Assembly: GCA_040755755.1 (NCBI GenBank)
Contig: JBFLZW010000001.1
Span: forward strand, 222,157-286,156
Reading direction: 5' to 3'
From: a bacterium
GTDB taxonomy: Bacteria; SZUA-182; DTGQ01
DNA length: 64,000 bases
Shown here: positions 1 through 64,000 of the stretch, piece after piece
Numbering within the stretch: the stretch's first letter is position 1
How the letters are laid out: the number at the start of each line of letters is the position of its first letter
Position numbers and translations under genes: made by a program
Notes under the pieces: generated by a model
The model's database searches: none
What the model was told of the DNA's origin: nothing
Seen by the model: only the letters and a program-made list of their open reading frames with translations

Positions 1-3000
1 CGCGGCTATTTCACCTGCCCGGATTGCCAGGGCAGCAGGTTTAAGCCCGAATCGCTCCTCTACCGGATCAGGGGGCTGACCGTGGCACAAATCTATGCCC
101 TGCCGATCGGTGAAGCCCTGAGATTCTTTACGAATCTAACCGGCTGTGCTGCCGGTGAGCGGCAGCCTGATCAGGCCACCATGATGATCCTTCGTGAGAT
201 CATCAGCCGCCTGCGGTATCTTGACGAGGTGGGCCTTACCTACCTCACCCTGGACCGGCAGTCCAGGACCCTGTCGGGGGGAGAGGTCGAGCGCCTGAGT
301 CTGACCAAGGCCCTTGGCTCCTCCCTGGTCAACACCCTCTATGTTCTCGACGAGCCCAGTGTCGGCCTTCATCCCCGCGATAATCACCGCCTGGTGAGCA
401 TCATGAAGGAGTTGGCCAGACAAAATACCGTGGTTGTGGTCGAGCATGATCCGGAGATTATCACCGGCGCAGACTACCTTCTCGATCTTGGCCCCGGCGC
501 AGGGGAGGAAGGAGGCAGAGTGGTTTATGCCGGTCCATTTTCTGAAATTGACCGGGCTGAAGGTTCCAAGACTGTCAACTACCTGCTTGGCCGGACAAAG
601 ATTCCGGTTCCGGAAGTCCGCAGAAAGCCTGACCCTGAAAAGCTGATCCGGGTGAAGGGGGCCAGGGCCCATAACCTGAAGGGGATTGACCTGACGATCC
701 CTCTGGGACTTATGGTCTGCCTGACCGGTGTTTCCGGATCGGGCAAAAGCACGCTGGCTGAGGAGATCATCTATAAGGGAATCAGGAAGAAAAAAGGGTA
801 TTCCACGGATAAGCCGGGAGCATTCGATTCCCTGGAGGGAATTTCGGATATCGAGAATGTCATCCTGGTCGATCAGAGCCCCATCGGCAAGACCCCGCGC
901 TCTAATCCAATCAGCTATGTGGGGGCCTTCGATCCGATCCGCAAGCTCCTGGCCGGGACACCTGTGGCCAAGGACCGGGGATATACGCCCGGCATGTTCT
1001 CATTCAATGTCCGGGGCGGCCGGTGCGAGACCTGCGAGGGTAACGGCTTTGAAAAGGTGGAAATGCAGTTTTTATCCGATGTCTACATCACCTGTCCTGA
1101 CTGCGGTGGGCTGCGCTACAGGGAAGAGGTCCTTGAAGTTACCTATAAGGGAAAAAATATCGGCGATATCCTTCAGATGACGTTCTCTGAAGCCAGCAGT
1201 TTTTTTCACGACTCACCGGAGATTACCAGCCTCTTTCAACCGCTGATCGAAGTGGGCCTGGGATACCTTCGTCTGGGGCAGCCGGTCAATACCCTTTCGG
1301 GAGGTGAAGCTCAGCGGCTCAAGCTCACGAAACATCTGGCAGTGCGCACCCGCCGGCCTTTTTTATTCATTTTCGATGAGCCGACCACAGGACTGCATTT
1401 CGAGGATATCCATAAGCTGATGTCAGCCTTCCAGAGGCTCATTTCGGCTGGCCACACCCTCCTGATCATCGAGCATAACCTCGAGGTGATCAAATGCGCT
1501 GACTTTATCATCGATCTTGGCCCGGAGGGAGGAGATGCGGGCGGATATCTTGTGGCCTGCGGCACACCCGAAGAGGTGGCCAGGGTTTCGGATTCCCATA
1601 CCGGAAGGTTCCTGAAGAGAGTGGTCAGTGGTCAGTGGCCAGTGGTCAGTGGAGAGGAGAGAGTGGTCAGTGGTCAGTGGCCTGACTCCTCAAACATAAC
1701 TATCAGCGGGGCCAGAGAGCATAACCTGAAAAATATTACCGTGACCATCCCCCGCGACCAGGTGGTGGTGATTACCGGGATCAGCGGATCGGGAAAGTCG
1801 AGTCTGGCCTTTGATGTCCTGTTTGCCGAAGGGCAGCGCCGCTACATCGAGAGCCTGCCCGCCTATGTGCGCCAGTATCTCAGGATCATGGAGCGGCCGG
1901 ACCTCGATCTTATTACCGGCATTCCACCTACCGTGGCCATCGAGCAGCGAATGAGCAGCCTGCAGCGGCGATCTACCGTGGCCACGATCACGGAAATCTA
2001 CCATTACCTGCGCCTTTTGTTCAGCAAGGTCGGTGTGCAATACTGCCGGTGCAGCCAGCCCATTTCCCCTCAATCCGAGGTGCAGATGCTCAGGAGGCTG
2101 AAGGAGGGCTTTTCCGGCCGCACGGTTTTTCTTCTGGCACCCAAGGTTTTCCGGCGGAAAGGTATCTACCAGGATCTTTTCCGGCAGGCTGTCAAGAAGG
2201 GCTATCACCAGGCCAGAGTTGACGGGCGGATCATCCCCCTTGAACCAATGCCGGACCTTGCGCGCTACCGGGAGCACTCCGTCGATCTGGTCATCGGGAA
2301 GATCGACCCTGGCTCAGCCACCGAAGACGAAATGACTGCGGCCATCAGCACGGCGCTTCAGGAAGGCAGGGGGACATTCTCTGTCCTGAGTGCCGAGGGT
2401 GGTGCACGGGCAAAGGAGATGCGGGAGGAAATTTTCAGCCGCATGGGCTATTGCCCGCACTGCGAGACAGCCTTTGAGCCGCTCGATCCACGGCTTTTTT
2501 CCTTCAACAGCCGCTACGGAGCCTGTCCGGCCTGCGAGGGGCTTGGAATCGTGCCCGAAACCGGAGCAGCCTGCCCCCGATGCCCCCAGTGCCAGGGAAA
2601 GCGGCTGAATGAAAAGGCCCTGTCCGTCAGGGTCGCCGGATATACTCTGGCTGATATAACCGCTTTCAGTGTGGAGGAAGCCAGGGAGTTTTTCCCTTCG
2701 CTGAGACTGAACGACAGGGGCCAGGTTATCGCCGGGCTCCTGATTCCGGAAATCATGACCAGGCTGGAATTCCTGATCCGGGTCGGACTCCCCTACCTCA
2801 CCCTCGATCGCAGCGGGGATACCCTTTCAGGCGGCGAAACCCAGCGAATCCGCCTGGCCGCGCAACTGGGATCAAACCTTCAGGGGGTGTGCTACATTCT
2901 CGATGAGCCGACCATCGGCCTTCATCCCCGCGATAATGACCTGCTCCTCGATACCCTGTGGCAGCTCAAGACGCGCGGCAACAGCGTGATTATGGTCGAG

Positions 3001-4224
3001 CATGACGAGGAGACCATCCGGCGGGCGGACTGGGTCCTCGATCTTGGCCCCGGAGCTGGCCGGGAGGGAGGATATGTCATTGCCCAGGGGAGCCCTGACC
3101 ACATCCAGAGAGAACCTGCCTCAGTGACCGGAAAATGGCTCCGCGAAAGCAGCCGCTTTCAGATCACTTCCCGGAACCGAACGGCAAAGGAAGGAAAGTG
3201 GCTGACAGTCAAAGGCGCCACTTTGCACAATCTTCAGGATATCGATGTTGCTGTTCCGCTTGGCACCCTGGTTGTTCTGACAGGTGTATCCGGCTCAGGA
3301 AAAAGCACCCTCCTGCGGGAGATTATCCTGAAAGGTACCAGGGCGCTGCTGAACAGAGAAAGCATCCCTGATGACCCTGATGCCGGTGGAACCTTCCGGG
3401 AGATTGACGGCTGGCAGCACCTTGACCGCATCCTTGAGGTGGACCACTCACCGATCGGAAAAACTCCCCGCTCCACGCCGGGAACCTATGTCGGCTTTCA
3501 TGATGAGATCCGCCGTCTGTTCGCCGGGCTTCCCGAGGCGCGGATACGGGGCTTTGGGCCGGGCCGGTTTTCCTTCAATGTGAAGGGTGGCCGGTGTGAG
3601 GCCTGCGGCGGCGAGGGAAGGGTCAAGGTGGAGATGAGCTTTCTGCCCAATGTTTATGTTGACTGCGAGGAGTGCTCCGGCCAGCGGTTCAACGAGGAGA
3701 CGTTGAGTGTTACTTACCGGGGGAAGAATATCGCCCAGGTTCTTGCCATGACCATCGAGGAAGGGGCCGAGCTTTTTGCCAGAATCCCCCGGATTGTCCG
3801 TCCCCTTCGGCTCCTGACTGACCTTGGCCTGGGTTACCTCCAGATCGGCCAGCCGAGCAATACTCTTTCGGGCGGCGAGGCCCAGCGGATCAAGCTGACC
3901 TCGGAGCTTGGCAAGACGAGCCACGGACGAACCCTCTACATTCTCGATGAGCCGACCACCGGCCTTCATCTGGCTGATGTCGAAAAGCTGATGCAGGTTC
4001 TCCAGAGGCTGGTTGATCTTGGCAATACGGTGGTGGTTATCGAGCACAACCTTGAGGTGATCAAGGAGGCAGACTACATCATCGATCTTGGCCCGGAAGG
4101 AGGAAAGCGGGGCGGTAAGCTTGTGGCCAAAGGCTCACCGCGGGAAATCCTGGGGTGCGTGGACAGCTCCCATACTGCGCGGTTCCTGCGCAAGTATCTG
4201 GAGGGGGGAGTATCCTCTCTCTGA
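1..4224 (+). CDS. uvrA: Tandem double UvrA (excinuclease ABC subunit A), 5'-truncated by the window edge
   Basis: The reading frame is open from base 1, so the true start lies left of the window; 1407 residues are visible. UvrA is the ATP-dependent damage-recognition subunit of nucleotide excision repair. The first part is the end of one UvrA copy: zinc-finger remnant CPDCQG at once, signature LSGGEVERL near base 280, Walker [11 protein letters not shown], second ABC domain with VSGSGKST near base 735, zinc finger [10 protein letters not shown]...CPDCGG and [11 protein letters not shown]. After a linker at 1620-1690 a complete second UvrA follows: ISGSGKSS near base 1790, CPHC...CPAC zinc finger, [19 protein letters not shown], second Walker [11 protein letters not shown] zinc finger, [11 protein letters not shown] and LDEPTTGLH. 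Double-length UvrA proteins are known in several bacterial groups. The linker is built from a DNA repeat (residues reading VVSGQWP twice) that is intergenic elsewhere here. Confidence 0.95.
1621..1681 (+). repeat. TGGTCAGTGG repeat array inside the uvrA linker
   Basis: About 60 bp made of GTGGTCAGTGGTCAGTGG-type units, read in frame between the two UvrA copies. Related arrays lie at 44713-44734, 47206-47230 (inverse strand) and 59731-59778. This one lies within an open gene and does not break the frame. Confidence 0.85.
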
Positions 4225-4420
4225 ATCAGTTCTTTAAGGGAGCATTACCAGATTGTTACAACCGGGTCCCTATGGAGTATCCTTGAACAAATTTGCAAAA
4301 TTGCCAATTTTAGCATTTTTGCAACAACAAAACTGCCATTTTTCCGATATTCACCTGTTGAGAGCTGAAAGTTGATTTAGTAATTGTTTGAAAAATAATG
4401 TCCGAAAATAGAACAAAGTT

Positions 4421-4435
4421 TGGCATCCAAGTTGC
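4421..4435 (+). promoter_or_regulatory. Sigma-54 (-24/-12) promoter candidate
   Basis: TGGCATCCAAGTTGC has the GG and GC doublets at exactly the spacing of the RpoN consensus TGGCAC-N5-TTGCW. It lies 46 bp before the start codon of the 39-aa ORF at 4481, leaving a leader of about 35 nt that ends in a strong ribosome binding site. No enhancer-binding-protein site was identified. Call by motif only. Confidence 0.55.
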
Positions 4436-4480
4436 AATGTTAGAAAAACAAGAATCCACTAATAAAAGGGGGTGAATTTA

Positions 4481-4600
4481 ATGACTATCTTTATGTTATT
4501 ATTTTATCTTTTTATCGTGCCAATGGGATCGGATATTATCGAAAAAGCTGCTCATGGTGATAAGTCCCTACTGAATCAGAACAAGAAAAGTCTATGGTGA
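4481..4600 (+). CDS. Small hydrophobic protein, 39 aa
   Basis: A short ORF not recognised as any family. It begins MTIFMLLFYLFIVPMG, a hydrophobic run long enough for one membrane segment, followed by a charged tail. The start is backed by a strong ribosome binding site (AAAAGGGGGTGA, about 7 nt before ATG) and by a consensus sigma-54 site at 4421. Its size makes chance possible, but promoter, RBS and hydrophobic N-terminus agree. It could be a small membrane peptide or the remnant of a longer gene. From 4601 to 5127 no other gene is supported. Confidence 0.4.
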   Translation: MTIFMLLFYLFIVPMGSDIIEKAAHGDKSLLNQNKKSLW

Positions 4601-5127
4601 AAGGTGCTCATGGTGCTGGAATATCAAAGTTGTTTATCACTTTCTCTGGGGGGGAGCAGGAGTCAGGTTGAAGGGTGGAATATAAATCCCGTTCCATTAT
4701 TTCCCACAACATACCTCACTCAACTCCTTCAGGTTAGAGGGCTTGGCTACTACTCCCCTGGATCTGTATGTGCGCTATTCAGAATTTAATCAGGACCACC
4801 TGATTATCCTGATTATCCGCATGAAACAATCTCCCTAAACTTCGGGGAGACCATTTTCCGAAGGTTGCGGATAGCGGCATCAATTCGTATCCTGCCTGCT
4901 ACAGCATTTCCCTGATACTTGACAAGGCGATCAATGCTCTTCCGTGATTGTATTGTATAATAAATAATCATCTTGCTCATTTTTTTTACAATCCAGCAGG
5001 TGTTTCCCATCAGTCCCCTCATACCCTTTCCTGATTTCAGCCGAGATAGTCATTGTCAGGAAGTAGAGTTTCACTTTTACTTACCGACAATTATTACTCA
5101 GCGAGTAAAGAGAGGTTAGGTGACAGT

Positions 5128-5463
5128 ATGGACAAAAAACTCAAATCAATCTTGATATTTATTTGTGTCTGGGGCTTGGTGGCTTATCCGGTTTTCGTGG
5201 GTTTCGCCTGTGCCGACAGTGATGGAGGGCCGGTAACGTCAGGGAGGAATAAAGCTTCCATCTTCATGAACATCCTGTCGCTCGAACAGACTGTTACACC
5301 CGAAGAGATTGTACCTATTCCGGAAGTTGTTCAGAATATGATTGAAAATTTGCCAGTGGACATGGAAACTGCTGAAAAAATTAAGGATGATATAGCTGCC
5401 TGGACGACAAGGCAGAGAAACCGCATGACGTGGTGGCGGGCACATACGATGATCGATTATTAA
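5128..5463 (+). CDS. Small predicted secreted protein, 111 aa
   Basis: Family not recognised. The N-terminus MDKKLKSILIFICVWGLVAYPVF is a typical signal peptide (Lys-rich start, hydrophobic core) with probable cleavage near the GFACA/DSD region, so the mature protein is about 80 residues and exported. The mature part is acidic and helical-looking, with a basic Trp-rich end (RQRNRMTWWRAH). The start at 5128 is preferred over an upstream ATG at 5053 because only this one yields a signal peptide and it follows AGAGAGGTTAGGTGA. No PEP-CTERM anchor is seen. Confidence 0.55.
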   Translation: MDKKLKSILIFICVWGLVAYPVFVGFACADSDGGPVTSGRNKASIFMNILSLEQTVTPEEIVPIPEVVQNMIENLPVDMETAEKIKDDIAAWTTRQRNRMTWWRAHTMIDY

Positions 5464-5505
5464 CTCCATTCATATCCTGCAGGCCGCCACTCATTTTTCC
5501 CGGCA

Positions 5506-5615
5506 TGCCTCGACAGCCTTTCCGCCATGAATTGCTCATTGGACAATGAACTGATGACGAATGGCTGTCGAGGCACATTTTCAAGAGCCTTTGCCCGATG
5601 GTTCCGGGCAGGCTC
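5506..5615. repeat. Two consecutive perfect/near-perfect hairpins
   Basis: TGCCTCGACAGCC at 5506-5518 pairs perfectly with GGCTGTCGAGGCA at 5563-5575; inside the loop CATTGGACAATG forms a smaller stem. A second stem follows: GAGCC + TGCCCG (5585-5597) with CGGGCA + GGCTC (5605-5615), seven-base loop and a two-base bulge. Neither is followed by a T-run, so simple rho-independent termination is not indicated. No gene is seen between 5464 and 6094. Confidence 0.7.
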
Positions 5616-5950
5616 CATCAACACCGGCACCAGCAAGTTCATCTCACCGCAAACACAGGGTATAAAGGCAGTATACATAATTATGGGATTACTGTGCATA
5701 AACCGTATGACAATTTTTCGCACAACACGAAAGCTCAGAGCTTAATTTTTTTGGAGGAAACCCATAAGGATAAAATTTCAGATACTACTTCCCTCAGCCT
5801 GTCCATCCAAAGGAGGGAACATAACTCTTTGTAAAGGCTTGACCTTGACTTTTCCGGGGATGATCCGGAGAGTCCTTTTGGCAGTTGTGAACATTTTTTT
5901 AAGGTGTTTGAGTCAGGAAATATTCAATCATTCTCCGGCCTCAAAAAGGT

Positions 5951-5965
5951 TGGCATCGAAATTGA
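5951..5965 (+). promoter_or_regulatory. Sigma-54-like site upstream of the FeeM-type gene
   Basis: TGGCATCGAAATTGA matches the -24 element but has TTGA instead of TTGC at -12. The flanks resemble the stronger site at 4421 (TTGGCATC.AA.TTG.AAT in both). It lies about 130 bp upstream of the start at 6095. Because the invariant C at -12 is missing, this is a weak call. Confidence 0.25.
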
Positions 5966-6094
5966 AATATAAAACATAAGGCAAAAAGCAGCCTAAAATA
6001 TGACCGAGGAACATTGTTCAATCCTATTTACAGCAGGAGTGTTTATATATTCTGGTACAACGTCGGTGAGTTATTAATTTAAGGAGGTGAACAA

Positions 6095-6709
6095 ATGGCA
6101 GGTCAGATGGATATCTTTGTTCGAAGAGCAAAGACGGAAGAAGGTTTGAAACGGGTTTTTGATATTCGTTGGGCAGGATATAAAAAGTATGCGAATAGCA
6201 AGGAGGAACTTATTGATAAGTATGATTTCGCCCCGAATGTTACTCTTCTCCTCGCTGAGGATGGATTTCATGAGCCGGTGGGGACGATGAGGATTCTCGA
6301 TCGACGACACGGGAAAATAGAGCTTGATGAATTTATCGAGGTTGACACGCTCATTCCTGAAAATGAAAAGCCATGTGCAGAAATAACCCGCTTCTCATTT
6401 TCCAAGCACCTGAAATCAAAATTGATTAAATTCCTGCTCTGGAAGGCAGTTTTCCGGTATTGCCAGGACAACCAGATCAATACATTGCTGATCTCAATGC
6501 CTCCGTCCGCTGCCCGTGACTATCAGCGACTTTTTCTCCTGGAAGATACCGGCCCTTCAGGGGTGTATCATCACCGCCTCTTGGGAAATACAGAGCATCA
6601 TACCTTTAAGTGTGATGTTCCCCGGACAATGGAGTTTTTGAGGTCCAGTAAACATCCACTATATGATTTTTTCTGCACGGATAATCACCCTAATATCAGT
6701 ATGGACTGA
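6095..6709 (+). CDS. FeeM-type N-acyl amino acid synthase / GNAT-fold acyltransferase
   Basis: A 204-residue protein resembling the FeeM family (GNAT fold related to LuxI-type autoinducer synthases), whose members transfer acyl chains from acyl-ACP to amino acids; exosortase/PEP-CTERM loci carry a related acyltransferase. Seen: an N-terminal RRAKTEEGLKRVFDIRWAGY region, the GTMRILD strand, IELDEFIEVD, and AEITRFSFSKHLKS where FeeM/LuxI proteins keep their acidic-Arg substrate motif. No signal peptide, so cytoplasmic. The start has a canonical AAGGAGGTGAAC binding site. It stands alone, with repeats on both sides. Whether the product is a signal or a lipid cannot be read from sequence. Confidence 0.65.
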   Translation: MAGQMDIFVRRAKTEEGLKRVFDIRWAGYKKYANSKEELIDKYDFAPNVTLLLAEDGFHEPVGTMRILDRRHGKIELDEFIEVDTLIPENEKPCAEITRFSFSKHLKSKLIKFLLWKAVFRYCQDNQINTLLISMPPSAARDYQRLFLLEDTGPSGVYHHRLLGNTEHHTFKCDVPRTMEFLRSSKHPLYDFFCTDNHPNISMD

Positions 6710-6839
6710 TAAAGGTTCTTTCTATCAATATCTTGACACGGGGAAATATTACCCGTACCACTTCAGGCATGGATGTGGTCAGCATGCCTCGGCTGTGTCG
6801 GTGTATGCTGCATGCCTCTTGAGCCTGGAGTTGAGAATT

Positions 6840-6914
6840 CAGGAGTCAGGAGTCAGAAGCCGGGAGTCAGAAGAAAAGATAGCTTTTATTCTAGCTCCTG
6901 ACTCCTGACTCCTG
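6840..6914. repeat. AGGAGTCAGG repeat array forming an inverted repeat
   Basis: CAGGAGTCAGGAGTCAG units at 6840-6870 face CTCCTGACTCCTGACTCCTG at 6895-6914, so a long imperfect hairpin can form. Same family as 38999-39104 and 47241-47280. The rest of 6710-7146 shows no gene. Confidence 0.8.
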
Positions 6915-7146
6915 CGCAGTATATCTTCTTTCCAGCTTCTTGCCTTGTCGCTGTTTTTCTCCGAAAAGACCGATACCGATGCAGAATCATTCGAGCTTAA
7001 GCTGTCGTATGAAGGTGGATATTGGAACCGCTGCCCCGGTCATAGATATCCATGAGCTATAAGCCAGAGTTGAGCTTGCGCCGCAGGTATTTGTGGTGCG
7101 TAAAGTCTAACCATCCATAAGCAATCTGCTGGTGAGGAGATATCAG

Positions 7147-7695
7147 ATGAAAAAAGAAATCCCTATTGAACTGGCAAACCGTTTGATTAATCACGGTCCG
7201 CTTGTTCTGGTAACTTCACTCTACAAGGACAAAGCCAACATCATACCCGTTGCCTGGCAGACCCCGGTCAGCATCTCTCCCGCGTTGGTGGCCATTTCCA
7301 TTAATCAGAATTCATTATCAGCGGAGCTCATTGACGCAGCGGAGGAGTTCGTTATCAACGTGCCACCTATCAGTCTGCTGGATAAAGTAAAGTTCTGCGG
7401 GGCCCAGTCAGGGCGGGAAGTGAACAAATTCGACCAGGCGGGATTGACGCCTCTCAGGGCCAGGGTAGTTAAACCATCGCTCATTGAAGAATGCATTGGA
7501 CATATTGAGTGTCAGCTTTTCGGCAGACAGAGCGTGGGTGACCATAAACTTTTCATAGGCGGGGTGGTTTCAGCATCCGTTGATGAGGATAAATTCGATA
7601 ACTTCCTGAAAGCTCATATGGATGGGTGCAGGACACTCCATCATCTGTGGGGGAGTTACTTTCTGTCTTCAGGAAACCTGATGCCGCTCGACTGA
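7147..7695 (+). CDS. Flavin reductase-like (FMN-binding split barrel) protein, flavoredoxin type
   Basis: A 182-residue protein of the flavin reductase-like family. It begins MKKEIPIELANRLINHGPLVLVTSLYKDKANIIPVAW, the strand pair that opens the FMN-binding barrel, followed by the PALVAISI strand and FVINVPP. Members bind FMN and act as flavoredoxins or NAD(P)H:flavin oxidoreductases. The length fits a single-domain member. Start at 7147 rather than GTG 7132, because GAGGAG at 7134-7139 lies 7 nt before this ATG and would overlap the other. Cytoplasmic. No operon partner; the next gene is convergent beyond a C-rich hairpin. Redox partner unknown. Confidence 0.8.
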   Translation: MKKEIPIELANRLINHGPLVLVTSLYKDKANIIPVAWQTPVSISPALVAISINQNSLSAELIDAAEEFVINVPPISLLDKVKFCGAQSGREVNKFDQAGLTPLRARVVKPSLIEECIGHIECQLFGRQSVGDHKLFIGGVVSASVDEDKFDNFLKAHMDGCRTLHHLWGSYFLSSGNLMPLD

Positions 7696-7724
7696 CCTGG
7701 TTGCGGGTTAAGGATAAGCCAATC

Positions 7725-7754
7725 TACCCCCTCCCCCTTGAGGGGGAGGGGGTA
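7725..7754. repeat. C-rich perfect hairpin between convergent genes
   Basis: TACCCCCTCCCCC (7725-7737) and GGGGGAGGGGGTA (7742-7754) form a 13-bp perfect stem with a TTGA loop. Similar C-rich hairpins occur at 23371-23397, 34180-34200 and 59796-59818. No T-run follows, so it is called a repeat; it may still block read-through. Confidence 0.75.
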
Positions 7755-7772
7755 AGTTAGGGGGGAGTCCCC

Positions 7773-8246
7773 TTATTGCATAGCCGCCAGCAGATCATTG
7801 CAGACCTGGGCACAACGGGCGCAGGTATCGGAGCATATCTGGCAGTGCCCATACTGCTCGGCATGTTTCTCGCACTCCTGAGTGCATTCCAGGCATGCCA
7901 CTATGCACGTCTGGAGCTGGCTGCGCACGACATTCATTGGCGTTTCAGTCAGCCGGGAAAGCAGCCTGCCGGTTGTGTCGCAGATATCCGCACAATCCGT
8001 GTTCAGCCGAATGCATGCGGCGAGCATCGGATCTTTTTCACCCACACAGGCATCAGCGCAGGCAGTGCAGGTCTGACTGCACAGGGAGGTTTCATCAATA
8101 GCCGCCACCAGCTTATCCCTGTACTTTTCTACCGTCTGCCGATAAGGATGAGCGTCCAGCATCGCCTCAACATGGTGGCTCGTCACTTCACCATCTTTAG
8201 CCTCTGCCGGTGACCATGTGCTGATTCCCAGAAAAACACCAGCCAA
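7773..8246 (-). CDS. Cys-rich four-helix-bundle copper-binding protein (DUF326), probably frameshifted at its signal peptide
   Basis: A 157-residue readable part of a DUF326 / Csp1-like copper storage protein. Sixteen cysteines lie in CxxxC-type spacings (CSQTCTACADAC, CADIC, CIVACLECTQEC, CQICSDTCARCAQVC), the pattern lining the core of copper-storing helical bundles. TTG at 8246 is only the first usable codon. Upstream in the same frame comes RRWTVIGWIALILAG, the missing half of a signal peptide, closed by a stop. An ATG at 8295 with an AAGGAGG binding site is one base out of frame; dropping one T from the TTTT run at 8284-8287 joins them into a complete exported protein. The family's role is binding Cu(I), here probably outside the cytoplasm. 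Confidence 0.75.
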   Translation of the reverse strand: MAGVFLGISTWSPAEAKDGEVTSHHVEAMLDAHPYRQTVEKYRDKLVAAIDETSLCSQTCTACADACVGEKDPMLAACIRLNTDCADICDTTGRLLSRLTETPMNVVRSQLQTCIVACLECTQECEKHAEQYGHCQICSDTCARCAQVCNDLLAAMQ

Positions 8247-8451
8247 TATCAGCGCTATCCAGCCAATAACCGTCCATCTTCTATTTTCCTCTCATATAAT
8301 CCTCCTTATAATCCCTTCTTCAGGTATTATTATCGAATAATACTACGCTCGCGGGAAAAATGTAACCTGAAGATGTATTCGACAGAAATGAATAAAAGTA
8401 TTGCCGGGAGGATATGGATGCAGATCAATACACTGCTGAATGATATATAGA

Positions 8452-9849
8452 TCAGCGGGGCTTCAGGGTGGACAGAAAGCAGCCAAGCTGCCATTTTCCC
8501 TCTTCACCGATAGTGATACCGAATGAGGGCGAGCCGCACTCTTCCAGACAACTCTCTCTTCCCCATCCGACGCTCTTTCCAAACCGGACGTACCACCAAT
8601 AATGTCCATCGGTGAATTGACCGTTATTTGCCTGATCAGCCACTTCTCCCTTGCTTCCCTCCAGCAGGGTGGTTATCAGCCGGCAATCTTCTCCCGGCCC
8701 GCTGCGCAGCTCCAGGCTATGGCCGGACATGACTTCCACACACTCACCACTACTGAATCTGGAGGAAGGAGGGTCAGGAGGTATGTCCTGAACCATAGCC
8801 CCAGGGTAGTAATACTCGAGGATCCGGCGGTAATCAATGCCCTGATTGGCCATGGCCTGAGCACCTCGCTGGCACAAGCCGACTCCATGACCATAGAGGG
8901 AGGTATAGCCGCAGCCGCACCAGACGCTCCGGCAGTAGGGGAGGTAATTGATCCAGACTTCCTCGACATTGCGGGTATGCCCATCGCAGTGAGCAAAGTA
9001 GTAGGCTTCGATAATGCTGCCTGCATAGGTGGCGACCACCCGCTGCGTATCGACGACTGCCTGATCCGTATCGCCATAATGCAGCGGCGACCATGCCTGG
9101 CAGTGGGTTGTCGTGCAGACATCCGCTCCCTGATCGGCGTGTCTGCACTGGGTGGCCGCATAGCAGCGGGCTGCCACAGCCTGGGCCCTCAAAGCCTGCT
9201 GTGGCCATCCGGTAGCCATTTCCCGCGGAAGAACACCTTTCAGATATTCGTCCATGTCCATGACCTCGACATGGCCATCCGGCATCAGAACCCTGATTGC
9301 AGCCGGAAGGTAATCTCTCTCCCTGGAAGGAAGGCTGAATCCCCGCTCTCTTGACCAGTCATCAAGTTTTTCTATCCTGGCCAAAGACTGCTCAGGGAGC
9401 ATAAGTCTTGAATCTATGATTTTTCGCTGCCAGGGAGAAGGATTTTTCAGCACCATCTCAAAATCAAGGCGGGTCACCTTTCCCTCGAAAACCCGCTGCA
9501 GCGTGTTCGACATACCGATATAACCCACAGCCTGAACACTAACCTCATACCTGCTGCCGAAAAGGGTGCTTGGCGGAGCGCTCAATTGGTACGTCCCATC
9601 AGAGCCGGTGATTACCGAGCGGCCAAGCGCCTTGATGCTCACTACGGCTCCGGCGATGGGCTCTTGTGAGCACAGGTCGGTCACTCTGCCCTGAAAGCCG
9701 GTTTCAGAGGCCAGGCCCATGCTGCATCCGCCTAAACCGGGGAGAGATAAAGGAGGAATGACCATGACCAGGGAAAATGTCAGGGCAGCAATAGTCAGAG
9801 ACATGGTAAAACAGGACGGACCGGGTAATGCCGATGCCTTTTGGGGCAT
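8452..9849 (-). CDS. SpoIID/LytB-domain protein with carboxypeptidase-regulatory and SH3-like domains
   Basis: A 465-residue exported protein. An N-terminal hydrophobic stretch ends at an LGGC lipobox (about residues 36-39), so it may be lipid-anchored. Next is a carboxypeptidase regulatory-like Ig fold (GFQGRVTDLCSQEPIAGAVV). The centre is a SpoIID domain: EYLKGVLPREMATGWPQQAL, then AQAVAARCYAAT and the C-terminal YGHGVGLCQRGAQAMA motif. SpoIID family members are peptidoglycan lytic transglycosylases acting on denuded glycan. The C-terminus resembles a bacterial SH3 domain (LRSGPGEDCRLITTL). Start: ATG at 9849, 8 nt after GGAG. It follows the 9887-10552 gene by 37 bp, same strand. Outside spore-formers the family is a cell-wall remodelling factor. 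Confidence 0.85.
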   Translation of the reverse strand: MPQKASALPGPSCFTMSLTIAALTFSLVMVIPPLSLPGLGGCSMGLASETGFQGRVTDLCSQEPIAGAVVSIKALGRSVITGSDGTYQLSAPPSTLFGSRYEVSVQAVGYIGMSNTLQRVFEGKVTRLDFEMVLKNPSPWQRKIIDSRLMLPEQSLARIEKLDDWSRERGFSLPSRERDYLPAAIRVLMPDGHVEVMDMDEYLKGVLPREMATGWPQQALRAQAVAARCYAATQCRHADQGADVCTTTHCQAWSPLHYGDTDQAVVDTQRVVATYAGSIIEAYYFAHCDGHTRNVEEVWINYLPYCRSVWCGCGYTSLYGHGVGLCQRGAQAMANQGIDYRRILEYYYPGAMVQDIPPDPPSSRFSSGECVEVMSGHSLELRSGPGEDCRLITTLLEGSKGEVADQANNGQFTDGHYWWYVRFGKSVGWGRESCLEECGSPSFGITIGEEGKWQLGCFLSTLKPR

Positions 9850-9886
9850 GGTCAACACTCCATAATCATACGGTAGTGTAGCATTG

Positions 9887-10552
9887 TCATGGTATGAACC
9901 GCAGCGTTTTAAGCATCAAATCGAAAATGTCCGCGTAAGCGTGCTGTCGGGACGGCTCACAGGAAAACACCTGATAGGTATAGCCATTATTGGCCACCCA
10001 GACATGAATATAAGAAGCATTGCCCGAAGGCTCGTGCCATACGGCTTCCCGGTCGCCCTCGGTCACGGTCTTGCCTGCACGCAGTGCCGGATGCTCCGGA
10101 TTCTCCTTTCTCAGCCAGTCCTTGATCGAAAGCCTGTCCGGATTCTCCCAGACGATGAGGCTGCAAAAAAAAGCCTTGCTCTGCGGCTGATCATAATCCC
10201 TGGCCGGGCTGAAGTCGGTATGCTGCAGGGTATGCCGGACCGGTATCCCCGGGGTATGCGGATTATCCTCCCGAACATGCCAGGTGTTCGGGTACTGTAT
10301 CTCATACCCGTACTGGGCATTGGTATACACCTTCCAGCCGGAGGCGGGAGCATCTGCCCCCATCAGCGGGGCAGGGGCACTGGTTTTCGCTTCAGCAAGC
10401 TCACCGGCAGCATGCCGCGCGGGGGGATGGCAGCTTCCTCCCAGACCTGCGATGAGCGCGGCAAGGATGAACAGGGCAAAGGCATAAGCCGAAATCGGCC
10501 TTTGTGGCAGGGGAGGGCGCATTATAGGTTTGGCATGAGTGCTATTAAACAT
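9887..10552 (-). CDS. Predicted exported protein with PsbP/DUF1795-like region
   Basis: A 221-residue protein with a long positively charged N-terminus and a hydrophobic segment (FALFILAALIAGLGG) followed at once by Cys. The lipobox is imperfect (GGSC), so lipidation is uncertain but export is likely. The mature part has WKVYTNAQYGYEIQYPNTW, the opening typical of PsbP-related single-domain proteins, and ends in a helix (YADIFDLMLKTLRFI) also typical of them. Start ATG 10552 follows AAGGATAG. It is the upstream member of a two-gene unit with the SpoIID protein, which suggests a shared envelope role. Exact function unknown. Confidence 0.6.
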   Translation of the reverse strand: MFNSTHAKPIMRPPLPQRPISAYAFALFILAALIAGLGGSCHPPARHAAGELAEAKTSAPAPLMGADAPASGWKVYTNAQYGYEIQYPNTWHVREDNPHTPGIPVRHTLQHTDFSPARDYDQPQSKAFFCSLIVWENPDRLSIKDWLRKENPEHPALRAGKTVTEGDREAVWHEPSGNASYIHVWVANNGYTYQVFSCEPSRQHAYADIFDLMLKTLRFIP

Positions 10553-10600
10553 CTATCCTTTGTACGTAACTCCTGACTTCTCCGGAAAAGTTCAGCACAT

Positions 10601-10640
10601 GTAAGGTGGGGCTGCTTTTTTGCCCCACCAAATACCGCGC
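10601..10640. repeat. Hairpin repeat GGTGGGGC...GCCCCACC (copy 1)
   Basis: GGTGGGGC at 10605-10612 pairs with GCCCCACC at 10622-10629 around a T-rich loop, followed by AAATACCGC. Nearly the same stretch recurs at 23441-23480 with a slightly longer stem, so this is a dispersed element rather than a unique terminator. The rest of 10553-11105 holds divergent leader DNA with no gene; a small GCCCC-AAAG-GGGC stem is near 10770. Confidence 0.7.
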
Positions 10641-11105
10641 CCAAGTCAAAGCGGGTGATCCCGGAATTACATTGCTGCTTTGAATACCCTAGAGCGATGG
10701 GAAGCCGCCAGGTATCAGCAATCTTGAGCCTGGAAGTTAATATAATCAACTAAACGTGTTTTGTCAACTGCCCCAAAGGGGCCATTTTTCCCAGCGCAGC
10801 CTTGGAAAAAGGCTGTAGAGTCTTATTTAGTGGTGGAAAATGCTGGAGAAAGTGATATAATAAATATTTTTCAGGTGAGTTCTTGCCAGGAGTTTTAACC
10901 AGCCGAAGGAATAGACCTATTGCAGCCAGCCATGCCAGGCTCATGCTGGTTACCGTCGATATCTGGCCAGATGGCTTTGGTTGTTTTAAGCTGCCTGGAC
11001 TCGATATATATCCAAGCCTTGTATTCAGCTTACAAGGTCAAGCTCAAAAGACAGCTTTATCGCCGATAAATTTATTTTATATACAGAATATACAGGAGTA
11101 TTTAG

Positions 11106-12674
11106 ATGGCAGAAAGAAAAAGCCAGCATTGGGGAGATCAGGTTGTAAATCAGATTCTTGCTCAGCCCAGGGCGGAAGATCATGTTTACCGCATCGTCAC
11201 CGGAATCACTCCCTCCGGACGAATTCATGTCGGGAATCTGCGCGAAGTGGTAACGGCAGATGTGATTTACCGCATTTTACAGGAGCGGGGAAAGAAAGCG
11301 CAATTGCTCTATGTGGCTGATGATTATGATCCCCTGCGCAAGGTCTATCCCTTCTTGGACCCGCAGAAGTATCAGAATTTCATCGGTCACCCCCTGAGTG
11401 ATATTCCCTGCCCCTGCGATCGGCACACAAGCTATGCCGAGCACTTTCTGGAGCCCTTCCTGGCCTCCATGAGCCAGTTGAAGATCGATTTCACGGTTTT
11501 GCGCGCCAGTGAGCTGTATAAGTCCGGCCAGTACAACGAGGTTATATTTCAAGCTCTCGAAGCCAGAGACACCATCGCCGATATTCTCTTCCGGTTGACC
11601 GGCAAGGAGATCGATGAATTCTGGTCCCCCTTTGTACCGATCTGTGAAAGCTGCGGCTCTATGGCTGAAACCAGAGTCACCGGCTGGGACAGGGAGAGAG
11701 GGCCGGTGAGCTATTCCTGCCAGCAGTGCGGCAGCCAGGGATCCATGCCGGTTCAGGGCCACGGCAAGCTGACCTGGCGGGTTGATTGGCCTGCCCGCTG
11801 GAGCTTCCTCGCGGTGGATATCGAACCCATGGGCAAGGACCATGGCAGCAAAGGGGGCTCGTATGATACGGGCCAGGAGATTGCCCGGCGGGTATTCCAC
11901 AAGGAGCCGCCTTTTCCGATTGTCTATGAATGGATACGTCTTGAAGGCATGGGCGATATGTCCTCCAGCAAGGGGAATGTCGTGGCCATTGAAGACGTGC
12001 TCAAGGTAGTCCCGGCGGACATCCTTCGCTATCTGATCATCAAGGCTCAGCCCAAACAGCGGATCAATTTTGATCCGGTGAACCAGTTGCTGAATGTCTT
12101 CGATGAGGTGGACAATGAACAGGCCAAATACCGTGATCCGAGGTCTCTGGAACTTTCCCGGGCCAGCGGCTTTGTACCGATCGGAGTCCCCTTCAATCAC
12201 CTGATCAACATCGTCCAGATTGCCGGTGGCGATCCTTCCAGGGTTTCCGCCATCCTCCAGCGGGGTGGATATCAGATCCCCGATTCGACAGCCAGAGAGC
12301 TTGAGGAGCGCTGCCAATACGCTCTCAACTGGCTGGAACATTTTGCGCCTGCCGAGTACCGCTTCGCTGTAGCCGGGGCTGTCCCCCAATCGGTTCAGTC
12401 TCTTACTTCCAACCAGCGCAGGGTGCTGGGAAAACTGTCCGCTCTGCTGAGCACCATGCTTTCCCAGGGAGGCGATATATCCGCCGAAGAGATCCACCGG
12501 TCATTCTACGAGGCGGCCAGGGAAGAGAAGGATTTATCGATTAAAGAAGTCTTTCAGGCTTTTTACACTGCTCTTATCGATAAGGAGAATGGCCCGCGGG
12601 CAGGATGGTTCATTAAAACCATTGGGGTGGAATTCGTCCAGAAGCGGCTCCATGAGGCATCATTGGCGGGGTAG
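11106..12674 (+). CDS. lysK: Class I lysyl-tRNA synthetase
   Basis: A 522-residue LysRS of the class I (LysK) type, which charges tRNA-Lys in most archaea and a minority of bacteria. The HIGH-type signature is PSGRIHVGN (residues 36-44) and the KMSKS loop reads SSSKGN (286-291). Cysteine pairs CESCG...CQQCG near residues 180-206 match the zinc-binding insertion of the family. Length is standard. Start ATG has CAGGAG 8 nt upstream. It stands first on the + strand, with a restriction-modification pair 40 bp downstream. A class II LysRS elsewhere in the genome cannot be excluded. Confidence 0.95.
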   Translation: MAERKSQHWGDQVVNQILAQPRAEDHVYRIVTGITPSGRIHVGNLREVVTADVIYRILQERGKKAQLLYVADDYDPLRKVYPFLDPQKYQNFIGHPLSDIPCPCDRHTSYAEHFLEPFLASMSQLKIDFTVLRASELYKSGQYNEVIFQALEARDTIADILFRLTGKEIDEFWSPFVPICESCGSMAETRVTGWDRERGPVSYSCQQCGSQGSMPVQGHGKLTWRVDWPARWSFLAVDIEPMGKDHGSKGGSYDTGQEIARRVFHKEPPFPIVYEWIRLEGMGDMSSSKGNVVAIEDVLKVVPADILRYLIIKAQPKQRINFDPVNQLLNVFDEVDNEQAKYRDPRSLELSRASGFVPIGVPFNHLINIVQIAGGDPSRVSAILQRGGYQIPDSTARELEERCQYALNWLEHFAPAEYRFAVAGAVPQSVQSLTSNQRRVLGKLSALLSTMLSQGGDISAEEIHRSFYEAAREEKDLSIKEVFQAFYTALIDKENGPRAGWFIKTIGVEFVQKRLHEASLAG

Positions 12675-12714
12675 CTTGTGATTGTGCCCGATGGATAGGA
12701 AAGGGAGGAGATTG

Positions 12715-14223
12715 ATGCCGGTTCAATTACCACTTATTATTCCGCAAAAAGACCAGGCAGATCTAATACAAGAGGTGTTTTCTCACGAAAACGTTTGTCC
12801 TCAGCAGGAGCGGATTGCCCTTGAAAGAAAATATGCTCCACTCCTTAAACAGACTGATAAGTTCAGCCGTAAGCTGGTTAGCTACCAGGGCAATAAAGGT
12901 GAGGTTATCCACGGATGGATTCAATATAAGGAAGGCTTCTCATCCCAACTGGTGGAAATTTTAATCCGCAGATTCGGAATACAGCCAGGAGACACTATCC
13001 TGGACCCCTTCAGCGGTTCGGCCACTACTCTTCTGGTAGCGAAATTTCTCGGTATCAACGCCTTTGGCATAGAGATACTTCCGCTTTGCCACCTCGCCTG
13101 GGAAGCTAAGTCGCATGTCCTGGATTATGACCTTCAAGAGCTCAGACAAGTTTATCAGCAGCTTACTCAAAGTGTGCCGAACAAAGCCTCAGAGCAATTC
13201 CCTCATATTGTCATCACGGAGACGGCCTTTCCGCCGGAAACTGAAAACGACATCATGTTTTATACTCAATGGTTTGAAAATCTGGCTATCAGCGATCCGG
13301 CCAGAACACTTTGCAGGCTTGTCGTAACGAGTATTCTCGGAGAGGTGAGCTATACCAGAAAAGATGGCCAATATTTACGGTGGGATTATCGTTCCGAGAA
13401 AATCCGGAGTCGGAATGACACGAAAATTTCTCTCGGTAAAGAGCCTATTAAAAAGGTAGATAAAGGGCCATTGCCATCAGTGAAAGAGGCACTTCTTCGG
13501 TCGTTGAAGGGTATCTTATCGGATATAGAGAAATTCCAGCAGATCCAATCCAGAAAGAGTCATCAGGAGGATAGCCAGCAAAAATTGATTCAGGGAAACA
13601 CCTTAACGGTTTTGCCCGCCTTGGCGGCAGATCAATTTTCCGGTGTCATCACTTCCCCACCATACTGTAACCGCTATGATTATACAAGGATTTACGCTCT
13701 GGAAATAGCTTATCTTCAAAGAGGCCAGGATATTCGGGAATTGCGGCAGAATCAGCTTTCCTGTACGGTCGAAAGCCATTCAAAATTGAACATATTGCAG
13801 AAATGCTACCAGTCTCTTGGCCAGCAAGATAATTACGATAAGATCCTCAATACTGTTCAAAATCATCCTGTTTTTACTGAAATCAATGATGCCTTACAGG
13901 CAAGGTGGCAGCGTGGGGATATGAATAATAAAGGTGTTCTCAGTATGGTAGAACAGTATTTCACCGAACTGACCTTTGTATTTGCGGAGCTTTTTCGCAC
14001 ATGCCGAAGCGGAGCTCATGTAGCCTTTGTGAATGATAATGTAAGGTATGGGGGTGAAGTGATTCCTGTTGACTTACTGAGTACCAGCCTGGCCGAGAAT
14101 TTAGGGTTTGAGCCGGTTACGGTGTATGTTCTACCCCAAAGAAAGGGTAACAGCAGTCAGCAGATGGAGAGGTTTGGCCGCCAGGCATTACGGAAAAGTA
14201 TTACTGTCTGGAAAAAGCCATAG
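12715..14223 (+). CDS. DNA methyltransferase of a type II restriction-modification system (XcyI-like partner)
   Basis: A 502-residue SAM-dependent DNA methyltransferase. The SAM-binding motif DPFSGSATT comes early (about residue 100) and the catalytic motif SPPY (TSPPYCNRYDY) late (about residue 316); SPPY is typical of N4-cytosine enzymes and some N6-adenine ones. The stretch between is long and probably holds target recognition. Start at 12715 is chosen over GTG 12682 because GGGAGGAG lies 4 nt before this ATG. The endonuclease gene follows 45 bp downstream on the same strand. If the partner is XcyI-type, the target would be CCCGGG; that is inference. Confidence 0.85.
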   Translation: MPVQLPLIIPQKDQADLIQEVFSHENVCPQQERIALERKYAPLLKQTDKFSRKLVSYQGNKGEVIHGWIQYKEGFSSQLVEILIRRFGIQPGDTILDPFSGSATTLLVAKFLGINAFGIEILPLCHLAWEAKSHVLDYDLQELRQVYQQLTQSVPNKASEQFPHIVITETAFPPETENDIMFYTQWFENLAISDPARTLCRLVVTSILGEVSYTRKDGQYLRWDYRSEKIRSRNDTKISLGKEPIKKVDKGPLPSVKEALLRSLKGILSDIEKFQQIQSRKSHQEDSQQKLIQGNTLTVLPALAADQFSGVITSPPYCNRYDYTRIYALEIAYLQRGQDIRELRQNQLSCTVESHSKLNILQKCYQSLGQQDNYDKILNTVQNHPVFTEINDALQARWQRGDMNNKGVLSMVEQYFTELTFVFAELFRTCRSGAHVAFVNDNVRYGGEVIPVDLLSTSLAENLGFEPVTVYVLPQRKGNSSQQMERFGRQALRKSITVWKKP

Positions 14224-14268
14224 AGTTAATAATCCAATCCATACAGGTCAGAAGGTTAAGGTGTAAAA

Positions 14269-15201
14269 ATGGCCCCGCCAAGTGAAAAACAGATATGGTC
14301 AGTGGACCAGATAGCGAAAAGCGAATTCTTTCATCAAAAGCTTCATGAATGGGAACTGCTGGAAATTGCTGACCAGCTTGACAAAATAATGGGTGAAGAG
14401 CTGGCGTGGAACAAAGCGGAAATAGAAATTTCAGATGGTGCCTGGAATAAGGTAATCCATCGGGGAATTAAACCCGTCATGGTCTTTGCTCATCCGCAAA
14501 TTCTGAGAGATGTACCATGTTCAACCAGGTATTATCGAATGCTGGCTATGGTTTCCCAAAAATCTATGCACAGGGTTGGACTTTCGAGTAAGCGGCATGA
14601 GGATGGGTGTATTCCTGATTATGAAGCATCTTGTGCTATAGCTAAACACTTAAACAAAATTATCAGTAATCTGGTCGAGTCGGACGAGAAGATAGATGCG
14701 CGCGAATTCGATCTCTGGCGAGGAATGGCAGCAGGATCACAAGCTCAAGGTTCTTGGCAAAATGCGAAAGGCCAGAAAATGGAGCTCACGATAAAAGGTA
14801 TCATCCGCCGCAGACTCTTTGAGAAGGGCTGGGTCTTAGCGGAAATAGATGATACACCACGGGTGGTGTTGAGTGATAAGAGGATAGCAGCCTTTGCCGA
14901 TGAGCCGGATGTTGGATTCTATGAGAATGATAGAATCATAGCTGCTGTTGAAATTAAAGGGGGAATAGACACGGCTGGTGTTTTGGAGAGACTTGGAGCG
15001 GCAATCAAAAGTCTGCGACGAGCCAAAGAAGAGAATCCGGATTCAGTTACCATACTTATCTTACAGGGTATATCCATGACTCAGCAATCGATGGTTGACC
15101 TTAAGACCAATCGAGAGGCAGTGAACTACTGGTTTACCATTGAAGAAGTACTCGATGATGAAGACAAGAGAAAGGAAATATTCAGCCTTCTCAGGATTTG
15201 A
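14269..15201 (+). CDS. Type II restriction endonuclease, probably XcyI family
   Basis: A 310-residue protein next to a DNA methyltransferase. A PD-(D/E)XK active site is visible: PDVGFYEND, then VEIKGG (about residues 224-243), with Pro-Asp, Glu and Lys in the expected spacing. The flanking FADEPDVGFYENDRIIAAVEIK and the N-terminal KxEFFxxKLHEWE pattern fit my memory of the XcyI/Cfr9I group that cleaves CCCGGG, but family and target need a profile search. Start ATG 14269 after TAAGGTG. CCCGGG sites occur in this window (56641, 56695, 58455), so the host would rely on methylation, not avoidance. Confidence 0.65.
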   Translation: MAPPSEKQIWSVDQIAKSEFFHQKLHEWELLEIADQLDKIMGEELAWNKAEIEISDGAWNKVIHRGIKPVMVFAHPQILRDVPCSTRYYRMLAMVSQKSMHRVGLSSKRHEDGCIPDYEASCAIAKHLNKIISNLVESDEKIDAREFDLWRGMAAGSQAQGSWQNAKGQKMELTIKGIIRRRLFEKGWVLAEIDDTPRVVLSDKRIAAFADEPDVGFYENDRIIAAVEIKGGIDTAGVLERLGAAIKSLRRAKEENPDSVTILILQGISMTQQSMVDLKTNREAVNYWFTIEEVLDDEDKRKEIFSLLRI

Positions 15202-15281
15202 ATCCGTGTTTGGCTTTCATAGTTTTTCCTGTTATCCTCAATAACAGTATGAAAGATTTTAGAGAAAGTGGAGAGTAACTC

Positions 15282-15602
15282 ATGAACCCTGAAATTCAGA
15301 CCATCGTGGCTGAGTTACACCGGCACTTTGAAGCGATTTATGGTGACCGACTCGTGCGGATGATACTTTTTGGTTCCCAGGCCCGTGGTGACGCCGAACC
15401 GGGGTCAGATATTGATATCATGGTAGTCCTCAGAGAGTTGGCAAGTCCAGGAAGGGAGATCTCCAGAACAGGCGAAATAACGGCTGAGCTCTCGTTGAGA
15501 TATGATGTTGTAATTTCCTGCACCTTTATCTCTGCTGATTGTTATGCAATGGAGCAAAGCCCATTGCTTTTAAATGTGCGCAGGGAGGGGGTGTCCGTAT
15601 GA
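15282..15602 (+). CDS. MNT-type minimal nucleotidyltransferase (MntA-like antitoxin)
   Basis: A 106-residue minimal nucleotidyltransferase. The signature GSQARGDAEPGSDIDIMV sits at residues 31-48, with the GS-X-DxD catalytic core intact, and a further Asp (RYDVVIS) near residue 81. In MntA/HepT modules the MNT protein AMPylates and neutralises the HEPN RNase toxin. It overlaps the downstream HEPN fragment by 4 nt (ATGA), the usual arrangement. Here the HEPN partner is truncated, so this may be a surviving antitoxin with nothing to control. Confidence 0.85.
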   Translation: MNPEIQTIVAELHRHFEAIYGDRLVRMILFGSQARGDAEPGSDIDIMVVLRELASPGREISRTGEITAELSLRYDVVISCTFISADCYAMEQSPLLLNVRREGVSV

Positions 15603-15769
15603 CTGTGGAGCAGACTGCGCTTCTCCAAAAGTCACAAGAGAGTCTTCGGGCCGCAAGATTGCTTGCAGAGCAGGGATTTTACGATTTTGCCGTATCTCGC
15701 GCCTATTATGCAATGTTTTATGTCGCTGAGGCTTTTCTCTTAGGTGAGGGCCTTGCTTACTCCAATTGA
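15599..15769 (+). pseudogene. Truncated HEPN-domain protein (HepT-like toxin remnant)
   Basis: Only 56 residues of a HEPN protein normally about 120-140 aa long. The N-terminal helices are plain (QKSQESLRAARLLAEQGFYDFAVSRAYYAMFYVAEAFLL), then the frame ends after GLAYSN at TGA 15767. The C-terminal half with the RX4-6H RNase motif is absent, and 22 bp further on the convergent kinase gene ends. The loss therefore looks like a deletion whose breakpoint lies between 15760 and 15792. Start overlaps the MNT gene. Confidence 0.75.
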
Positions 15770-15791
15770 ACGTGCAGAAAAGTTTTTGGAA

Positions 15792-18185
15792 CTACCTCCC
15801 CTCATCCCCCATCACCCTGTGCAGCTTCTCACTCAGCTCCTCGGCTCCGTACGGCTTGGCAACCACTTCTTTGAAACCATATTTTTTGTATTCCGACATG
15901 ATGGGGGCATTGGAGTATCCGCTTGAAACGATGGCCTTGACCCCGGGGTCGATTTCCCGCAATATCCGGATAGCTTCATCGCCTCCCATGCCACCGGCAA
16001 TGGTCAGGTCCAGAATGACGCAGTCGAAGGGCTGCCCGGACTCCAGGGCTTTCCGGTAAAGCCTTACCGCTTCCTCCCCCTCGATGGCAAATTCCACCTC
16101 ATAGCCAAGAAAACTGAGTATATTACCGGCAACATCCCTCATGCTTTGCTCATCATCCATGAGCAGGATCCTTCCCTGGCCGGGTTGCAGTCTCTTTTTT
16201 CTAATCTCTTCCCTCGCCTTCCTGCTGATTTCCTCCCTGATCTGCTCTTCGACTGCTGGTTTTTCCTCCGGTACCGGCAGATAAAGAGAAAAGGTTGTTC
16301 CCGCTCCGGGACGGGATTCTGCGCTGACATGACCCTGGTGTCTTTTCATTACGGAATAGACAACCGCCAGTCCGAGACCGCTTCCGCCGGGTTTGGTGGT
16401 AAAATAGGGATCGAATATCTTCGGCAGGATTTCAGCCGGTATACCTGGCCCCTGATCGATGATTGAAACTTTTACGTATCTTCCCGCCTGGAGCGGCAAA
16501 CCGGCCTCCGGCCCGACAGTCACATTTTCAGCCTGTATCCTGATTACCCCGCCTCTGGGCATAGCCTGGGCAGCATTGATTATGATGTTATGGATTGCCT
16601 GGCTGATCTGGTCCTCGTCAATCTCTGCCAGCCATAAATCTTCCGGCAGTACGAATTCGCTCCTGATTCTGGAGCCGCTCAGGGAAAAGTTGACTGCGTC
16701 CCTGAGCAGGCCGGGAACAAAGGTGGTCTTCCTGATCGGCGCTCCGCCTCTGGCAAAGGTGAGTAATTGATGGGTCAGCCTTTTGGCCTGATTCAAGGAT
16801 GCGTCTCCTACTCTGGTCAATAATTTAAAATCTTCGGTTCCCGGCATAATATGCCGCTTGGCCAGAAACAGGCTGCCGCTGAGGACGGTCAGGATATTGT
16901 TGAAATCGTGGGCAATGCCGCCAGCCAGAATGCCGAGAGATTCCAGTCTCTGGGCTCTCTGGAGTTCCTCCGCTATCCTTTTTCGCTCAGTTATGTCCTT
17001 GAAATTGATGACTATGCCAATCAGCCGGCCATCGGATTGCCGCAGAGGAGTGGCGGTGAGGATGCAGGGAATTTTCCTCCCATCACGGCCTGTCAGTTCG
17101 GTATCACACTCGATACGCTGCTCGCCAGCCAAAATCCTGGGTACCGGGCAGTCAGGGCTTCCACAGAGAATGCTGCTCAATACGTCGGAGCATCTTTTAC
17201 CCACCGCTTCCTCGCTGCTCAGGCCAAGCATGAAACCCAGTGTCCGGTTAAAGCGGATCACCCGAAGCTCTCGATCGAGCACACACATTCCATCGCCTGA
17301 GGCATCGAATATCTGATTGAGCTGGGTGGAGGCGGATTCGGCTGCCTCTTCAGCCCTCCCGCGCTCGGCTATCTCCTGCCTGAGCTGTTCGTTGGCTCTG
17401 GTCAACTGGCCGGTACGCTCCCTGACCATTTCTTCGAGATGACCCCGATATCGCTCCAGTTCCTCCTCTGTCTGCTTTCGCTCAGTGATATCCAGAGTAA
17501 TTCCCAGGAAAGCGGGCTTCCCGCGAAAGGGAATGGAAGCACCCCACAGGTCCACCCATCGGGGTCCATATCCACCGGGGATTACAAGGCGTATCTCACA
17601 GCACCTTGGTGCTGCTTTTCCTGCTTTCAGGTCATTCAAGTAGGCACGCACCATTTCCCGGTCATCGGGATGGACCAAATCCACGAAACACAGCTCAGTC
17701 ACTTCTCCGGAGGATCGGCCAACGGTTTCCCTGAAGATGGGATTGGCATAAACCAGGAGATCATCCTGGGCGATGAAGATGCCGGACGGGCTGTTCTCGG
17801 CCAGCGCATAATACCTGCGCTCTACCTCCTGGGAGAGTCTGCGCGCCCGCAGCAGAATCTCTACCCGTGCCCGCAGCTCTATTGGAATAATAGGCATCAG
17901 GATCAATTCATCCACCGTGCGCCACAGGTGCCGGGTGATCATTCCCACATCGGGCCGGGAGGTGAGCAGCAGAAAGGGCAGATAGACCGGCTGCTCGGAA
18001 TCTCTCCTGGCCTGCACCTGGTTCCAGAACCGGTCAAGGGAAAGGCCGTCCAGAATGCCGAGATCAAAAGGGCTGCTTAATTCCTCCTTCTCCTCGGCTA
18101 AAATCACCTCATATTCCCTGCTGAGCAACCCGGCCAGAAGGCGGCGGTTCTCCCTGTTTTCCATAAAAAGAAGTATCCGGTCCAT
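15792..18185 (-). CDS. Hybrid sensor histidine kinase with degenerate N-terminal receiver
   Basis: A 797-residue soluble signalling kinase with no membrane segments. Order: receiver-like domain (1-115) lacking the usual acidic pair (reads MENREN at the start); PAS domain (about 125-235); coiled coil (237-285); second PAS (about 288-400); HisKA with phosphorylatable His426 in AGGIAHDFNN; ATPase domain with N box IHNIIINAAQ (531-540) and G boxes DQGPGIP and GSGLGL; C-terminal receiver with Asp726 and Lys777. ATG 18185 is used; GTG 18191 is also possible and would overlap the upstream regulator's stop. Third gene of a KaiC/regulator/kinase operon. Input is presumably cytoplasmic or relayed by the KaiC-like ATPase. 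Confidence 0.9.
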   Translation of the reverse strand: MDRILLFMENRENRRLLAGLLSREYEVILAEEKEELSSPFDLGILDGLSLDRFWNQVQARRDSEQPVYLPFLLLTSRPDVGMITRHLWRTVDELILMPIIPIELRARVEILLRARRLSQEVERRYYALAENSPSGIFIAQDDLLVYANPIFRETVGRSSGEVTELCFVDLVHPDDREMVRAYLNDLKAGKAAPRCCEIRLVIPGGYGPRWVDLWGASIPFRGKPAFLGITLDITERKQTEEELERYRGHLEEMVRERTGQLTRANEQLRQEIAERGRAEEAAESASTQLNQIFDASGDGMCVLDRELRVIRFNRTLGFMLGLSSEEAVGKRCSDVLSSILCGSPDCPVPRILAGEQRIECDTELTGRDGRKIPCILTATPLRQSDGRLIGIVINFKDITERKRIAEELQRAQRLESLGILAGGIAHDFNNILTVLSGSLFLAKRHIMPGTEDFKLLTRVGDASLNQAKRLTHQLLTFARGGAPIRKTTFVPGLLRDAVNFSLSGSRIRSEFVLPEDLWLAEIDEDQISQAIHNIIINAAQAMPRGGVIRIQAENVTVGPEAGLPLQAGRYVKVSIIDQGPGIPAEILPKIFDPYFTTKPGGSGLGLAVVYSVMKRHQGHVSAESRPGAGTTFSLYLPVPEEKPAVEEQIREEISRKAREEIRKKRLQPGQGRILLMDDEQSMRDVAGNILSFLGYEVEFAIEGEEAVRLYRKALESGQPFDCVILDLTIAGGMGGDEAIRILREIDPGVKAIVSSGYSNAPIMSEYKKYGFKEVVAKPYGAEELSEKLHRVMGDEGR

Positions 18186-18187
18186 GA

Positions 18188-18553
18188 TCACCGTCCGACC
18201 AGGCTGCGGATCAGGGTCAGCAGTTCCTTAACCACCAGGGGCTTGGTCAGTACTCCCCGTGCGCCGTGGCTCAGGCTCTCCTGCTGGAGGGCGTGGCTTG
18301 TTCCGGGAGAGATGATCAGAAAAGGAATCGAGGATTTTCGCAACCGCTCGCACCGGTCCCAGATGTTCCGGTCGTAACCGGCCAGGTCGAGCAGCACCAG
18401 GTCCAGGACTTCCCCCCGGTCGAGGATTGTGTCCAATTCCTCCAGGGCGCTTACTCCCGTGACCCGATAGCCCTCTTTTGCCAGGAACTGGCTGAGCAGC
18501 TCAAGGTTGCGGGGGTTGTGGTCCACAGCCATGATCAGAGGTTTATCCTCCAT
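18188..18553 (-). CDS. Single-domain response regulator
   Basis: A 121-residue stand-alone receiver with no output domain. Phosphoacceptor Asp is in LVLLDLAGYD (about residue 57), the Ser of FLIISPG and Lys of LTKPL complete the site; the acidic pocket reads AVDHN, so one of the two usual acids is His. It lies between the KaiC-like gene (3-bp gap) and the hybrid kinase (stop and start overlap), so the three are translated together. It probably shuttles phosphate or modulates the neighbours. Confidence 0.85.
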   Translation of the reverse strand: MEDKPLIMAVDHNPRNLELLSQFLAKEGYRVTGVSALEELDTILDRGEVLDLVLLDLAGYDRNIWDRCERLRKSSIPFLIISPGTSHALQQESLSHGARGVLTKPLVVKELLTLIRSLVGR

Positions 18554-18556
18554 CCC

Positions 18557-20020
18557 TCAGCCCTTCTCTTCTGGCGGTTTCACCCATTCCGGGGTTCCGC
18601 TCAAAATATTACGCAAACCGGTCAGGGGTTTGCCTACCTTGATCCCATAGCGGGTGATCTCGAATTCCCGCAGCCTCTTTTCAAAGTCGCTGACCCTCTT
18701 TTTCAGCACTCCAATAGCCTTGCGAAGCTCTCCATCGATCTCCAGGTAGCGCAGAAAGAGAACATTGTCCACCAGATAACTGATACTGCCTTCGCTGACC
18801 TGGAACTCGCCGGTTATATTTTTCATCTCGTCAATCAGAAGGAGGGTGACACCCATATTCACCAGGTACTTCTCAAGAGCATGGATGTTATCAGCCAGAT
18901 TCTCACCATGAAGGGAAATGCAGTAGCCGCCGATACTGTCGACCATGACCAGTTGGGTTTTCATCTCCTCCACTTCGCGACGCACCAGAGAGGCGAATTC
19001 ATGAGGTGTTACCTTCAGCGGCTCTATCCTGACTATCGAAAGCGTACCATGCTCGATCATGGACCGCACCGGGATATTGACTGACTCGCTGCGATAGATG
19101 ATCGTTGCCAGCATCTCCTCTCCAAAGACATAGATCATCGACCGCTCGCCTCTTCCGGCAGCCTCCTTCATGAATTGAAGGCCGAGAGTGGTTTTCCCCA
19201 CCCCGCTTGGGCCGCTGATCAGGGTACTCGTGCCCCGCTCCAGCCCGCCGTGCAGCATCTCGTCCAGTTCCGGCACCCCCGAAGGGACGGTCCCGGCAGT
19301 GAACTCCCGGATATACTTTTCGGGTAAAAGGATCGGAAAGACCTCTATCCCCCGGTCAGTCAGCTTCAGGGTATGGCGGCCGGAGCGAAAGCCGGAGCCG
19401 CGAAATTTGGTCACGCTGACAGTCCTGGCCCCTTGTTCGAAGGCCAGGGTAATAACACCATCACTGATGAACTGCAGATCATCGTCAGGGGCCTGAACAC
19501 TGCCCTCGGAGGTAAGAAGTACGGTAGCTCCGTTATCAATGAGAAATCGCAGGAAAGAGAGCACCTGTTTCCGAAACTGAAACGGATCGGCGGTCAGATA
19601 CCGGAATTGAGTTATGGCATCCACAAAGATCCTCTGGGGCTTGAGCTTTTCAATGCTGTCGATAATAACCTGGGTAGTAGGTACCCGCTCCACCTCGGCG
19701 GGGGAGAAAATGTCGTAGGCCTCCACTTTGGCAAAGAATTCCGGCTGAGGGCTCAGGTCCAGGAAATTGACATTTTCCAGGTTAAAGCCCATAACTTGCG
19801 CATTCTTGCGGATCTGGGGTTCCGGCTCGCCCAGGGTGATGAATAACACTTTTTCCCCCTGCTGCACACCTGCAGTGAGGAAATACAGGCCCAGGGTAGT
19901 CTTGCCATTCCCCGGCCCACCCCGTACCAGATAGGCACGCTGAGGAATCAGGCCCCCCTCGAGGATTTCATCGAGTCCCCTGATGCCGGTGGATAAACGG
20001 TCAGATAACTTGGTTTCCAT
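18557..20020 (-). CDS. KaiC-like double RecA-fold ATPase
   Basis: A 487-residue protein with two KaiC/RAD55 ATPase domains. Domain 1: Walker A GGPGNGKT (34-41), Walker B at Asp134, catalytic pair reading GEPE instead of EE. Domain 2: GPSGVGKT (270-277), Walker B Asp361, intact Glu301-Glu302. Where cyanobacterial KaiC has its phosphorylated Ser-Thr pair, this protein has Ser414-Tyr415 (ISYLVD). Start METKLSD at 20020 follows GAGG by 6 nt; upstream in-frame ATGs add an unlikely leader. No kaiA or kaiB is adjacent. Such KaiC homologues next to kinases are common outside cyanobacteria and are not clocks by default. Confidence 0.9.
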   Translation of the reverse strand: METKLSDRLSTGIRGLDEILEGGLIPQRAYLVRGGPGNGKTTLGLYFLTAGVQQGEKVLFITLGEPEPQIRKNAQVMGFNLENVNFLDLSPQPEFFAKVEAYDIFSPAEVERVPTTQVIIDSIEKLKPQRIFVDAITQFRYLTADPFQFRKQVLSFLRFLIDNGATVLLTSEGSVQAPDDDLQFISDGVITLAFEQGARTVSVTKFRGSGFRSGRHTLKLTDRGIEVFPILLPEKYIREFTAGTVPSGVPELDEMLHGGLERGTSTLISGPSGVGKTTLGLQFMKEAAGRGERSMIYVFGEEMLATIIYRSESVNIPVRSMIEHGTLSIVRIEPLKVTPHEFASLVRREVEEMKTQLVMVDSIGGYCISLHGENLADNIHALEKYLVNMGVTLLLIDEMKNITGEFQVSEGSISYLVDNVLFLRYLEIDGELRKAIGVLKKRVSDFEKRLREFEITRYGIKVGKPLTGLRNILSGTPEWVKPPEEKG

Positions 20021-20193
20021 ATACAACCTCATATTAAAATAACATATTATTAAATATAGCACTTTTATCGCCTTGGTCTCGCTTTTATACATTTGTCGGA
20101 CAAATTGCCATAAATCGATGAGATTATCCATATTGGGAGGGATCATGGGCATGACAAGGACAAGAGTTAAGTTATTTCATGTGACAATAAAAT

Positions 20194-20225
20194 AGCCGGT
20201 CAATGCAGGAGGACATTGACCGGCT
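20194..20225. promoter_or_regulatory. 12-bp perfect hairpin upstream of the KaiC-like operon
   Basis: AGCCGGTCAATG (20194-20205) pairs with CATTGACCGGCT (20214-20225), 8-base loop. On the minus strand the stem is followed by ATTTTATTG, terminator-like, and lies about 170 bp upstream of the KaiC-like start, so it could be a leader attenuator or the terminator of a lost gene. The rest of 20021-20628 shows no gene. Confidence 0.5.
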
Positions 20226-20543
20226 GCCTACAGGAAGTAGAGAAAAACATGTCTATATTATTGATCGAAGAATTAACGCTATTTCTTCGCTATTTTTTTA
20301 CTCTTTTAGCACTTATTAGGGGCATTTTTTAATACAATTTTCAGGCTATACGCAGCGCCTGAAAAAGCATATCGGCTGCTATAGAGGCGGGCCTGTCATA
20401 ACCAATTTTCTCTACTGCAAACGGCTATGAACAGATTCGATGATCCTGTATTCTACGTAATTAACTGTACCCCTCTACACAATTCGAAACAATAAAGGGG
20501 TTAGCGGGAGAAATACCAAACTGGAATTATGAAGCTTTTATTT

Positions 20544-20568
20544 GATTATGTGGAGTTTTCACATAATC
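20544..20568. promoter_or_regulatory. Palindrome upstream of vapBC, candidate operator
   Basis: GATTATGTG and CACATAATC form a perfect 9-bp inverted repeat around GAGTTTT, 60 bp upstream of the vapB start; a third GATTATG follows at 20572. VapBC complexes commonly repress their own promoter through such inverted repeats. Assigned by position and symmetry only. Confidence 0.45.
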
Positions 20569-20628
20569 CTCGATTATGGATGCTAAAAAGTACTTGAACG
20601 GAATCCAATTAATAGCTATCATATAATT

Positions 20629-20850
20629 ATGAAAACTACAATTGATATTCCAGATGATGAGTTAATGGAAGTGCTCAAACACACCGGAGCTAAGACTAAA
20701 CGGGAAGCCGTTGTATATGCCATTAAAGACTATAACCGAAGACAACGGCTTTCAAGGGTTGCCGAAATTCTGGGTACTTTCAAAGAATTCATGACCCAGG
20801 ATGATCTTGAAGAAATGCGTGAAGATGATAAATGGAACAAAGAGAAGTAA
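20629..20850 (+). CDS. vapB: VapB-type antitoxin
   Basis: A 73-residue antitoxin. The N-terminus MKTTIDIPDDELMEVLKHTGAKTKREAV is the ribbon-helix-helix DNA-binding unit of VapB (DUF2191-like) proteins; the C-terminal part (FMTQDDLEEMREDDKWNKEK) is the acidic, Trp-containing tail that fills the PIN toxin active site. It overlaps vapC by 19 bp. No ribosome binding site is obvious, only TATAAT just before the ATG, so initiation may be leaderless or the start mis-set. Confidence 0.85.
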   Translation: MKTTIDIPDDELMEVLKHTGAKTKREAVVYAIKDYNRRQRLSRVAEILGTFKEFMTQDDLEEMREDDKWNKEK

Positions 20851-21266
20851 TACTGATAGATACGTCCAGTTGGATTGAAGCTTTGCGAAATAATGGAAGA
20901 ACAGATATTCGCGAACGGGTGAGAATGATGTTGATCAATGGTCTTGCCGTATGGTGTGATATGGTTGCCATAGAGCTTTGGAACGGTGCGAAAGGGGATT
21001 ACGAAAAGAGAAAATTAACTGAATTGGAAAATGTAATAACCTCTCTCCCTATGACGAAAGAAGTGTGGAATTTTGCCCGTGAATTAACAAAGAAATGTCG
21101 AAGTGCAGGTGTGAGCGTTCCCGCTGCTGATTTAATAATAACTTCATGTGCTTTATTTTATAATATCGGAATTGAACACTGCGATAAGCATATAGGTAAA
21201 ATTTTAGAAATTTTTAAATGCGGCCATGAAACTCTAGGAGGCCATATTTCAAACTGTAAAAAGTAA
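20832..21266 (+). CDS. vapC: VapC-type PIN-domain toxin
   Basis: A 144-residue PIN-domain RNase. Conserved acids are visible: LIDTSSWIEAL (Asp9/10 region), the Glu of DMVAIELWNGA, and AADLIITSCAL (Asp near 99), with a final acidic position in IEHCDKHIGKI. VapC toxins cleave tRNA or rRNA and are neutralised by VapB. The gene overlaps its antitoxin and both look intact. AT-rich relative to its neighbours, suggesting acquisition. A terminator follows at 21324. Confidence 0.9.
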   Translation: MEQREVILIDTSSWIEALRNNGRTDIRERVRMMLINGLAVWCDMVAIELWNGAKGDYEKRKLTELENVITSLPMTKEVWNFARELTKKCRSAGVSVPAADLIITSCALFYNIGIEHCDKHIGKILEIFKCGHETLGGHISNCKK

Positions 21267-21323
21267 CAACTACTCAGGCACAAATGCATAGAGAGATAAG
21301 GGCATAAGTGGATAGAACAAAAT

Positions 21324-21360
21324 AAGGGGTTAGATCGTATGACCTAACCCCTTGCTTTTT
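21324..21360. terminator. Bidirectional terminator between vapBC and the tRNA genes
   Basis: AAGGGGTTAG (21324-21333) pairs with CTAACCCCTT (21344-21353). On + it is followed by GCTTTTT; on - by ATTTTGTTC. It serves the convergent vapBC and tRNA transcripts. Confidence 0.75.
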
Positions 21361-21361
21361 A

Positions 21362-21439
21362 TGGCGGGGCCGACGAGGCTCGAACTCGCGACCTCCGGCG
21401 TGACAGGCCGGCGTTCTAACCAAACTGAACTACGACCCC
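21362..21439 (-). tRNA. tRNA-Asp (GTC)
   Basis: Cloverleaf with acceptor GGGGTCG/CGGCCCC, anticodon stem CCGGC/GCCGG, loop CTGTCAC (anticodon GTC), TTCGAGC T-loop, discriminator G and an encoded CCA (rc of 21362-21364). 78 nt. Confidence 0.95.
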
Positions 21440-21486
21440 GTTTTTTTTAATTTTTTCCTCTGGGCTCCCGGCACAGAGTCCAAATA

Positions 21487-21558
21487 TGGGCGGAACAGGA
21501 TTCGAACCTGTGACCCCCGGCTTGTAAGGCCGATGCTCCCCCGCTGAGCTACCCGCCC
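21487..21558 (-). tRNA. tRNA-Val (TAC)
   Basis: Acceptor GGGCGGG/TCCGCCC, anticodon loop CTTACAA (anticodon TAC), T-loop TTCGAAT, discriminator A. Unlike the neighbouring tRNA-Asp, no CCA is encoded (next bases TAT). Likely cotranscribed with tRNA-Asp, 48 bp upstream of it. 21559-21750 shows no gene. Confidence 0.95.
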
Positions 21559-21750
21559 GGCTTGCTTGATAGCAGTAATTTATATCATGGCTTACAGACT
21601 CTTGTCAAATACTATTTTCACTACCCATGATTCTTTGCTCACGGGAGCGTCGCCAGGTTTGAGCGAGGTGATGAGGGCACGAGGCATTTACCGGGAGCCT
21701 GAACCGGTAACTGCGGCCTGTTGTTGCCTTCGGTATCGGACAACGTGTGC

Positions 21751-22026
21751 CTAATAAGCAATCGAGAATGAGGAATAGTCACCGCTGTAATTTTCCCATT
21801 GAATGTCAACCTTCCTCACATGCGCTCCAACAGGACCGCGATGGCACCAGGCAACCAGTCTCTCGACATCCGCCTTTTCCCCTTCGGCCACAACTTCCAC
21901 GCTGCCGTCACTCAGGTTCCGCACCCATCCTTTTACACCTAACCGGCTGGCCTCGGATTTGGTTGAGGACCGGAAAAATACTCCCTGCACCATCCCTGAA
22001 ATGAACAGATGAGCTCGAACCTTCAT
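21751..22026 (-). CDS. acyP: Acylphosphatase
   Basis: A 91-residue acylphosphatase, which hydrolyses carboxyl-phosphate bonds. The phosphate-binding loop GMVQGVFFRSST carries the catalytic Arg and the GWVRNLSDGSVEVVAEG strand carries the catalytic Asn. Length is standard. Cytoplasmic. Lies 65 bp downstream of nrdR on the same strand, a loose pairing. Confidence 0.95.
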   Translation of the reverse strand: MKVRAHLFISGMVQGVFFRSSTKSEASRLGVKGWVRNLSDGSVEVVAEGEKADVERLVAWCHRGPVGAHVRKVDIQWENYSGDYSSFSIAY

Positions 22027-22091
22027 GATTGTTGCTCCCTATTGTCTTCCTTATCTTCCAGGAGCCTTGCTCCCTGGAGGTAATTTACTGG

Positions 22092-22562
22092 CTATTTGAC
22101 TTCCGAAATCCGGTTGTTTGAGATTTCCTGAAGCTCGCTCATGAATTGCTTGATATCCTTAAATTGCCGGTATACTGAGGCAAACCGGACATAAGCAATC
22201 TCATCCAGGTTGTATAACCAATCCATGACCATTTCTCCAAGGTCATTACTTTTGATCTCCTTGCCGCTCAAGTCCTGAACCTTCTCCTCGATCCGGTTCA
22301 CGAATCCTTCCAGAACATAAAGACTTATCGGCCTTTTTTCACAAGCTTTAATTAATCCGTTCAGCAACTTGTTCCGGTCAAAAGGCTCCCGGCGGTTATC
22401 CTTTTTTATCACCATACAGGGAATCTCTTCCAGCCGCTCGTAGGTGGTAAATCTTCGATTACAGCCAAGGCATTCCCTCCTCCTGCGTATCGACAACCCC
22501 CCTTCACTGTCCCGGGAATCCAGAACTTTACTTTCCGCGGATTTACAATATGGGCATTTCAT
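22092..22562 (-). CDS. nrdR: Transcriptional repressor NrdR
   Basis: A 156-residue NrdR, the ATP/dATP-sensing repressor of ribonucleotide reductase genes. A zinc ribbon opens the protein (MKCPYCKSAESKVLDSR...CLGCNRRF), followed by an ATP-cone (VIKKDNRREPFDRNKLLNGL...) and the VRFASVYRQFKDI end. Start at 22562 is chosen because NrdR proteins begin with M(K/R)CPYC; the in-frame upstream extension is not family-like. Standard length. Confidence 0.95.
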   Translation of the reverse strand: MKCPYCKSAESKVLDSRDSEGGLSIRRRRECLGCNRRFTTYERLEEIPCMVIKKDNRREPFDRNKLLNGLIKACEKRPISLYVLEGFVNRIEEKVQDLSGKEIKSNDLGEMVMDWLYNLDEIAYVRFASVYRQFKDIKQFMSELQEISNNRISEVK

Positions 22563-22701
22563 ACGGCAACACCCCCATCGGCAATCACTCCATTCACCGA
22601 AAAAATGAACCACCGGGGAGAAAAAACATCAGCTCTCTAATTATATTATTCTTCCAATAAAATATCTAGCAGATTCCGTTTAATTGAGCGAAAGATATGT
22701 G

Positions 22702-23283
22702 CTATCTTCCGGCAGGGGAAAACACCTTATCCAGAGGAATCTCAAGGCCGGGAATAATTCCTGCCTTCAACACCTGGCTGCGGGAATGGATCTCAGAACC
22801 AGGAAATCTCCCTGCCGATAGCCGGTATATCTCTACCGTCTCTTTATCAGGATCAATTATCCAGTATTCCTTCACCCCGAAAGCTTCATACAGATCCTTC
22901 TTCAACACCTGGTCATAACTTCTGGTAGAGGGTGAAAGAATCTCCACGATGAGATCGGGTGGCCCCTGGATGTTATCTTCGGTAATAATACCCTTATTTT
23001 GATTTGAAACATAAATCAGATCAGGTACCACGATATCGTGATCGGACAGAATAACATCACAGGGAGCATAAAAGAGCTCGCCCAGTTCCTGTTCCCTTAA
23101 GAAGGATGCAATTATTATTGCCAGATTTCTTGAAATCCGCTGATGCCGGGTGCTTGGTGAAGGGCTCATGAAATGATCTCCATCGATTATCTCATGCCGT
23201 TTCCCATTATCAGGAAACAGCACATAATCCCGATAGCTTAACTTCGGGCGATTCTCCCTGTTTTTTAAGCTCAGTGATTTCAT
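22702..23283 (-). CDS. Uma2-family (DUF820) PD-(D/E)XK putative endonuclease
   Basis: A 193-residue Uma2/DUF820 protein. It shows YELIDG-type KRHEIIDG, the HQRISRNLA helix, VVPDLIYVS carrying the active-site Asp, PDLIVEILSPSTRSYD carrying Glu, and the KDLYEAFGVKEYWIIDP helix with its Lys. The fold is that of restriction-type nucleases; the biological role of the family is not settled. Stand-alone gene. Confidence 0.85.
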   Translation of the reverse strand: MKSLSLKNRENRPKLSYRDYVLFPDNGKRHEIIDGDHFMSPSPSTRHQRISRNLAIIIASFLREQELGELFYAPCDVILSDHDIVVPDLIYVSNQNKGIITEDNIQGPPDLIVEILSPSTRSYDQVLKKDLYEAFGVKEYWIIDPDKETVEIYRLSAGRFPGSEIHSRSQVLKAGIIPGLEIPLDKVFSPAGR

Positions 23284-23370
23284 AAGCTCAGCTCCTGTCA
23301 GTTAATACGGGATTACTGCTTCTCAATATCATTAACTTGGCACTACTTACCAAAAGGCCCCTCACCCCAG

Positions 23371-23397
23371 CCCTCTCCCCCCAAAGGGGGGCGAGGG
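23371..23397. repeat. C-rich hairpin repeat
   Basis: CCCTCTCCCCCC (23371-23382) and GGGGGGCGAGGG (23386-23397) around AAA, preceded by CCCCTCACCCCAG. Same family as 7725, 34180 and 59796. Confidence 0.7.
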
Positions 23398-23440
23398 AGT
23401 GGAGGAGGGCTATCCCCCATGAGAAAGGCATCGACCACAG

Positions 23441-23480
23441 GTAGGGTGGGGCTGCTTTTTTGCCCCCCACCCAATACCGC
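23441..23480. repeat. Hairpin repeat GGGTGGGGC...GCCCC (copy 2)
   Basis: Shares GGTGGGGCTGCTTTTTTGCCCC and the following AATACCGC with 10601-10640. Apart from this and the C-rich hairpin, 23284-23674 holds no recognisable gene. Confidence 0.65.
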
Positions 23481-23674
23481 ATGCGATCTCATCGCCAATC
23501 CTAACTGGTCGAGTAATTCCCCTGTAGTGCGCTCAGCTTTCATCTTTATTTTACTATGGTTATTAACCATAAGCAACGAAATAGGAATTTCACGGGAATA
23601 TTGGGAATATATCGGTGAGAAGTATCAAGAGCGGGAAGGATGATATATGGAGGGATTGCAGGCTGGCTGCTCGA

Positions 23675-24850
23675 TCAATCCATAGGCATGATTTCCTGGT
23701 ACAGAAGTTCGAGCTGCCGGATCATATGATGCAGATCAAATCCCTGCACCAGGAATCGCTGAGCTTTTCCGGTGTATGCCAGTTGCTCCGGATGTTGCAG
23801 CGCGGATATGACCCGCTCAGCCATGGCCGCTGGATTGCGGGGCGGCACCACATATCCATTGATCCCGTTCCGGACAATCTCCCGGTTTCCGTCAATGTCG
23901 GTGGCGACAATGGGAATTCCGGCTGCTGTGGCCTCTACCAGGACCAGGGGCAGCCCCTCCCAGAGGGAGGTGAGGACCAGCACGTCAAGCTCAGGCAAAA
24001 TCCGCTCGACATCTTCTCTCCAGCCGGCAAGGACAAGGCGGTCGGAAAGGGACAGCCTCTGAGCCAGACTGCGGATTTGCGGCCGCAGTTGTCCATCGCC
24101 CACCATCATGAAGCGGGCTTTCGGGAAAACCCGGCTCACCCGCTCAGCCATCCGGATAAAGTCCAGGGGAGATTTCTGCGGTTTGAAGCAGGCCACCATG
24201 CCGATGAGCGGTGAGGAATCCTCTTTCATGGCCCCCTGCTCCTGCATCACCTGATCACGGTCCCGGAAAAAGCGGTGAAGGTCAATGCCGCACCTTATCA
24301 CCCTCCCGTGCCCGATCCTTCGGCAGATGCCGAGCTTTTGGGCCAGCTTCAGATTGGCACGGGAAACAAAGATGATCCGGGTGCTGACCCTGGCAGCCGC
24401 CTTTTCCAGAAAGATATAGAGCTTTCGCGCCAGGGGCCGCTGATAATCATGGAAACCGAATCCATGGACCGTATGGACAATGCAGCCAATCCCGGCGGCA
24501 GCGGCAGCCATTCGCCCAAGAATCCCGGCTTTTGAGCTGTTGGTGTGGACGATGATCCTCGGATTTTCCATCTTTTCCCGGTGCAGGATCAAAATAAGGT
24601 GAACCAGGGCGAGAAAATCCCACACCGGGTGAACCTGGCGGTGAAGGGCTGGAACGAAAATGCACTTCACCCCTTTCAGGGACCTGGCCTTTTGCACAAG
24701 AAGGCCGTGCTGACCGCTGATCAAAACAGGCTCGAATCTGCTCCGGTCCAGATTCTCCACCGTAGACAGAGTAGCTTCCTGAGCCCCGCCAAGCTCCAGC
24801 TTGGTGATGATCTGAACGATCCGGATTTTCCCGGTTTTTGTATCCGGCAT
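23675..24850 (-). CDS. Glycosyltransferase, GT4 family
   Basis: A 391-residue GT-B retaining glycosyltransferase. N-terminal donor/acceptor loop KLELGGAQEATLSTVENL; C-terminal GT4 domain with LIGMVACFKPQKSPLDFI, VGDGQLRPQI, LAGWREDV, and the nucleotide-sugar site VLTSLWEGLPLVLVEATAAGIPIVATD (E-x7-E type). Cytoplasmic, acting on a lipid-linked or nascent glycan. Start at 24850, with AGGGGG 5 nt upstream; an upstream in-frame ATG would overlap the previous gene. Last gene of the minus-strand glycan locus. Sugar specificity cannot be read. Confidence 0.9.
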   Translation of the reverse strand: MPDTKTGKIRIVQIITKLELGGAQEATLSTVENLDRSRFEPVLISGQHGLLVQKARSLKGVKCIFVPALHRQVHPVWDFLALVHLILILHREKMENPRIIVHTNSSKAGILGRMAAAAAGIGCIVHTVHGFGFHDYQRPLARKLYIFLEKAAARVSTRIIFVSRANLKLAQKLGICRRIGHGRVIRCGIDLHRFFRDRDQVMQEQGAMKEDSSPLIGMVACFKPQKSPLDFIRMAERVSRVFPKARFMMVGDGQLRPQIRSLAQRLSLSDRLVLAGWREDVERILPELDVLVLTSLWEGLPLVLVEATAAGIPIVATDIDGNREIVRNGINGYVVPPRNPAAMAERVISALQHPEQLAYTGKAQRFLVQGFDLHHMIRQLELLYQEIMPMD

Positions 24851-24882
24851 GTTTCCCCCTGTGAGAATGTCTTCGGGAAAGA

Positions 24883-26190
24883 TTATGCGGCTACCAGGGC
24901 ATTCACTGTCCTGGCCGTTTCCATCCCGGCTACAAGTGCCTGTCCCATCGAGGAATATTCCCATCCGCCGTAGCGGCCAACCGAGTGGATGTCCTGAGTC
25001 TGCAGATACTGCCGGATAACGGGCAGGGATTTCTGGCGGTGTGAATCGAAAGTTACATAAGCACAGGGAATATCGAGAAAAGAATGTGAAATGACCAGAT
25101 CGCTTTCCCGCAGCAGGCCGCAGTCGATGAGTTTGGACAGCGTCAGTTTCAGCATCCTGTCAGGATCGATCTGCTCGCCGGGCAGGTGGGAAATTTCCAC
25201 ATAGAGTGAGCTGGACCCTGAAGGCGCTACTCCGGAAGAAAAATTGGTGGGGAAACCCACCCGGTAGAAGGGATATTCTGATTCCGGGAAATAAATCCAG
25301 TGCTGATCCGAGACTTTCTCGCGGGCTACACCGAGATTGAGACAAAATACCGAGGTGGAGCGCAGGTTTTCAGCCAGGGATTTTATCTGCGCCGGGGCAT
25401 CGCTGATTATCCTGACAAGCTCCGGCAGAGGGATGGAAGAGATAAGCTGCTGGTAGCCGATTGATTCCCCATCCTGAAACCAGACCGCCTTTTTCCGGGT
25501 TTCGATCCTGACTGCTTCCATGCCGGTCCGGACCCTGTTAATCGAGGGCAAAAAACTCTTGCCGAGAACCTCTATCCCCCCCTCGGCAGGATAGTAAAAG
25601 GTCTGATTATAACCATATTCCTGCTCGTTCTGGTTAAAACAGCCCTTCACGACCTCCTCCAGATTGGGGACGGGAATCATGGACAAGGCCCAATCAAAGG
25701 TCATCTCCGCTGGATCGATCCGCCACATCTTCTGATTGTACGGCAAGAGAAAATGTCTGGCTATGCCCTGTCCGAAATTCCGGACTACCCAGTCTTTGAA
25801 GTTTTCCGGCGGCTGGGAAGTCGGAGATTGCTGATGAGTGCGTAAAAGCTCCAGCAGGCATTCGCAGATGACTTTCTGCGGCAGGCCGCTGAGATGGGCC
25901 TGAAACGGATACGGCAGATAGGTCTTATGAGTGTGAATACTGGCTTTCCGCTGATGGGAAACCCAGAAAATGTGGCCGATAGCTTCAATCAGATTCCTGA
26001 TCCGGTTATCGTGAAAGTGAAGCAGATGGCCGGTGAAGTCAAAGGTAAAACCATCGCGGCAGACAGAGCGGCAAAGCCCTCCTGCCTCCTGCTCTTTTTC
26101 AAACAGCTCATATTCCTGCTTCAGATGATAGGCAGCGCTCAATCCGGTCAGACCTGCTCCAAGAATCACAACTTCAGTTTCATACGGCAT
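24883..26190 (-). CDS. FAD-dependent oxidoreductase, UDP-galactopyranose mutase / protoporphyrinogen oxidase-like
   Basis: A 435-residue flavoprotein. Rossmann motif VVILGAGLTGLSAAYHL at the N-terminus, then FEKEQEAGGLCRS and FTFDFTGHLLHF, the GG-type and substrate-side motifs shared by amine oxidase-like flavoproteins and UGM. The FAD C-terminal motif GRYGGWEYSSMGQALVAG is present. In glycan loci such proteins are usually called UGM-like and may isomerise a nucleotide sugar, but true Glf motifs are not clear. Start 26190 after GGGAGGA. 33 bp upstream of the GT4 gene, downstream of the lipid-sugar transferase. Confidence 0.75.
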   Translation of the reverse strand: MPYETEVVILGAGLTGLSAAYHLKQEYELFEKEQEAGGLCRSVCRDGFTFDFTGHLLHFHDNRIRNLIEAIGHIFWVSHQRKASIHTHKTYLPYPFQAHLSGLPQKVICECLLELLRTHQQSPTSQPPENFKDWVVRNFGQGIARHFLLPYNQKMWRIDPAEMTFDWALSMIPVPNLEEVVKGCFNQNEQEYGYNQTFYYPAEGGIEVLGKSFLPSINRVRTGMEAVRIETRKKAVWFQDGESIGYQQLISSIPLPELVRIISDAPAQIKSLAENLRSTSVFCLNLGVAREKVSDQHWIYFPESEYPFYRVGFPTNFSSGVAPSGSSSLYVEISHLPGEQIDPDRMLKLTLSKLIDCGLLRESDLVISHSFLDIPCAYVTFDSHRQKSLPVIRQYLQTQDIHSVGRYGGWEYSSMGQALVAGMETARTVNALVAA

Positions 26191-26234
26191 ACGATCCTCC
26201 CACATGCATTGCAAGGCTATGAGTTAAAAGTACT

Positions 26235-27233
26235 TCACATGGTCATATCAATCTTTTTCAAGAGATATCCAGCCAGAAGGAAGAAGGCGATGACGAGAAA
26301 GACAATCAGTCCGGCCCAGGCCGTCGTTACGCTGATCAGGATCAGGCTGCACACTCCCAGAACCACCGAAATCCCATAGGCCAGAAGAACGGTGGCCTGC
26401 TTGGATAAAGCCCACTTGCGCAGCCGGAGGGCAAAATGATCGTTGCTCCCTCTCAGGATCGACATGCCGCGGCGGTAGCGGATATAACTGACAAAGATCA
26501 TCTCAAACAGCGGAACTCCCAGAATCATGAGGGGTGCAACCAATCCCAGGCTGGACCTTTCGGTATATCTGCCGATCATGGCCATGGCCCCCAGCAAAAG
26601 GCCCAGCAGGAGACTTCCGGCATCCCCCAGATAGATTTTGGCTGGGAAAAAATTATACCGCAAAAATCCCAGCAGGCTTCCGGCCAGAGCCAGAGTGGCT
26701 ACGGCAATGGCCTGGTTATGATTCCACTGGGCAATGACAAAGAGAAAGAAACAGGAAACAAACGATACTCCTGCCGAGAGCCCATCCATGATATCGATCA
26801 GGTTCAGGGCATTGGTCATGCCGACCAGCCAGAAGAAGGTCAAAGGAATGCTGATCCACTCAGGGATAAAGGACAGCCGGATCATGATCCCGCATTTGAT
26901 CATGGCCAGGGCTGCAATCACCTCCCCCATGAGTTTCACCTCAGGCGGCAGGTTCCCCACATCGTCAATAATGCCCAGCATGACCACAATGCTCCCCCCA
27001 AGGAGCAGCCCCATGACCTGGGGATCGAAGTCCGAAAAGGTGAGGGCCAGAGAAAAGAGAAAGGAGATAAACACCGCTACACCCCCAAGGTAGGGAATCG
27101 CGGTCTCCTGATTCTTCAGCTTTCCATCGGGCCGGTCAACAATATTGAGCTTGATCGCCCCCGTCCGGATGAGCGGCGTGATATGCCATGATAGAGCCAG
27201 GGCAATGACAAAGGAAAGAATGGCGGAGAGCAT
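26235..27233 (-). CDS. MraY/WecA-family polyprenyl-phosphate sugar-1-phosphate transferase
   Basis: A 332-residue integral membrane protein with about ten hydrophobic segments. Family motifs: KLKNQETAIPYLGG, GIIDDVGNLPP (Asp pair), NALNLIDIMDGLSAG (catalytic Asp), YLGDAGSLLLG. It transfers a sugar-1-phosphate from a UDP sugar to undecaprenyl phosphate, starting a lipid-linked glycan. Gene context argues for a WecA-type rather than peptidoglycan (MraY) role. An ATAGGTGCGTCAAT-type sequence directly before the ATG is duplicated (27232-27263). Confidence 0.9.
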   Translation of the reverse strand: MLSAILSFVIALALSWHITPLIRTGAIKLNIVDRPDGKLKNQETAIPYLGGVAVFISFLFSLALTFSDFDPQVMGLLLGGSIVVMLGIIDDVGNLPPEVKLMGEVIAALAMIKCGIMIRLSFIPEWISIPLTFFWLVGMTNALNLIDIMDGLSAGVSFVSCFFLFVIAQWNHNQAIAVATLALAGSLLGFLRYNFFPAKIYLGDAGSLLLGLLLGAMAMIGRYTERSSLGLVAPLMILGVPLFEMIFVSYIRYRRGMSILRGSNDHFALRLRKWALSKQATVLLAYGISVVLGVCSLILISVTTAWAGLIVFLVIAFFLLAGYLLKKIDMTM

Positions 27234-27263
27234 TGACGCACCTATATTAATTGACGCACCTAT
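27232..27263. repeat. 14-bp direct repeat in the wecA-like / phd divergent intergenic region
   Basis: ATTGACGCACCTAT occurs at 27232-27245 and again at 27250-27263, separated by ATTA. The first copy includes the start codon of the minus-strand gene; the second contains the -35-like TTGACG of the + strand promoter. Confidence 0.75.
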
Positions 27264-27280
27264 GGCAAATGGACTATAGT
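27251..27280 (+). promoter_or_regulatory. Sigma-70-type promoter candidate for the phd gene
   Basis: TTGACG (27251-27256) and TATAGT (27275-27280) are 18 bp apart, 20 bp before the start at 27300; a second TATAAA overlaps at 27280-27285. The leader would be very short, with the binding site near the mRNA 5' end. Confidence 0.4.
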
Positions 27281-27299
27281 ATAAAGGGAGGTGATAATT

Positions 27300-27602
27300 A
27301 TGAGTAATGATAACGATGTCTATGATGTAGCAGCAGCAGGGGCAAAATTATCTGCTCTTATCAGCGAGGTTGAGCATCAGCAGAAGAAAGTGTTTATTAC
27401 CCGGCAGGGGAAAAATATTGCCGTCATTATACCGTTTGAGGAATTCATCAATCAGCAAAGCAGGGAGCAGGCAAAAAATGGCTTTTGCCTGGCTCAGGGT
27501 GATTTGGCGGATATGAATACGGAAGATTTTGACAGGTTTCTCGACGATATCTATCAGGCACGGGAAGAAGCCTTCGAGAGGAAGGTTGATATTGATATGT
27601 AG
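27300..27602 (+). CDS. Phd/YefM-family antitoxin without an adjacent toxin
   Basis: A 100-residue protein with the Phd/YefM N-terminal fold: VYDVAAAGAKLSALISEVEHQQKKVFITRQGKNIAVIIPFEEF. These proteins bind DNA as dimers and neutralise Doc, YoeB or PIN toxins through a C-terminal tail; here the tail is DIYQAREEAFERKVDIDM. Start ATG 27300 follows AGGGAGGTG. No toxin follows: the next gene is convergent and begins 37 bp away. It may be a solitary regulator or the survivor of a broken module. Confidence 0.8.
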   Translation: MSNDNDVYDVAAAGAKLSALISEVEHQQKKVFITRQGKNIAVIIPFEEFINQQSREQAKNGFCLAQGDLADMNTEDFDRFLDDIYQAREEAFERKVDIDM

Positions 27603-27638
27603 TAAGAGTATGTGCGTTGGAATTTTTTGCCCGGCCTG

Positions 27639-28868
27639 TCATCCTGAGAGGGCTGTGAGATGGTCCAGTGCAACATCTTTTTTGAGTTGCCTGATGAGCT
27701 TTTTGATTGTCTTGGCTGTTGAATCAATAACAATTACTTCAGGAGGAATCGAGAACTCAAAGTAGAGTTTAAAATCCTCCTGCGTGGCAATGAGGATCAT
27801 CGCAGAAGCATGTTTGGTCTTTGAAGCTTCATACAGTGAGCAGGCAGCTTCTACCAGTGATTCATTCCGCCGTTGTACTCTGACCGGAACCGGTCCCCCT
27901 CTATATTCAATCTTGAGGAGGGCATCTATCCCCTTATTCCTGTGGACAGGAGTAATATCCAGTCCGTAAAGGTGAGCAAGGGCATACTCGCTCACATTCT
28001 CGTATGCATCCCTGCCAGCCTGAAGAAGATAAGAATTCGTTTTTATTGGATTGTTCAGGCGATCCCTGGTAATTTGAATCGCATCGGTGGAGATATCTAT
28101 CCCTATTGAATTGCGTTCAAGCAATTGAGCTGCCACGAGGGTGGTTCCGCTGCCGCAGAAAGGATCGAGTACCACATCCCCACGGTCTGTTACCAGTTCG
28201 ATGATTCTTTCGAGCAGAAGGATGGGTTTTTGGGTTGGGTATCCGGTTCTTTCCGCTGCTTTTGGATTTAAAAATGGGATATCCCATACATCACCCAGAG
28301 GAACACCTTTCTTAAAACCATTCGGTATGGTTTTCCCCTGTGCATCCCTGGCATAAACCGCTTTTCCAAAGCTATCCCGCCGCCTCCGTTGAAGAATCTG
28401 GTCAACATTAGTGGCGGAGGAGTAATCCTGGAGTATCTCGTTGAATTTATAATTCTCTGTTTTTGAATAAAATAAAATATTCTGATGGCAGGGCAATAAA
28501 TTTTTTTGAGAATTCGACCATCTGCGGTAATACCAGATAATCTCTGCCCGAAACATCTGGGGGCCAAAAATTTTATCTAATAAGAATCGCGCAATATATG
28601 AGGCATTCCGGTCGCAATGGAAAAAAATTGAACCGGAAGGACGAAGTAGCCGGTGCAATCGTTGCAGGCATTTATGGATAAACTCTTCGTAGGCATCAAG
28701 AGATTCCCAGGTATCAGAAAATTGGAACTCCTTTGTTCTATCTCTCGTGCCCAGTTTTTGTATTTTTTGGGTAAAAAATGGTGGGTCTAAATAGACAAGG
28801 TCTATACTTTCATCCAAAATATTTTTCAAAACCTCTAAACAATCACCTGGATATACTTCGGCTTTCAT
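27639..28868 (-). CDS. Site-specific DNA methyltransferase, beta-class order (ApaLI-like system)
   Basis: A 409-residue DNA methyltransferase. Catalytic motif DPPF (LVYLDPPFFTQKIQ) is N-terminal and the SAM motif DPFCGSGTT is central (about residue 235), the beta-type order; YPTQKP precedes it. About 130 further residues form a C-terminal domain beyond the catalytic unit. DPPF suggests an N6-adenine or N4-cytosine enzyme. Start overlaps the endonuclease stop by 4 nt. If the partner is ApaLI-like, GTGCAC would be the target; sites exist here (for example 2402). Confidence 0.88.
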   Translation of the reverse strand: MKAEVYPGDCLEVLKNILDESIDLVYLDPPFFTQKIQKLGTRDRTKEFQFSDTWESLDAYEEFIHKCLQRLHRLLRPSGSIFFHCDRNASYIARFLLDKIFGPQMFRAEIIWYYRRWSNSQKNLLPCHQNILFYSKTENYKFNEILQDYSSATNVDQILQRRRRDSFGKAVYARDAQGKTIPNGFKKGVPLGDVWDIPFLNPKAAERTGYPTQKPILLLERIIELVTDRGDVVLDPFCGSGTTLVAAQLLERNSIGIDISTDAIQITRDRLNNPIKTNSYLLQAGRDAYENVSEYALAHLYGLDITPVHRNKGIDALLKIEYRGGPVPVRVQRRNESLVEAACSLYEASKTKHASAMILIATQEDFKLYFEFSIPPEVIVIDSTAKTIKKLIRQLKKDVALDHLTALSG

Positions 28869-29491
28869 TTTATCTCTAACTTCTCTTCTGCGAGTTGTTC
28901 TAATATATGCTTAAAATCCACGTTTGTTCGATTGAGAACATACTCCCATGCAGCATCACCAAAATAGTAGTGACCACCCAGCCCATGATAGAGTGTTCTT
29001 AGGGTTTGTTGGATCCTCATCGCCTGTTTTCTATTGGGATAGCAAAACATGACCCTTACAGGAATATATCCTGCTTGAGCTACAGCCTTTAGGCGAGTAT
29101 GTTCTTTGGTAATGTGATCTCCATCTGTGGTTGCATCACGCCACTTGATTTCTATAGCGTCATGGCCAATAACACAATCTATCTGAAAAGTCTTTGGACG
29201 CTGCCCCTCTGTATTGGGAATTTTTATCGATCCTGAATCAGGGTACTTGTATTTAAAGCACAACCTTGCTGCTTCTTCAAGGAATGAACCTGCATACTTA
29301 TACAGGAAACGACCTTTGTTCTGATATAGATCAATAAGCCTTCCTTCCTCATCCGTAACCCCCAGAACTCTATATATAAGCAAATGAGATACATCATCAT
29401 TGTCCATATCCTGAATACGCTGATCAATTCGGGCTTTTAACTCCTCAGCATACCGCTTCGCCAACTCTCCGATATCATCTTTAATACTCAT
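28865..29491 (-). CDS. Type II restriction endonuclease, ApaLI family
   Basis: A 208-residue endonuclease directly upstream of its methyltransferase. Seen: LAKRYAEELKARIDQRIQ, LIYRVLGVTDEEGRLIDLYQNKGRF, FQIDCVIGHDAIEIKWRDATTDGDHI (Asp...Glu-x-Lys active site) and VRVMFCYPNRKQA. These match my recollection of the ApaLI family closely. Start 29491 with AGAAGGTC upstream. The pair sits inside the glycan locus between the lipid-sugar transferase and a glycosyltransferase and is more AT-rich than both, which points to insertion by transfer. Confidence 0.8.
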   Translation of the reverse strand: MSIKDDIGELAKRYAEELKARIDQRIQDMDNDDVSHLLIYRVLGVTDEEGRLIDLYQNKGRFLYKYAGSFLEEAARLCFKYKYPDSGSIKIPNTEGQRPKTFQIDCVIGHDAIEIKWRDATTDGDHITKEHTRLKAVAQAGYIPVRVMFCYPNRKQAMRIQQTLRTLYHGLGGHYYFGDAAWEYVLNRTNVDFKHILEQLAEEKLEIK

Positions 29492-29602
29492 TTCTGACCT
29501 TCTATGCAAGCTTTCCTGCTCTCACCTCGCAGGCTTTGTATCCCTCAATCTTGTTTACCATATTACAAAATAGCCACTGGAATTACAAGGGGAAAGTAGC
29601 CT

Positions 29603-30715
29603 TCACCCCTCATACAGCCTCTCAATCTGTTCAACAGTCTTCCGAAAGGAAAACTGATTCCGCACCCGCAGTCTCCCTGCTTCGCCGAGCTTTCTGGCAA
29701 GGGCAGGGTCTTGGATCAGGGTTGATATCGCCCTGGCCAGTTCCCGAGGAGAGTGGTCTGGCACCAGGATGCCGGTCTGGTTGTGGAGTACGATTTCCGG
29801 CACTCCCCCTACCCGTGTGGCCACCACCGGAATTCCAAACGACATGGCTTCCAGCACTGACATCGGAAGCCCTTCTTCCCTGGAGGGAAGAACAAAAAGG
29901 TCAAAGGTCTGGAGCAGAGAATCAACATCATTCCGAAAACCGAGGAAAAGAATCCGGGACCTGACCCCAAGCCTTTCAGCCAGTGCCTCAAGGGGCTTTC
30001 TCTCCGGTCCATCCCCAGCCAGGATGATCCGGAAATTGCCGCTGCCCAGTTCCAGGGCAGCGGCAGCCCGCACCAGGTCTTCCACTCCCTTGTCTGGATG
30101 CAGCCGGGCCACACAGCCGATAATCTGCTCATGTACAGATAATCCAAGGTTGCACTTCAGCCGAAGGATATCCTCCGGGTTAGCGCCCCGCTTCGTATCG
30201 ACACCGCTGTAAATCACCCGGATCCTGGCCGGGTGAATCCGCTCCCGGACCTGGAGCTGTCTGGCCACAGCCTCGGAAACAGCCAGGGTATACCGGCTTA
30301 AAGGGGCCGTGATCCGGTCCAGCCACACAGCCACGGGGTGCTTATGCCGGGTCAGGCCGCGCTCCGAAGATATGATGAGAGGAACACCGGCCAGGGTCCC
30401 GGCTATCCGGCTCAAGATATTGGCCCGGTACAAAAAAGCATGGACGCAAGTATACTCTCCCTTCCTGATGAGGCAGGTCAGGCGGATAAGCCCCAGGAGG
30501 CAGCAAGCCGGAGTCATCCAGTTGACCTCTTCCGGCATGTTGAGGCTGTAGACCGGAATGCCCCGCTCCCGCAGACGCTGGGCGTAATAGCCTGTCTTTT
30601 TCAGGCTGCACACTTCCGGCTGAAAGCGGGAAGCATCCAGATGAGTAACCAGTTGAAACAGGAAGTTTTCAGTTCCGCCAATATGGGAAGAGGTAATCAC
30701 GAAGAGAATGCGCAT
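29603..30715 (-). CDS. Glycosyltransferase, GT4 family
   Basis: A 370-residue GT-B glycosyltransferase. SSHIGGTENFLFQLVTHL loop at the N-terminus; VIYSGVDTKRG, IIGCVARLHPDKGVEDL, ILAGDGPERKPLE, FLGFRNDV and VLPSREEGLPMSVLEAMSFGIPVVAT in the C-terminal domain, all GT4 landmarks. Its start overlaps the asnB end by 19 bp, so the two are translationally linked. Substrate unknown. Confidence 0.92.
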   Translation of the reverse strand: MRILFVITSSHIGGTENFLFQLVTHLDASRFQPEVCSLKKTGYYAQRLRERGIPVYSLNMPEEVNWMTPACCLLGLIRLTCLIRKGEYTCVHAFLYRANILSRIAGTLAGVPLIISSERGLTRHKHPVAVWLDRITAPLSRYTLAVSEAVARQLQVRERIHPARIRVIYSGVDTKRGANPEDILRLKCNLGLSVHEQIIGCVARLHPDKGVEDLVRAAAALELGSGNFRIILAGDGPERKPLEALAERLGVRSRILFLGFRNDVDSLLQTFDLFVLPSREEGLPMSVLEAMSFGIPVVATRVGGVPEIVLHNQTGILVPDHSPRELARAISTLIQDPALARKLGEAGRLRVRNQFSFRKTVEQIERLYEG

Positions 30716-32652
30716 GGTTTTAGAAGGGAATAGGCCATGGCCTCATCTTCTCCGGTTACCCGGTCATCGATGAACATCCGGTGCCACAGCTCCAGCACCA
30801 GCAGGGCCCAGAGGCGGTAGCTGTGGTCCTTTGTCCCGCTGACGTGGCTGTCCAGAAGGTGCCTGACGGCCTTGCGGTCGAAGTAGCCGCGCTGAATACA
30901 TCGCGGGTCCAGGAGAAGATCATAGGCCATCTCCCGCAGGTCCTTCCGGAGCCACTGGTCAACCGGCACTCCGAATCCCATTTTGGGGCGATATAGAATC
31001 TCTCGGGGAAGAAGTCCGCGAAAGGCTTTCTTCAGCAGAAACTTGGTCTGCAACCCTCGCAGTTTCAGGTTGATTGGCAGGGAAGCGGCAAACTCGATCA
31101 GCTTGTGGTCCAAAAACGGGGACCGGGCTTCCAGAGAATTAGCCATGGTAGCCACATCCACCTTGACCATCAGATCATCCGGCAGGTAGGAGTGCATATC
31201 GAGGTACAGGGTCCGGTCAAGATGGGTATTTCCCCGCGCCTGGCGGTACAGCCTGGCCAGGAGGTCTATCGAGTCCAGATTTCGAAAGCGATCCCGCCAG
31301 TCCTCCGAGTACAGGAGCTCCTTCCCCTCATTGTCGAAGTAGCAGATCCAGCGGGCATATCGGCGCTCAGGAGCATCGCCTGCGGCAGCCAGAAACCGCT
31401 TCAGCCTGCGGGTAAAGCTCTTGTACCTGGTCCCTCCGGGCAAAATCCTGGCCAGTTGAGGACAGGATTTGCGGGAAATGAACCGGGGGAAAAAGTCCAT
31501 AGGGGCAGCCATGCGCTCGGCCAGATGGCGCTCATACCCGGCAAAAGACTCGTCTCCACCATCACCGTTCAGGACAACCGCTACCTTCTGACGGGTAAAC
31601 CGGGCCAGGTAAAACGTGGGAATGGCCGAGGAATCGGCAAAGGGTTCATTGTAATACCAGATCAATCTGGGCAGAATCTCTATCGCTTTTGGCCGGACGA
31701 TGAATTCCTGATGGTTTGTCTGATACTGCCGGGCAATCCGCCGGGCATAAGGCAGTTCATCATAAGCCTGCTCGCTGAATCCGATGGAAAAGGTCTGGAC
31801 CGGCTGGTGAAGCAGGTGGCACATTACGGCCACCGTGGCACTGGAATCAAGGCCGCCACTCAGAAAAGCGCCCAGCGGCACATCACTCCGGAGCCTGATC
31901 CGCACCGCCTCCTTGAAAACCTCCAGGAACTGCTCCTCATAAGCCTGCTGGGTCGGCAAAACCAGTTTCTGCTGATAATCAAGGTCCCAGTAGCGGCGGA
32001 CCTTCACATCCCCCCTCTGCACGGTCAGGATATGACCGGGCGGCAGTTTGGCAATGCCCCGGAAAATGGACCGGGGGGCCGGAACATATCCATAGGTCAA
32101 AAAGTGATGAATGGATTCAAGGTCCACCTCCCGTGGAATATCCGTATCCTGAAGAATGGATTTTATTTCCGAAGCAAAGAGGATTCTCTCATTGGTCAGG
32201 GAAAAAAAGAGGGGTTTTTTCCCTACTCTGTCCCTGGCCAGCAGGAGGCGCTGCTCGCGGCTGTCCCAGATGGCAAAGGCAAACATGCCCCGCAGGCGGC
32301 AGACGCAATCCACCCCAAATTCCTCGTAGAGGTGCAGGATGACTTCGGTATCCGTGGCTGACCGGAACCTGTGGTCCAGATGTTCCATGTCCTCCCGAAG
32401 TTCCCGGTAGTTGTAGATTTCGCCATTGAAGACGATCCAGCAGGACCGATCCTCATTGGCCATGGGCTGATGACCGGCGGGACCAAGGCCAATGATGCTG
32501 AGCCTTCGGTGCCCCAGGCCGGCATTACCCTGCACCCATACTCCCTCGTCGTCAGGCCCCCGGTGCTGCAGAATCCGGGTCATGCGACCGATAAGGTGAG
32601 GATCTGCCTGCTTGTGGTGATCAAAGTTTATTTGTCCGCAAATGCCGCACAT
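30697..32652 (-). CDS. asnB: Glutamine-dependent asparagine synthase
   Basis: A 651-residue AsnB with an N-terminal class II glutamine amidotransferase (MCGICGQ, nucleophile Cys2; HRRLSIIGLGPAGHQPM; FNGEIYNYREL) and a C-terminal synthetase (AFLSGGLDSSATVAV PP-loop; NGDGGDESFAGYERH). In polysaccharide loci such enzymes often amidate a glycan uronic acid or aglycone rather than supplying Asn. No Shine-Dalgarno is seen: a transposable element derivative ends 7 bp before the start codon. Confidence 0.93.
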   Translation of the reverse strand: MCGICGQINFDHHKQADPHLIGRMTRILQHRGPDDEGVWVQGNAGLGHRRLSIIGLGPAGHQPMANEDRSCWIVFNGEIYNYRELREDMEHLDHRFRSATDTEVILHLYEEFGVDCVCRLRGMFAFAIWDSREQRLLLARDRVGKKPLFFSLTNERILFASEIKSILQDTDIPREVDLESIHHFLTYGYVPAPRSIFRGIAKLPPGHILTVQRGDVKVRRYWDLDYQQKLVLPTQQAYEEQFLEVFKEAVRIRLRSDVPLGAFLSGGLDSSATVAVMCHLLHQPVQTFSIGFSEQAYDELPYARRIARQYQTNHQEFIVRPKAIEILPRLIWYYNEPFADSSAIPTFYLARFTRQKVAVVLNGDGGDESFAGYERHLAERMAAPMDFFPRFISRKSCPQLARILPGGTRYKSFTRRLKRFLAAAGDAPERRYARWICYFDNEGKELLYSEDWRDRFRNLDSIDLLARLYRQARGNTHLDRTLYLDMHSYLPDDLMVKVDVATMANSLEARSPFLDHKLIEFAASLPINLKLRGLQTKFLLKKAFRGLLPREILYRPKMGFGVPVDQWLRKDLREMAYDLLLDPRCIQRGYFDRKAVRHLLDSHVSGTKDHSYRLWALLVLELWHRMFIDDRVTGEDEAMAYSLLKPCAFSS

Positions 32653-32659
32653 GTGGCTT

Positions 32660-32970
32660 GGGGTCGGACCAAAGCATCATATTGTTTTATTTATGATAGA
32701 CATCCTAAAAGTAGGTGTTTTCATGTCTTAGAAGGCCATTTTGGGGGACAAAATCATTACTGTAAGGTCTCTGTGGTTCCCGAAGCTCATACCCATCATT
32801 TGTCTCTCCCAGTGCGCCCTGCGGCCTTAATCCAGGCTTTGTCTGTATTTGTTCCTTCATTTTCTTAGAAGGTGAAATTTTAACCCAAAATTGCCCTTCT
32901 AAGGCCAGAATTGAATGGCTATTTTGGGATTACCTATTTTAATACCATATACTTACCGTGGTCCGACCCC
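32660..32970. mobile_element. 311-bp non-autonomous derivative of the 34973 element
   Basis: Bounded by GGGGTCGGACC (32660-32670) and its inverse GGTCCGACCCC (32960-32970). The left approximately 185 bp match the left end of the larger element and the right approximately 125 bp match its right end; the transposase core is missing. A CTTAGAAGG...CCTTCTAAG stem lies near the right end. It has no coding capacity of its own but overlaps the 3' end of the 32939 gene. Confidence 0.8.
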
Positions 32971-34090
32971 GCAGCCAAGCAGCCATCCGGGCACCGGCTT
33001 TTTCCGAGGAATAGCAATCGACAGCACGCGCGCGGGCAGCCTGGCCCATCCGCTCCCGCAGCTCCCGGTCATGGATCAGAGTTAAAAGCCGTGATCGCCA
33101 CTCATCCTGAGTCTTGACCACAAATCCTACAACGCCATCGATGATAATCTCCCGGTTTGCTCCCACATCAGAGCAAATGACCGGTATTCCCACAGCCAGG
33201 TATTGAAGAAGCTTGATGCTGAACTTTCCCCTGGCCCAGGGCGAATCCTGGAGAGGGCAAAGGGCGATATCCATCTGCTGCAGGGCATCTATCTCCCTGT
33301 CCTGCTGCCAGGGCAGGTAATGGACACCGATCCTCTGTATTTCCGCTGGCGGCGGGGAGCCGGACTGGATAAGAATCTCGATCCCGGTATCCACGGTATC
33401 CTGCTTTATTTCGCCGAGCACCCCTGCAAGTTGAACCAGGTCCGGATAATTCCAGGGACCGCCTGCCCAGCCTACGGTTATCTTCTCCTTCTGCCCGGTT
33501 CCCCTGTCTTTCTGCCGGTCCACGCTATTTTCCCGCCTGTCCGCACTGGCCGGGACAAAACGATGAGTATCAATTGACAGGGGAAAAAGAGAAACCGAAA
33601 AGTTGAACCGCCTGGCGTATTCTGCCAGGTACTCGTGAGAGACGATCACCCGGTCAGCCATCCGGATGATTTCCCGGATCTTGTGCTCTATGGGCTTGCC
33701 CAGATGAGTTCTGGCCAGCCAGAGAGCATCGTCGAAATAAAAGATCATGCACCGGGAACGGGCCCGGAACAATCTTTCCAGCCAGGCGGTAGTATGGTTT
33801 TCGTCAAGATCACGATGGACAAAAACGATATCGTACCGGCCAGCCCTCCACAGGTCGAAAAATCGCACCAGCAGCGAGAACGGATAGCAGATCAGGCAAT
33901 AGACCGCGATCCGGAAAACCCGGTAATTCAGGCACGGCAGATTGATCAGGCCATACTTTGGCGGCCTCCGATGGGCAATGGCACAGCGGATGCCCGTGCG
34001 CTCAAGATACGGAATGAGCGAACAGACAGCAAACCGTGCGGAAGGGCTGTCCTTCCCCTCGGTCAGAAATAAGATGGATGGAGATTTCAA
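32939..34090 (-). CDS. Glycosyltransferase, GT4 family, with C-terminus altered by an inserted element
   Basis: A 383-residue GT-B protein: N-terminal SILFLTEGKDSPSARFAV and IVFVHRDLDENHT, VIVSHEYLAEYARRF, ITVGWAGGPWNYPDL, and CPLQDSPWARGKFSIKLLQYLAVGIPVICSDVGANREII, the C-terminal donor site. The last nine residues (GRTTVSIWY) and the stop are encoded by the inserted element whose end is at 32970; the original C-terminus is lost, though the domain is otherwise complete. Probably still functional. Confidence 0.85.
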   Translation of the reverse strand: MKSPSILFLTEGKDSPSARFAVCSLIPYLERTGIRCAIAHRRPPKYGLINLPCLNYRVFRIAVYCLICYPFSLLVRFFDLWRAGRYDIVFVHRDLDENHTTAWLERLFRARSRCMIFYFDDALWLARTHLGKPIEHKIREIIRMADRVIVSHEYLAEYARRFNFSVSLFPLSIDTHRFVPASADRRENSVDRQKDRGTGQKEKITVGWAGGPWNYPDLVQLAGVLGEIKQDTVDTGIEILIQSGSPPPAEIQRIGVHYLPWQQDREIDALQQMDIALCPLQDSPWARGKFSIKLLQYLAVGIPVICSDVGANREIIIDGVVGFVVKTQDEWRSRLLTLIHDRELRERMGQAARARAVDCYSSEKAGARMAAWLRGRTTVSIWY

Positions 34091-34179
34091 GGGTAGTGGT
34101 CAGGGTACAGACGTTCTCCATCTTGTATAGGGGCCTCCCTTACTCTCCTCTTCCTAGAGGGGGGAGAGCTTTCCCTCCA

Positions 34180-34200
34180 CTCCCCCCCTTGAGGGGGGAG
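34180..34200. repeat. C-rich hairpin repeat
   Basis: CTCCCCCC (34180-34187) pairs with GGGGGGAG (34193-34200) around CTTGA; a related C/G-rich stretch precedes it at 34135-34170. Remaining DNA in 34091-34376 shows no gene. Confidence 0.65.
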
Positions 34201-34376
34201 GCTGGGTGTGGGGGTGATGGTTATTACCACCCTCCCCATCGAAAAACAGGGAGCCCCTCTGACAAGAAAATGGGGAACATCTGGTTAGTCTGAGCTGTGA
34301 TTGGCAGTTAGCGGGCTGTTGCCAGTATTTATATGGTCAGTAGTTCGTCCTTTGAATTACCAGGTTTTTACTTCCT

Positions 34377-34823
34377 TCATTCTTCTCCAAGAGATTCCAG
34401 GTCTGCGAGGTCTCTCTTTCTTCCTGTCTCCCGCTTGTTTAAAACGAGCTGCTCACGCCCAATATAATGAACTGGAATATCCCCATACTTTCCTTCTACC
34501 CGTCCAGCAAGGGCGTACTCCCATGATACCCCAGTAAGAGAAGTTATAATATCTACTCGGACCGGAGGGACCCCAAGCTGAACAACCTTGTCCGGGCTTT
34601 CAAAGTCTGATGGCGTTAATCCGATAGACCCGAAACCAAATTCATCAAGAGCTGCCAGAACTCGCTGAGCATTCACTGCATCAGGCTGAACAAGGATATC
34701 CAAATCACCGGTATAGCGCGGGACTCCATGAAAGGCTAAGGCATAACCTCCCACGATCATGTACTCAACGTGGTGTTCGTTGAATAACGCGAGCAGTTCT
34801 TTGAAGTCCGGGTAAATTTCCAT
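34377..34823 (-). CDS. Nucleotidyltransferase-fold protein (DUF6036-like)
   Basis: A 148-residue protein with EYMIVGGYALAFHGVPRYTGDLDILV, the GG...DLD core of polymerase-beta-type nucleotidyltransferases with a third Asp in VRVDIIT. It overlaps a small upstream gene (34765-34953) by 59 bp; this two-gene set recurs in many genomes and resembles a toxin-antitoxin module, but the role is not established. Not part of glycan synthesis; an insertion in the locus together with the adjacent mobile element. Confidence 0.75.
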   Translation of the reverse strand: MEIYPDFKELLALFNEHHVEYMIVGGYALAFHGVPRYTGDLDILVQPDAVNAQRVLAALDEFGFGSIGLTPSDFESPDKVVQLGVPPVRVDIITSLTGVSWEYALAGRVEGKYGDIPVHYIGREQLVLNKRETGRKRDLADLESLGEE

Positions 34824-34953
34824 GACGTTGCCTTCGTAAATAGTCTACCGCTGCCACCCGTTCTTCGGGTGTTTTACTGAGCCAGTAGGCTAAATCCTCC
34901 TTCGCGGAGGAAGAATCTTTCAGGCTCATTTTCTTTACAACTTTCTGGATCAT
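34765..34953 (-). CDS. Small partner protein of the nucleotidyltransferase
   Basis: A 62-residue protein, MIQKVVKKMSLKDSSSAKEDL..., with the AYWLSKTPEERVAAVDYLRRQRHG core typical of the small protein encoded before DUF6036-type nucleotidyltransferases. Start at 34953 or 34929; an in-frame extension to 34986 would be encoded by the terminal repeat of the mobile element and is not native. No clear binding site. Confidence 0.65.
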   Translation of the reverse strand: MIQKVVKKMSLKDSSSAKEDLAYWLSKTPEERVAAVDYLRRQRHGNLPGLQRTARVIQRTPR

Positions 34954-34972
34954 AGTTTTGGGATCCGGATCT

Positions 34973-35942
34973 CCGGGTCGGACCAAGAGAACATATTGTT
35001 TTATTTACGATAGATGTTCCAATAATAGGTATTTTCATGTCTTAGAAGGCTATTTTGGGGGGTAAAATCGCTGCTGTAAGAAATCTGCTGAGGTTCCCGA
35101 AGCTCATAGCCATCATTTGTCTCTCTCGAAGTGCGCCCAGCGGCCTTAGTTCCAAGCTTTGCCTGCACATCCTCCACAAACTGCCTGCTGCCAACGGCGA
35201 GGCTGTCCGTCCATTTACTTTCCCGCGTTATCTGCCCGGCTGAGAGAGCATAGTCAACCTGGCTGCGATACAGCTCCTTCAGCTCATCCCTGCTTCCACA
35301 GTTGAGCAAACCCATTAAGCACTGGCAATCTATCAGTGTTATACCTTTGTCGAGGACTCTGTATCTCACTGTATCCGCTGAAGGGCCATTCTGAAGGGTG
35401 CCTGACGACGCCAGCTCTTACCATATTCATAGCAATATAGATCATGCAGTGCAGGAGGTGAGTATCACACTCTATGGCTGTCGCATGGTAGCGATCCTCC
35501 CAGTATGCCCCTTTACGATCTTTCCTTTGATTATACTCCTGGGCCGTCCGCCCGGCTATGAGCTGCATCGTTTTGGGTATTGCCTCACGGCAGCCGCCAT
35601 CCATCACCAGCAGGTGGATGTGATTGGAGGTCACTATGTAGTTCAATATCTGGACTCCATAGCGCTTTTTTGACTCAAACAGCCACTTGAGCCAACTTCG
35701 CCGATCGTGAGCAAACTTTAGCAGGAACTCTCTCTCATGGCACCTGTGGGTAATATGCCAGATATAACCTGGCAGATAATGCCTGTTTGCTCTTGGCATT
35801 CTTCACATCCCACCCTCTCTCTTCCTTCATTTTTCTTAGAAGGTTGATTTTTAACTCAAAATTGCCATTCTAAGGCCAAAACTGAGTGTCTATTTTGGGA
35901 TTATCTATTTTAATACCATATACTTACCGTGGTCCGACCCGG
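34973..35942. mobile_element. 970-bp element with 12-bp terminal inverted repeats and a Y1 transposase
   Basis: Ends are CCGGGTCGGACC (34973-34984) and GGTCCGACCCGG (35931-35942). It contains a REP-associated-type Y1 (HUH) transposase broken by a frameshift. CTTAGAAGG-type subterminal inverted repeats occur at both ends. It is the parent of the 32660-32970 derivative. Inserted 19 bp upstream of the small gene at 34953. Confidence 0.8.
35001..35799 (-). pseudogene. REP-associated tyrosine (Y1, IS200-like) transposase, frameshifted
   Basis: The N-terminal frame (35284-35799) has HITHRCHEREFLLKF, NYIVTSNHIHLLV (the HUH metal site), and the YWEDRYHAT and YIAMNMVRAGVV helices with catalytic Tyr candidates, and reaches GYSEIQSPRQRY. 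The rest (LIDCQCLMGLLN..., ESKWTDSLAVGSRQFVEDVQAKLG, YELREPQ) continues in another frame from about 35335 to 35001. One indel near 35335 would restore a protein of about 265 aa. HUH Y1 enzymes move single-stranded hairpin-ended DNA. It could be programmed frameshifting, but decay is simpler. Confidence 0.8.
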
Positions 35943-36053
35943 TAGTCCGGTAGTCGGGTAAATTATAGCATCCCAGATAAAAATGAGCAACTTCACCACA
36001 CTGGATTCAGGTTCATAATATATTAGCCATCAGATTTATTCTTTATCGCCGCC

Positions 36054-37736
36054 TCACTTCTCCAGCACGAAATTCCCCAGAAACAGCGCATCCAGGCCGG
36101 TATCGAAAAAGCAGCGTATTGCTTCTCTCGGATGATTAATGATCGGCTCTCCCTTGATATTGAAGGAGGTGTTGAGGAGGATATATTCACCAGTGAGTTT
36201 GCCAAACTCGTGGATCAATTCCCAGTACAGGGGGTTTGCTTCCTTTCGCACCATCTGGGGCCGGACCGTGCCGTCGACATGGACCACAGCCGGGATACGG
36301 TCTCTTTTTTCCGGTTTGACATCAAACGAGGTGATCATGAAGTATTCGTCCCGAAAGTCTTGCAGGTATTCTCCCGCCTTTTCCCAGAGGAGGGAGGGAC
36401 AGAAGGGGCGAAAGCTCTCCCGAAACTTTACCCGCTGGTTGATGATATCTTTATTTTCGGCCTTTAAGGGGCTCATCAGGATGGATCGGTTCCCCAGCGC
36501 ACGCGGGCCGCTCTCCATCCTGCCCTGAAACCAGCCGATGATCTTGTTCTCGGCCAGAAGGCTTGCGGCCACCTGGCCCGGGTCTTTCACGAAGGTGTAA
36601 TTGAGCTTTCGCTCTTTCAGGAGCTGTTCGATTTCCTGGTTGGAAAATTCCGGTCCGAAGGAGAGGCGGTCGAAACTTGTTCCCTGAAATTCCCGGTATT
36701 GATAATATACATACAGTGCCGCGCCCAGGGCGAGCCCTGAATCACCACAGTTGGGAAAGATGTGCTGCTCCTCGATCAGGTCTGCCCGTTCGTTCCAGAT
36801 CCGCTGATTCAGCTTGACATTCAGGAACACCCCGCCGGAGAAGGCCAGCCGCCTGCACTGCTCTTTTTCCGCCCAGCCGAAAATGTACTGCTTCAGGCAA
36901 TCCTCGAGCTTATATTGGGCTTCGGCAGCGATGTTTTCCCGGCCAAATCCTGCCGCCAGGCGCTCAACTTCGTAGGCTTCGTCGAAATGAAACTGCGTGG
37001 AGCCGTTTTCAACCCAATAGTAGGCCGGACCAAGCCTGGTGGGCCGGATCAGGCTGGTTCCCCGGAATTGCGGGAAAAGCCAGTCCAGAGCACCGGCACA
37101 CCGCGAGCGATCCCCATAGGGGGCCAGACCCATGGTCTTTCCTTCACCGTCTCCGTGCCACCAGTGGAGGGCCTCGGTCACGATGCTGTAGGCCCAGCCT
37201 ATGGATGCCTCCCGGTAGAGCTGCTCCAGGGGCATTATTCTGTTTCCCTCACCCAGCCAGACCGCGGTCGAAACCTCATCCCCCGCGCCATCCACGGTGA
37301 AGATCAGGCATTTTGTGTTCGCTGGCCGGGTAAAGTAGGCTGAGGCTGCATGGGCCAGGTGATGTTCGACGTTGATCAGCTTTCCCTCATTCCAGAGCCT
37401 GAAGTCCGGAAAATAGAGAGGAACCTGAAGGCATTCGGAAGGAATGCCAAAGCCCAGAAAATCCATCACCATATGCCGCAGGGGGGAGCTTTTATCGATT
37501 CCCAGCACCACCCGAAGGTCTTTCGGGGTCCTTTTCCAGGGGAAGGCGATATAATCCACCTCATTGATATTTTTGAGACCGGCTGCCGACAGGCAATAGC
37601 TCATGGCCTGCGTTGGCACATGGTTACAATGCTTGAGCCGGGTAAATCTTTCCTCAGCCGCATCAGCCAGAATTTCTCCATCCCGTAGTATAGCCGCGCT
37701 GGAATCGTGACCGCAATGAATGCCAAGGACGATCAT
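36054..37736 (-). CDS. Carbamoyltransferase, NodU/CmcH family
   Basis: A 560-residue carbamoyltransferase. The N-terminal ASKHA-type domain starts LGIHCGHDSSAAILRDGEI and has EERFTRLKHCNHVP, the histidine-rich NVEHHLAHAASAYF and VDGAGDEVST; the C-terminal YrdC-like part has GWFQGRMESGPRALGNRSIL and LLNTSFNIKGEPII. Such enzymes add a carbamoyl group to a sugar hydroxyl via carbamoyl-AMP. Overlaps the start region of its upstream neighbour by 4 nt (ATGA), so likely cotranslated with that GT4. Confidence 0.92.
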   Translation of the reverse strand: MIVLGIHCGHDSSAAILRDGEILADAAEERFTRLKHCNHVPTQAMSYCLSAAGLKNINEVDYIAFPWKRTPKDLRVVLGIDKSSPLRHMVMDFLGFGIPSECLQVPLYFPDFRLWNEGKLINVEHHLAHAASAYFTRPANTKCLIFTVDGAGDEVSTAVWLGEGNRIMPLEQLYREASIGWAYSIVTEALHWWHGDGEGKTMGLAPYGDRSRCAGALDWLFPQFRGTSLIRPTRLGPAYYWVENGSTQFHFDEAYEVERLAAGFGRENIAAEAQYKLEDCLKQYIFGWAEKEQCRRLAFSGGVFLNVKLNQRIWNERADLIEEQHIFPNCGDSGLALGAALYVYYQYREFQGTSFDRLSFGPEFSNQEIEQLLKERKLNYTFVKDPGQVAASLLAENKIIGWFQGRMESGPRALGNRSILMSPLKAENKDIINQRVKFRESFRPFCPSLLWEKAGEYLQDFRDEYFMITSFDVKPEKRDRIPAVVHVDGTVRPQMVRKEANPLYWELIHEFGKLTGEYILLNTSFNIKGEPIINHPREAIRCFFDTGLDALFLGNFVLEK

Positions 37737-38989
37737 TGGCCTTCCTCCCTTCCTTTGTGGTTATATCGATTGACTACATCCTGATATATCCGGAGCAGAT
37801 TATCAGCCACCGCTTCAGGGTTATTGATCCGTTGCGCCGTGGTCCTGGCTGCCTGGGAAAGCCGGGCAACCAGGTTATCATCGGTCAATACCTGCTCCAG
37901 TGATTCGGCCAGAACCGCAGCATCTCCCCGGGGAAACATCAGGCAGGTTTTATCATGCTCAGCCAGGGAAAAAAGCCCTCCGACAAACGGGGCCACGACC
38001 GGGGTTCCCACCAGCATGGCCTCCTGCAGGCTGTTTGAGCTGTTTTCAAGATGAGAGGCTATGGCCAGAACCCGGACCATCGATAATACTTCAGCCAGTT
38101 GTCCTGCATCCTTGAAGCCGCAAAAAAGGACTTTATCCTGCAAGCCCAGTTGCTGTACTTTTCTTCTTAAAAAAGCTCCATAACCCTTGTGCGGAAAAGA
38201 TCCATAGATGGAAAGGGTAACTTCAGGAATTTTCCGGCTGAGCAGGGAAACCGCCTCCACAAGGCAATCGACCCCTTTATATGCAGAGCAGGAGGAAACA
38301 CAGGCAATGGTTGCTGGCCGTGCCGACTCAAGCGACCACTCCACCTCGGAGAATTCTTTTCTCATCACCTCATGGCTTTGATAATAGACATATTCACCAT
38401 TTCCAGCCAGGCTCATTAAGTGGCTTTTATCCCAGAGAGTCCGACCGATAAAGAAGCGGTTCATACGGAATATCCTGCGCTCGGTTTTAGTCTTCCTTTT
38501 CACTATCAGGTAGGATTTCATGATTCCCGGCGAGCGGAGGATATCCTTCCAGCCCATGCTGCCGAAATACACCTTAACCAGGGCGGACAGGATACCCTGA
38601 AGGGAAACCACTACGGGTTTATCAACCAGCCCGGCGATGAGCCCGTAGAACTCTTCAGTCCCATGCACATGGATAAGATCGGGATTGAACTCCTCGACGA
38701 CCCCCAGACAGTCAGTCAGTTCTTTCCCGTACGATTGCAGATACTCGCAGATCCTCGATTTGGGAAAACAGAAGTAGGTGACCCCATCGAAATCGAATCT
38801 CCGGGATTCTGAAATCCCTGCAATGGCACAGGCAATACCAAGATGATTCTCCGTGCCTGGCCGGAATTCCGGAAAGTTGATCAGGGCCTCCTTTAAAGCA
38901 GGCATCCAGCAGCCCATGTAATCTCCCGCAAGCCCCAGGTGCCGGACCATCTCCGGGAACGGGGTGTTAACGAGCCAGAGAATTCTCAT
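37733..38989 (-). CDS. Glycosyltransferase, GT4 family
   Basis: A 418-residue GT-B glycosyltransferase: NPDLIHVHGTEEFYGLIAG, IACVSSCSAYKGVDCLVEAV, LSIYGSFPHKGYGAFLRRKV, FCGFKDAGQLAEVL, and IASHLENSSNSLQEAMLVGTPVVAPFVGG. The last keeps the E-x-AM motif of GT4 donor binding. Its ATG directly follows an AGGAGTCAGG repeat array (38999-39104), with no Shine-Dalgarno. Substrate not readable. Confidence 0.9.
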   Translation of the reverse strand: MRILWLVNTPFPEMVRHLGLAGDYMGCWMPALKEALINFPEFRPGTENHLGIACAIAGISESRRFDFDGVTYFCFPKSRICEYLQSYGKELTDCLGVVEEFNPDLIHVHGTEEFYGLIAGLVDKPVVVSLQGILSALVKVYFGSMGWKDILRSPGIMKSYLIVKRKTKTERRIFRMNRFFIGRTLWDKSHLMSLAGNGEYVYYQSHEVMRKEFSEVEWSLESARPATIACVSSCSAYKGVDCLVEAVSLLSRKIPEVTLSIYGSFPHKGYGAFLRRKVQQLGLQDKVLFCGFKDAGQLAEVLSMVRVLAIASHLENSSNSLQEAMLVGTPVVAPFVGGLFSLAEHDKTCLMFPRGDAAVLAESLEQVLTDDNLVARLSQAARTTAQRINNPEAVADNLLRIYQDVVNRYNHKGREEGQ

Positions 38990-38998
38990 TTTTTAAGA

Positions 38999-39104
38999 AT
39001 TCAGGAGTCAGGAGTCAGAATTCAGGAGTCAGGAGTCAGGAGTCAGAATTCAGAATAAAGACTTTCTTTTCTCCTGACTTCTGTCTTCTGTCTCCTGACT
39101 CCTA
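38999..39104. repeat. AGGAGTCAGG repeat array forming an inverted repeat
   Basis: AATTCAGGAGTCAGGAGTCAG units (38999-39052) face CTCCTGACTTCTGTCTTCTG...CTCCTGACTCCT (39071-39104). It fills the whole gap between two glycosyltransferase genes. Confidence 0.8.
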
Positions 39105-39109
39105 TTGCC

Positions 39110-39985
39110 TTACCAGCCATTTTCCTTCCACATCATCCGTGCCGCGCGCCCAAGGCCATGCGGGCCGAACAGGGCCAGAGGCTCCCTGAGAGCCGCCTGG
39201 CTCAGCCAGCGCAGTGCCTCCCAAGGCGCACCATTGACCCATGCTTCGTAAGCCAGAGAAAGGCAGGTTTCAGCCAGGCACCTGCTGCTGATTCCCGGAA
39301 GGCGGGAAAGCCAGATGCGCTGAACGCGCCATTTTGCCCGCCAGACCTGGTGAAGGTGCCTGCCGGTCAGCGACCGGCTGTGTCTGCGGTAGAAATAGAG
39401 GGGCAGGTTGAGCGGCTTCATGGTGAAGCGGCCAAGCACCCGCAGCCAGTACTCGTAATCCTCAGCCAGAGCGCACTCCGGATTATAACAGCCCAGGACC
39501 TCATAGACCCGGCGGTGATAGAGAAAACAGGCCCCGACACCGTTTCCGACCAGCATCCGTTCAGGCGGCGGTACCGGCACGGATTGCAGCACATGACCAT
39601 ATTCATCGACCAGCGAGTAGTCGGCATAGACAAAATCAACCGCCGGATGCGCCTCCAGAAAGCGCACCATACACTCCAGGGCTTCGGGAGCATAGAAGTT
39701 ATCATCCGAGGTCCAGGTCAAGAGACCACCCGCAGCCTGCGCAAAGCCAGCATTCAATGCCCGTGCCAGCCCCTGGTTGGCGGGCAGGCTGATCCGGGTA
39801 AGGCGCTCGTCCCGATATTCCCTGATGATCGCTTCCGTGCTGTCCGTCGATCCATCGTTAACGATAATCAGCTCCAGATGAGCATAGGTCTGATCCAGAC
39901 AGGACTGGATAGCCTGACGAAGGTACCGGCGTCCATTGTGCGTAGGCAGAACAATGCTGACCAGTTTTCCCTGCCGAGTGTTCAT
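39110..39985 (-). CDS. Glycosyltransferase, GT2 family
   Basis: A 291-residue GT-A inverting glycosyltransferase: VSIVLPTHNGRRYLRQAIQSCLDQT, LIIVNDGSTDSTEAII, ALNAGFAQAAGGLLTWTSDDNFY (DxD-like site), and LAEDYEYWLRVL (catalytic ED region). One domain, no membrane segments. Overlaps the wecB-like gene by 4 nt. Donor unknown. Confidence 0.92.
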   Translation of the reverse strand: MNTRQGKLVSIVLPTHNGRRYLRQAIQSCLDQTYAHLELIIVNDGSTDSTEAIIREYRDERLTRISLPANQGLARALNAGFAQAAGGLLTWTSDDNFYAPEALECMVRFLEAHPAVDFVYADYSLVDEYGHVLQSVPVPPPERMLVGNGVGACFLYHRRVYEVLGCYNPECALAEDYEYWLRVLGRFTMKPLNLPLYFYRRHSRSLTGRHLHQVWRAKWRVQRIWLSRLPGISSRCLAETCLSLAYEAWVNGAPWEALRWLSQAALREPLALFGPHGLGRAARMMWKENGW

Positions 39986-41139
39986 GATGGTGTCTCTGTT
40001 CGGACTTTGATTTCGGTATGCACCCTGGTATGCTCAAGGAGAATCGAGACGATTCTGGCAGCAGCCCTGCCGTCACCATAGGGATTTCGCCGGGCAGCCA
40101 TAGCCGTACGGGCAGCCGGATCACGCAGGATGCGTCCTGCTTCGGCCACAATCCTTTCCTGCCGCGTACCCACCAGCCGGACCGCACCGGCCTCGACACC
40201 TTCAGGCCGCTCGGTTTTATCCCGCATCAAAAGGACCGGCACGCCAAAACTGGGGGCCTCCTCCTGGATGCCGCCCGAGTCAGTGAGGATCAGCGATGAC
40301 CGCTTCATCAGATGAACCAGGGAGAGATAGTCCAGCGGCTCGAGCAGGCTGAGGTTCGCCACCCCCGACAGGATATCCTGGACAGGCTGGCGCACATTCG
40401 GATTCAAGTGCACCGGATAGACGAAGTGTACGCCGTCATCGGCAAACATTCCGGCCAGTTGACGGACAGCCAGGCACAATTGCCGCAAAGGCTCACCAAA
40501 GCTCTCCCTCCGGTGAGCAGTGATCAGGACGAGCCTTCCTTTGCGCGGCAAGGCAGCCAGGGGGCCGCAGGACCAGTCATACTCTCTGGCCGCCACTTCG
40601 AGCAGGGCATCGATTACCGTATTGCCGGTAACGAAGATATTCCGGGCAGGGCAGCCTTCAGCCAAAAGCGCCCGCCGGGCAAACTCGGTCGGAGCAAAGT
40701 GGATATCAGCCAGAAGGTCTGCCAGCCTGCGGTTGATCTCTTCGGGAAAGGGCTGGCAGCGGTCCTGAGTCCTTAAGCCCGCCTCGATGTGGCCGAATCT
40801 GACCCGGTGGTAAAAGGCCACCAGACCCGCTACCAGCACGGTGGTCGTGTCCCCCTGCGCCAGGACCCAGTCAGGCCGGACCTCCCGGATAACCGGATCA
40901 AGCCCGGCGCAAAGGTCTGCGGTCAGGCAGGACAGGGACTGGTCCGGTCTCATCAGGTTCAGATCGTAATCAGGCCGCAGTGAGAACAGCTCCAGCACCT
41001 GATCGAGCATCTGCCGGTGCTGAGCGGTGACGCAGAGCACTGAGTGAAAATATTCCGGATACCGCGCCAGTGCCTGAATCACCGGAGCCATTTTGATGGC
41101 TTCGGGGCGGGTGCCCACAATGCTCAGAATGGTCAACAT
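39982..41139 (-). CDS. wecB: Non-hydrolysing UDP-N-acetylglucosamine 2-epimerase
   Basis: A 385-residue WecB: TILSIVGTRPEAIKMAPVI, CVTAQHRQMLDQVLELF, VLAQGDTTTVLVAGLVAF, GHIEAGLRTQDRCQPFPEEINRRLADLLADIHF, VITAHRRESFG, and LILTDSGGIQEEAPSFGVPVLLMRDKTERPEGV are all present. It makes UDP-ManNAc, a precursor for ManNAc- or ManNAcA-containing glycans. Start ATG 41139 overlaps the end of the preceding gene; the upstream GTG is not favoured. Confidence 0.95.
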   Translation of the reverse strand: MLTILSIVGTRPEAIKMAPVIQALARYPEYFHSVLCVTAQHRQMLDQVLELFSLRPDYDLNLMRPDQSLSCLTADLCAGLDPVIREVRPDWVLAQGDTTTVLVAGLVAFYHRVRFGHIEAGLRTQDRCQPFPEEINRRLADLLADIHFAPTEFARRALLAEGCPARNIFVTGNTVIDALLEVAAREYDWSCGPLAALPRKGRLVLITAHRRESFGEPLRQLCLAVRQLAGMFADDGVHFVYPVHLNPNVRQPVQDILSGVANLSLLEPLDYLSLVHLMKRSSLILTDSGGIQEEAPSFGVPVLLMRDKTERPEGVEAGAVRLVGTRQERIVAEAGRILRDPAARTAMAARRNPYGDGRAAARIVSILLEHTRVHTEIKVRTETPS

Positions 41140-42170
41140 GGAACACAACACCGAACGGCGGCAGTGGCCACATTATTGAATATGGCCCTCATGATCGCAT
41201 GGATCTCCTGCCTGCTCTTTTCCCGGAAATCGAGCAGATTCTCCCTGATTCCGGAATATTCTTTTTTCAGGTACCCAATGCCTGGCGCCAATTCTGCAAG
41301 GTTGAACAAATCAATGGATAGCTGCTCCATACCTGCCGCCTTGCAGAATTCTGCATTCTTGGGCTGATACGACAGCGAAAGAAAAGGAATCCCCATCTGG
41401 CAGGCAAAGATCAGAGAATGCAGCCGCATTCCCGCAAAGTAGCGGCAGGGGAGGTAGGAATCGGGTGAAAACACATCATCCACCTCGTCAAAAAATGGCC
41501 TTAAAAACTCTGAATCCGTTTCCCCACCAGCCTCGGTGTACAAAGGAACCGGAACCAGCCGGGAAAAGTTATCTTGCAATATCTTCACAATCCCCTCTGG
41601 CTTCCATTTCTGGAGGGGGTAAATCCGCTCCAGAATGGGAAAGCGATGGTTGAGGCGCTGCATCCAGCGGTCATACCGCCCGCCGTGCTCACCTCTCCAG
41701 TATGGCCACGGTCTGAGATTTACACCGCAGGTGTCAGATGAGACCGGATCGATGATTTCAAAAGGGTAGAGGAAGCTCACATCAGGGCCGACGATGACCT
41801 TGAAGTGACAGCCAAAGAGTTTCCGGCTCGCCTCATCCCTGACCAGGATGAATTCCGCCCTGTCCTTGATTACTTCGATGAGTCTCAGGTTATCCGAGTG
41901 GCAAGCCTCGACGCTGATACCCACACACCCAAACCGTGCTTTCAGGCGTTCGATCAGAGGGGCATAAATGCCAAATCCCCGCAGGATCAGTCCGCCTCCC
42001 CCGAAAAGGACATAGTCGCAGCGGTTTAAGTCCTCGATTCTGGCCAAGGCATCGTCAAGCCCTGCTGTAACGAGAAAATCGCTCCCGCCAAAGAATTGCC
42101 GGAGGCAAAAGAGCATTCGCTCATCACCGGCATTTTCATGCCCGTACCAGCCGATGAGTCCAAGGCGCAT
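41133..42170 (-). CDS. Polysaccharide pyruvyl transferase family protein
   Basis: A 345-residue protein: MRLGLIGWYGHENAGDERML (the NxGD motif), YVLFGGGGLILRGFG, FILVRDEASRKLFG, and DVFSPDSYLPCRYFAGMRLHSLIFACQMGIPFLSLSYQPK (the RLH and G-P regions). Family members transfer pyruvate from PEP to sugar hydroxyls as ketals. Start ATG at 42170 overlaps the stop of the methyltransferase (TGATG). Confidence 0.85.
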   Translation of the reverse strand: MRLGLIGWYGHENAGDERMLFCLRQFFGGSDFLVTAGLDDALARIEDLNRCDYVLFGGGGLILRGFGIYAPLIERLKARFGCVGISVEACHSDNLRLIEVIKDRAEFILVRDEASRKLFGCHFKVIVGPDVSFLYPFEIIDPVSSDTCGVNLRPWPYWRGEHGGRYDRWMQRLNHRFPILERIYPLQKWKPEGIVKILQDNFSRLVPVPLYTEAGGETDSEFLRPFFDEVDDVFSPDSYLPCRYFAGMRLHSLIFACQMGIPFLSLSYQPKNAEFCKAAGMEQLSIDLFNLAELAPGIGYLKKEYSGIRENLLDFREKSRQEIHAIMRAIFNNVATAAVRCCVPC

Positions 42171-42760
42171 CACTGCTCTCCATAGGTCCAGAGCATGTCA
42201 AAGGGCATATCGATAACCGCTCCTTCTACCCTGCCGGAAAACACCCGGTTATACAGTGAGTAGAAAATCTGGGGAACCGCAGCCACCGGGTACTCTCTGG
42301 AGCCCTCCACCCCCGGAACCATGTCGGGCTTCCCCCCCTCTGTCCTCTTCAGTCCGCTGTCCGTATCAGGGTAAAAGAGGAGGAGCCTGTCAGCCAGCCT
42401 GCGGGCATGGCTGATCAGCCTGACCTTGCCATCATCGTCGAAACACTGAACCAGACCACTGTTCCAGATCAGGTCATAGCGGCGCGAGTGAGAGAAGAAA
42501 TCCTCCACCAGCAGGTCCGCCGTCAATCCATACCGGCGAAAGTTTCTGGCAGCCTGAAGAATCGGCTCCTCACGCACATCGAGAAGAGTGATCCGGTATC
42601 CTTTTCGAGCCAGCCTGAATGAAATGTGCCCGGTGGAACTGCCCGCTTCCAGGATAGAAAATCCCTGATCGAGGAACTTCACCAGGATCTGATAAAAAGC
42701 CTGGCTGGTTTTGCTCCACTCGTAGGGACTGTGCCACCTTTTCAGCCACAATCCGACCAT
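42170..42760 (-). CDS. Class I SAM-dependent methyltransferase
   Basis: A 196-residue methyltransferase-fold protein: ILEAGSSTGHISFRLARKG (motif I), ITLLDVREEPILQA (acidic loop), YDLIWNSGLVQCFDDDGK (motif IV region). Small, so probably acts on a sugar or lipid intermediate. Overlaps both neighbours by a few bases, in a run with the pyruvyl transferase and the helical protein. Target unknown. Confidence 0.8.
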   Translation of the reverse strand: MVGLWLKRWHSPYEWSKTSQAFYQILVKFLDQGFSILEAGSSTGHISFRLARKGYRITLLDVREEPILQAARNFRRYGLTADLLVEDFFSHSRRYDLIWNSGLVQCFDDDGKVRLISHARRLADRLLLFYPDTDSGLKRTEGGKPDMVPGVEGSREYPVAAVPQIFYSLYNRVFSGRVEGAVIDMPFDMLWTYGEQ

Positions 42761-43749
42761 AGCCGCTCCAGTTGACAGAAATACTTTGTCCCCCAGGAAT
42801 TGATTTCGGTGTGAACATGATGATCGAGATTCCCTTCGGCATCCGCATATTGAAACAATCCGCCGCTGTCATGACGGGACTGAACGCCCCTGGCCCAGGC
42901 CAGGATTTGGCCTGATTCCTCCTTAAAGCCGGCCTTGAAAAGAAGCATGGCCATCTGAACGCTTCCGGAAACATATGCATAGGGCAATTCGGGAGAATAG
43001 GCTAAAAATCCGCTGGGGTGAAGCCGGGGGAGGATTTTATCTTTCAGTTGATCGCGGACAAACTCCATTTCTCCGATCGCCGCCAAACCTTCCAGGCAGT
43101 AAGCCATGGGATGAGTCAGGTGAATCGTGCAATTTCTCCGGCCAAAGAGAGCCAGTTTTTCCGCCGCCAGCCGGTACCGTGCCTCACCGCTCAATTCACT
43201 GAGCAGGAGCAGTCCCTCGATATTTTTAACCTGAATAGGGGAGAGGGACGTTCCCCAGGTTCCGGTTTTTTCCGCATACCGTGCCCTGGCGCGAAGATCA
43301 TAGACCGGAAACATGCTGCCATCGGGCAGTTGCATGCTGCACACGAACCCGGCACATGCAATTGCCCTGTCAAGATAGCTCTCTGTGCCTGTCCGTTTGT
43401 ACAGGCTCACCAGGCCGTGCATGATCTGTGCGGTGTCAAACGTATAGAGCATGTGCCGGTTGGAGAAGCTGGGAAAGCCTCCGCACGGATCCTGTATCCT
43501 GATCAGCCGCGCCGCAGCTTCCAGGATTTGAGCCGGAACATCGCCATTGCGGGCTTCATCGGCGAAATAGCTGAGCAGGTATCCGGTAACCTCCGGATAG
43601 GGTTTGACCCATCTGCGGCTTGTAACATCATACGAATGGGCCAGCCCGCTCCGGATGCAGGAAAGCAGGAATTTTTCAGCGGATGCGATCGAGCTTCTCG
43701 CTTCCCCGGGCACGATCCGGTTCTTAATTTCTGCTGTGCACGATATCAT
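42742..43749 (-). CDS. Predicted (alpha/alpha)-barrel protein, glycosidase/epimerase-like
   Basis: A 335-residue cytoplasmic protein with a repeating helical-hairpin layout (EKFLLSCIRSG, AQILEAAARLIRIQDPCGGFP, FDTAQIMHGLVSLYKRTG, YLDRAIACAGFVCSMQLPDGSMFPV, LSPIQVKNIEGLLLLSELSG). This pattern fits six-hairpin toroid enzymes (glycoside hydrolases, epimerases, terpene-cyclase-like folds). No family motif is decisive. Start 43749 is supported by GAGGG 7 nt upstream. Overlaps the CgeB-like gene; a glycan-processing role is inference. Confidence 0.5.
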   Translation of the reverse strand: MISCTAEIKNRIVPGEARSSIASAEKFLLSCIRSGLAHSYDVTSRRWVKPYPEVTGYLLSYFADEARNGDVPAQILEAAARLIRIQDPCGGFPSFSNRHMLYTFDTAQIMHGLVSLYKRTGTESYLDRAIACAGFVCSMQLPDGSMFPVYDLRARARYAEKTGTWGTSLSPIQVKNIEGLLLLSELSGEARYRLAAEKLALFGRRNCTIHLTHPMAYCLEGLAAIGEMEFVRDQLKDKILPRLHPSGFLAYSPELPYAYVSGSVQMAMLLFKAGFKEESGQILAWARGVQSRHDSGGLFQYADAEGNLDHHVHTEINSWGTKYFCQLERLWSDCG

Positions 43750-44713
43750 CAAGGACCCTCTGCCATCGGCTCTGCCACGTGTGCTCTGCCAGACACCTCT
43801 GGTATGAGTTTTGGGCCATCCATGCTCTCAGGTGCTCTTTTTCCCGATACCAGGATATGATCTGCGGCAATTCACTAGCCCGCAGGTATCCGGCCAGTTC
43901 CAGGCCGTACCTGAAATACTGCTCCATTTCAGGGAAAACCTGGCTGATCAGGAGCGTCCGGCAGGCTGCTGCCTCAAAAATCCCCACCTTGACATTCGTA
44001 TAACCGGCACCGGTTTGAGAGAAAGAAAGATACATTCTGCCTGAGTTAATTGCCCGGACATGATCCTCTCCATGAACCGGGAGAATGCCGCTTCCCCATC
44101 CCTTTCCAAAGAGCCCGACGGAGAAGCGTCTTTCGAGCGCTTCTACGATCTTTATCCGGTCAGGACGGGCATGCCCGACTATTACCAGGTCAAACTTCTT
44201 TTCAACCTCCGGCAGCGGCCTGTGCAACCTGGGTGAGGCAGCGAAAGGCAGATGATGGATATGGACATCGTGGCTTCCTGTGCCGCTCTTGCCATATTGG
44301 TTCTCAAGGGAAAAAGCCGAATTGGTATAGTACAGATCATACAGGTGTGCGTAAATCCTCCCATGATAGGGAAAAACATCAGGATCTGACAGCGAAATAC
44401 CGATGCAGGTTACCTGCTCTTTTCGAAGGAGCCTGATCGTTTCCGGATCAAGGGACAGTCCGCCGGAATTGACGATGACAAAATCAGCCCGGTGCTCATG
44501 AACAATAGATAGAACCCGTTCATGATCAAGCCATTTGACCGGGTTTTTCGGGTTTACCCGGCCATCTTCCCGGTACCAGTTGCCTGGTCCCGAGCCATCG
44601 TAAATGCCGGGATCGACAATTTTCAGGTCGCAGAGCTGGGCAAGCTCATGGGCCATGAGAAAGACCACATCGTTTTCTCCCATCCAGTAGCTTCCAAAGT
44701 GAATTCCTCTCAT
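43724..44713 (-). CDS. CgeB-like glycosyltransferase
   Basis: A 329-residue protein resembling CgeB/Glyco_trans_1_2 proteins: VIVNSGGLSLDPETIRLL, CIGISLSDPDVFPYHG, LYYTNSAFSLENQYG, VIVGHARPDRIKIVEALERR, and INSGRMYLSFSQTGAGYTNVKVGIFEAAACRTLLIS. GT-B fold, cytoplasmic. The ATG abuts a TGGTCAGTGG array (44713-44734) with no Shine-Dalgarno. Substrate unknown. Confidence 0.75.
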   Translation of the reverse strand: MRGIHFGSYWMGENDVVFLMAHELAQLCDLKIVDPGIYDGSGPGNWYREDGRVNPKNPVKWLDHERVLSIVHEHRADFVIVNSGGLSLDPETIRLLRKEQVTCIGISLSDPDVFPYHGRIYAHLYDLYYTNSAFSLENQYGKSGTGSHDVHIHHLPFAASPRLHRPLPEVEKKFDLVIVGHARPDRIKIVEALERRFSVGLFGKGWGSGILPVHGEDHVRAINSGRMYLSFSQTGAGYTNVKVGIFEAAACRTLLISQVFPEMEQYFRYGLELAGYLRASELPQIISWYREKEHLRAWMAQNSYQRCLAEHTWQSRWQRVLDDIVHSRN

Positions 44714-44734
44714 GGTCAGTGGTCAGTGGTCAGT
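44713..44734 (+). repeat. TGGTCAGTGG repeat array
   Basis: Three TGGTCAGT units directly upstream of the CgeB-like start codon; the array shares a base with the ATG. Followed by AAAGACAGT, as at 59751-59766. Confidence 0.8.
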
Positions 44735-44776
44735 AAAGACAGTTGCCGGCGGCCAGTATTTCGTGGGTGCTTCAGG

Positions 44777-45907
44777 CTATGCACTAATCAGTTCACCCTT
44801 TGGTACTGGTACCCCGCAACCCTTCACCCGGGAATCCATGAAGTTCCATACTTCCTGAGAAACCGAGTCCCTGGTAAAAAAGGACCTGGAATGGGTATCG
44901 ACCGCAAGTTCGGGGATCAGTCCCCAGCACAGGTAGCTTGCGCACACGCAGTCACGGAAGGGGCAGGTGCCGATAGGTTCAAACCGGATCGGTGATTCCG
45001 GATCGGCGAAGATATTGCCTGTAGCCCAGCCCTGGCCATTCCGAAGTTTCCTCATGGCCTGATCATAAACCTGAAATGGAGAAAGCCACTTCCACCACCA
45101 TCCCGGCCAGCCGCTGTTGCCCCAGCATTTTGAATAGCTTCCGGACCCAAGATCGACATTTATGGAGTATTCTCCAGCATGGCAGATTTCGGTTCTTTTC
45201 TGCCCGTAAATTCGCTTTTGCAGCTCCCACTGCCTGAAATCACAGGTTTCCTTAACCAGTGCATCCTTTTCCGGAGAATAGGAACCTGATGTTATGGCCC
45301 CCTGCTTATCATATCGCCTGGTCATTCCGGCGACGGGCAATAAACCGATCTCTTCCCGGCAGCGTTCGCTTATTTCCCGAAGATACGGAAGATAAGCATC
45401 CGAGATGCAGAGGAATAAGGCTATCGATATCCCGGCGGATTTGAGCATCCGTAAATTGTCAAAATAGATATCCAGCGCCTTTTTCTGCTTGAGCTCCAGG
45501 TAGTGCAGCGAGGCGTCGAGCTCAAGTCTCGATCTCAGGTCGGGCGGAAAGTCGCAGAATTTTCTGATGACCGGGGTCAGGGTCATATTGGTCGTATAGG
45601 AGACCACATGGCCATGAGATAACATCCCGTGCGTAAAATCGATGATTCCCTCCCAGAGGAGGGTCTCCCCCGATGAGGCTGCTCCGAAGAATATCGGCCC
45701 GCCGAATCTCGCAGGTTCAAAGCACCTGATCATATGATCGACCGGGTAGGCAAATTCCCCCTTTTTCCCCTTGTGAGAGCCTACATAGCAGTAAGCGCAG
45801 TCCAGATTGCAGATGCTGCCGGGGATCCCTGCCCAAACGATTTTGCTCGGTCCCATTCCTCCTGGTTCTTTATCCATATTTTTCGTATCCCTTGGTCCTT
45901 TATCCAT
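44777..45907 (-). CDS. Radical SAM protein with Cys-rich C-terminus
   Basis: A 376-residue radical SAM enzyme. CNLDCAYCYVG (about residues 34-44) is the CxxxCxxC cluster site; FGAASSGETLL carries a GE-type SAM motif. The C-terminus has further cysteines (CHAGEYSI, SKCWG, CPFRDCVCASYLC), hinting at an auxiliary cluster of SPASM type. Start ATG 45907, with GAGAGGAT 7 nt upstream, overlaps the wzt stop by 8 nt, so translation is coupled to the exporter ATPase. Radical SAM proteins in glycan loci can remodel sugars or modify peptides; the substrate is not identifiable here. Confidence 0.85.
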   Translation of the reverse strand: MDKGPRDTKNMDKEPGGMGPSKIVWAGIPGSICNLDCAYCYVGSHKGKKGEFAYPVDHMIRCFEPARFGGPIFFGAASSGETLLWEGIIDFTHGMLSHGHVVSYTTNMTLTPVIRKFCDFPPDLRSRLELDASLHYLELKQKKALDIYFDNLRMLKSAGISIALFLCISDAYLPYLREISERCREEIGLLPVAGMTRRYDKQGAITSGSYSPEKDALVKETCDFRQWELQKRIYGQKRTEICHAGEYSINVDLGSGSYSKCWGNSGWPGWWWKWLSPFQVYDQAMRKLRNGQGWATGNIFADPESPIRFEPIGTCPFRDCVCASYLCWGLIPELAVDTHSRSFFTRDSVSQEVWNFMDSRVKGCGVPVPKGELISA

Positions 45908-47183
45908 GATTTATCCTCTCCAGCTTCCAGTCGAAGTTTCCGAGAACACAGCCATAGCGCCAGGCATCCTTGATATTTCTCAGCCTTGATCCCGTGTCTA
46001 CAATCATGAAACTGACTGCATCCTGATGAAAATCCTCTTTGGAAACAGCAGGGATGTGGGCTTCAACCAGGATTTTATAGCCGTCAGGCACCAGAAAATT
46101 ACCGGGAACACGCAGGCTGCACAGGTATTTCCCGGGCTCAAGCGCAATGATGCTGCCATCGTTTGAATCCGAAAGATTGGTAAAGCAGACTCTCGATCCG
46201 TGAACGCTTTCGATCAGTACGCCAATGTCAACATCACGGACAGGAACACGAACCTCTATGGCCAGGTTGATCAGAAAAGGGTGCTTGACATCGAACTCGG
46301 AGAGAACCCTGCCGTCGCAGGACGAAACCCATATCCGCCGGAAGCCGACCCTGGCTGTCTTAGGCGGCTCAAGGATGGTGTCGGAGCCTGAAGCATCCGA
46401 ACTGGTGAGATAGCTCTGAACAACCGGTTCCGTTTCCCCGATCTGCCGGATATGCCCTGCATCCAGCCAGATACAGCGGGGGCACAGGCTGCTGATGGCT
46501 CCCATATTGTGACTGACAAACAGCACGGTTCTGCCGCCCCTGGCCACATCGTTCATCTTGCCCAGGCATTTTTTCTGAAAGGCCGCATCCCCGACTGCCA
46601 GAACCTCATCCACCAGCAGGATCTCGGGCTCAAGGTGGGCGGCCACGGCAAAGGCCAGCCGCACGTACATGCCGCTCGAATAGCGCTTGACCGGCGTGTC
46701 GAGGAATTTCTCAATTTCGGCAAAGGCCACTATCTCATCGAACCTGGACCTGATCTCAACCCTGCTCATGCCCAGGATGGCCCCGTTCATGAAGATATTC
46801 TCCCGGCCGGTAAGTTCGGGATGAAAGCCGGTGCCAACCTCAAGAAGACTTGCCACCCGGCCCCGCAGCCGGATTTCACCTTCGGTCGGCTCGGTGATCC
46901 GGCTCAGGATTTTCAGCAGGGTGCTTTTCCCGGCACCATTGCGGCCAATAATGCCGATGACCTCACCCTGCCGGACGTCAAAAGAGATATCCCGCAAGGC
47001 CCAAAATTCCCTGACAGGACCGCTGCTGCTGCTGTTCGACCACCTGGCCTTGCCGCCGCTGAAGGGTGCCTTGAAAAAATCGGCTACTGTGTCGCGCAGC
47101 GTCTTGTACCGCGGCCTTGCGTGACTCATCCCCAGCCGGTATCGCTTGCCGATGCCGCATACTGAAATAATGGGCTTACTCAT
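45900..47183 (-). CDS. wzt: ABC transporter ATP-binding protein for polysaccharide export (Wzt type)
   Basis: A 427-residue ATPase: Walker A GIIGRNGAGKSTLLK, Q-loop region, signature YSSGMYVRLAFAVA, Walker B EILLVDEVLAVGD, H-loop VLFVSHNMG. Its roughly 170-residue C-terminal extension (from about residue 265, TARVGFRRIWVSSCDGRVL...) is the Ig-like carbohydrate-binding domain of Wzt proteins that recognise a modified glycan end before export. Pairs with the permease 98 bp upstream. No Shine-Dalgarno; the gap is filled with repeats. Confidence 0.93.
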   Translation of the reverse strand: MSKPIISVCGIGKRYRLGMSHARPRYKTLRDTVADFFKAPFSGGKARWSNSSSSGPVREFWALRDISFDVRQGEVIGIIGRNGAGKSTLLKILSRITEPTEGEIRLRGRVASLLEVGTGFHPELTGRENIFMNGAILGMSRVEIRSRFDEIVAFAEIEKFLDTPVKRYSSGMYVRLAFAVAAHLEPEILLVDEVLAVGDAAFQKKCLGKMNDVARGGRTVLFVSHNMGAISSLCPRCIWLDAGHIRQIGETEPVVQSYLTSSDASGSDTILEPPKTARVGFRRIWVSSCDGRVLSEFDVKHPFLINLAIEVRVPVRDVDIGVLIESVHGSRVCFTNLSDSNDGSIIALEPGKYLCSLRVPGNFLVPDGYKILVEAHIPAVSKEDFHQDAVSFMIVDTGSRLRNIKDAWRYGCVLGNFDWKLERINHG

Positions 47184-47205
47184 GGGAAGAATACTTACTG
47201 CTCTT

Positions 47206-47280
47206 CACTGACCACTGGCCACTGACCACTCTCTTCTGGCTTCTGACTCCTGGCTCCTGACTCCTGACTCCTGACTCCTG
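47206..47280. repeat. Two repeat arrays between wzm and wzt
   Basis: 47206-47230 is the TGGTCAGTGG family (on the - strand); 47241-47280 is the AGGAGTCAGG family (on the - strand), side by side. They fill almost the whole gap between the exporter genes. Confidence 0.8.
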
Positions 47281-47281
47281 T

Positions 47282-48109
47282 TTAGATGACATCGGCAAAA
47301 GTCTTCTCCATCCTCCTGAAGTAGGCCGCACCGCTCACCATGAGCAGGAGGGTCACCAGCGAGGACAGGACCAGCCCTGGCAGATAGAGAGAGACTTTTT
47401 GCCCCAGCAGGCACCAGCGGAATCCGTCAATCGCGCCCACCATCGGATTCATCGAGTAGAGCAGCCGCCACTTCTCCGGCACAACACTGCTGCTGAAGCC
47501 AACGGGCGAAATATAGAGGCCGGCCTGCACCAGGAAAGGCACGACATAGCGCACATCCCGGTACTCGACATTCAGGGCGCACAGCCAGAGTCCACAGCCG
47601 ATGGAAGTCCCAAGGGCCAAAAGGAAAAAGAACCCCAGCCAGAGCACGGCCAGGCCGGGCACAATCCGGTACCAGACCATCATGCCGATCAGAACGGCCA
47701 GCGAGATGAGAAAGTCAGCCAGTCCTGACAGGACCGCGGACAGGGGAATGATGAGCCGGGGGAAGTAGACCTTGGAAACCAGGCTGGCATTGGCGATCAG
47801 GGAACTGCTGCTTTCAGTCAGGGTATTGGCCAGAAACTGCCACGGCAGCAGGGCCGTAAAGGTCAGGACCGGATACGGAACACCATCGGATGGCAGGCGG
47901 GCGATCCGGCCAAAGATGACCGAGAATACGACCATAGTCAGGAGGGGCCGGATAAAAGCCCAGGCAATGCCGACTGCCGTCTGTTTGTAGCGGACCAGGA
48001 TATCGCGCCAGGCCAGAAAGCCGAAAAGCTCGCGGTACTCCCAAAGCTCCGCCCAGTCAATCCCGACCCAGCCTGATGAAGGCTTAATGATGCGTTCTCC
48101 GGCAATCAC
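47282..48109 (-). CDS. wzm: ABC-2 type permease for polysaccharide export (Wzm type)
   Basis: A 275-residue integral membrane protein with six hydrophobic segments: YRELFGFLAWRDILVRYKQTAVGIAWAFIRPLL (the family's amphipathic start), then TALLPWQFLANTL, LADFLISLAVLIGMMVWY, LGFFFLLALGTSIGCGLWL, and the C-terminal YSMNPMVGAIDGFRWCLLG. With Wzt it exports a lipid-linked glycan across the inner membrane. Start GTG 48109, after GGGAAGGATCAAAG; an in-frame extension further upstream would overlap the TPR gene out of frame and is not native. Confidence 0.92.
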   Translation of the reverse strand: MIAGERIIKPSSGWVGIDWAELWEYRELFGFLAWRDILVRYKQTAVGIAWAFIRPLLTMVVFSVIFGRIARLPSDGVPYPVLTFTALLPWQFLANTLTESSSSLIANASLVSKVYFPRLIIPLSAVLSGLADFLISLAVLIGMMVWYRIVPGLAVLWLGFFFLLALGTSIGCGLWLCALNVEYRDVRYVVPFLVQAGLYISPVGFSSSVVPEKWRLLYSMNPMVGAIDGFRWCLLGQKVSLYLPGLVLSSLVTLLLMVSGAAYFRRMEKTFADVI

Positions 48110-48134
48110 CCCTTTGATCCTTCCCGGTCCGGTC

Positions 48135-49820
48135 TCACGCTCCCTGGCCCTGGCCGGCGCCAATGGTTGAGCCGCGCCTGGTTGCCTCAAGTTCCCTGGC
48201 CCTGGCATAATGGATTGCGGCTTCCTGCTCTTTTCCCTCCCGGGACAGAATAATCCCGAGGCTGTAGTGGGCACGGGCATAGCCGGGATTGAGTTGCAGC
48301 GCCCTGGCATAATGGGCCTTGGCCTCTTCGAATTTCCCCTGGGTGGCCAGAACAACCCCAAGGTTGTAGTGCGCCTTGTCCCAATCGGGTTTGATCCGCA
48401 GGGCCTCACGGTAGTGGGTTTCGGCTTCCGTAAGCTTTTCCTGCCTGGTCAGGACAATGCCGAGGTTATTATGGGCGCAGGCATAGTCGGGCTTGATCCT
48501 GGTGGCCGCAATATAGTGGATTGCGGCCTCTTCATATCTTCCCGCATCGGCCAGGGCAACGCCAAGATTATAATGGGCCAGATAATTATCGGCGGTCACT
48601 TCGAGGGCATGCTGAAACAGGGTAAAACTGCTCTTCCAGTAACCTGTCTGACGCCAGGTAAAGATCATCAAGACCACAAGAACACCAGCGGCTGATGAGG
48701 CCAGAAACACCCTGCGGTATCGCCAGGCGGATAAAAGGCCGGGAATGGTCCAGGCAGCCATGATGAACAGCCCGATGACCGGCACGTAAGTATAACGGTC
48801 AGCCATGCCCTGCCGCCCGACCTGCACCAGCCCGATAACCGGCACCAGGGTGCCGAGATACCACAGCCAGCCTACGATCAGACAGGGGTGGTTTCGGACT
48901 GTGCCGATGGCCAGAGCAGTCAGCCCCGCCAGCAGCAGGCCGGATGCAGCCACGTGCCACAGCGGCCAGGTCACCGGGTGCGGATAGAAGACAGCCAGAT
49001 TGTGCGGCCAGAATACCCTGGCCAGGTAGGAGCCGTAAGATACGACGGCATTGATCAGCCGGGCCGTGAAGGGAATGGCTTCCAGGGAGGCTACCGCCCC
49101 TGCCTGATGCTGCGCGGACAGGGTCAGTAAACTCCAGAATGCCGAAAAGGCCAGGAGAGGGACTTTTTCCAGAAGCAGGCGGATTAAACTTCGAGGCATT
49201 CCTGTCGTCTGGAATCGGTGCAGCGGCCAGTAATCGAGCAAAAGCAAGACAAACGGCAGGCTCACCAGCATCGGCTTGGCCAAAAGACCGAGGCAAAACA
49301 GGAGGAAAACCGAAAGATACCTGCCGAGCGCAGGCCTGCGGACGTAGCGGACCCAGGCCCCCAGGGTCAGCATCCAGAAGAACGTGCTCAGAACGTCCTT
49401 GCGCTCAGCAATCCAGGCCACCGATTCCACATGCAGAGGATGCAGGGCAAACAGCGCAGCTACCAGGGCACTTGGCCAGAGCGAGCCGGTTGCAAGATTG
49501 AGGACCCAGAACAGCAGCAGGGTATTGAGCAGGTGAAGAAGCAGGCTGGTCAGATGATGGCCGCCCGGATTCAATCCGTAGAGCTGGCAATCCATCATGT
49601 GTGACAGCCAGGCCAGGGGATTGCAATTGCCTCCATGCCGGGTGGTAAAAGCCCATTTGATTCCCTGGAAGGTCAGACCGGCCCGGACATGATGATTTGC
49701 AGTTACAAACTGATCGTCGTCGAAGTTGACAAACCCGCAGCCAAGCACCTGCGCAAAAGCGAGGTAGGTAGCCAGAACGAGAAGCAGGCTGATGAGAAGA
49801 TGCCAGATACGGTGGTTCAT
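48135..49820 (-). CDS. TMTC-like membrane protein with C-terminal TPR repeats
   Basis: A 561-residue protein. The N-terminal roughly 380 residues contain about ten membrane segments with FVNFDDDQFVTAN (paired acids in the first periplasmic loop, as in GT-C mannosyltransferases), LFALHPLHVESVAWIAERKDVLSTFFW and LLAKPMLVSLPFVLLLLDYWPL, resembling TMTC/DUF1736 proteins. The last 170 residues are about five TPR units (YLAHYNLGVALADAGRYEEAAIHYIAATRIKP...). Eukaryotic TMTCs are O-mannosyltransferases; bacterial homologues are probably polyprenyl-phosphate-sugar-dependent transferases. Next to wzm, 25 bp. Confidence 0.85.
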   Translation of the reverse strand: MNHRIWHLLISLLLVLATYLAFAQVLGCGFVNFDDDQFVTANHHVRAGLTFQGIKWAFTTRHGGNCNPLAWLSHMMDCQLYGLNPGGHHLTSLLLHLLNTLLLFWVLNLATGSLWPSALVAALFALHPLHVESVAWIAERKDVLSTFFWMLTLGAWVRYVRRPALGRYLSVFLLFCLGLLAKPMLVSLPFVLLLLDYWPLHRFQTTGMPRSLIRLLLEKVPLLAFSAFWSLLTLSAQHQAGAVASLEAIPFTARLINAVVSYGSYLARVFWPHNLAVFYPHPVTWPLWHVAASGLLLAGLTALAIGTVRNHPCLIVGWLWYLGTLVPVIGLVQVGRQGMADRYTYVPVIGLFIMAAWTIPGLLSAWRYRRVFLASSAAGVLVVLMIFTWRQTGYWKSSFTLFQHALEVTADNYLAHYNLGVALADAGRYEEAAIHYIAATRIKPDYACAHNNLGIVLTRQEKLTEAETHYREALRIKPDWDKAHYNLGVVLATQGKFEEAKAHYARALQLNPGYARAHYSLGIILSREGKEQEAAIHYARARELEATRRGSTIGAGQGQGA

Positions 49821-49944
49821 GGATGAGTTTTCCGGGGACGAGGTTAGAGAGCAATCATCATTAAGCTATAGACAAAGCTTCGCCCCGTCAGTTACATGGC
49901 GCGGGAATTCCGCGGCCGGCTAAATAATCCTTCCCCTCACCTTA

Positions 49945-50715
49945 TCAGACCAATTCCGATCCGGGAGTAAACATCTTGACAGCACGGGTTAGATCCTGCG
50001 GGGTATCGACATCAACCCAACGGCGCTGACCGATCAGCACAGGATTGAACCTTACCGCACCCTCGGCCATGAGATCCCGGATCAGGACCTCGTAACGATC
50101 GTCAGTCTTGCCAAGGTTAAAATGCAGATTGAGACGGGGCATAAGATGTTTGCGTAAAAAGTCGAAAGATAATTTGTAGGCATTGACGGTTTTATAAACC
50201 TTTGCCGGATCAGCGGCCGGATATTTCTCCTGCTCCCCATCCAAAATCATCCGATCCACCAGACCGCTGCTATCGAGAGAAACCAGCGGACCGTTCATGA
50301 ATTCAGGGTTAAGCCGGTCAATAACCATGGCATTACGGTGCGGACAGGTGATCAGGTCGAGCAAAATCCCTTCCTCCAGAAACGTGTCACCTTCAAGCAG
50401 CAGGACATCCGAGTAGAAGAACCCCTGAGCATACCATAGTGAAGCAATGTTATCGGTATAGCCATACAGGGGATTCTCCAGAAAGGTGACCTGAATGCCC
50501 TGGTAGTTAATACCGATTCTCTGGCGAATAGCGCTGCCCAGATAGCCAACCACAATGACCACATACTCGATACCGGCATTGGAGAGATTTTGCAGAATGT
50601 GATCGAGAATAGTGGTCCTGGCAATGGGAATCAGACTCTTGGGTATGGTCTGGGTCAGGGGGAACAGGCGCTTCCCCTGGCCTGCCGCTAAAATGATAGC
50701 AGTATCAACAGCCAT
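49945..50715 (-). CDS. Nucleotidyltransferase, phosphocholine/sugar-phosphate cytidylyltransferase-like
   Basis: A 256-residue NTP transferase: AIILAAGQGKRLFPLTQTIPKSLIP signature (GxGxR...PK), LLLEGDTFLEEGI (Asp metal site), and NPLYGYTDNIASLWYAQ, similar to the NNI-S-L region of LicC-like phosphocholine cytidylyltransferases. It would activate a phosphorylated alcohol or sugar for glycan decoration. Start 50715 with AGAGGGG 5 nt upstream; ATG 50730 is also possible. First gene of the glycan locus on this strand. Confidence 0.82.
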   Translation of the reverse strand: MAVDTAIILAAGQGKRLFPLTQTIPKSLIPIARTTILDHILQNLSNAGIEYVVIVVGYLGSAIRQRIGINYQGIQVTFLENPLYGYTDNIASLWYAQGFFYSDVLLLEGDTFLEEGILLDLITCPHRNAMVIDRLNPEFMNGPLVSLDSSGLVDRMILDGEQEKYPAADPAKVYKTVNAYKLSFDFLRKHLMPRLNLHFNLGKTDDRYEVLIRDLMAEGAVRFNPVLIGQRRWVDVDTPQDLTRAVKMFTPGSELV

Positions 50716-50943
50716 TTTTTCCCCTCTCATACTATTTTTATCGTCCCGCCCAAAGTTTTCACCAGTCCAAAACGAAGAAAAAGTGTGATCTCTCAAAGCC
50801 GGGCTGTCGTGCTCCGAACAACCTGCCAAAATTCAGCAGTCCAATTACCCATGAAAGGTCGCGGAGAAAAGAAGCCGAAGAGATAACTTTCCAGCAAAAA
50901 GGCGGTAACTATTGCCGATTTCAAAAAATTCAATGGGGGAAAA

Positions 50944-52386
50944 ATGAAAAAGAATCACCTGCTTCTCTTCTGCCTTACCGGATTGAGTTTTTTCCTGTTT
51001 GTCACAGATTCTCCGGCTGTTATGAGGAAAGTCACCCTTTCGGACCTTATCAGCAGGGCCAGGCATATCTGCTACGGCCAGGTCGCAGACCTCACCAGCG
51101 AGTGGAATGAAAGCATGACCGCTATTTCCACAACTGTCAGACTTTCAGTTTTCGAGAATCTGAAAGGAAAAGCCCCTGCCTCCCTCAGCTTTACGGTAGC
51201 AGGGGGAGTGGTAGGAGAGATCGGCCAGAGGAATTCCAATAGCCCGCTCTTTTGGCCGAATGAACGGGTGATTGTGTTTATCGATTCCCAATCCCGGCTG
51301 GTGGAGGAATTTCAGGGCAAATTTCAGGTGTATGAAGGCCTGGTCAGGGAACGGGGCTTGCTGCTCAAGGCATTTTTTGATGAAATCAGAAATGTTCAAT
51401 CCGCTCTGATGGAAGGAAACTTCTTTCCCCGGCCCGCCGAGCAGGCGGGGAATAATTCATCTTTCTGCGATTACTCGATTTCCGGCTACCGATGGTGTGA
51501 GGAAAACCCGATGGGAGAGAATTTTTATTTCAATACCAGGATCACCGAGAACCAAAGGTCTGCCTGCATGAGTGCAGCTTTAACCTGGAATAACAGCGGA
51601 GCCTGCTTTCAATTCTCCTATGGTGGAATCACGCAAGTCACCGGGACCAGTTATGATGGAACCAGTGTCATCTACTGGGGCAGCCAATTGTCTGAGCAAA
51701 CCCTGGCCCAGACTACCTATTGGTATACAGCCTCCACTGGATGCCTGCTGGAAGTTGATTGCGGATTCAATGCCCAACTGGCCTGGAGCACGACGGGCGA
51801 TGGATCAGCCTATGACATAGAAACCTGCATGCTGCATGAATTCGGGCATTACCTTTCCCTGAACCACAGCCAGAATCCTGAGGCTGTTATGTACCCCTAT
51901 TATTCAGGCATCAAAAGGTCCCTGAGTGATGACGATAAGGCAGGAATTATTCGCCTGTATGGCACGTGCGGGGTGGGAGAGGAGCCTGCCTGGGATTCGA
52001 CCTATCAGTTGTCGATCGGGTCCCCGGAAAGCCTTGCCCTTCTCAGAAACTACCGGGACCAGGTTCTGCGCCGCAATCCAAGCGGAAGCCTTGAGGTTCG
52101 GCGACTGTATTCCCAGTCATCGGAATTACTCCGGGTGCTGGCTTCAAACCCCAAGCTTATCCTCCAGGCGCACCACCTTATCGAGGAGAACCTGCCTGAA
52201 ATTCAGAAGGCAGTCAATCATCAGGATGCCGTTTTACAGGACCAGGAGGGAATCTCTGCCTTTATGGACAGCCTGGCCTCTTCGGGGTCCCGCAGGACAC
52301 GGGCCTGGCTCGGAGGGCTGAAACGGGACATGGTGAGGTGTCAGCGGACCGGGCGGAAATTTCATGGCTTCCGGATCGAGCGGTGA
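50944..52386 (+). CDS. Secreted matrixin-type zinc metalloprotease
   Basis: A 480-residue exported protein. Signal peptide MKKNHLLLFCLTGLSFFLFVTDSPAV. N-terminal 150 residues form a beta-rich domain (SRARHICYGQVADL... VIVFIDSQSRLVEEFQGKF). The catalytic domain has HEFGHYLSLNH (His298, Glu299, His302, His308) and Met-turn AVMYPYYS (Met316), the metzincin layout of matrixins. A helical 130-residue C-terminal region follows. Start has GGGGGAAAA upstream. Faces the extracellular side or periplasm; target unknown. Confidence 0.9.
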   Translation: MKKNHLLLFCLTGLSFFLFVTDSPAVMRKVTLSDLISRARHICYGQVADLTSEWNESMTAISTTVRLSVFENLKGKAPASLSFTVAGGVVGEIGQRNSNSPLFWPNERVIVFIDSQSRLVEEFQGKFQVYEGLVRERGLLLKAFFDEIRNVQSALMEGNFFPRPAEQAGNNSSFCDYSISGYRWCEENPMGENFYFNTRITENQRSACMSAALTWNNSGACFQFSYGGITQVTGTSYDGTSVIYWGSQLSEQTLAQTTYWYTASTGCLLEVDCGFNAQLAWSTTGDGSAYDIETCMLHEFGHYLSLNHSQNPEAVMYPYYSGIKRSLSDDDKAGIIRLYGTCGVGEEPAWDSTYQLSIGSPESLALLRNYRDQVLRRNPSGSLEVRRLYSQSSELLRVLASNPKLILQAHHLIEENLPEIQKAVNHQDAVLQDQEGISAFMDSLASSGSRRTRAWLGGLKRDMVRCQRTGRKFHGFRIER

Positions 52387-52532
52387 TCGTCTCCCGTCTC
52401 CGGGTCGGATCAAGGCATCGTAAGGTATGAGCGGCCAAAGAGAGAAAAAACATAAAGCAAAAATTGGCTGAAAATTATTGAAAATGAACTCAAGTCGAAA
52501 TATTCAAAGAATAAACCAAAGGCGGCCACACG

Positions 52533-52812
52533 ATGAGCACTATTACACATGGAGTAGAATTATTCAATAAACCTACGGCAAGGAAAAAGCTCAAATTGCA
52601 ATAAGAGATAGCGAGGAAATAGCTGATGTCAAAAATAAGGAATTGACAACAAAAGGAGACCTGCGGGAAGTGGAATTGAAACTGACCAAAGAGATTGAGC
52701 AGGTAAAAACCAGCACAATCAAACGGGTTGTGCCGGGCTTTCAGCGGCTCAGGCAGCGGCAATTATCGCCGCCGGTATCGCGTATAGATTGTTTCGCCCG
52801 CCAGGATCATTT
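52533..52812 (+). pseudogene. Decayed coiled-coil/TM protein (DUF1640-like)
   Basis: Three frames together spell one gene: MSTITHGVELFNK (frame from 52533), then YGKEKAQIAIRDSEEIADVKNKELTTKGDLREVELKLTKEIEQVKT in a second frame, then LSAAQAAAIIAAGIAYRLF, a membrane anchor, in a third. Short coiled coil followed by one TM segment is the DUF1640-type layout. At least two indels are needed to join them, so it is not expressed as one protein. Confidence 0.6.
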
Positions 52813-52823
52813 CCTTCCGCTCA

Positions 52824-54722
52824 TTACAATTCCATACCTGCCCTGACATAGACTGTCGTGTTCCGGTAATCATTGACCTCAAGGCTTGAATCGTTTCTGG
52901 AATATCGGAATCCGACTGCACACTGGAGAGGGGGAGATATCTTCCAGAGGATGCCGCTGCCTGCGGAATGGGTCTTGAGATGCTCATCTTCAGGTTCAAA
53001 ATCGCTGGCTGTCCATCCGCCGGACAGCGTAAGATCGACTTTCTTGTGCAGGGGGACCGCCAGGGAGGCATCTATCCCCCATGACTCATCCGTCCAGTCC
53101 TTTTCCCGATAATTTTCTTTCTGGCTGAACATCGTCCAGCTAATCTGTGTCCGCCGCTGATAATTCCCCGCGAGGCTATGCCTCCTGAGCCTTACAGCAC
53201 CGCTGTCAAGGCTGTTTTCATAGGAGTTAACAAAGCTGTAGGAAAGGGCCGGGACCTTCATCAAAGGAAGTGTTCCATCCAGATCGATGCTCCAAAAAGC
53301 CCCCGCATCCCTGGCACCGCTGGAATAGGTGAGCCAGTTATATCCACCAGTTCCGGTCAGCTTCAGTGAGCGGCCAAGCTGATTGGACAGGCCAAAACCT
53401 GCTTCCCGGCTGATATAGTCGTTGAGCGCACTACCTGAGGCAACCTCTTTACTCAGTCGATAGCCGACATTCCCCGAAAGCCGCCTTGAAAAAGCCTTGC
53501 TCAAAATCATTGCACCGCCATAGGACTCACGATCCGTAGCCTGGGAAGCACTATATGCGGTATTGGTGTACTCATATCCCAATTCCAGGTCGCTGGTCCT
53601 GCGCAGTCTCTTTTTAATATAGGGATGGACCCGGAATTCGTTTTTGGTAGTCCGCCGTACAAAAAGGTTATCATCTTCCCGTGTCTCTCCTTCCCGTGTT
53701 CTTCCTCCATCTGTTACTCCTGCTCCTGTTACTCCTTTCCTTGCTTCCTGGCGGCTGAAGTAATGCCCGCGCCCTATTTCATCCGAAAGGTCGAGAAAGA
53801 CCAGGTCCCGGATCAGGGTTATTCCCCTGTCAAGGCCAGTGCTCACAGAAGCGCTGAATTCATGGCTCAATTCGTTTTTATCAGAATTTCGTGAAAAGAG
53901 TAACTGCTGCGGCTGATAGCTCAATTTTACATCCCCTAAAGTTCCTGATAAACTTGAGTCCACAGCCAATCTGATCCGGGTGATAAAGTCGGAAGTCATG
54001 ATATTGGCATCCCGATAAATATTATCGTTATACTCCTCCTCAACCGAGAGGTTCAACGATGATGACAGGCCCCTGAGAGGACCGCCGATATGCAGGATCG
54101 ATGTGGATTCTATCAGAGTATTATCTTGGGCCCGAAGGTCTCCTTTCGCTCCGGTATCTTCTTTTATCCTGGTGTTTTCTCTCCTTTCTTTCGTCTGGAC
54201 ATCGACTTCCACCTGTTCAGATGGTGGTGGTAAAGGTCTGGTGGATTGCCCGTGTTCCGTTGCTTCAGCGCCGGCAATCATGGAGAATACAGTCGTCAGG
54301 ATTGCGGCTGCCGTGAGGATGAAGTGAAAAACCCCTGATCCTCTTTTTTTTAATGCCTTGCGAAGCCGCCAGATTTCCAGAAGGTAGATTGCCATCAGGG
54401 AAGTAAAAATAAAGATAATGATGACCAGCCCCAGCATGGTTCCCCGTCTCGAGAAGTGGGCATCCAGAAATCCGTGGAAAAAGAATATATCCGGCCAGCC
54501 CGGCTGATGGGCTTCCGCAGAATAGGCATAGGGCAGGTGAAGCACAGCACAGAAAAGGCGCAGCCAATCAGGGCCGAAGGCCCAGAATCCGCAAAACAGT
54601 ATGGAAACAGGCATTACGACCAGATGCCGGAATGTTGTCCGGTAATGCCTTATCCGATAAACAGTAAGGTTAGCGAGGAAGGCAAAAGAAGCGCCTACGG
54701 CAAAATGGCCACTCGGCAGCAT
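52824..54722 (-). CDS. TIGR03016-like outer-membrane barrel protein fused to an inner-membrane N-terminal region
   Basis: A 632-residue protein. The first approximately 165 residues have three to four hydrophobic segments (PSGHFAVGASFAFLANLTVY, LVVMPVSILFCGFWAFG, LGLVIIIFIFTSLMAIYLL) and end with FHFILTAAAILTTVFSMIAGAEA, which looks like an internal signal peptide. A Pro/Lys-rich spacer follows, then about 400 residues of alternating beta strands beginning SLNLSVEEEYNDNIYRDAN and TSDFITRIRL, like the PEP-CTERM-associated outer-membrane family TIGR03016, ending in aromatic/Leu (VYVRAGMEL). Start 54722 after AAGGGAG. An inner-membrane part joined to an outer-membrane barrel is unusual; the junction may be processed. 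Confidence 0.7.
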   Translation of the reverse strand: MLPSGHFAVGASFAFLANLTVYRIRHYRTTFRHLVVMPVSILFCGFWAFGPDWLRLFCAVLHLPYAYSAEAHQPGWPDIFFFHGFLDAHFSRRGTMLGLVIIIFIFTSLMAIYLLEIWRLRKALKKRGSGVFHFILTAAAILTTVFSMIAGAEATEHGQSTRPLPPPSEQVEVDVQTKERRENTRIKEDTGAKGDLRAQDNTLIESTSILHIGGPLRGLSSSLNLSVEEEYNDNIYRDANIMTSDFITRIRLAVDSSLSGTLGDVKLSYQPQQLLFSRNSDKNELSHEFSASVSTGLDRGITLIRDLVFLDLSDEIGRGHYFSRQEARKGVTGAGVTDGGRTREGETREDDNLFVRRTTKNEFRVHPYIKKRLRRTSDLELGYEYTNTAYSASQATDRESYGGAMILSKAFSRRLSGNVGYRLSKEVASGSALNDYISREAGFGLSNQLGRSLKLTGTGGYNWLTYSSGARDAGAFWSIDLDGTLPLMKVPALSYSFVNSYENSLDSGAVRLRRHSLAGNYQRRTQISWTMFSQKENYREKDWTDESWGIDASLAVPLHKKVDLTLSGGWTASDFEPEDEHLKTHSAGSGILWKISPPLQCAVGFRYSRNDSSLEVNDYRNTTVYVRAGMEL

Positions 54723-54851
54723 TATAACTCCCTTTCTACCAGGAAAAAATTTCGTGACGTTTTGTCTTGAAATTATTATTATCGGAATATTGTAAAAAAA
54801 CAATGATAAATTTAAAGATTAACTCTCGGCAACCAGATCGCGTTTAAATAT

Positions 54852-54867
54852 TGGCATGTAATTTGCT
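54852..54867 (+). promoter_or_regulatory. Sigma-54 (-24/-12) promoter candidate for the thiC-like gene
   Basis: TGGCATGTAATTTGCT matches the RpoN consensus fully, including the TTGC at -12 and the doublet spacing. It lies 89 bp before the ATG at 54956. No TPP riboswitch features were found in 54723-54955. Confidence 0.6.
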
Positions 54868-54955
54868 CATATTTATATATTATTAATCATTCGTATCTTG
54901 ATTGCTTTTAATTGTGTAAGTCATTTTTACTTATTTTTATGGAGGCTAAAGGGAT

Positions 54956-56221
54956 ATGACTCAGATGGAGGCTGCCAAAAGGAGAATCATTACTCATGAG
55001 ATGAATTCCGTAGCAAAACAGGAAGGAGTTTCACCGAAATTTATTCAACAGGGTATCGCATCAGGGAAAGTGATTTTACTTTATGATACCACGGGCCGGT
55101 TTAATCCGGTTGGTATTGGGCCTGGTTTAAGAATAAAAATAAACGCCAATATTGGAACATCCTGTGATTATTGTGACCCGGAGATGGAAATTCAGAAGGC
55201 CAAAGAGGCTGAAAAATGGGGGGCTGATACGCTGATGGATCTCAGCGCCTATGGGGACATAAGAAAGATACGGACGCAGATCATAAAATCTGTCAGGGTC
55301 CCTGTTGGAGTCGTGCCTGTGTATCAGGCTGCGTCGGAAGCCATCCATTGCGCCGGTACGCATTTATCCATGAAAGAGCATAATTTCTTTGAGGTTGTTA
55401 TAGAGTCAATACGAGATGGATGTACCATGCTTACCGTTCATTGCAGTGTGAATAAAGGGATCCTCCATAAGCTTTCCAGGAGCAATCGAATCATTAAAAT
55501 AACCTCCAAGGGGGGAGGTATCATTGCTTCCTGGATGAAGGCCAATGACGCCGAGAATCCTTTTTTTCGCAGATTCGATGATCTGCTGGATATCGCCAGA
55601 CGACACGATACCATCTTAAGCTTTGGTGCTGCATTTCGATCGGGCTGCGTATCGGATGGGGCTGACAGTATTCATAAAGAAGAATTGGCCACTCTCGGGA
55701 AACTGGTGAAGCGGGCCAGAAAAGCAGGTGTTCAAATAAAGGTGGAAGGACCGGGACATCTTGCCGCCCATCAGATCGGACCATTTATCAGGAAAGCCAA
55801 AAAGCTGTGCAAGGGTGCCCCGCTTGGCGTTTTAGGTCCAATAGTTACCGATATTGCTCCGGGATATGATTATATAACCTTTGCCATTGGGGCTACGCTT
55901 GCCATTTTACATGGCGCGGATTACCTCTGTACAGTCTATCCAAGCGAACATCTGGGATTGCCCATTCTTGAGGACATTCCCCTGGGTATTATAGCTGCCC
56001 GGATCGCAGCTCATGCCGGAGATCTTGCTCACGGAAGTTCGAATATTGCCTGGGATAACCGCATGGCCAGAGCACGGGCATCTCTCGATTGGGCTTCTCA
56101 ACTGAAAGAAGCCATTGATCCTTATCTTGCCAAGTCGATACGGGAGAGGATTCCGACGAAGGGGGCCGGATGTTCTGTTTGCGGGCATCTGTGTCCGCAT
56201 AAACTTTTCGGGGAAGTTTAG
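54956..56221 (+). CDS. thiC: ThiC-family radical SAM synthase (phosphomethylpyrimidine synthase or paralogue)
   Basis: A 421-residue ThiC-family protein, the short form seen in anaerobes. Motifs: FNPVGIGPGLRIKINANIGTS, GADTLMDLSAYGDI, VPVGVVPVYQA, HCSVNKGIL, VEGPGHLAAHQI, LGPIVTDIAPGYDYITFAIGA, EHLGLPILEDIPLGIIAARIAAHAGDLA. ThiC converts AIR to HMP phosphate; the paralogue BzaF makes 5-hydroxybenzimidazole from AIR. Two departures: the AIR-site motif usually GDGLRPG reads GAAFRSG, and the cluster motif is C406-x2-C409-x3-C413, one residue shorter than CX2CX4C. With no TPP riboswitch and a sigma-54 promoter, a paralogous role is possible. Start ATG has GGAGG 10 nt upstream. Confidence 0.75.
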   Translation: MTQMEAAKRRIITHEMNSVAKQEGVSPKFIQQGIASGKVILLYDTTGRFNPVGIGPGLRIKINANIGTSCDYCDPEMEIQKAKEAEKWGADTLMDLSAYGDIRKIRTQIIKSVRVPVGVVPVYQAASEAIHCAGTHLSMKEHNFFEVVIESIRDGCTMLTVHCSVNKGILHKLSRSNRIIKITSKGGGIIASWMKANDAENPFFRRFDDLLDIARRHDTILSFGAAFRSGCVSDGADSIHKEELATLGKLVKRARKAGVQIKVEGPGHLAAHQIGPFIRKAKKLCKGAPLGVLGPIVTDIAPGYDYITFAIGATLAILHGADYLCTVYPSEHLGLPILEDIPLGIIAARIAAHAGDLAHGSSNIAWDNRMARARASLDWASQLKEAIDPYLAKSIRERIPTKGAGCSVCGHLCPHKLFGEV

Positions 56222-56376
56222 CCGGTTTGCCTGGCTCTTTCGTAACTGTCGTTTCCGGCTTGAGTCACATCTGAAAATTGGCTATAATCTCTCGCATCTT
56301 TCCGTGAGCATATGCTGGCGCTTTTCGCGCCAGGGGTATCGGGGGGGCGGAGGAGATACCATAGCACGAGGTTCGG

Positions 56377-59300
56377 ATGGCACGTTTTCGGGTTTTTGTC
56401 AGTAACCGGCTGGAGGTTCTGGTTGACTGCCTGGCTGAAGCCATCAGCGAGCCGCTTCCCTCTCCCCTGGACCAGGAACACATTGTCGTGCAGAGCAAGG
56501 GGATGGAGCGCTGGCTCTCCATGAGGCTTGCCCGGCGGTTTGGCATCTGGGGCAACTGCCGGTATCCGTTTCCCAATATCATTATCCATGACCTGATCCA
56601 GTCAGTCGTGCCTGATCTTCCGGACAGCACGCCCTTCGAACCCGGGATCCTGGCCTGGAGAATCGCCAAACACCTTCCCGCGTGCAGCCTGCGGCCCGGG
56701 TTTGAGAGCCTGCGCAATTACCTGGGCGGCGAGGAGGAAAACGGCAGCCCGAAGCAGGGGACCGGCAGTCTGAAGCAGCTCCAGTTGGCCGGGCGACTGG
56801 CCAATGTCTTTGACCAATACACGATGTTCCGGCCACAGTGGATACATGACTGGGAGGATGGAAAGGAAAGTCACTGGCAGGCCCGGCTCTGGCGGGAGTT
56901 GACGAACGAGGCATCGGGCACTCACGCGCAGTCCGGCCACAAGGCAGCTATCCTGCGAAAGTTTCAAAAAACGATCAGCGAGCTCAGTCCTGAAGAACCC
57001 CTGCCCGGCAAAGCTCCCAAGCGCCTCTCCATTTTCGGCATTCCCAGCCTGCCGCCCCTCCACATGGAGGTTTTTTCCGCCATGTCACGCCACATCGAGG
57101 TGAATCTGTTTCTTATGAATCCCTGCCAGGAATACTGGTTCGATCTTGCTTCGGAAAAGGATGTGGCCAGGGTGCACCGGAAAATCAGCAGGAAATTCAG
57201 CGAAAAGGCCATCCCCTCTGCCGGGGCGATTGACGAGGAGAGCCCCGATACGCTGGCGGCCAGTGAAGAGCTTCATTACGAAACCGGGCATCCGCTCCTT
57301 GCCTCCCTGGGAAAGCTGGGCGCGCATTTTTTCGACTCCCTCCTCGATCTTCCCTTTATCGAGGAGGAGCGGCGGTTTGAGGACCCCGGCGAGGGATCGC
57401 TCCTTTCCTGCCTTCAATCCGATATCCTCTTCCTGAATGACCGCGGGAGCGGGGGAGGGAAGAAGAAGATGATCGCTCCCGACGATGACTCCATCCAGGT
57501 TCATGTCTGCCACAGCCCCATGCGGGAGGTCGAGGTTCTGTACGATCTCCTGCTCGATCTCTTTGAGCGGAAGCCGGACCTTGAGCCACGGGATATCCTG
57601 GTCATGATGCCTGATATCGAAAGCTATGCGCCGTATATCGGTGCGGTGTTCGAAAGCTGCCAGGACCATCCGGGCAGGAAAATTCCCTACAGCGTTGCCG
57701 ACCGAAGTGCCCGGCGGGAAGGGCAGCTCATCGAGGTATTTTTGAAAATCCTTGGCCTGTGCGGGAGCCGCTTCGGTCAGACCCAGGTCCTGGACATTCT
57801 GGAAGCGCCTCCGGTTCAACGGCGTTTTGGCCTGGAAGGGGAGGGGATTGCCAGCATCCATCGCTGGGTCAAGGACACCCGCATCCGATGGGGAAAGGAT
57901 GCCAGGGGCAGAAGCCGCTTCGGGGTGCCGGATTTTCCGGAAAATACCTGGAAATCGGGGCTCGATCGGCTTCTTCTCGGCTATGCCCTGCCCGGCGGAG
58001 GAGAGCGGATGTTTGCTGAAATCCTCCCCTATGACGGCATCGAGGGAGATGATGCAGCTATTCTGGGACGGTTTCTCGAATTCACCAACCAGCTCTTCGA
58101 CCAGGCGACTGAGCTGGAACAGCCCCGGCTTCTTGCCGGGTGGGTGCAGGTCTTCCAGGGCGTCATGGACCGGTTTTTCAGGCTCGATGAGGCCGATGAA
58201 GCCCAGCGGCAGGTGATCCAGAAGGTTTTCCAGGAGCTGAAAGAAGCCCAGGATATGGCTGATTTTCAGGACAGGATCGGCATCGAGACTATCCGCGCCT
58301 GGCTGGCCGACCGTCTGGACCATGAGGAGCTGGGAACAGGGTTTCTCACCGGCGGAGTCACTTTTTGCACCATGCTCCCCATGCGCAGCATTCCCCACCG
58401 GGCAGTGGCCCTTTTGGGCATGGGAGACGGCATCTTTCCCCGGACAGCACGGCCCCCGGGATTTGACCTCATGGCCAGGGCACCGCAGCGGGGTGATCCC
58501 TCGAAGCGGGACGAGGACCGCTACCTGTTTCTGGAGGCGCTGCTCAGCGCCAGAGAGCATTTTCTGATCAGCTATGTCGGCCAGAGCATCAGGGATAACA
58601 GCCAGATTCCTCCATCAGTGGTTGTCAGCGAACTGATGGAGGCCATCGAGCGGGGATTTGAGCACCCTCAGGGAAAAATCCTCGACCGGCTGATCATTAC
58701 CCACCGCCTTCAGGCCTTCAGCCCGGCCTATTTCCAGCCCCAGGGTCCGCTTTTCAGCTACTGCGAGGAAAACTTCCAGGCCCTGTGCAGTCATGCCGGG
58801 AATGGCCAAAAGGCATGGTCAGTCCTGAATAGGCCTTTTATCAATGCCCCTCTTCCTGAGCTGCCTGAAGAGAAAAAAACACTCAGCCTCAGTCAACTGG
58901 CCCGGTTTCTGGCTAATCCGGCCCGGTTTTTCCTGATCAACCGGCTGGGAATCAGGCTCGATGAGGCCGCTGTTTCCCTGAATGAGCGGGAACCTTTTGA
59001 GGTTTCCGGCCTCGACAGGTATCTGGTCGAGCAGGAGATGGTACGAAAAAGGCTCCGGGGAGGAAACCTGGAGGAGCATTATCCCGTGGTCCGGGCACAG
59101 GGCATTCTGCCGCCCAGGGTCATGGGCATGATGGCCTACCAGGACCTGTGCACCGGGGTAGCGAAGTTTACCGACAAAGTCCGGCAGCATGTTCACGGGG
59201 ATGAGATGGCCCCTGTGGATGTGGACATCGAGCTTGCAGGATTCCGGCTGACCGGCAGGATAGGCGGCATCTGGCCAGGAGGGCTGATCCGCTACCGGTG

Positions 59301-59775
59301 CGCCAAGATAAAGGCCAGAGACTGCCTGGAAGCCTGGATCGATCATCTGGTGCTCAATTACCTTGAGCATGACGGATACCCCAGGAACAGCCTGCTTATC
59401 GCCAGTGATGAGCAGTGGGTCTTCCCTCCCGTCCCGGACAGCGGAAAAATCCTGGAGGCTATCCTCAAGCTCTACTGGCAGGGAATGCAGCTCCCGCTTC
59501 CCTTTTTCCCCGTCACCTCCCTTGATTATGCCAAAAGGATCATGGACGGCCAGGCCCCCGGGGAAGCTCTGCAGAAGGCCAGGCTTGTATGGGAGGGACA
59601 TGACTTTAGTCCGGGCGAGAAAGAAGAGCCCTATCTTCGTTTGTGCTTCGGCAAAGCCGCCGATCCCCTGGACGGGGAGTTTGCAGTTGTGGCCCAGGAT
59701 GTCTATGGGCCGCTGCTTGGCTGTGTTAAAGACAGTGGTCAGTGGTCAGTAGGCAGTAAAGACAGTGGTCAGTAG
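56377..59775 (+). CDS. recC: Exonuclease V gamma subunit RecC
   Basis: A 1132-residue RecC: FRVFVSNRLEVLVDCLAEAI at the start, VVQSKGMERWLSMRLARRFGIWGNCRYPFPN, then CHSPMREVEVLYDLLLDLFERKPDLEPRDILVMMPDIESYAPYIGAVF, a RecC hallmark, and a C-terminal inactive nuclease fold. RecC recognises Chi and binds RecB. The last 16 residues (VKDSGQWSVGSKDSGQ) and the stop come from a TGGTCAGTGG array. Followed by recB after 237 bp. Confidence 0.93.
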   Translation: MARFRVFVSNRLEVLVDCLAEAISEPLPSPLDQEHIVVQSKGMERWLSMRLARRFGIWGNCRYPFPNIIIHDLIQSVVPDLPDSTPFEPGILAWRIAKHLPACSLRPGFESLRNYLGGEEENGSPKQGTGSLKQLQLAGRLANVFDQYTMFRPQWIHDWEDGKESHWQARLWRELTNEASGTHAQSGHKAAILRKFQKTISELSPEEPLPGKAPKRLSIFGIPSLPPLHMEVFSAMSRHIEVNLFLMNPCQEYWFDLASEKDVARVHRKISRKFSEKAIPSAGAIDEESPDTLAASEELHYETGHPLLASLGKLGAHFFDSLLDLPFIEEERRFEDPGEGSLLSCLQSDILFLNDRGSGGGKKKMIAPDDDSIQVHVCHSPMREVEVLYDLLLDLFERKPDLEPRDILVMMPDIESYAPYIGAVFESCQDHPGRKIPYSVADRSARREGQLIEVFLKILGLCGSRFGQTQVLDILEAPPVQRRFGLEGEGIASIHRWVKDTRIRWGKDARGRSRFGVPDFPENTWKSGLDRLLLGYALPGGGERMFAEILPYDGIEGDDAAILGRFLEFTNQLFDQATELEQPRLLAGWVQVFQGVMDRFFRLDEADEAQRQVIQKVFQELKEAQDMADFQDRIGIETIRAWLADRLDHEELGTGFLTGGVTFCTMLPMRSIPHRAVALLGMGDGIFPRTARPPGFDLMARAPQRGDPSKRDEDRYLFLEALLSAREHFLISYVGQSIRDNSQIPPSVVVSELMEAIERGFEHPQGKILDRLIITHRLQAFSPAYFQPQGPLFSYCEENFQALCSHAGNGQKAWSVLNRPFINAPLPELPEEKKTLSLSQLARFLANPARFFLINRLGIRLDEAAVSLNEREPFEVSGLDRYLVEQEMVRKRLRGGNLEEHYPVVRAQGILPPRVMGMMAYQDLCTGVAKFTDKVRQHVHGDEMAPVDVDIELAGFRLTGRIGGIWPGGLIRYRCAKIKARDCLEAWIDHLVLNYLEHDGYPRNSLLIASDEQWVFPPVPDSGKILEAILKLYWQGMQLPLPFFPVTSLDYAKRIMDGQAPGEALQKARLVWEGHDFSPGEKEEPYLRLCFGKAADPLDGEFAVVAQDVYGPLLGCVKDSGQWSVGSKDSGQ

Positions 59776-59778
59776 GCA
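59731..59778 (+). repeat. TGGTCAGTGG repeat array at the recC end
   Basis: GACAGTGGTCAGTGGTCAGT and GACAGTGGTCAGTAGGCAG units separated by AGGCAGTAAA. They encode the RecC C-terminus and its TAG stop. Confidence 0.85.
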
Positions 59779-59795
59779 GCCGTAGTGTTCCTGCT

Positions 59796-59818
59796 CCCTC
59801 GCCCCTTTGGGGAGAGGG
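59796..59818. repeat. C-rich hairpin repeat between recC and recB
   Basis: CCCTCGCCCC/GGGGAGAGGG around TTT, followed by CCGGGGTGAGGGTC. Same family as 7725, 23371 and 34180. Confidence 0.7.
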
Positions 59819-60012
59819 CCGGGGTGAGGGTCTTGTTGGTTAGTAGCATAAGGTATGACATTAGCCTGAATGGCACTTACAGAAGCCAAGTTGGAGCTCA
59901 TCCACCGCGGCGGCACCCACAGTGTGGGGCTGCCGCAGAAGGCAGTAGCATTATCTTTGAGGGTGTAAGAGCATCATTGCCCCCAGAGGGAGATTAAATA
60001 GGGATAGACGAA

Positions 60013-63000
60013 ATGAATTGCTTTGACCTGCTCGACAGTCCGCTTGAGGGCCGCACCCTGATCGAGGCCAGTGCCGGTACCGGCAAGACCTACACCATTG
60101 CCGGGCTGTATCTTCGCCTGCTTCTGGAAAAACGCCTGTCCGTGGACCAGATTCTGGTCGTGACCTTCACCGTGGCTGCAACCGAGGAGCTGCGCAGCCG
60201 GATCCGCCGGAGGATCCACGAGGCATTGTCAGCCTTTGCTACTGGAAGCAGTGATGATGATTTCCTTGCCGGTCTGGTCAACAAGGTGGAGAACCGTCGT
60301 GAGGCCCGGCTGCTCCTCACCAATGCGCTGCGCTGCTTTGATGAGGCTGCGGTTTTTACCATCCACGGATTCTGCCAGAGGGTTTTGCAGGAGCGGGCCT
60401 TCGAGTGCAGCTCATTGTTCGATACCGAGCTGGTCACGGATCAGAGCGCTCTGGTGCAGGAGGTGGTGGATGATTTCTGGCGCATCCACGTCTATAACGC
60501 TTCCCCGCTGTTTATCAGCTTTGCCAGGGAAAGAAAGAAGGGGGAATGGAGTCCCGATGCCCTGGCTGCATTCGCAAGATCCCATGCCGCAAAGCCCAAC
60601 CTGCGGATTATTCCTGACCTCGACCTCGATCTGAGTGAAACCAGAAGTCTGGAGGATGCCGCAGGCACAGCCTTTGATCGGTTCCGCATGGCCTGGCCCC
60701 AGCATCGGGACCAGGTGGAAGAGCTGCTTTCAACCAGCCGGGAATTGAACCGGAAACAATACCCGCCGGACAGTATCAGAGAATGGGTCGAGGGAATAGA
60801 CAATTACCTGGCAGCAGGCAATCTGCTTCCCTGGTATGAAAAGCTCGAAAAGTTCGGGATATCGTCCCTGGAGAATGCAGCCAAAAAGGGATGCCAGGCC
60901 CCCCGGCACCCGGTTTTCATTCTGGCTGACGAGTTGTGCCGGAAGCTCAGGGAGCTTGAGGCTGCCTGTGAGCGGCAACTGGTGATCCTCAAAAAGCAGC
61001 TTCTGGCCTTTGTTTGCGAGGAGCTTCCCAAAAGAAAGCAGGAGCTGAATATCCGCTCCTTTGATGATCTTCTCCTTTCCCTTCAGGACGCCCTGCAGGG
61101 GGGAGAAGGGTGTGATCTGGCCAGGGTGATTCGGGAAAAGTATCAGGCTGCTCTGATCGATGAATTTCAGGATACTGACCCGGTCCAGTATGCCATTTTC
61201 AAAACGATCTATCCGGATGGGAAAAATACCCTGTTCCTGATCGGTGACCCGAAGCAGGCCATCTACAGCTTTCGCGGTGCAGATATTTTTGCCTACCTTG
61301 AGGCGGCCAAAGACGTGGAGGCACGGTATACCCTTGGCACCAACTGGCGATCCTCGCCCGGTCTGATCAAAGCGGTCAACACCCTGTTCTCGAACCGGGA
61401 TAATCCCTTCATCTTCGAGGATATCCCCTTCCATCCGGTCAGTCCTCCTCCGGTCTGGAAGAACGAAATGTCATTGATGCCAGAATCCCGGCCCGATTAT
61501 CCATGCAGAGGCCATCTGGCCAGTGAGCCGCTTCAGCTCTGGTTTCTGGGCCGTGGGAACCAGGGCAGGGCGATCAACCGGGGAGATGCGGAGAGGGAAT
61601 TGCCCGAAGTTGTTGCCAGTGAGATCGGGCGGCTTCTGGAGGCCGGACAAAAGGGTGAAGCCCTGATTGAAGGCCAGCCGGTGGCCCCCGGCGATATCGC
61701 TGTTCTGACCAGGACGAACCGCCAGGCCAGGAGTGTGCAGGAAGCCCTTCAGAGGCGAAAGATTCCCAGCGTGCTCTATAGCTCGGAGAGCCTTTTTGCC
61801 TCCCGTGAGGCAGCGGAGCTTCTCGGTGTCCTGAATGCCGTGGCTGAGCCGGGCCATGAGGAGAAAATCAGGGCTGCCCTGGTCACCGATATGATGGGTG
61901 TCTCCGGCAGCGAACTGGCCACTATGCTCGATGACAGTACGGCCTGGGGAATGTGGCTGGACAAATTCAGAGCTTATCACGAGCTTTGGGCGCGGCGCAG
62001 GCAGGGATTCATGATCATGGCCAGTACCCTCACGGCCAGAGAAAAGATCAAAAGCCGCCTTCTGGCTTATCCGGACGGCGAGCGGCGGGTAACGAACTTT
62101 TTGCATTGTCTGGAGGTTCTCCACCAGGCAGCCCTGGAGAACAGCTTCGGGATCGAGGGACTGTTGAAGTGGTTTGCCCGCCAGCTCAACGATCAGCCGG
62201 AAAAGGAAGAATATCAGATCCGCCTGGAAACGGATGAAAAGGCAGTCAAACTGGTTACGATTCACAAGAGCAAGGGGCTGGAATATCCGATCGTTTTCTG
62301 CCCGTACACCTGGAGCGGATTGCGGGAGGAAGAGGATGCGGCCTTTTTCCATGATCCGGAAAACGGCTGGCAGCCAACGCTCGCTCTTGGCTCCCAAAAT
62401 TGTGAGCAGGGCAGGTCACTGGCCGGGCAGGAAATGCTGGCCGAGAACCTGCGCCTGCTCTATGTTGCCCTGACCAGGGCCAAGTACCGATGCTACCTCG
62501 TCTGGGGAGCGATCCGGGGTGCCGAAACTTCGGCTCCGGCATACCTGTTCCACCCCTGCGGGAATGATGGGGGGGCTGGCAAGCCGGTCGAGGCCGCAGC
62601 AGCCCGGATGTCCTCGCTTGACTGGGGCAGGCTGGATGACCGCAGGATGCTCGATGACCTCGACGCTCTGGCCCAAAAAGCGGGATCGGCCATCAGGGTT
62701 TGTGCTGTGCCGGATGCTTCCACGAAAAGTTTCGAAGCGGTTGATGTCCAGGAGGCAGCACTCTCCTGCCGCACCTTTTCAGGTACTATTTCGGATGACT
62801 GGCGCATAGCCAGCTTTTCCTCACTGGTAGCCGGCAAGGAGGAATGGTGGGAGAGTCCGGGCCTGGATGAGAATCATCCCCCTGAGGAGATTCAGGAGAG
62901 AGAGGTAGAGGAGATGGAACCGCTCGCCATACCTCACGGGACAGGTCAAGGCCCTTCCTCTGCCGGTGATTTTCCCACCGGGTCCAAAGCCGGAACCTGT

Positions 63001-63723
63001 CTGCATGATATCCTGGAACACCTGGATTTTGCCGAAAGGACCCCTGATGCTACCGAAAAGCTGGTCGGGGAGCGGCTGTCTGCCCACGGCTTTGACCTGA
63101 CACTTGTCCGTCCGCTCTGTTCACTGCTTGAGCGGGTGCTGGCCACACCGCTCGTCGATGGCCGGAGAGATTTTACCCTTTCCTCCCTGCCCCGGTCCGA
63201 CCGGGTGGAAGAGATGGAATTCTACTTCCCTCTGGAGCGTATCACTGCCCAGGGACTGAGTGAGATTTTTGCCTCGCATGGCGGTCCCGAACCCCCGGGA
63301 GAATTTCCCGGACTGATCGGGAAGGTCGGATTTACTCCGACTCGCGGGTTGCTGAAAGGGTACATCGATCTGGTGTTTCGCTTTGACGGCCGGTATTACC
63401 TTGCTGATTACAAATCCAACTATCTCGGCCCCCGGCTGGAGGATTATGCAGCCCCGGCCCTGGCCGAGGTCATGAAGCGGGAGTATTATATCCTTCAATA
63501 CCATCTCTATGCTCTGGCACTTCATAAGTACCTGGCCCGAAGGATGCCGGACTATGATTACCAGACCCACTTTGGCGGCGTCTTCTATCTTTTCCTGCGG
63601 GGGATGAGCCCGGCTCACGGTCCCCGCTTCGGCATTTATCAGGACCGTCCGTCTGAGGCGCTGATCAATGGCCTTGACCACTATCTGTGCGGCCAGGGGG
63701 AACTGCCTGGTCAATCCGACTGA
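60013..63723 (+). CDS. recB: Exonuclease V beta subunit RecB (helicase-nuclease)
   Basis: A 1236-residue RecB. UvrD-type helicase motifs: EASAGTGKTYTIAGLYLRLL (motif I), VVTFTVAATEELRSRI, DEFQDTDPVQY (motif II), LIGDPKQAIYSFRGADIF, GTNWRSSPGLI, VTIHKSKGLEYPIVFCPY. The C-terminal nuclease keeps GYIDLVFRFDGRYYLADYKSN with its Asp/Lys active site, so it looks active. Start ATG 60013 with only a weak GGGAT upstream. recC lies upstream, but no recD follows in the window. Confidence 0.95.
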   Translation: MNCFDLLDSPLEGRTLIEASAGTGKTYTIAGLYLRLLLEKRLSVDQILVVTFTVAATEELRSRIRRRIHEALSAFATGSSDDDFLAGLVNKVENRREARLLLTNALRCFDEAAVFTIHGFCQRVLQERAFECSSLFDTELVTDQSALVQEVVDDFWRIHVYNASPLFISFARERKKGEWSPDALAAFARSHAAKPNLRIIPDLDLDLSETRSLEDAAGTAFDRFRMAWPQHRDQVEELLSTSRELNRKQYPPDSIREWVEGIDNYLAAGNLLPWYEKLEKFGISSLENAAKKGCQAPRHPVFILADELCRKLRELEAACERQLVILKKQLLAFVCEELPKRKQELNIRSFDDLLLSLQDALQGGEGCDLARVIREKYQAALIDEFQDTDPVQYAIFKTIYPDGKNTLFLIGDPKQAIYSFRGADIFAYLEAAKDVEARYTLGTNWRSSPGLIKAVNTLFSNRDNPFIFEDIPFHPVSPPPVWKNEMSLMPESRPDYPCRGHLASEPLQLWFLGRGNQGRAINRGDAERELPEVVASEIGRLLEAGQKGEALIEGQPVAPGDIAVLTRTNRQARSVQEALQRRKIPSVLYSSESLFASREAAELLGVLNAVAEPGHEEKIRAALVTDMMGVSGSELATMLDDSTAWGMWLDKFRAYHELWARRRQGFMIMASTLTAREKIKSRLLAYPDGERRVTNFLHCLEVLHQAALENSFGIEGLLKWFARQLNDQPEKEEYQIRLETDEKAVKLVTIHKSKGLEYPIVFCPYTWSGLREEEDAAFFHDPENGWQPTLALGSQNCEQGRSLAGQEMLAENLRLLYVALTRAKYRCYLVWGAIRGAETSAPAYLFHPCGNDGGAGKPVEAAAARMSSLDWGRLDDRRMLDDLDALAQKAGSAIRVCAVPDASTKSFEAVDVQEAALSCRTFSGTISDDWRIASFSSLVAGKEEWWESPGLDENHPPEEIQEREVEEMEPLAIPHGTGQGPSSAGDFPTGSKAGTCLHDILEHLDFAERTPDATEKLVGERLSAHGFDLTLVRPLCSLLERVLATPLVDGRRDFTLSSLPRSDRVEEMEFYFPLERITAQGLSEIFASHGGPEPPGEFPGLIGKVGFTPTRGLLKGYIDLVFRFDGRYYLADYKSNYLGPRLEDYAAPALAEVMKREYYILQYHLYALALHKYLARRMPDYDYQTHFGGVFYLFLRGMSPAHGPRFGIYQDRPSEALINGLDHYLCGQGELPGQSD

Positions 63724-63771
63724 ATCATTCCCCCTCTCAAGGGGCAATGCCATGAGCTTATAAAAACAACG

Positions 63772-63873
63772 CTACATCTTATCCAAATCAATCCCCAGTT
63801 GCCTGAATGCCTCTTCTATTTTATCCTCATAGTCCTGGTCGGAAATTGCCCCTTCCTGAGCGGTGAGTTCCAT
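63772..63873 (-). CDS. Small ORF, C-terminal fragment cut by an insertion (33 aa)
   Basis: MELTAQEGAISDQDYEDKIEEAFRQLGIDLDKM, listed as fragments MELTAQEGAISDQDYEDK and IEEAFRQLGIDLDKM. The frame continues upstream without stop for some codons into the IS21-like end at 63878, so this is probably the tail of an interrupted gene rather than a complete peptide. No family recognised. Confidence 0.35.
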   Translation of the reverse strand: MELTAQEGAISDQDYEDKIEEAFRQLGIDLDKM

Positions 63874-63877
63874 TGAT

Positions 63878-64000
63878 TGTGATAATCTAAAATTCCCCCA
63901 TTTTAGGGGTTTGTGACAACGCAAAATTCCCCCACCCCTGACTGAAGTTTCCGGTATTATATGGGCAGAAAAAAACTAAAGACCATGATACCGGAGGCAG
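63878..64000 (+). mobile_element. Left end of an IS21-family-like insertion sequence (truncated by window)
   Basis: Two 23-bp imperfect direct repeats begin with TGTGA and end in AAAATTCCCCCA (63878-63900 and 63912-63934); IS21-type elements carry several TGT-starting terminal repeats. An ATG at 63984 starts MIPEA..., running off the window, in the position expected for the IstA transposase. Family call is by pattern; the transposase lies outside. Confidence 0.5.

Follow-up and report, generated by a model that had tools for sequence, protein, structure and literature searches.

We found that a ThiC-superfamily radical SAM protein encoded in the window (the whole 64,000-nucleotide stretch of DNA analysed here) lacks both residues that contact the imidazole ring of AIR in ThiC. 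We lean towards viewing it, on the evidence of its sequence, as a member of a rare third class of ThiC-type radical SAM enzymes, whose function would be neither that of ThiC (HMP-P) nor that of BzaF (5-hydroxybenzimidazole). We give an even chance to the more specific proposal that it is a natural ThiC-type enzyme which would act on a different nucleotide or form a new product, with both imidazole contacts gone and expression induced through sigma-54.

The open reading frame, identified by profile scores and alignment, spans positions 54956-56221 (+) and encodes 421 aa from an ATG start. A GGAGG ribosome-binding site, read directly from the sequence, is located at 54941-54945 (+). The protein passes both NCBIfam ThiC models, with 503 bits on PRK13352 (cut-off 410) and 475 bits on TIGR00190 (cut-off 460). 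Annotated BzaF also exceeds these cut-offs (600 and 554 bits, respectively), and because the window protein scores below it (503 vs 600 bits), passing the ThiC cut-off proves little: PRK13352 and TIGR00190 do not separate ThiC, BzaF and window-type functions. BzaB (TIGR04386) belongs to the same superfamily, but the window protein reaches 455 bits on this model and fails the cut-off of 700, while the canonical ThiC of the same genome scores higher (626 bits). With the short form of ThiC (TIGR00190 / PRK13352 / PF01964) the window protein shares full-length homology at 43-49% identity, a C-x2-C-x3-C cluster motif, the metal, phosphate and ribose residues, the catalytic Cys and nearly all SAM residues. 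It differs in D383A and Y449G, in its sigma-54 promoter and in its location outside any thi operon. An exact-peptide scan of genome contigs returned two canonical ThiC at 43%.

Contacts published for AtThiC (PMC4389238) were mapped via a gap-free alignment with CcThiC, Tyr449 being placed by counting from Glu422, and tabulated for 82 sequences including 73 canonical ThiC, 7 BzaF, the window protein and its ortholog. In AtThiC, Asp383 contacts N3 of AIR and Tyr449 stacks on its C5 amino group; these two are the sole published contacts with the AIR imidazole (PMC4389238). In the window protein the equivalent of GDGLRPG reads GAAFRSG (55625-55645, +), and its first Ala aligns with AtThiC Asp383 (CcThiC Asp374). 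Alignment therefore bears out the altered AIR site described in an earlier sequence-only reading: Asp383 has become Ala225 and Pro387 has become Ser229, with Arg386 kept. The loss of Tyr449, replaced by Gly291 (55826-55828, +) according to the alignment and the residue table, is an additional change absent from that reading. Positions 383 and 449 are D,Y in 73/73 canonical ThiC and N,Y in 7/7 BzaF; the combination A,G is found solely in the window protein and its one ortholog among the 82 sequences.

The remaining 20 mapped positions are unchanged except for R343K, which is shared with the ortholog and has K also in 5/7 BzaF, and M572V, which is found in the window protein and not in the ortholog. 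Unchanged residues comprise those for phosphate (Y286, H322, S342, G344, R386), ribose (N228, E422) and metal (H426, H490), the three cluster Cys, the catalytic Cys (Cc C474) and, in the SAM pocket, G230, L259, E489, R386, L493 and P494. Near the pocket Gly384, Pro387, Phe448, Tyr484 and Thr486 are also changed, and F381, A/S384, S387, L448, T/V484 and Y486 likewise distinguish window-type proteins. Among 118 highly conserved columns, 21 are changed in both copies. An AlphaFold model of the window protein, built with three alignment rows, was poor (mean pLDDT 60) and was set aside.

The [4Fe-4S] motif CSVCGHLC (56171-56194, +) had been correctly read as C-x2-C-x3-C and taken for an alteration, but this spacing is the normal form of short ThiC. 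Every short-form ThiC with a readable motif has x3, including the genome's own CTMCGEFC, whereas C-x2-C-x4-C, as published, is the spacing of the long form found in E. coli, plants and Caulobacter (PMC4389238).

A second, canonical ThiC is encoded elsewhere in the same genome, on contig C17 (656.8 Pfam bits vs 507 for the window gene). It is part of a thi4-thiC-thiE-thiD operon containing a Thi4 that is a sulfide-dependent thiazole synthase (TIGR00292) and a ThiD-like gene, so HMP-P from the window enzyme would be redundant. The suggested search for a second, riboswitch-controlled thiC is borne out for the gene and not for its control: the canonical thi operon has no Rfam TPP riboswitch match down to E<=1. 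Around the window gene we likewise found no thi operon and no TPP riboswitch (Rfam, upstream, down to E<=1), and no Rfam element at all upstream at E<=1. The missing riboswitch was accurately observed but is uninformative as a clue, since the real thi operon lacks one too. That the window gene arose by recent duplication of the canonical thiC in the same genome was weakly rejected (p-AU 0.04, or 0.098 with a wider group).

By sequence reading, the window gene is solitary: its upstream neighbour is a divergent membrane/beta-barrel-like gene, and downstream come recC and recB. Elsewhere in the window, 27642-28910 (-) and 12682-15198 (+) have GC3 of 0.41-0.47 within a background of 0.60-0.70 and are perhaps acquired DNA; one of these two genes is a DNA methylase by sequence reading. 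A long minus-strand gene run at 29606-50829 resembles a surface polysaccharide cluster, with glycosyltransferases, an asparagine synthase-like gene, a carbamoyltransferase-like gene (36057-37760) and ABC exporter parts.

Upstream of the window gene a sigma-54 (RpoN) -24/-12 element, TGGCAT-GTAAT-TTGC-T (TGGCATGTAATTTGCT; 54852-54867, +), fits TGGCAY-N5-TTGCW, and a transcript start would be expected at 54878 (+), given the customary spacing from the -12 GC. Genome-wide, this pattern occurs at 75 sites compared to 6 for a backward-read control pattern; by our arithmetic a chance match in a 200-bp upstream stretch is thus around 1 in 10,000. The ortholog is also preceded by a sigma-54 element, TGGCATATTATTTGCA, and has neighbours that differ from those in the window (a gidA/mnmG-like gene and a secreted protein). 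An rpoN gene was found in both genomes. The pattern count, the recurrence at the ortholog and the presence of rpoN uphold the proposed RpoN match, and the comparison argues for a genuine sigma-54 promoter that is presumably active. The upstream regions of the two genes share no clear conserved repeat of the kind expected for an enhancer site. Other sigma-54 sites in the genome precede genes for P-II, sigma-54 activators, prepilins, PEP-CTERM proteins, Gly/Tyr-rich secreted proteins, polysaccharide export, a ketosynthase and a carbamoyltransferase; two papers report sigma-54 control of PEP-CTERM genes in other bacteria (PMC1569441, PMC9850573). The regulon is broad and names no pathway for the window gene. 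The window contains another sigma-54-like site, at 4421-4436 (+), which has no ORF >61 aa shortly downstream and possibly serves a small RNA or a small protein.

The sole ortholog comes from a genome of the same family but another genus (G003). It is 63-74% identical over its pieces and 68% in the tree comparison, shares A383, G449, S387 and K343, and has a reading frame that is shifted twice. The gene is absent from a genome of the same genus (G001) and from a further genome (G002), and besides G003 no ortholog was found in a domain-wide sample of 386 genomes or in two additional phyla. No relative was found on viral contigs, nor any above 60% on plasmids. A search of open papers yielded none on ThiC paralogs other than Bza.

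The window protein and its ortholog are set off from ThiC and BzaF with 100% support by a long private stem of 1.6-2.1 changes per column. For BzaF we used the annotated Trichlorobacter lovleyi protein (WP_012471694.1, from cobT-bzaF on plasmid pGLOV01) and six BzaF-like ThiC paralogs, three of which come from loci that have cobalamin riboswitches and, in two cases, adjoining cobU/cobT-like genes. The contrast loci for a cobalamin riboswitch and/or cob neighbours were L104, L106, L115 and L213. For BzaA/BzaB references, TIGR04386 was run over 386 + 392 genomes, with none above the cut-off. In a smaller, careful tree BzaF forms one clade (100/99) that excludes the window protein. The placement of the pair itself differs, among ThiC in a larger, quick tree and weakly beside BzaF (60/81) in the careful one; nesting inside BzaF is rejected (p-AU 0.008).

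Four other explanations were weighed. An enzyme that makes the benzimidazole lower ligand of cobamides by another active-site solution, as the sequence-only reading had suggested in naming BzaF, is very improbable. It would suit a genome with cobT near a cobalamin riboswitch, without BluB above cut-off and without BzaF. BzaF is, moreover, a ThiC paralog that is also altered at position 383 (to N) and often has K at 343, and the careful tree weakly joins the two. However, all 7 BzaF carry S228/N383/A387, a signature derived here from these 7 sequences, together with Tyr449, whereas the window protein has N228/A383/S387/G449. Nesting inside BzaF was rejected, and the window gene has neither a cobalamin riboswitch nor cob neighbours by Rfam and gene neighbourhood; the cobT region of the same genome holds two such riboswitches, and the BzaF-like gene of a relative in the same class has one. 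We therefore consider a BzaF-like role not supported. The need for a lower ligand does not track the gene, as cobT is present in 8/9 genomes of the phylum and BluB above cut-off in none, unmatched by presence of the window-type gene. Since G001 and G002, without such a paralog, also have cobT and no BluB above cut-off, lower-ligand synthesis is neither required nor excluded. Two observations were made alongside: a group II intron RNA match (L134:5637-5879, contig C36 of the window's genome) is located around 3.5 kb from cobT in the stretch with the two cobalamin riboswitches, and the class relative (G005) encodes one of the six paralogs above, of BzaF type with S228/N383/A387, that passes the NCBIfam ThiC cut-offs (L115:563-1915, -) and has a cobalamin riboswitch upstream (L115:2248-2435, -).

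We regard it as rather improbable that the protein is a normal ThiC paralog, controlled by sigma-54 and tolerant of altered ring contacts, that serves as a back-up HMP-P synthase. Although this reading agrees with the passed ThiC cut-offs, with most catalytic residues being kept and with the partial activity retained by AtThiC D383N (PMC11117688), position 383 is Ala and not Asn, 449 is Gly, and both positions are invariant in 73/73 ThiC. AtThiC D383A consumes AIR and makes formate and a C4 phosphate aldehyde but no HMP-P (PMC11117688, Sharma et al. 2024). The score on the ThiC model is below that of annotated BzaF, and the genome already has a canonical thiC. With that gene elsewhere, Asp383 lost and no HMP-P made by the D383A mutant, the proposal that the enzyme does not serve routine thiamine synthesis has good support. 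A paralog that is dead or decaying, or a protein that only senses by binding a nucleotide, is improbable. The very long stem branch, the two frame shifts in the G003 copy and the low GC3 of the window gene (0.45 vs 0.52-0.70 in neighbours) would fit it. Nonetheless, the window ORF is intact, with promoter and ribosome-binding site, and both copies retain the catalytic Cys and the residues for cluster, metal, phosphate and ribose, none of which a dead enzyme would need. In the G003 draft cobT likewise contains a stop, so the breaks in the ortholog may be an error; error and decay are not separable there. For the window protein and its ortholog dN is 0.22, compared to 0.12 for the canonical ThiC proteins of the two genomes, with dS saturated in both pairs. 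Given that A383 and G449 are held in two genera, this indicates a protein that evolves faster but under constraint and is not drifting freely.

Returning to the third class, the suggestion that the protein is something new survives on stronger evidence than the sequence-only reading had, with D383A and Y449G shared with the ortholog and distinct from 73/73 ThiC and 7/7 BzaF. Its lack of a neighbourhood that names a pathway, and its membership of two sequences, one of them broken, count against it. As the cluster, metal, phosphate, ribose, nearly all SAM residues and the hydrogen-transfer Cys are kept, binding of a 5'-phosphoribosyl compound would be expected. We propose that such a substrate would be anchored as in ThiC and that the 5'-deoxyadenosyl radical would abstract its C5' hydrogen. 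The base pocket would no longer hold or protonate an aminoimidazole, and because both residues that hold and activate the ring are small, the ring would probably not be captured by the ribose radical into the thiamine pyrimidine. Expression would be switched on by sigma-54 with an enhancer-binding activator, apart from the thi operon.

Small residues at both ring contacts suggest room for another base, and the substrate might carry a different or bulkier one. High specificity of ThiC for AIR has been reported (PMC11117688), and a changed substrate may thus need more than the changes seen in the window protein. Alternatively, AIR itself might be fragmented to base, formate and C4 phosphate, as by AtThiC D383A in vitro. 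An enzyme of this kind, a special case of the third class, would carry out the early ThiC steps and release aminoimidazole, formate and the C4 phosphate aldehyde. This is exactly the chemistry of the D383A mutant (PMC11117688), which has the same Ala at the position of the presumed proton donor to AIR N3, and all early-step residues are kept. The window protein differs from the mutant, however, in also being without Tyr449, the loss of which may weaken AIR binding too, and in further pocket changes. SAM would moreover be spent on destroying a purine precursor with no obvious benefit, and we consider dedicated AIR fragmentation unlikely.

If the third class is real, it would add a third reaction, induced through sigma-54, to a superfamily with two known ones. 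Because curated models label both window-type proteins and BzaF 'ThiC', such proteins go unnoticed in automatic annotation; ThiC, BzaF and window type can be told apart simply by residues 228, 383, 387 and 449. ThiC catalyses one of the most complex radical rearrangements known, and to our knowledge this scaffold has changed its product in no other known case than that of ThiC and the Bza enzymes. The window protein would thus be a natural test of how ring recapture is controlled and of whether the ThiC scaffold supports further reactions.
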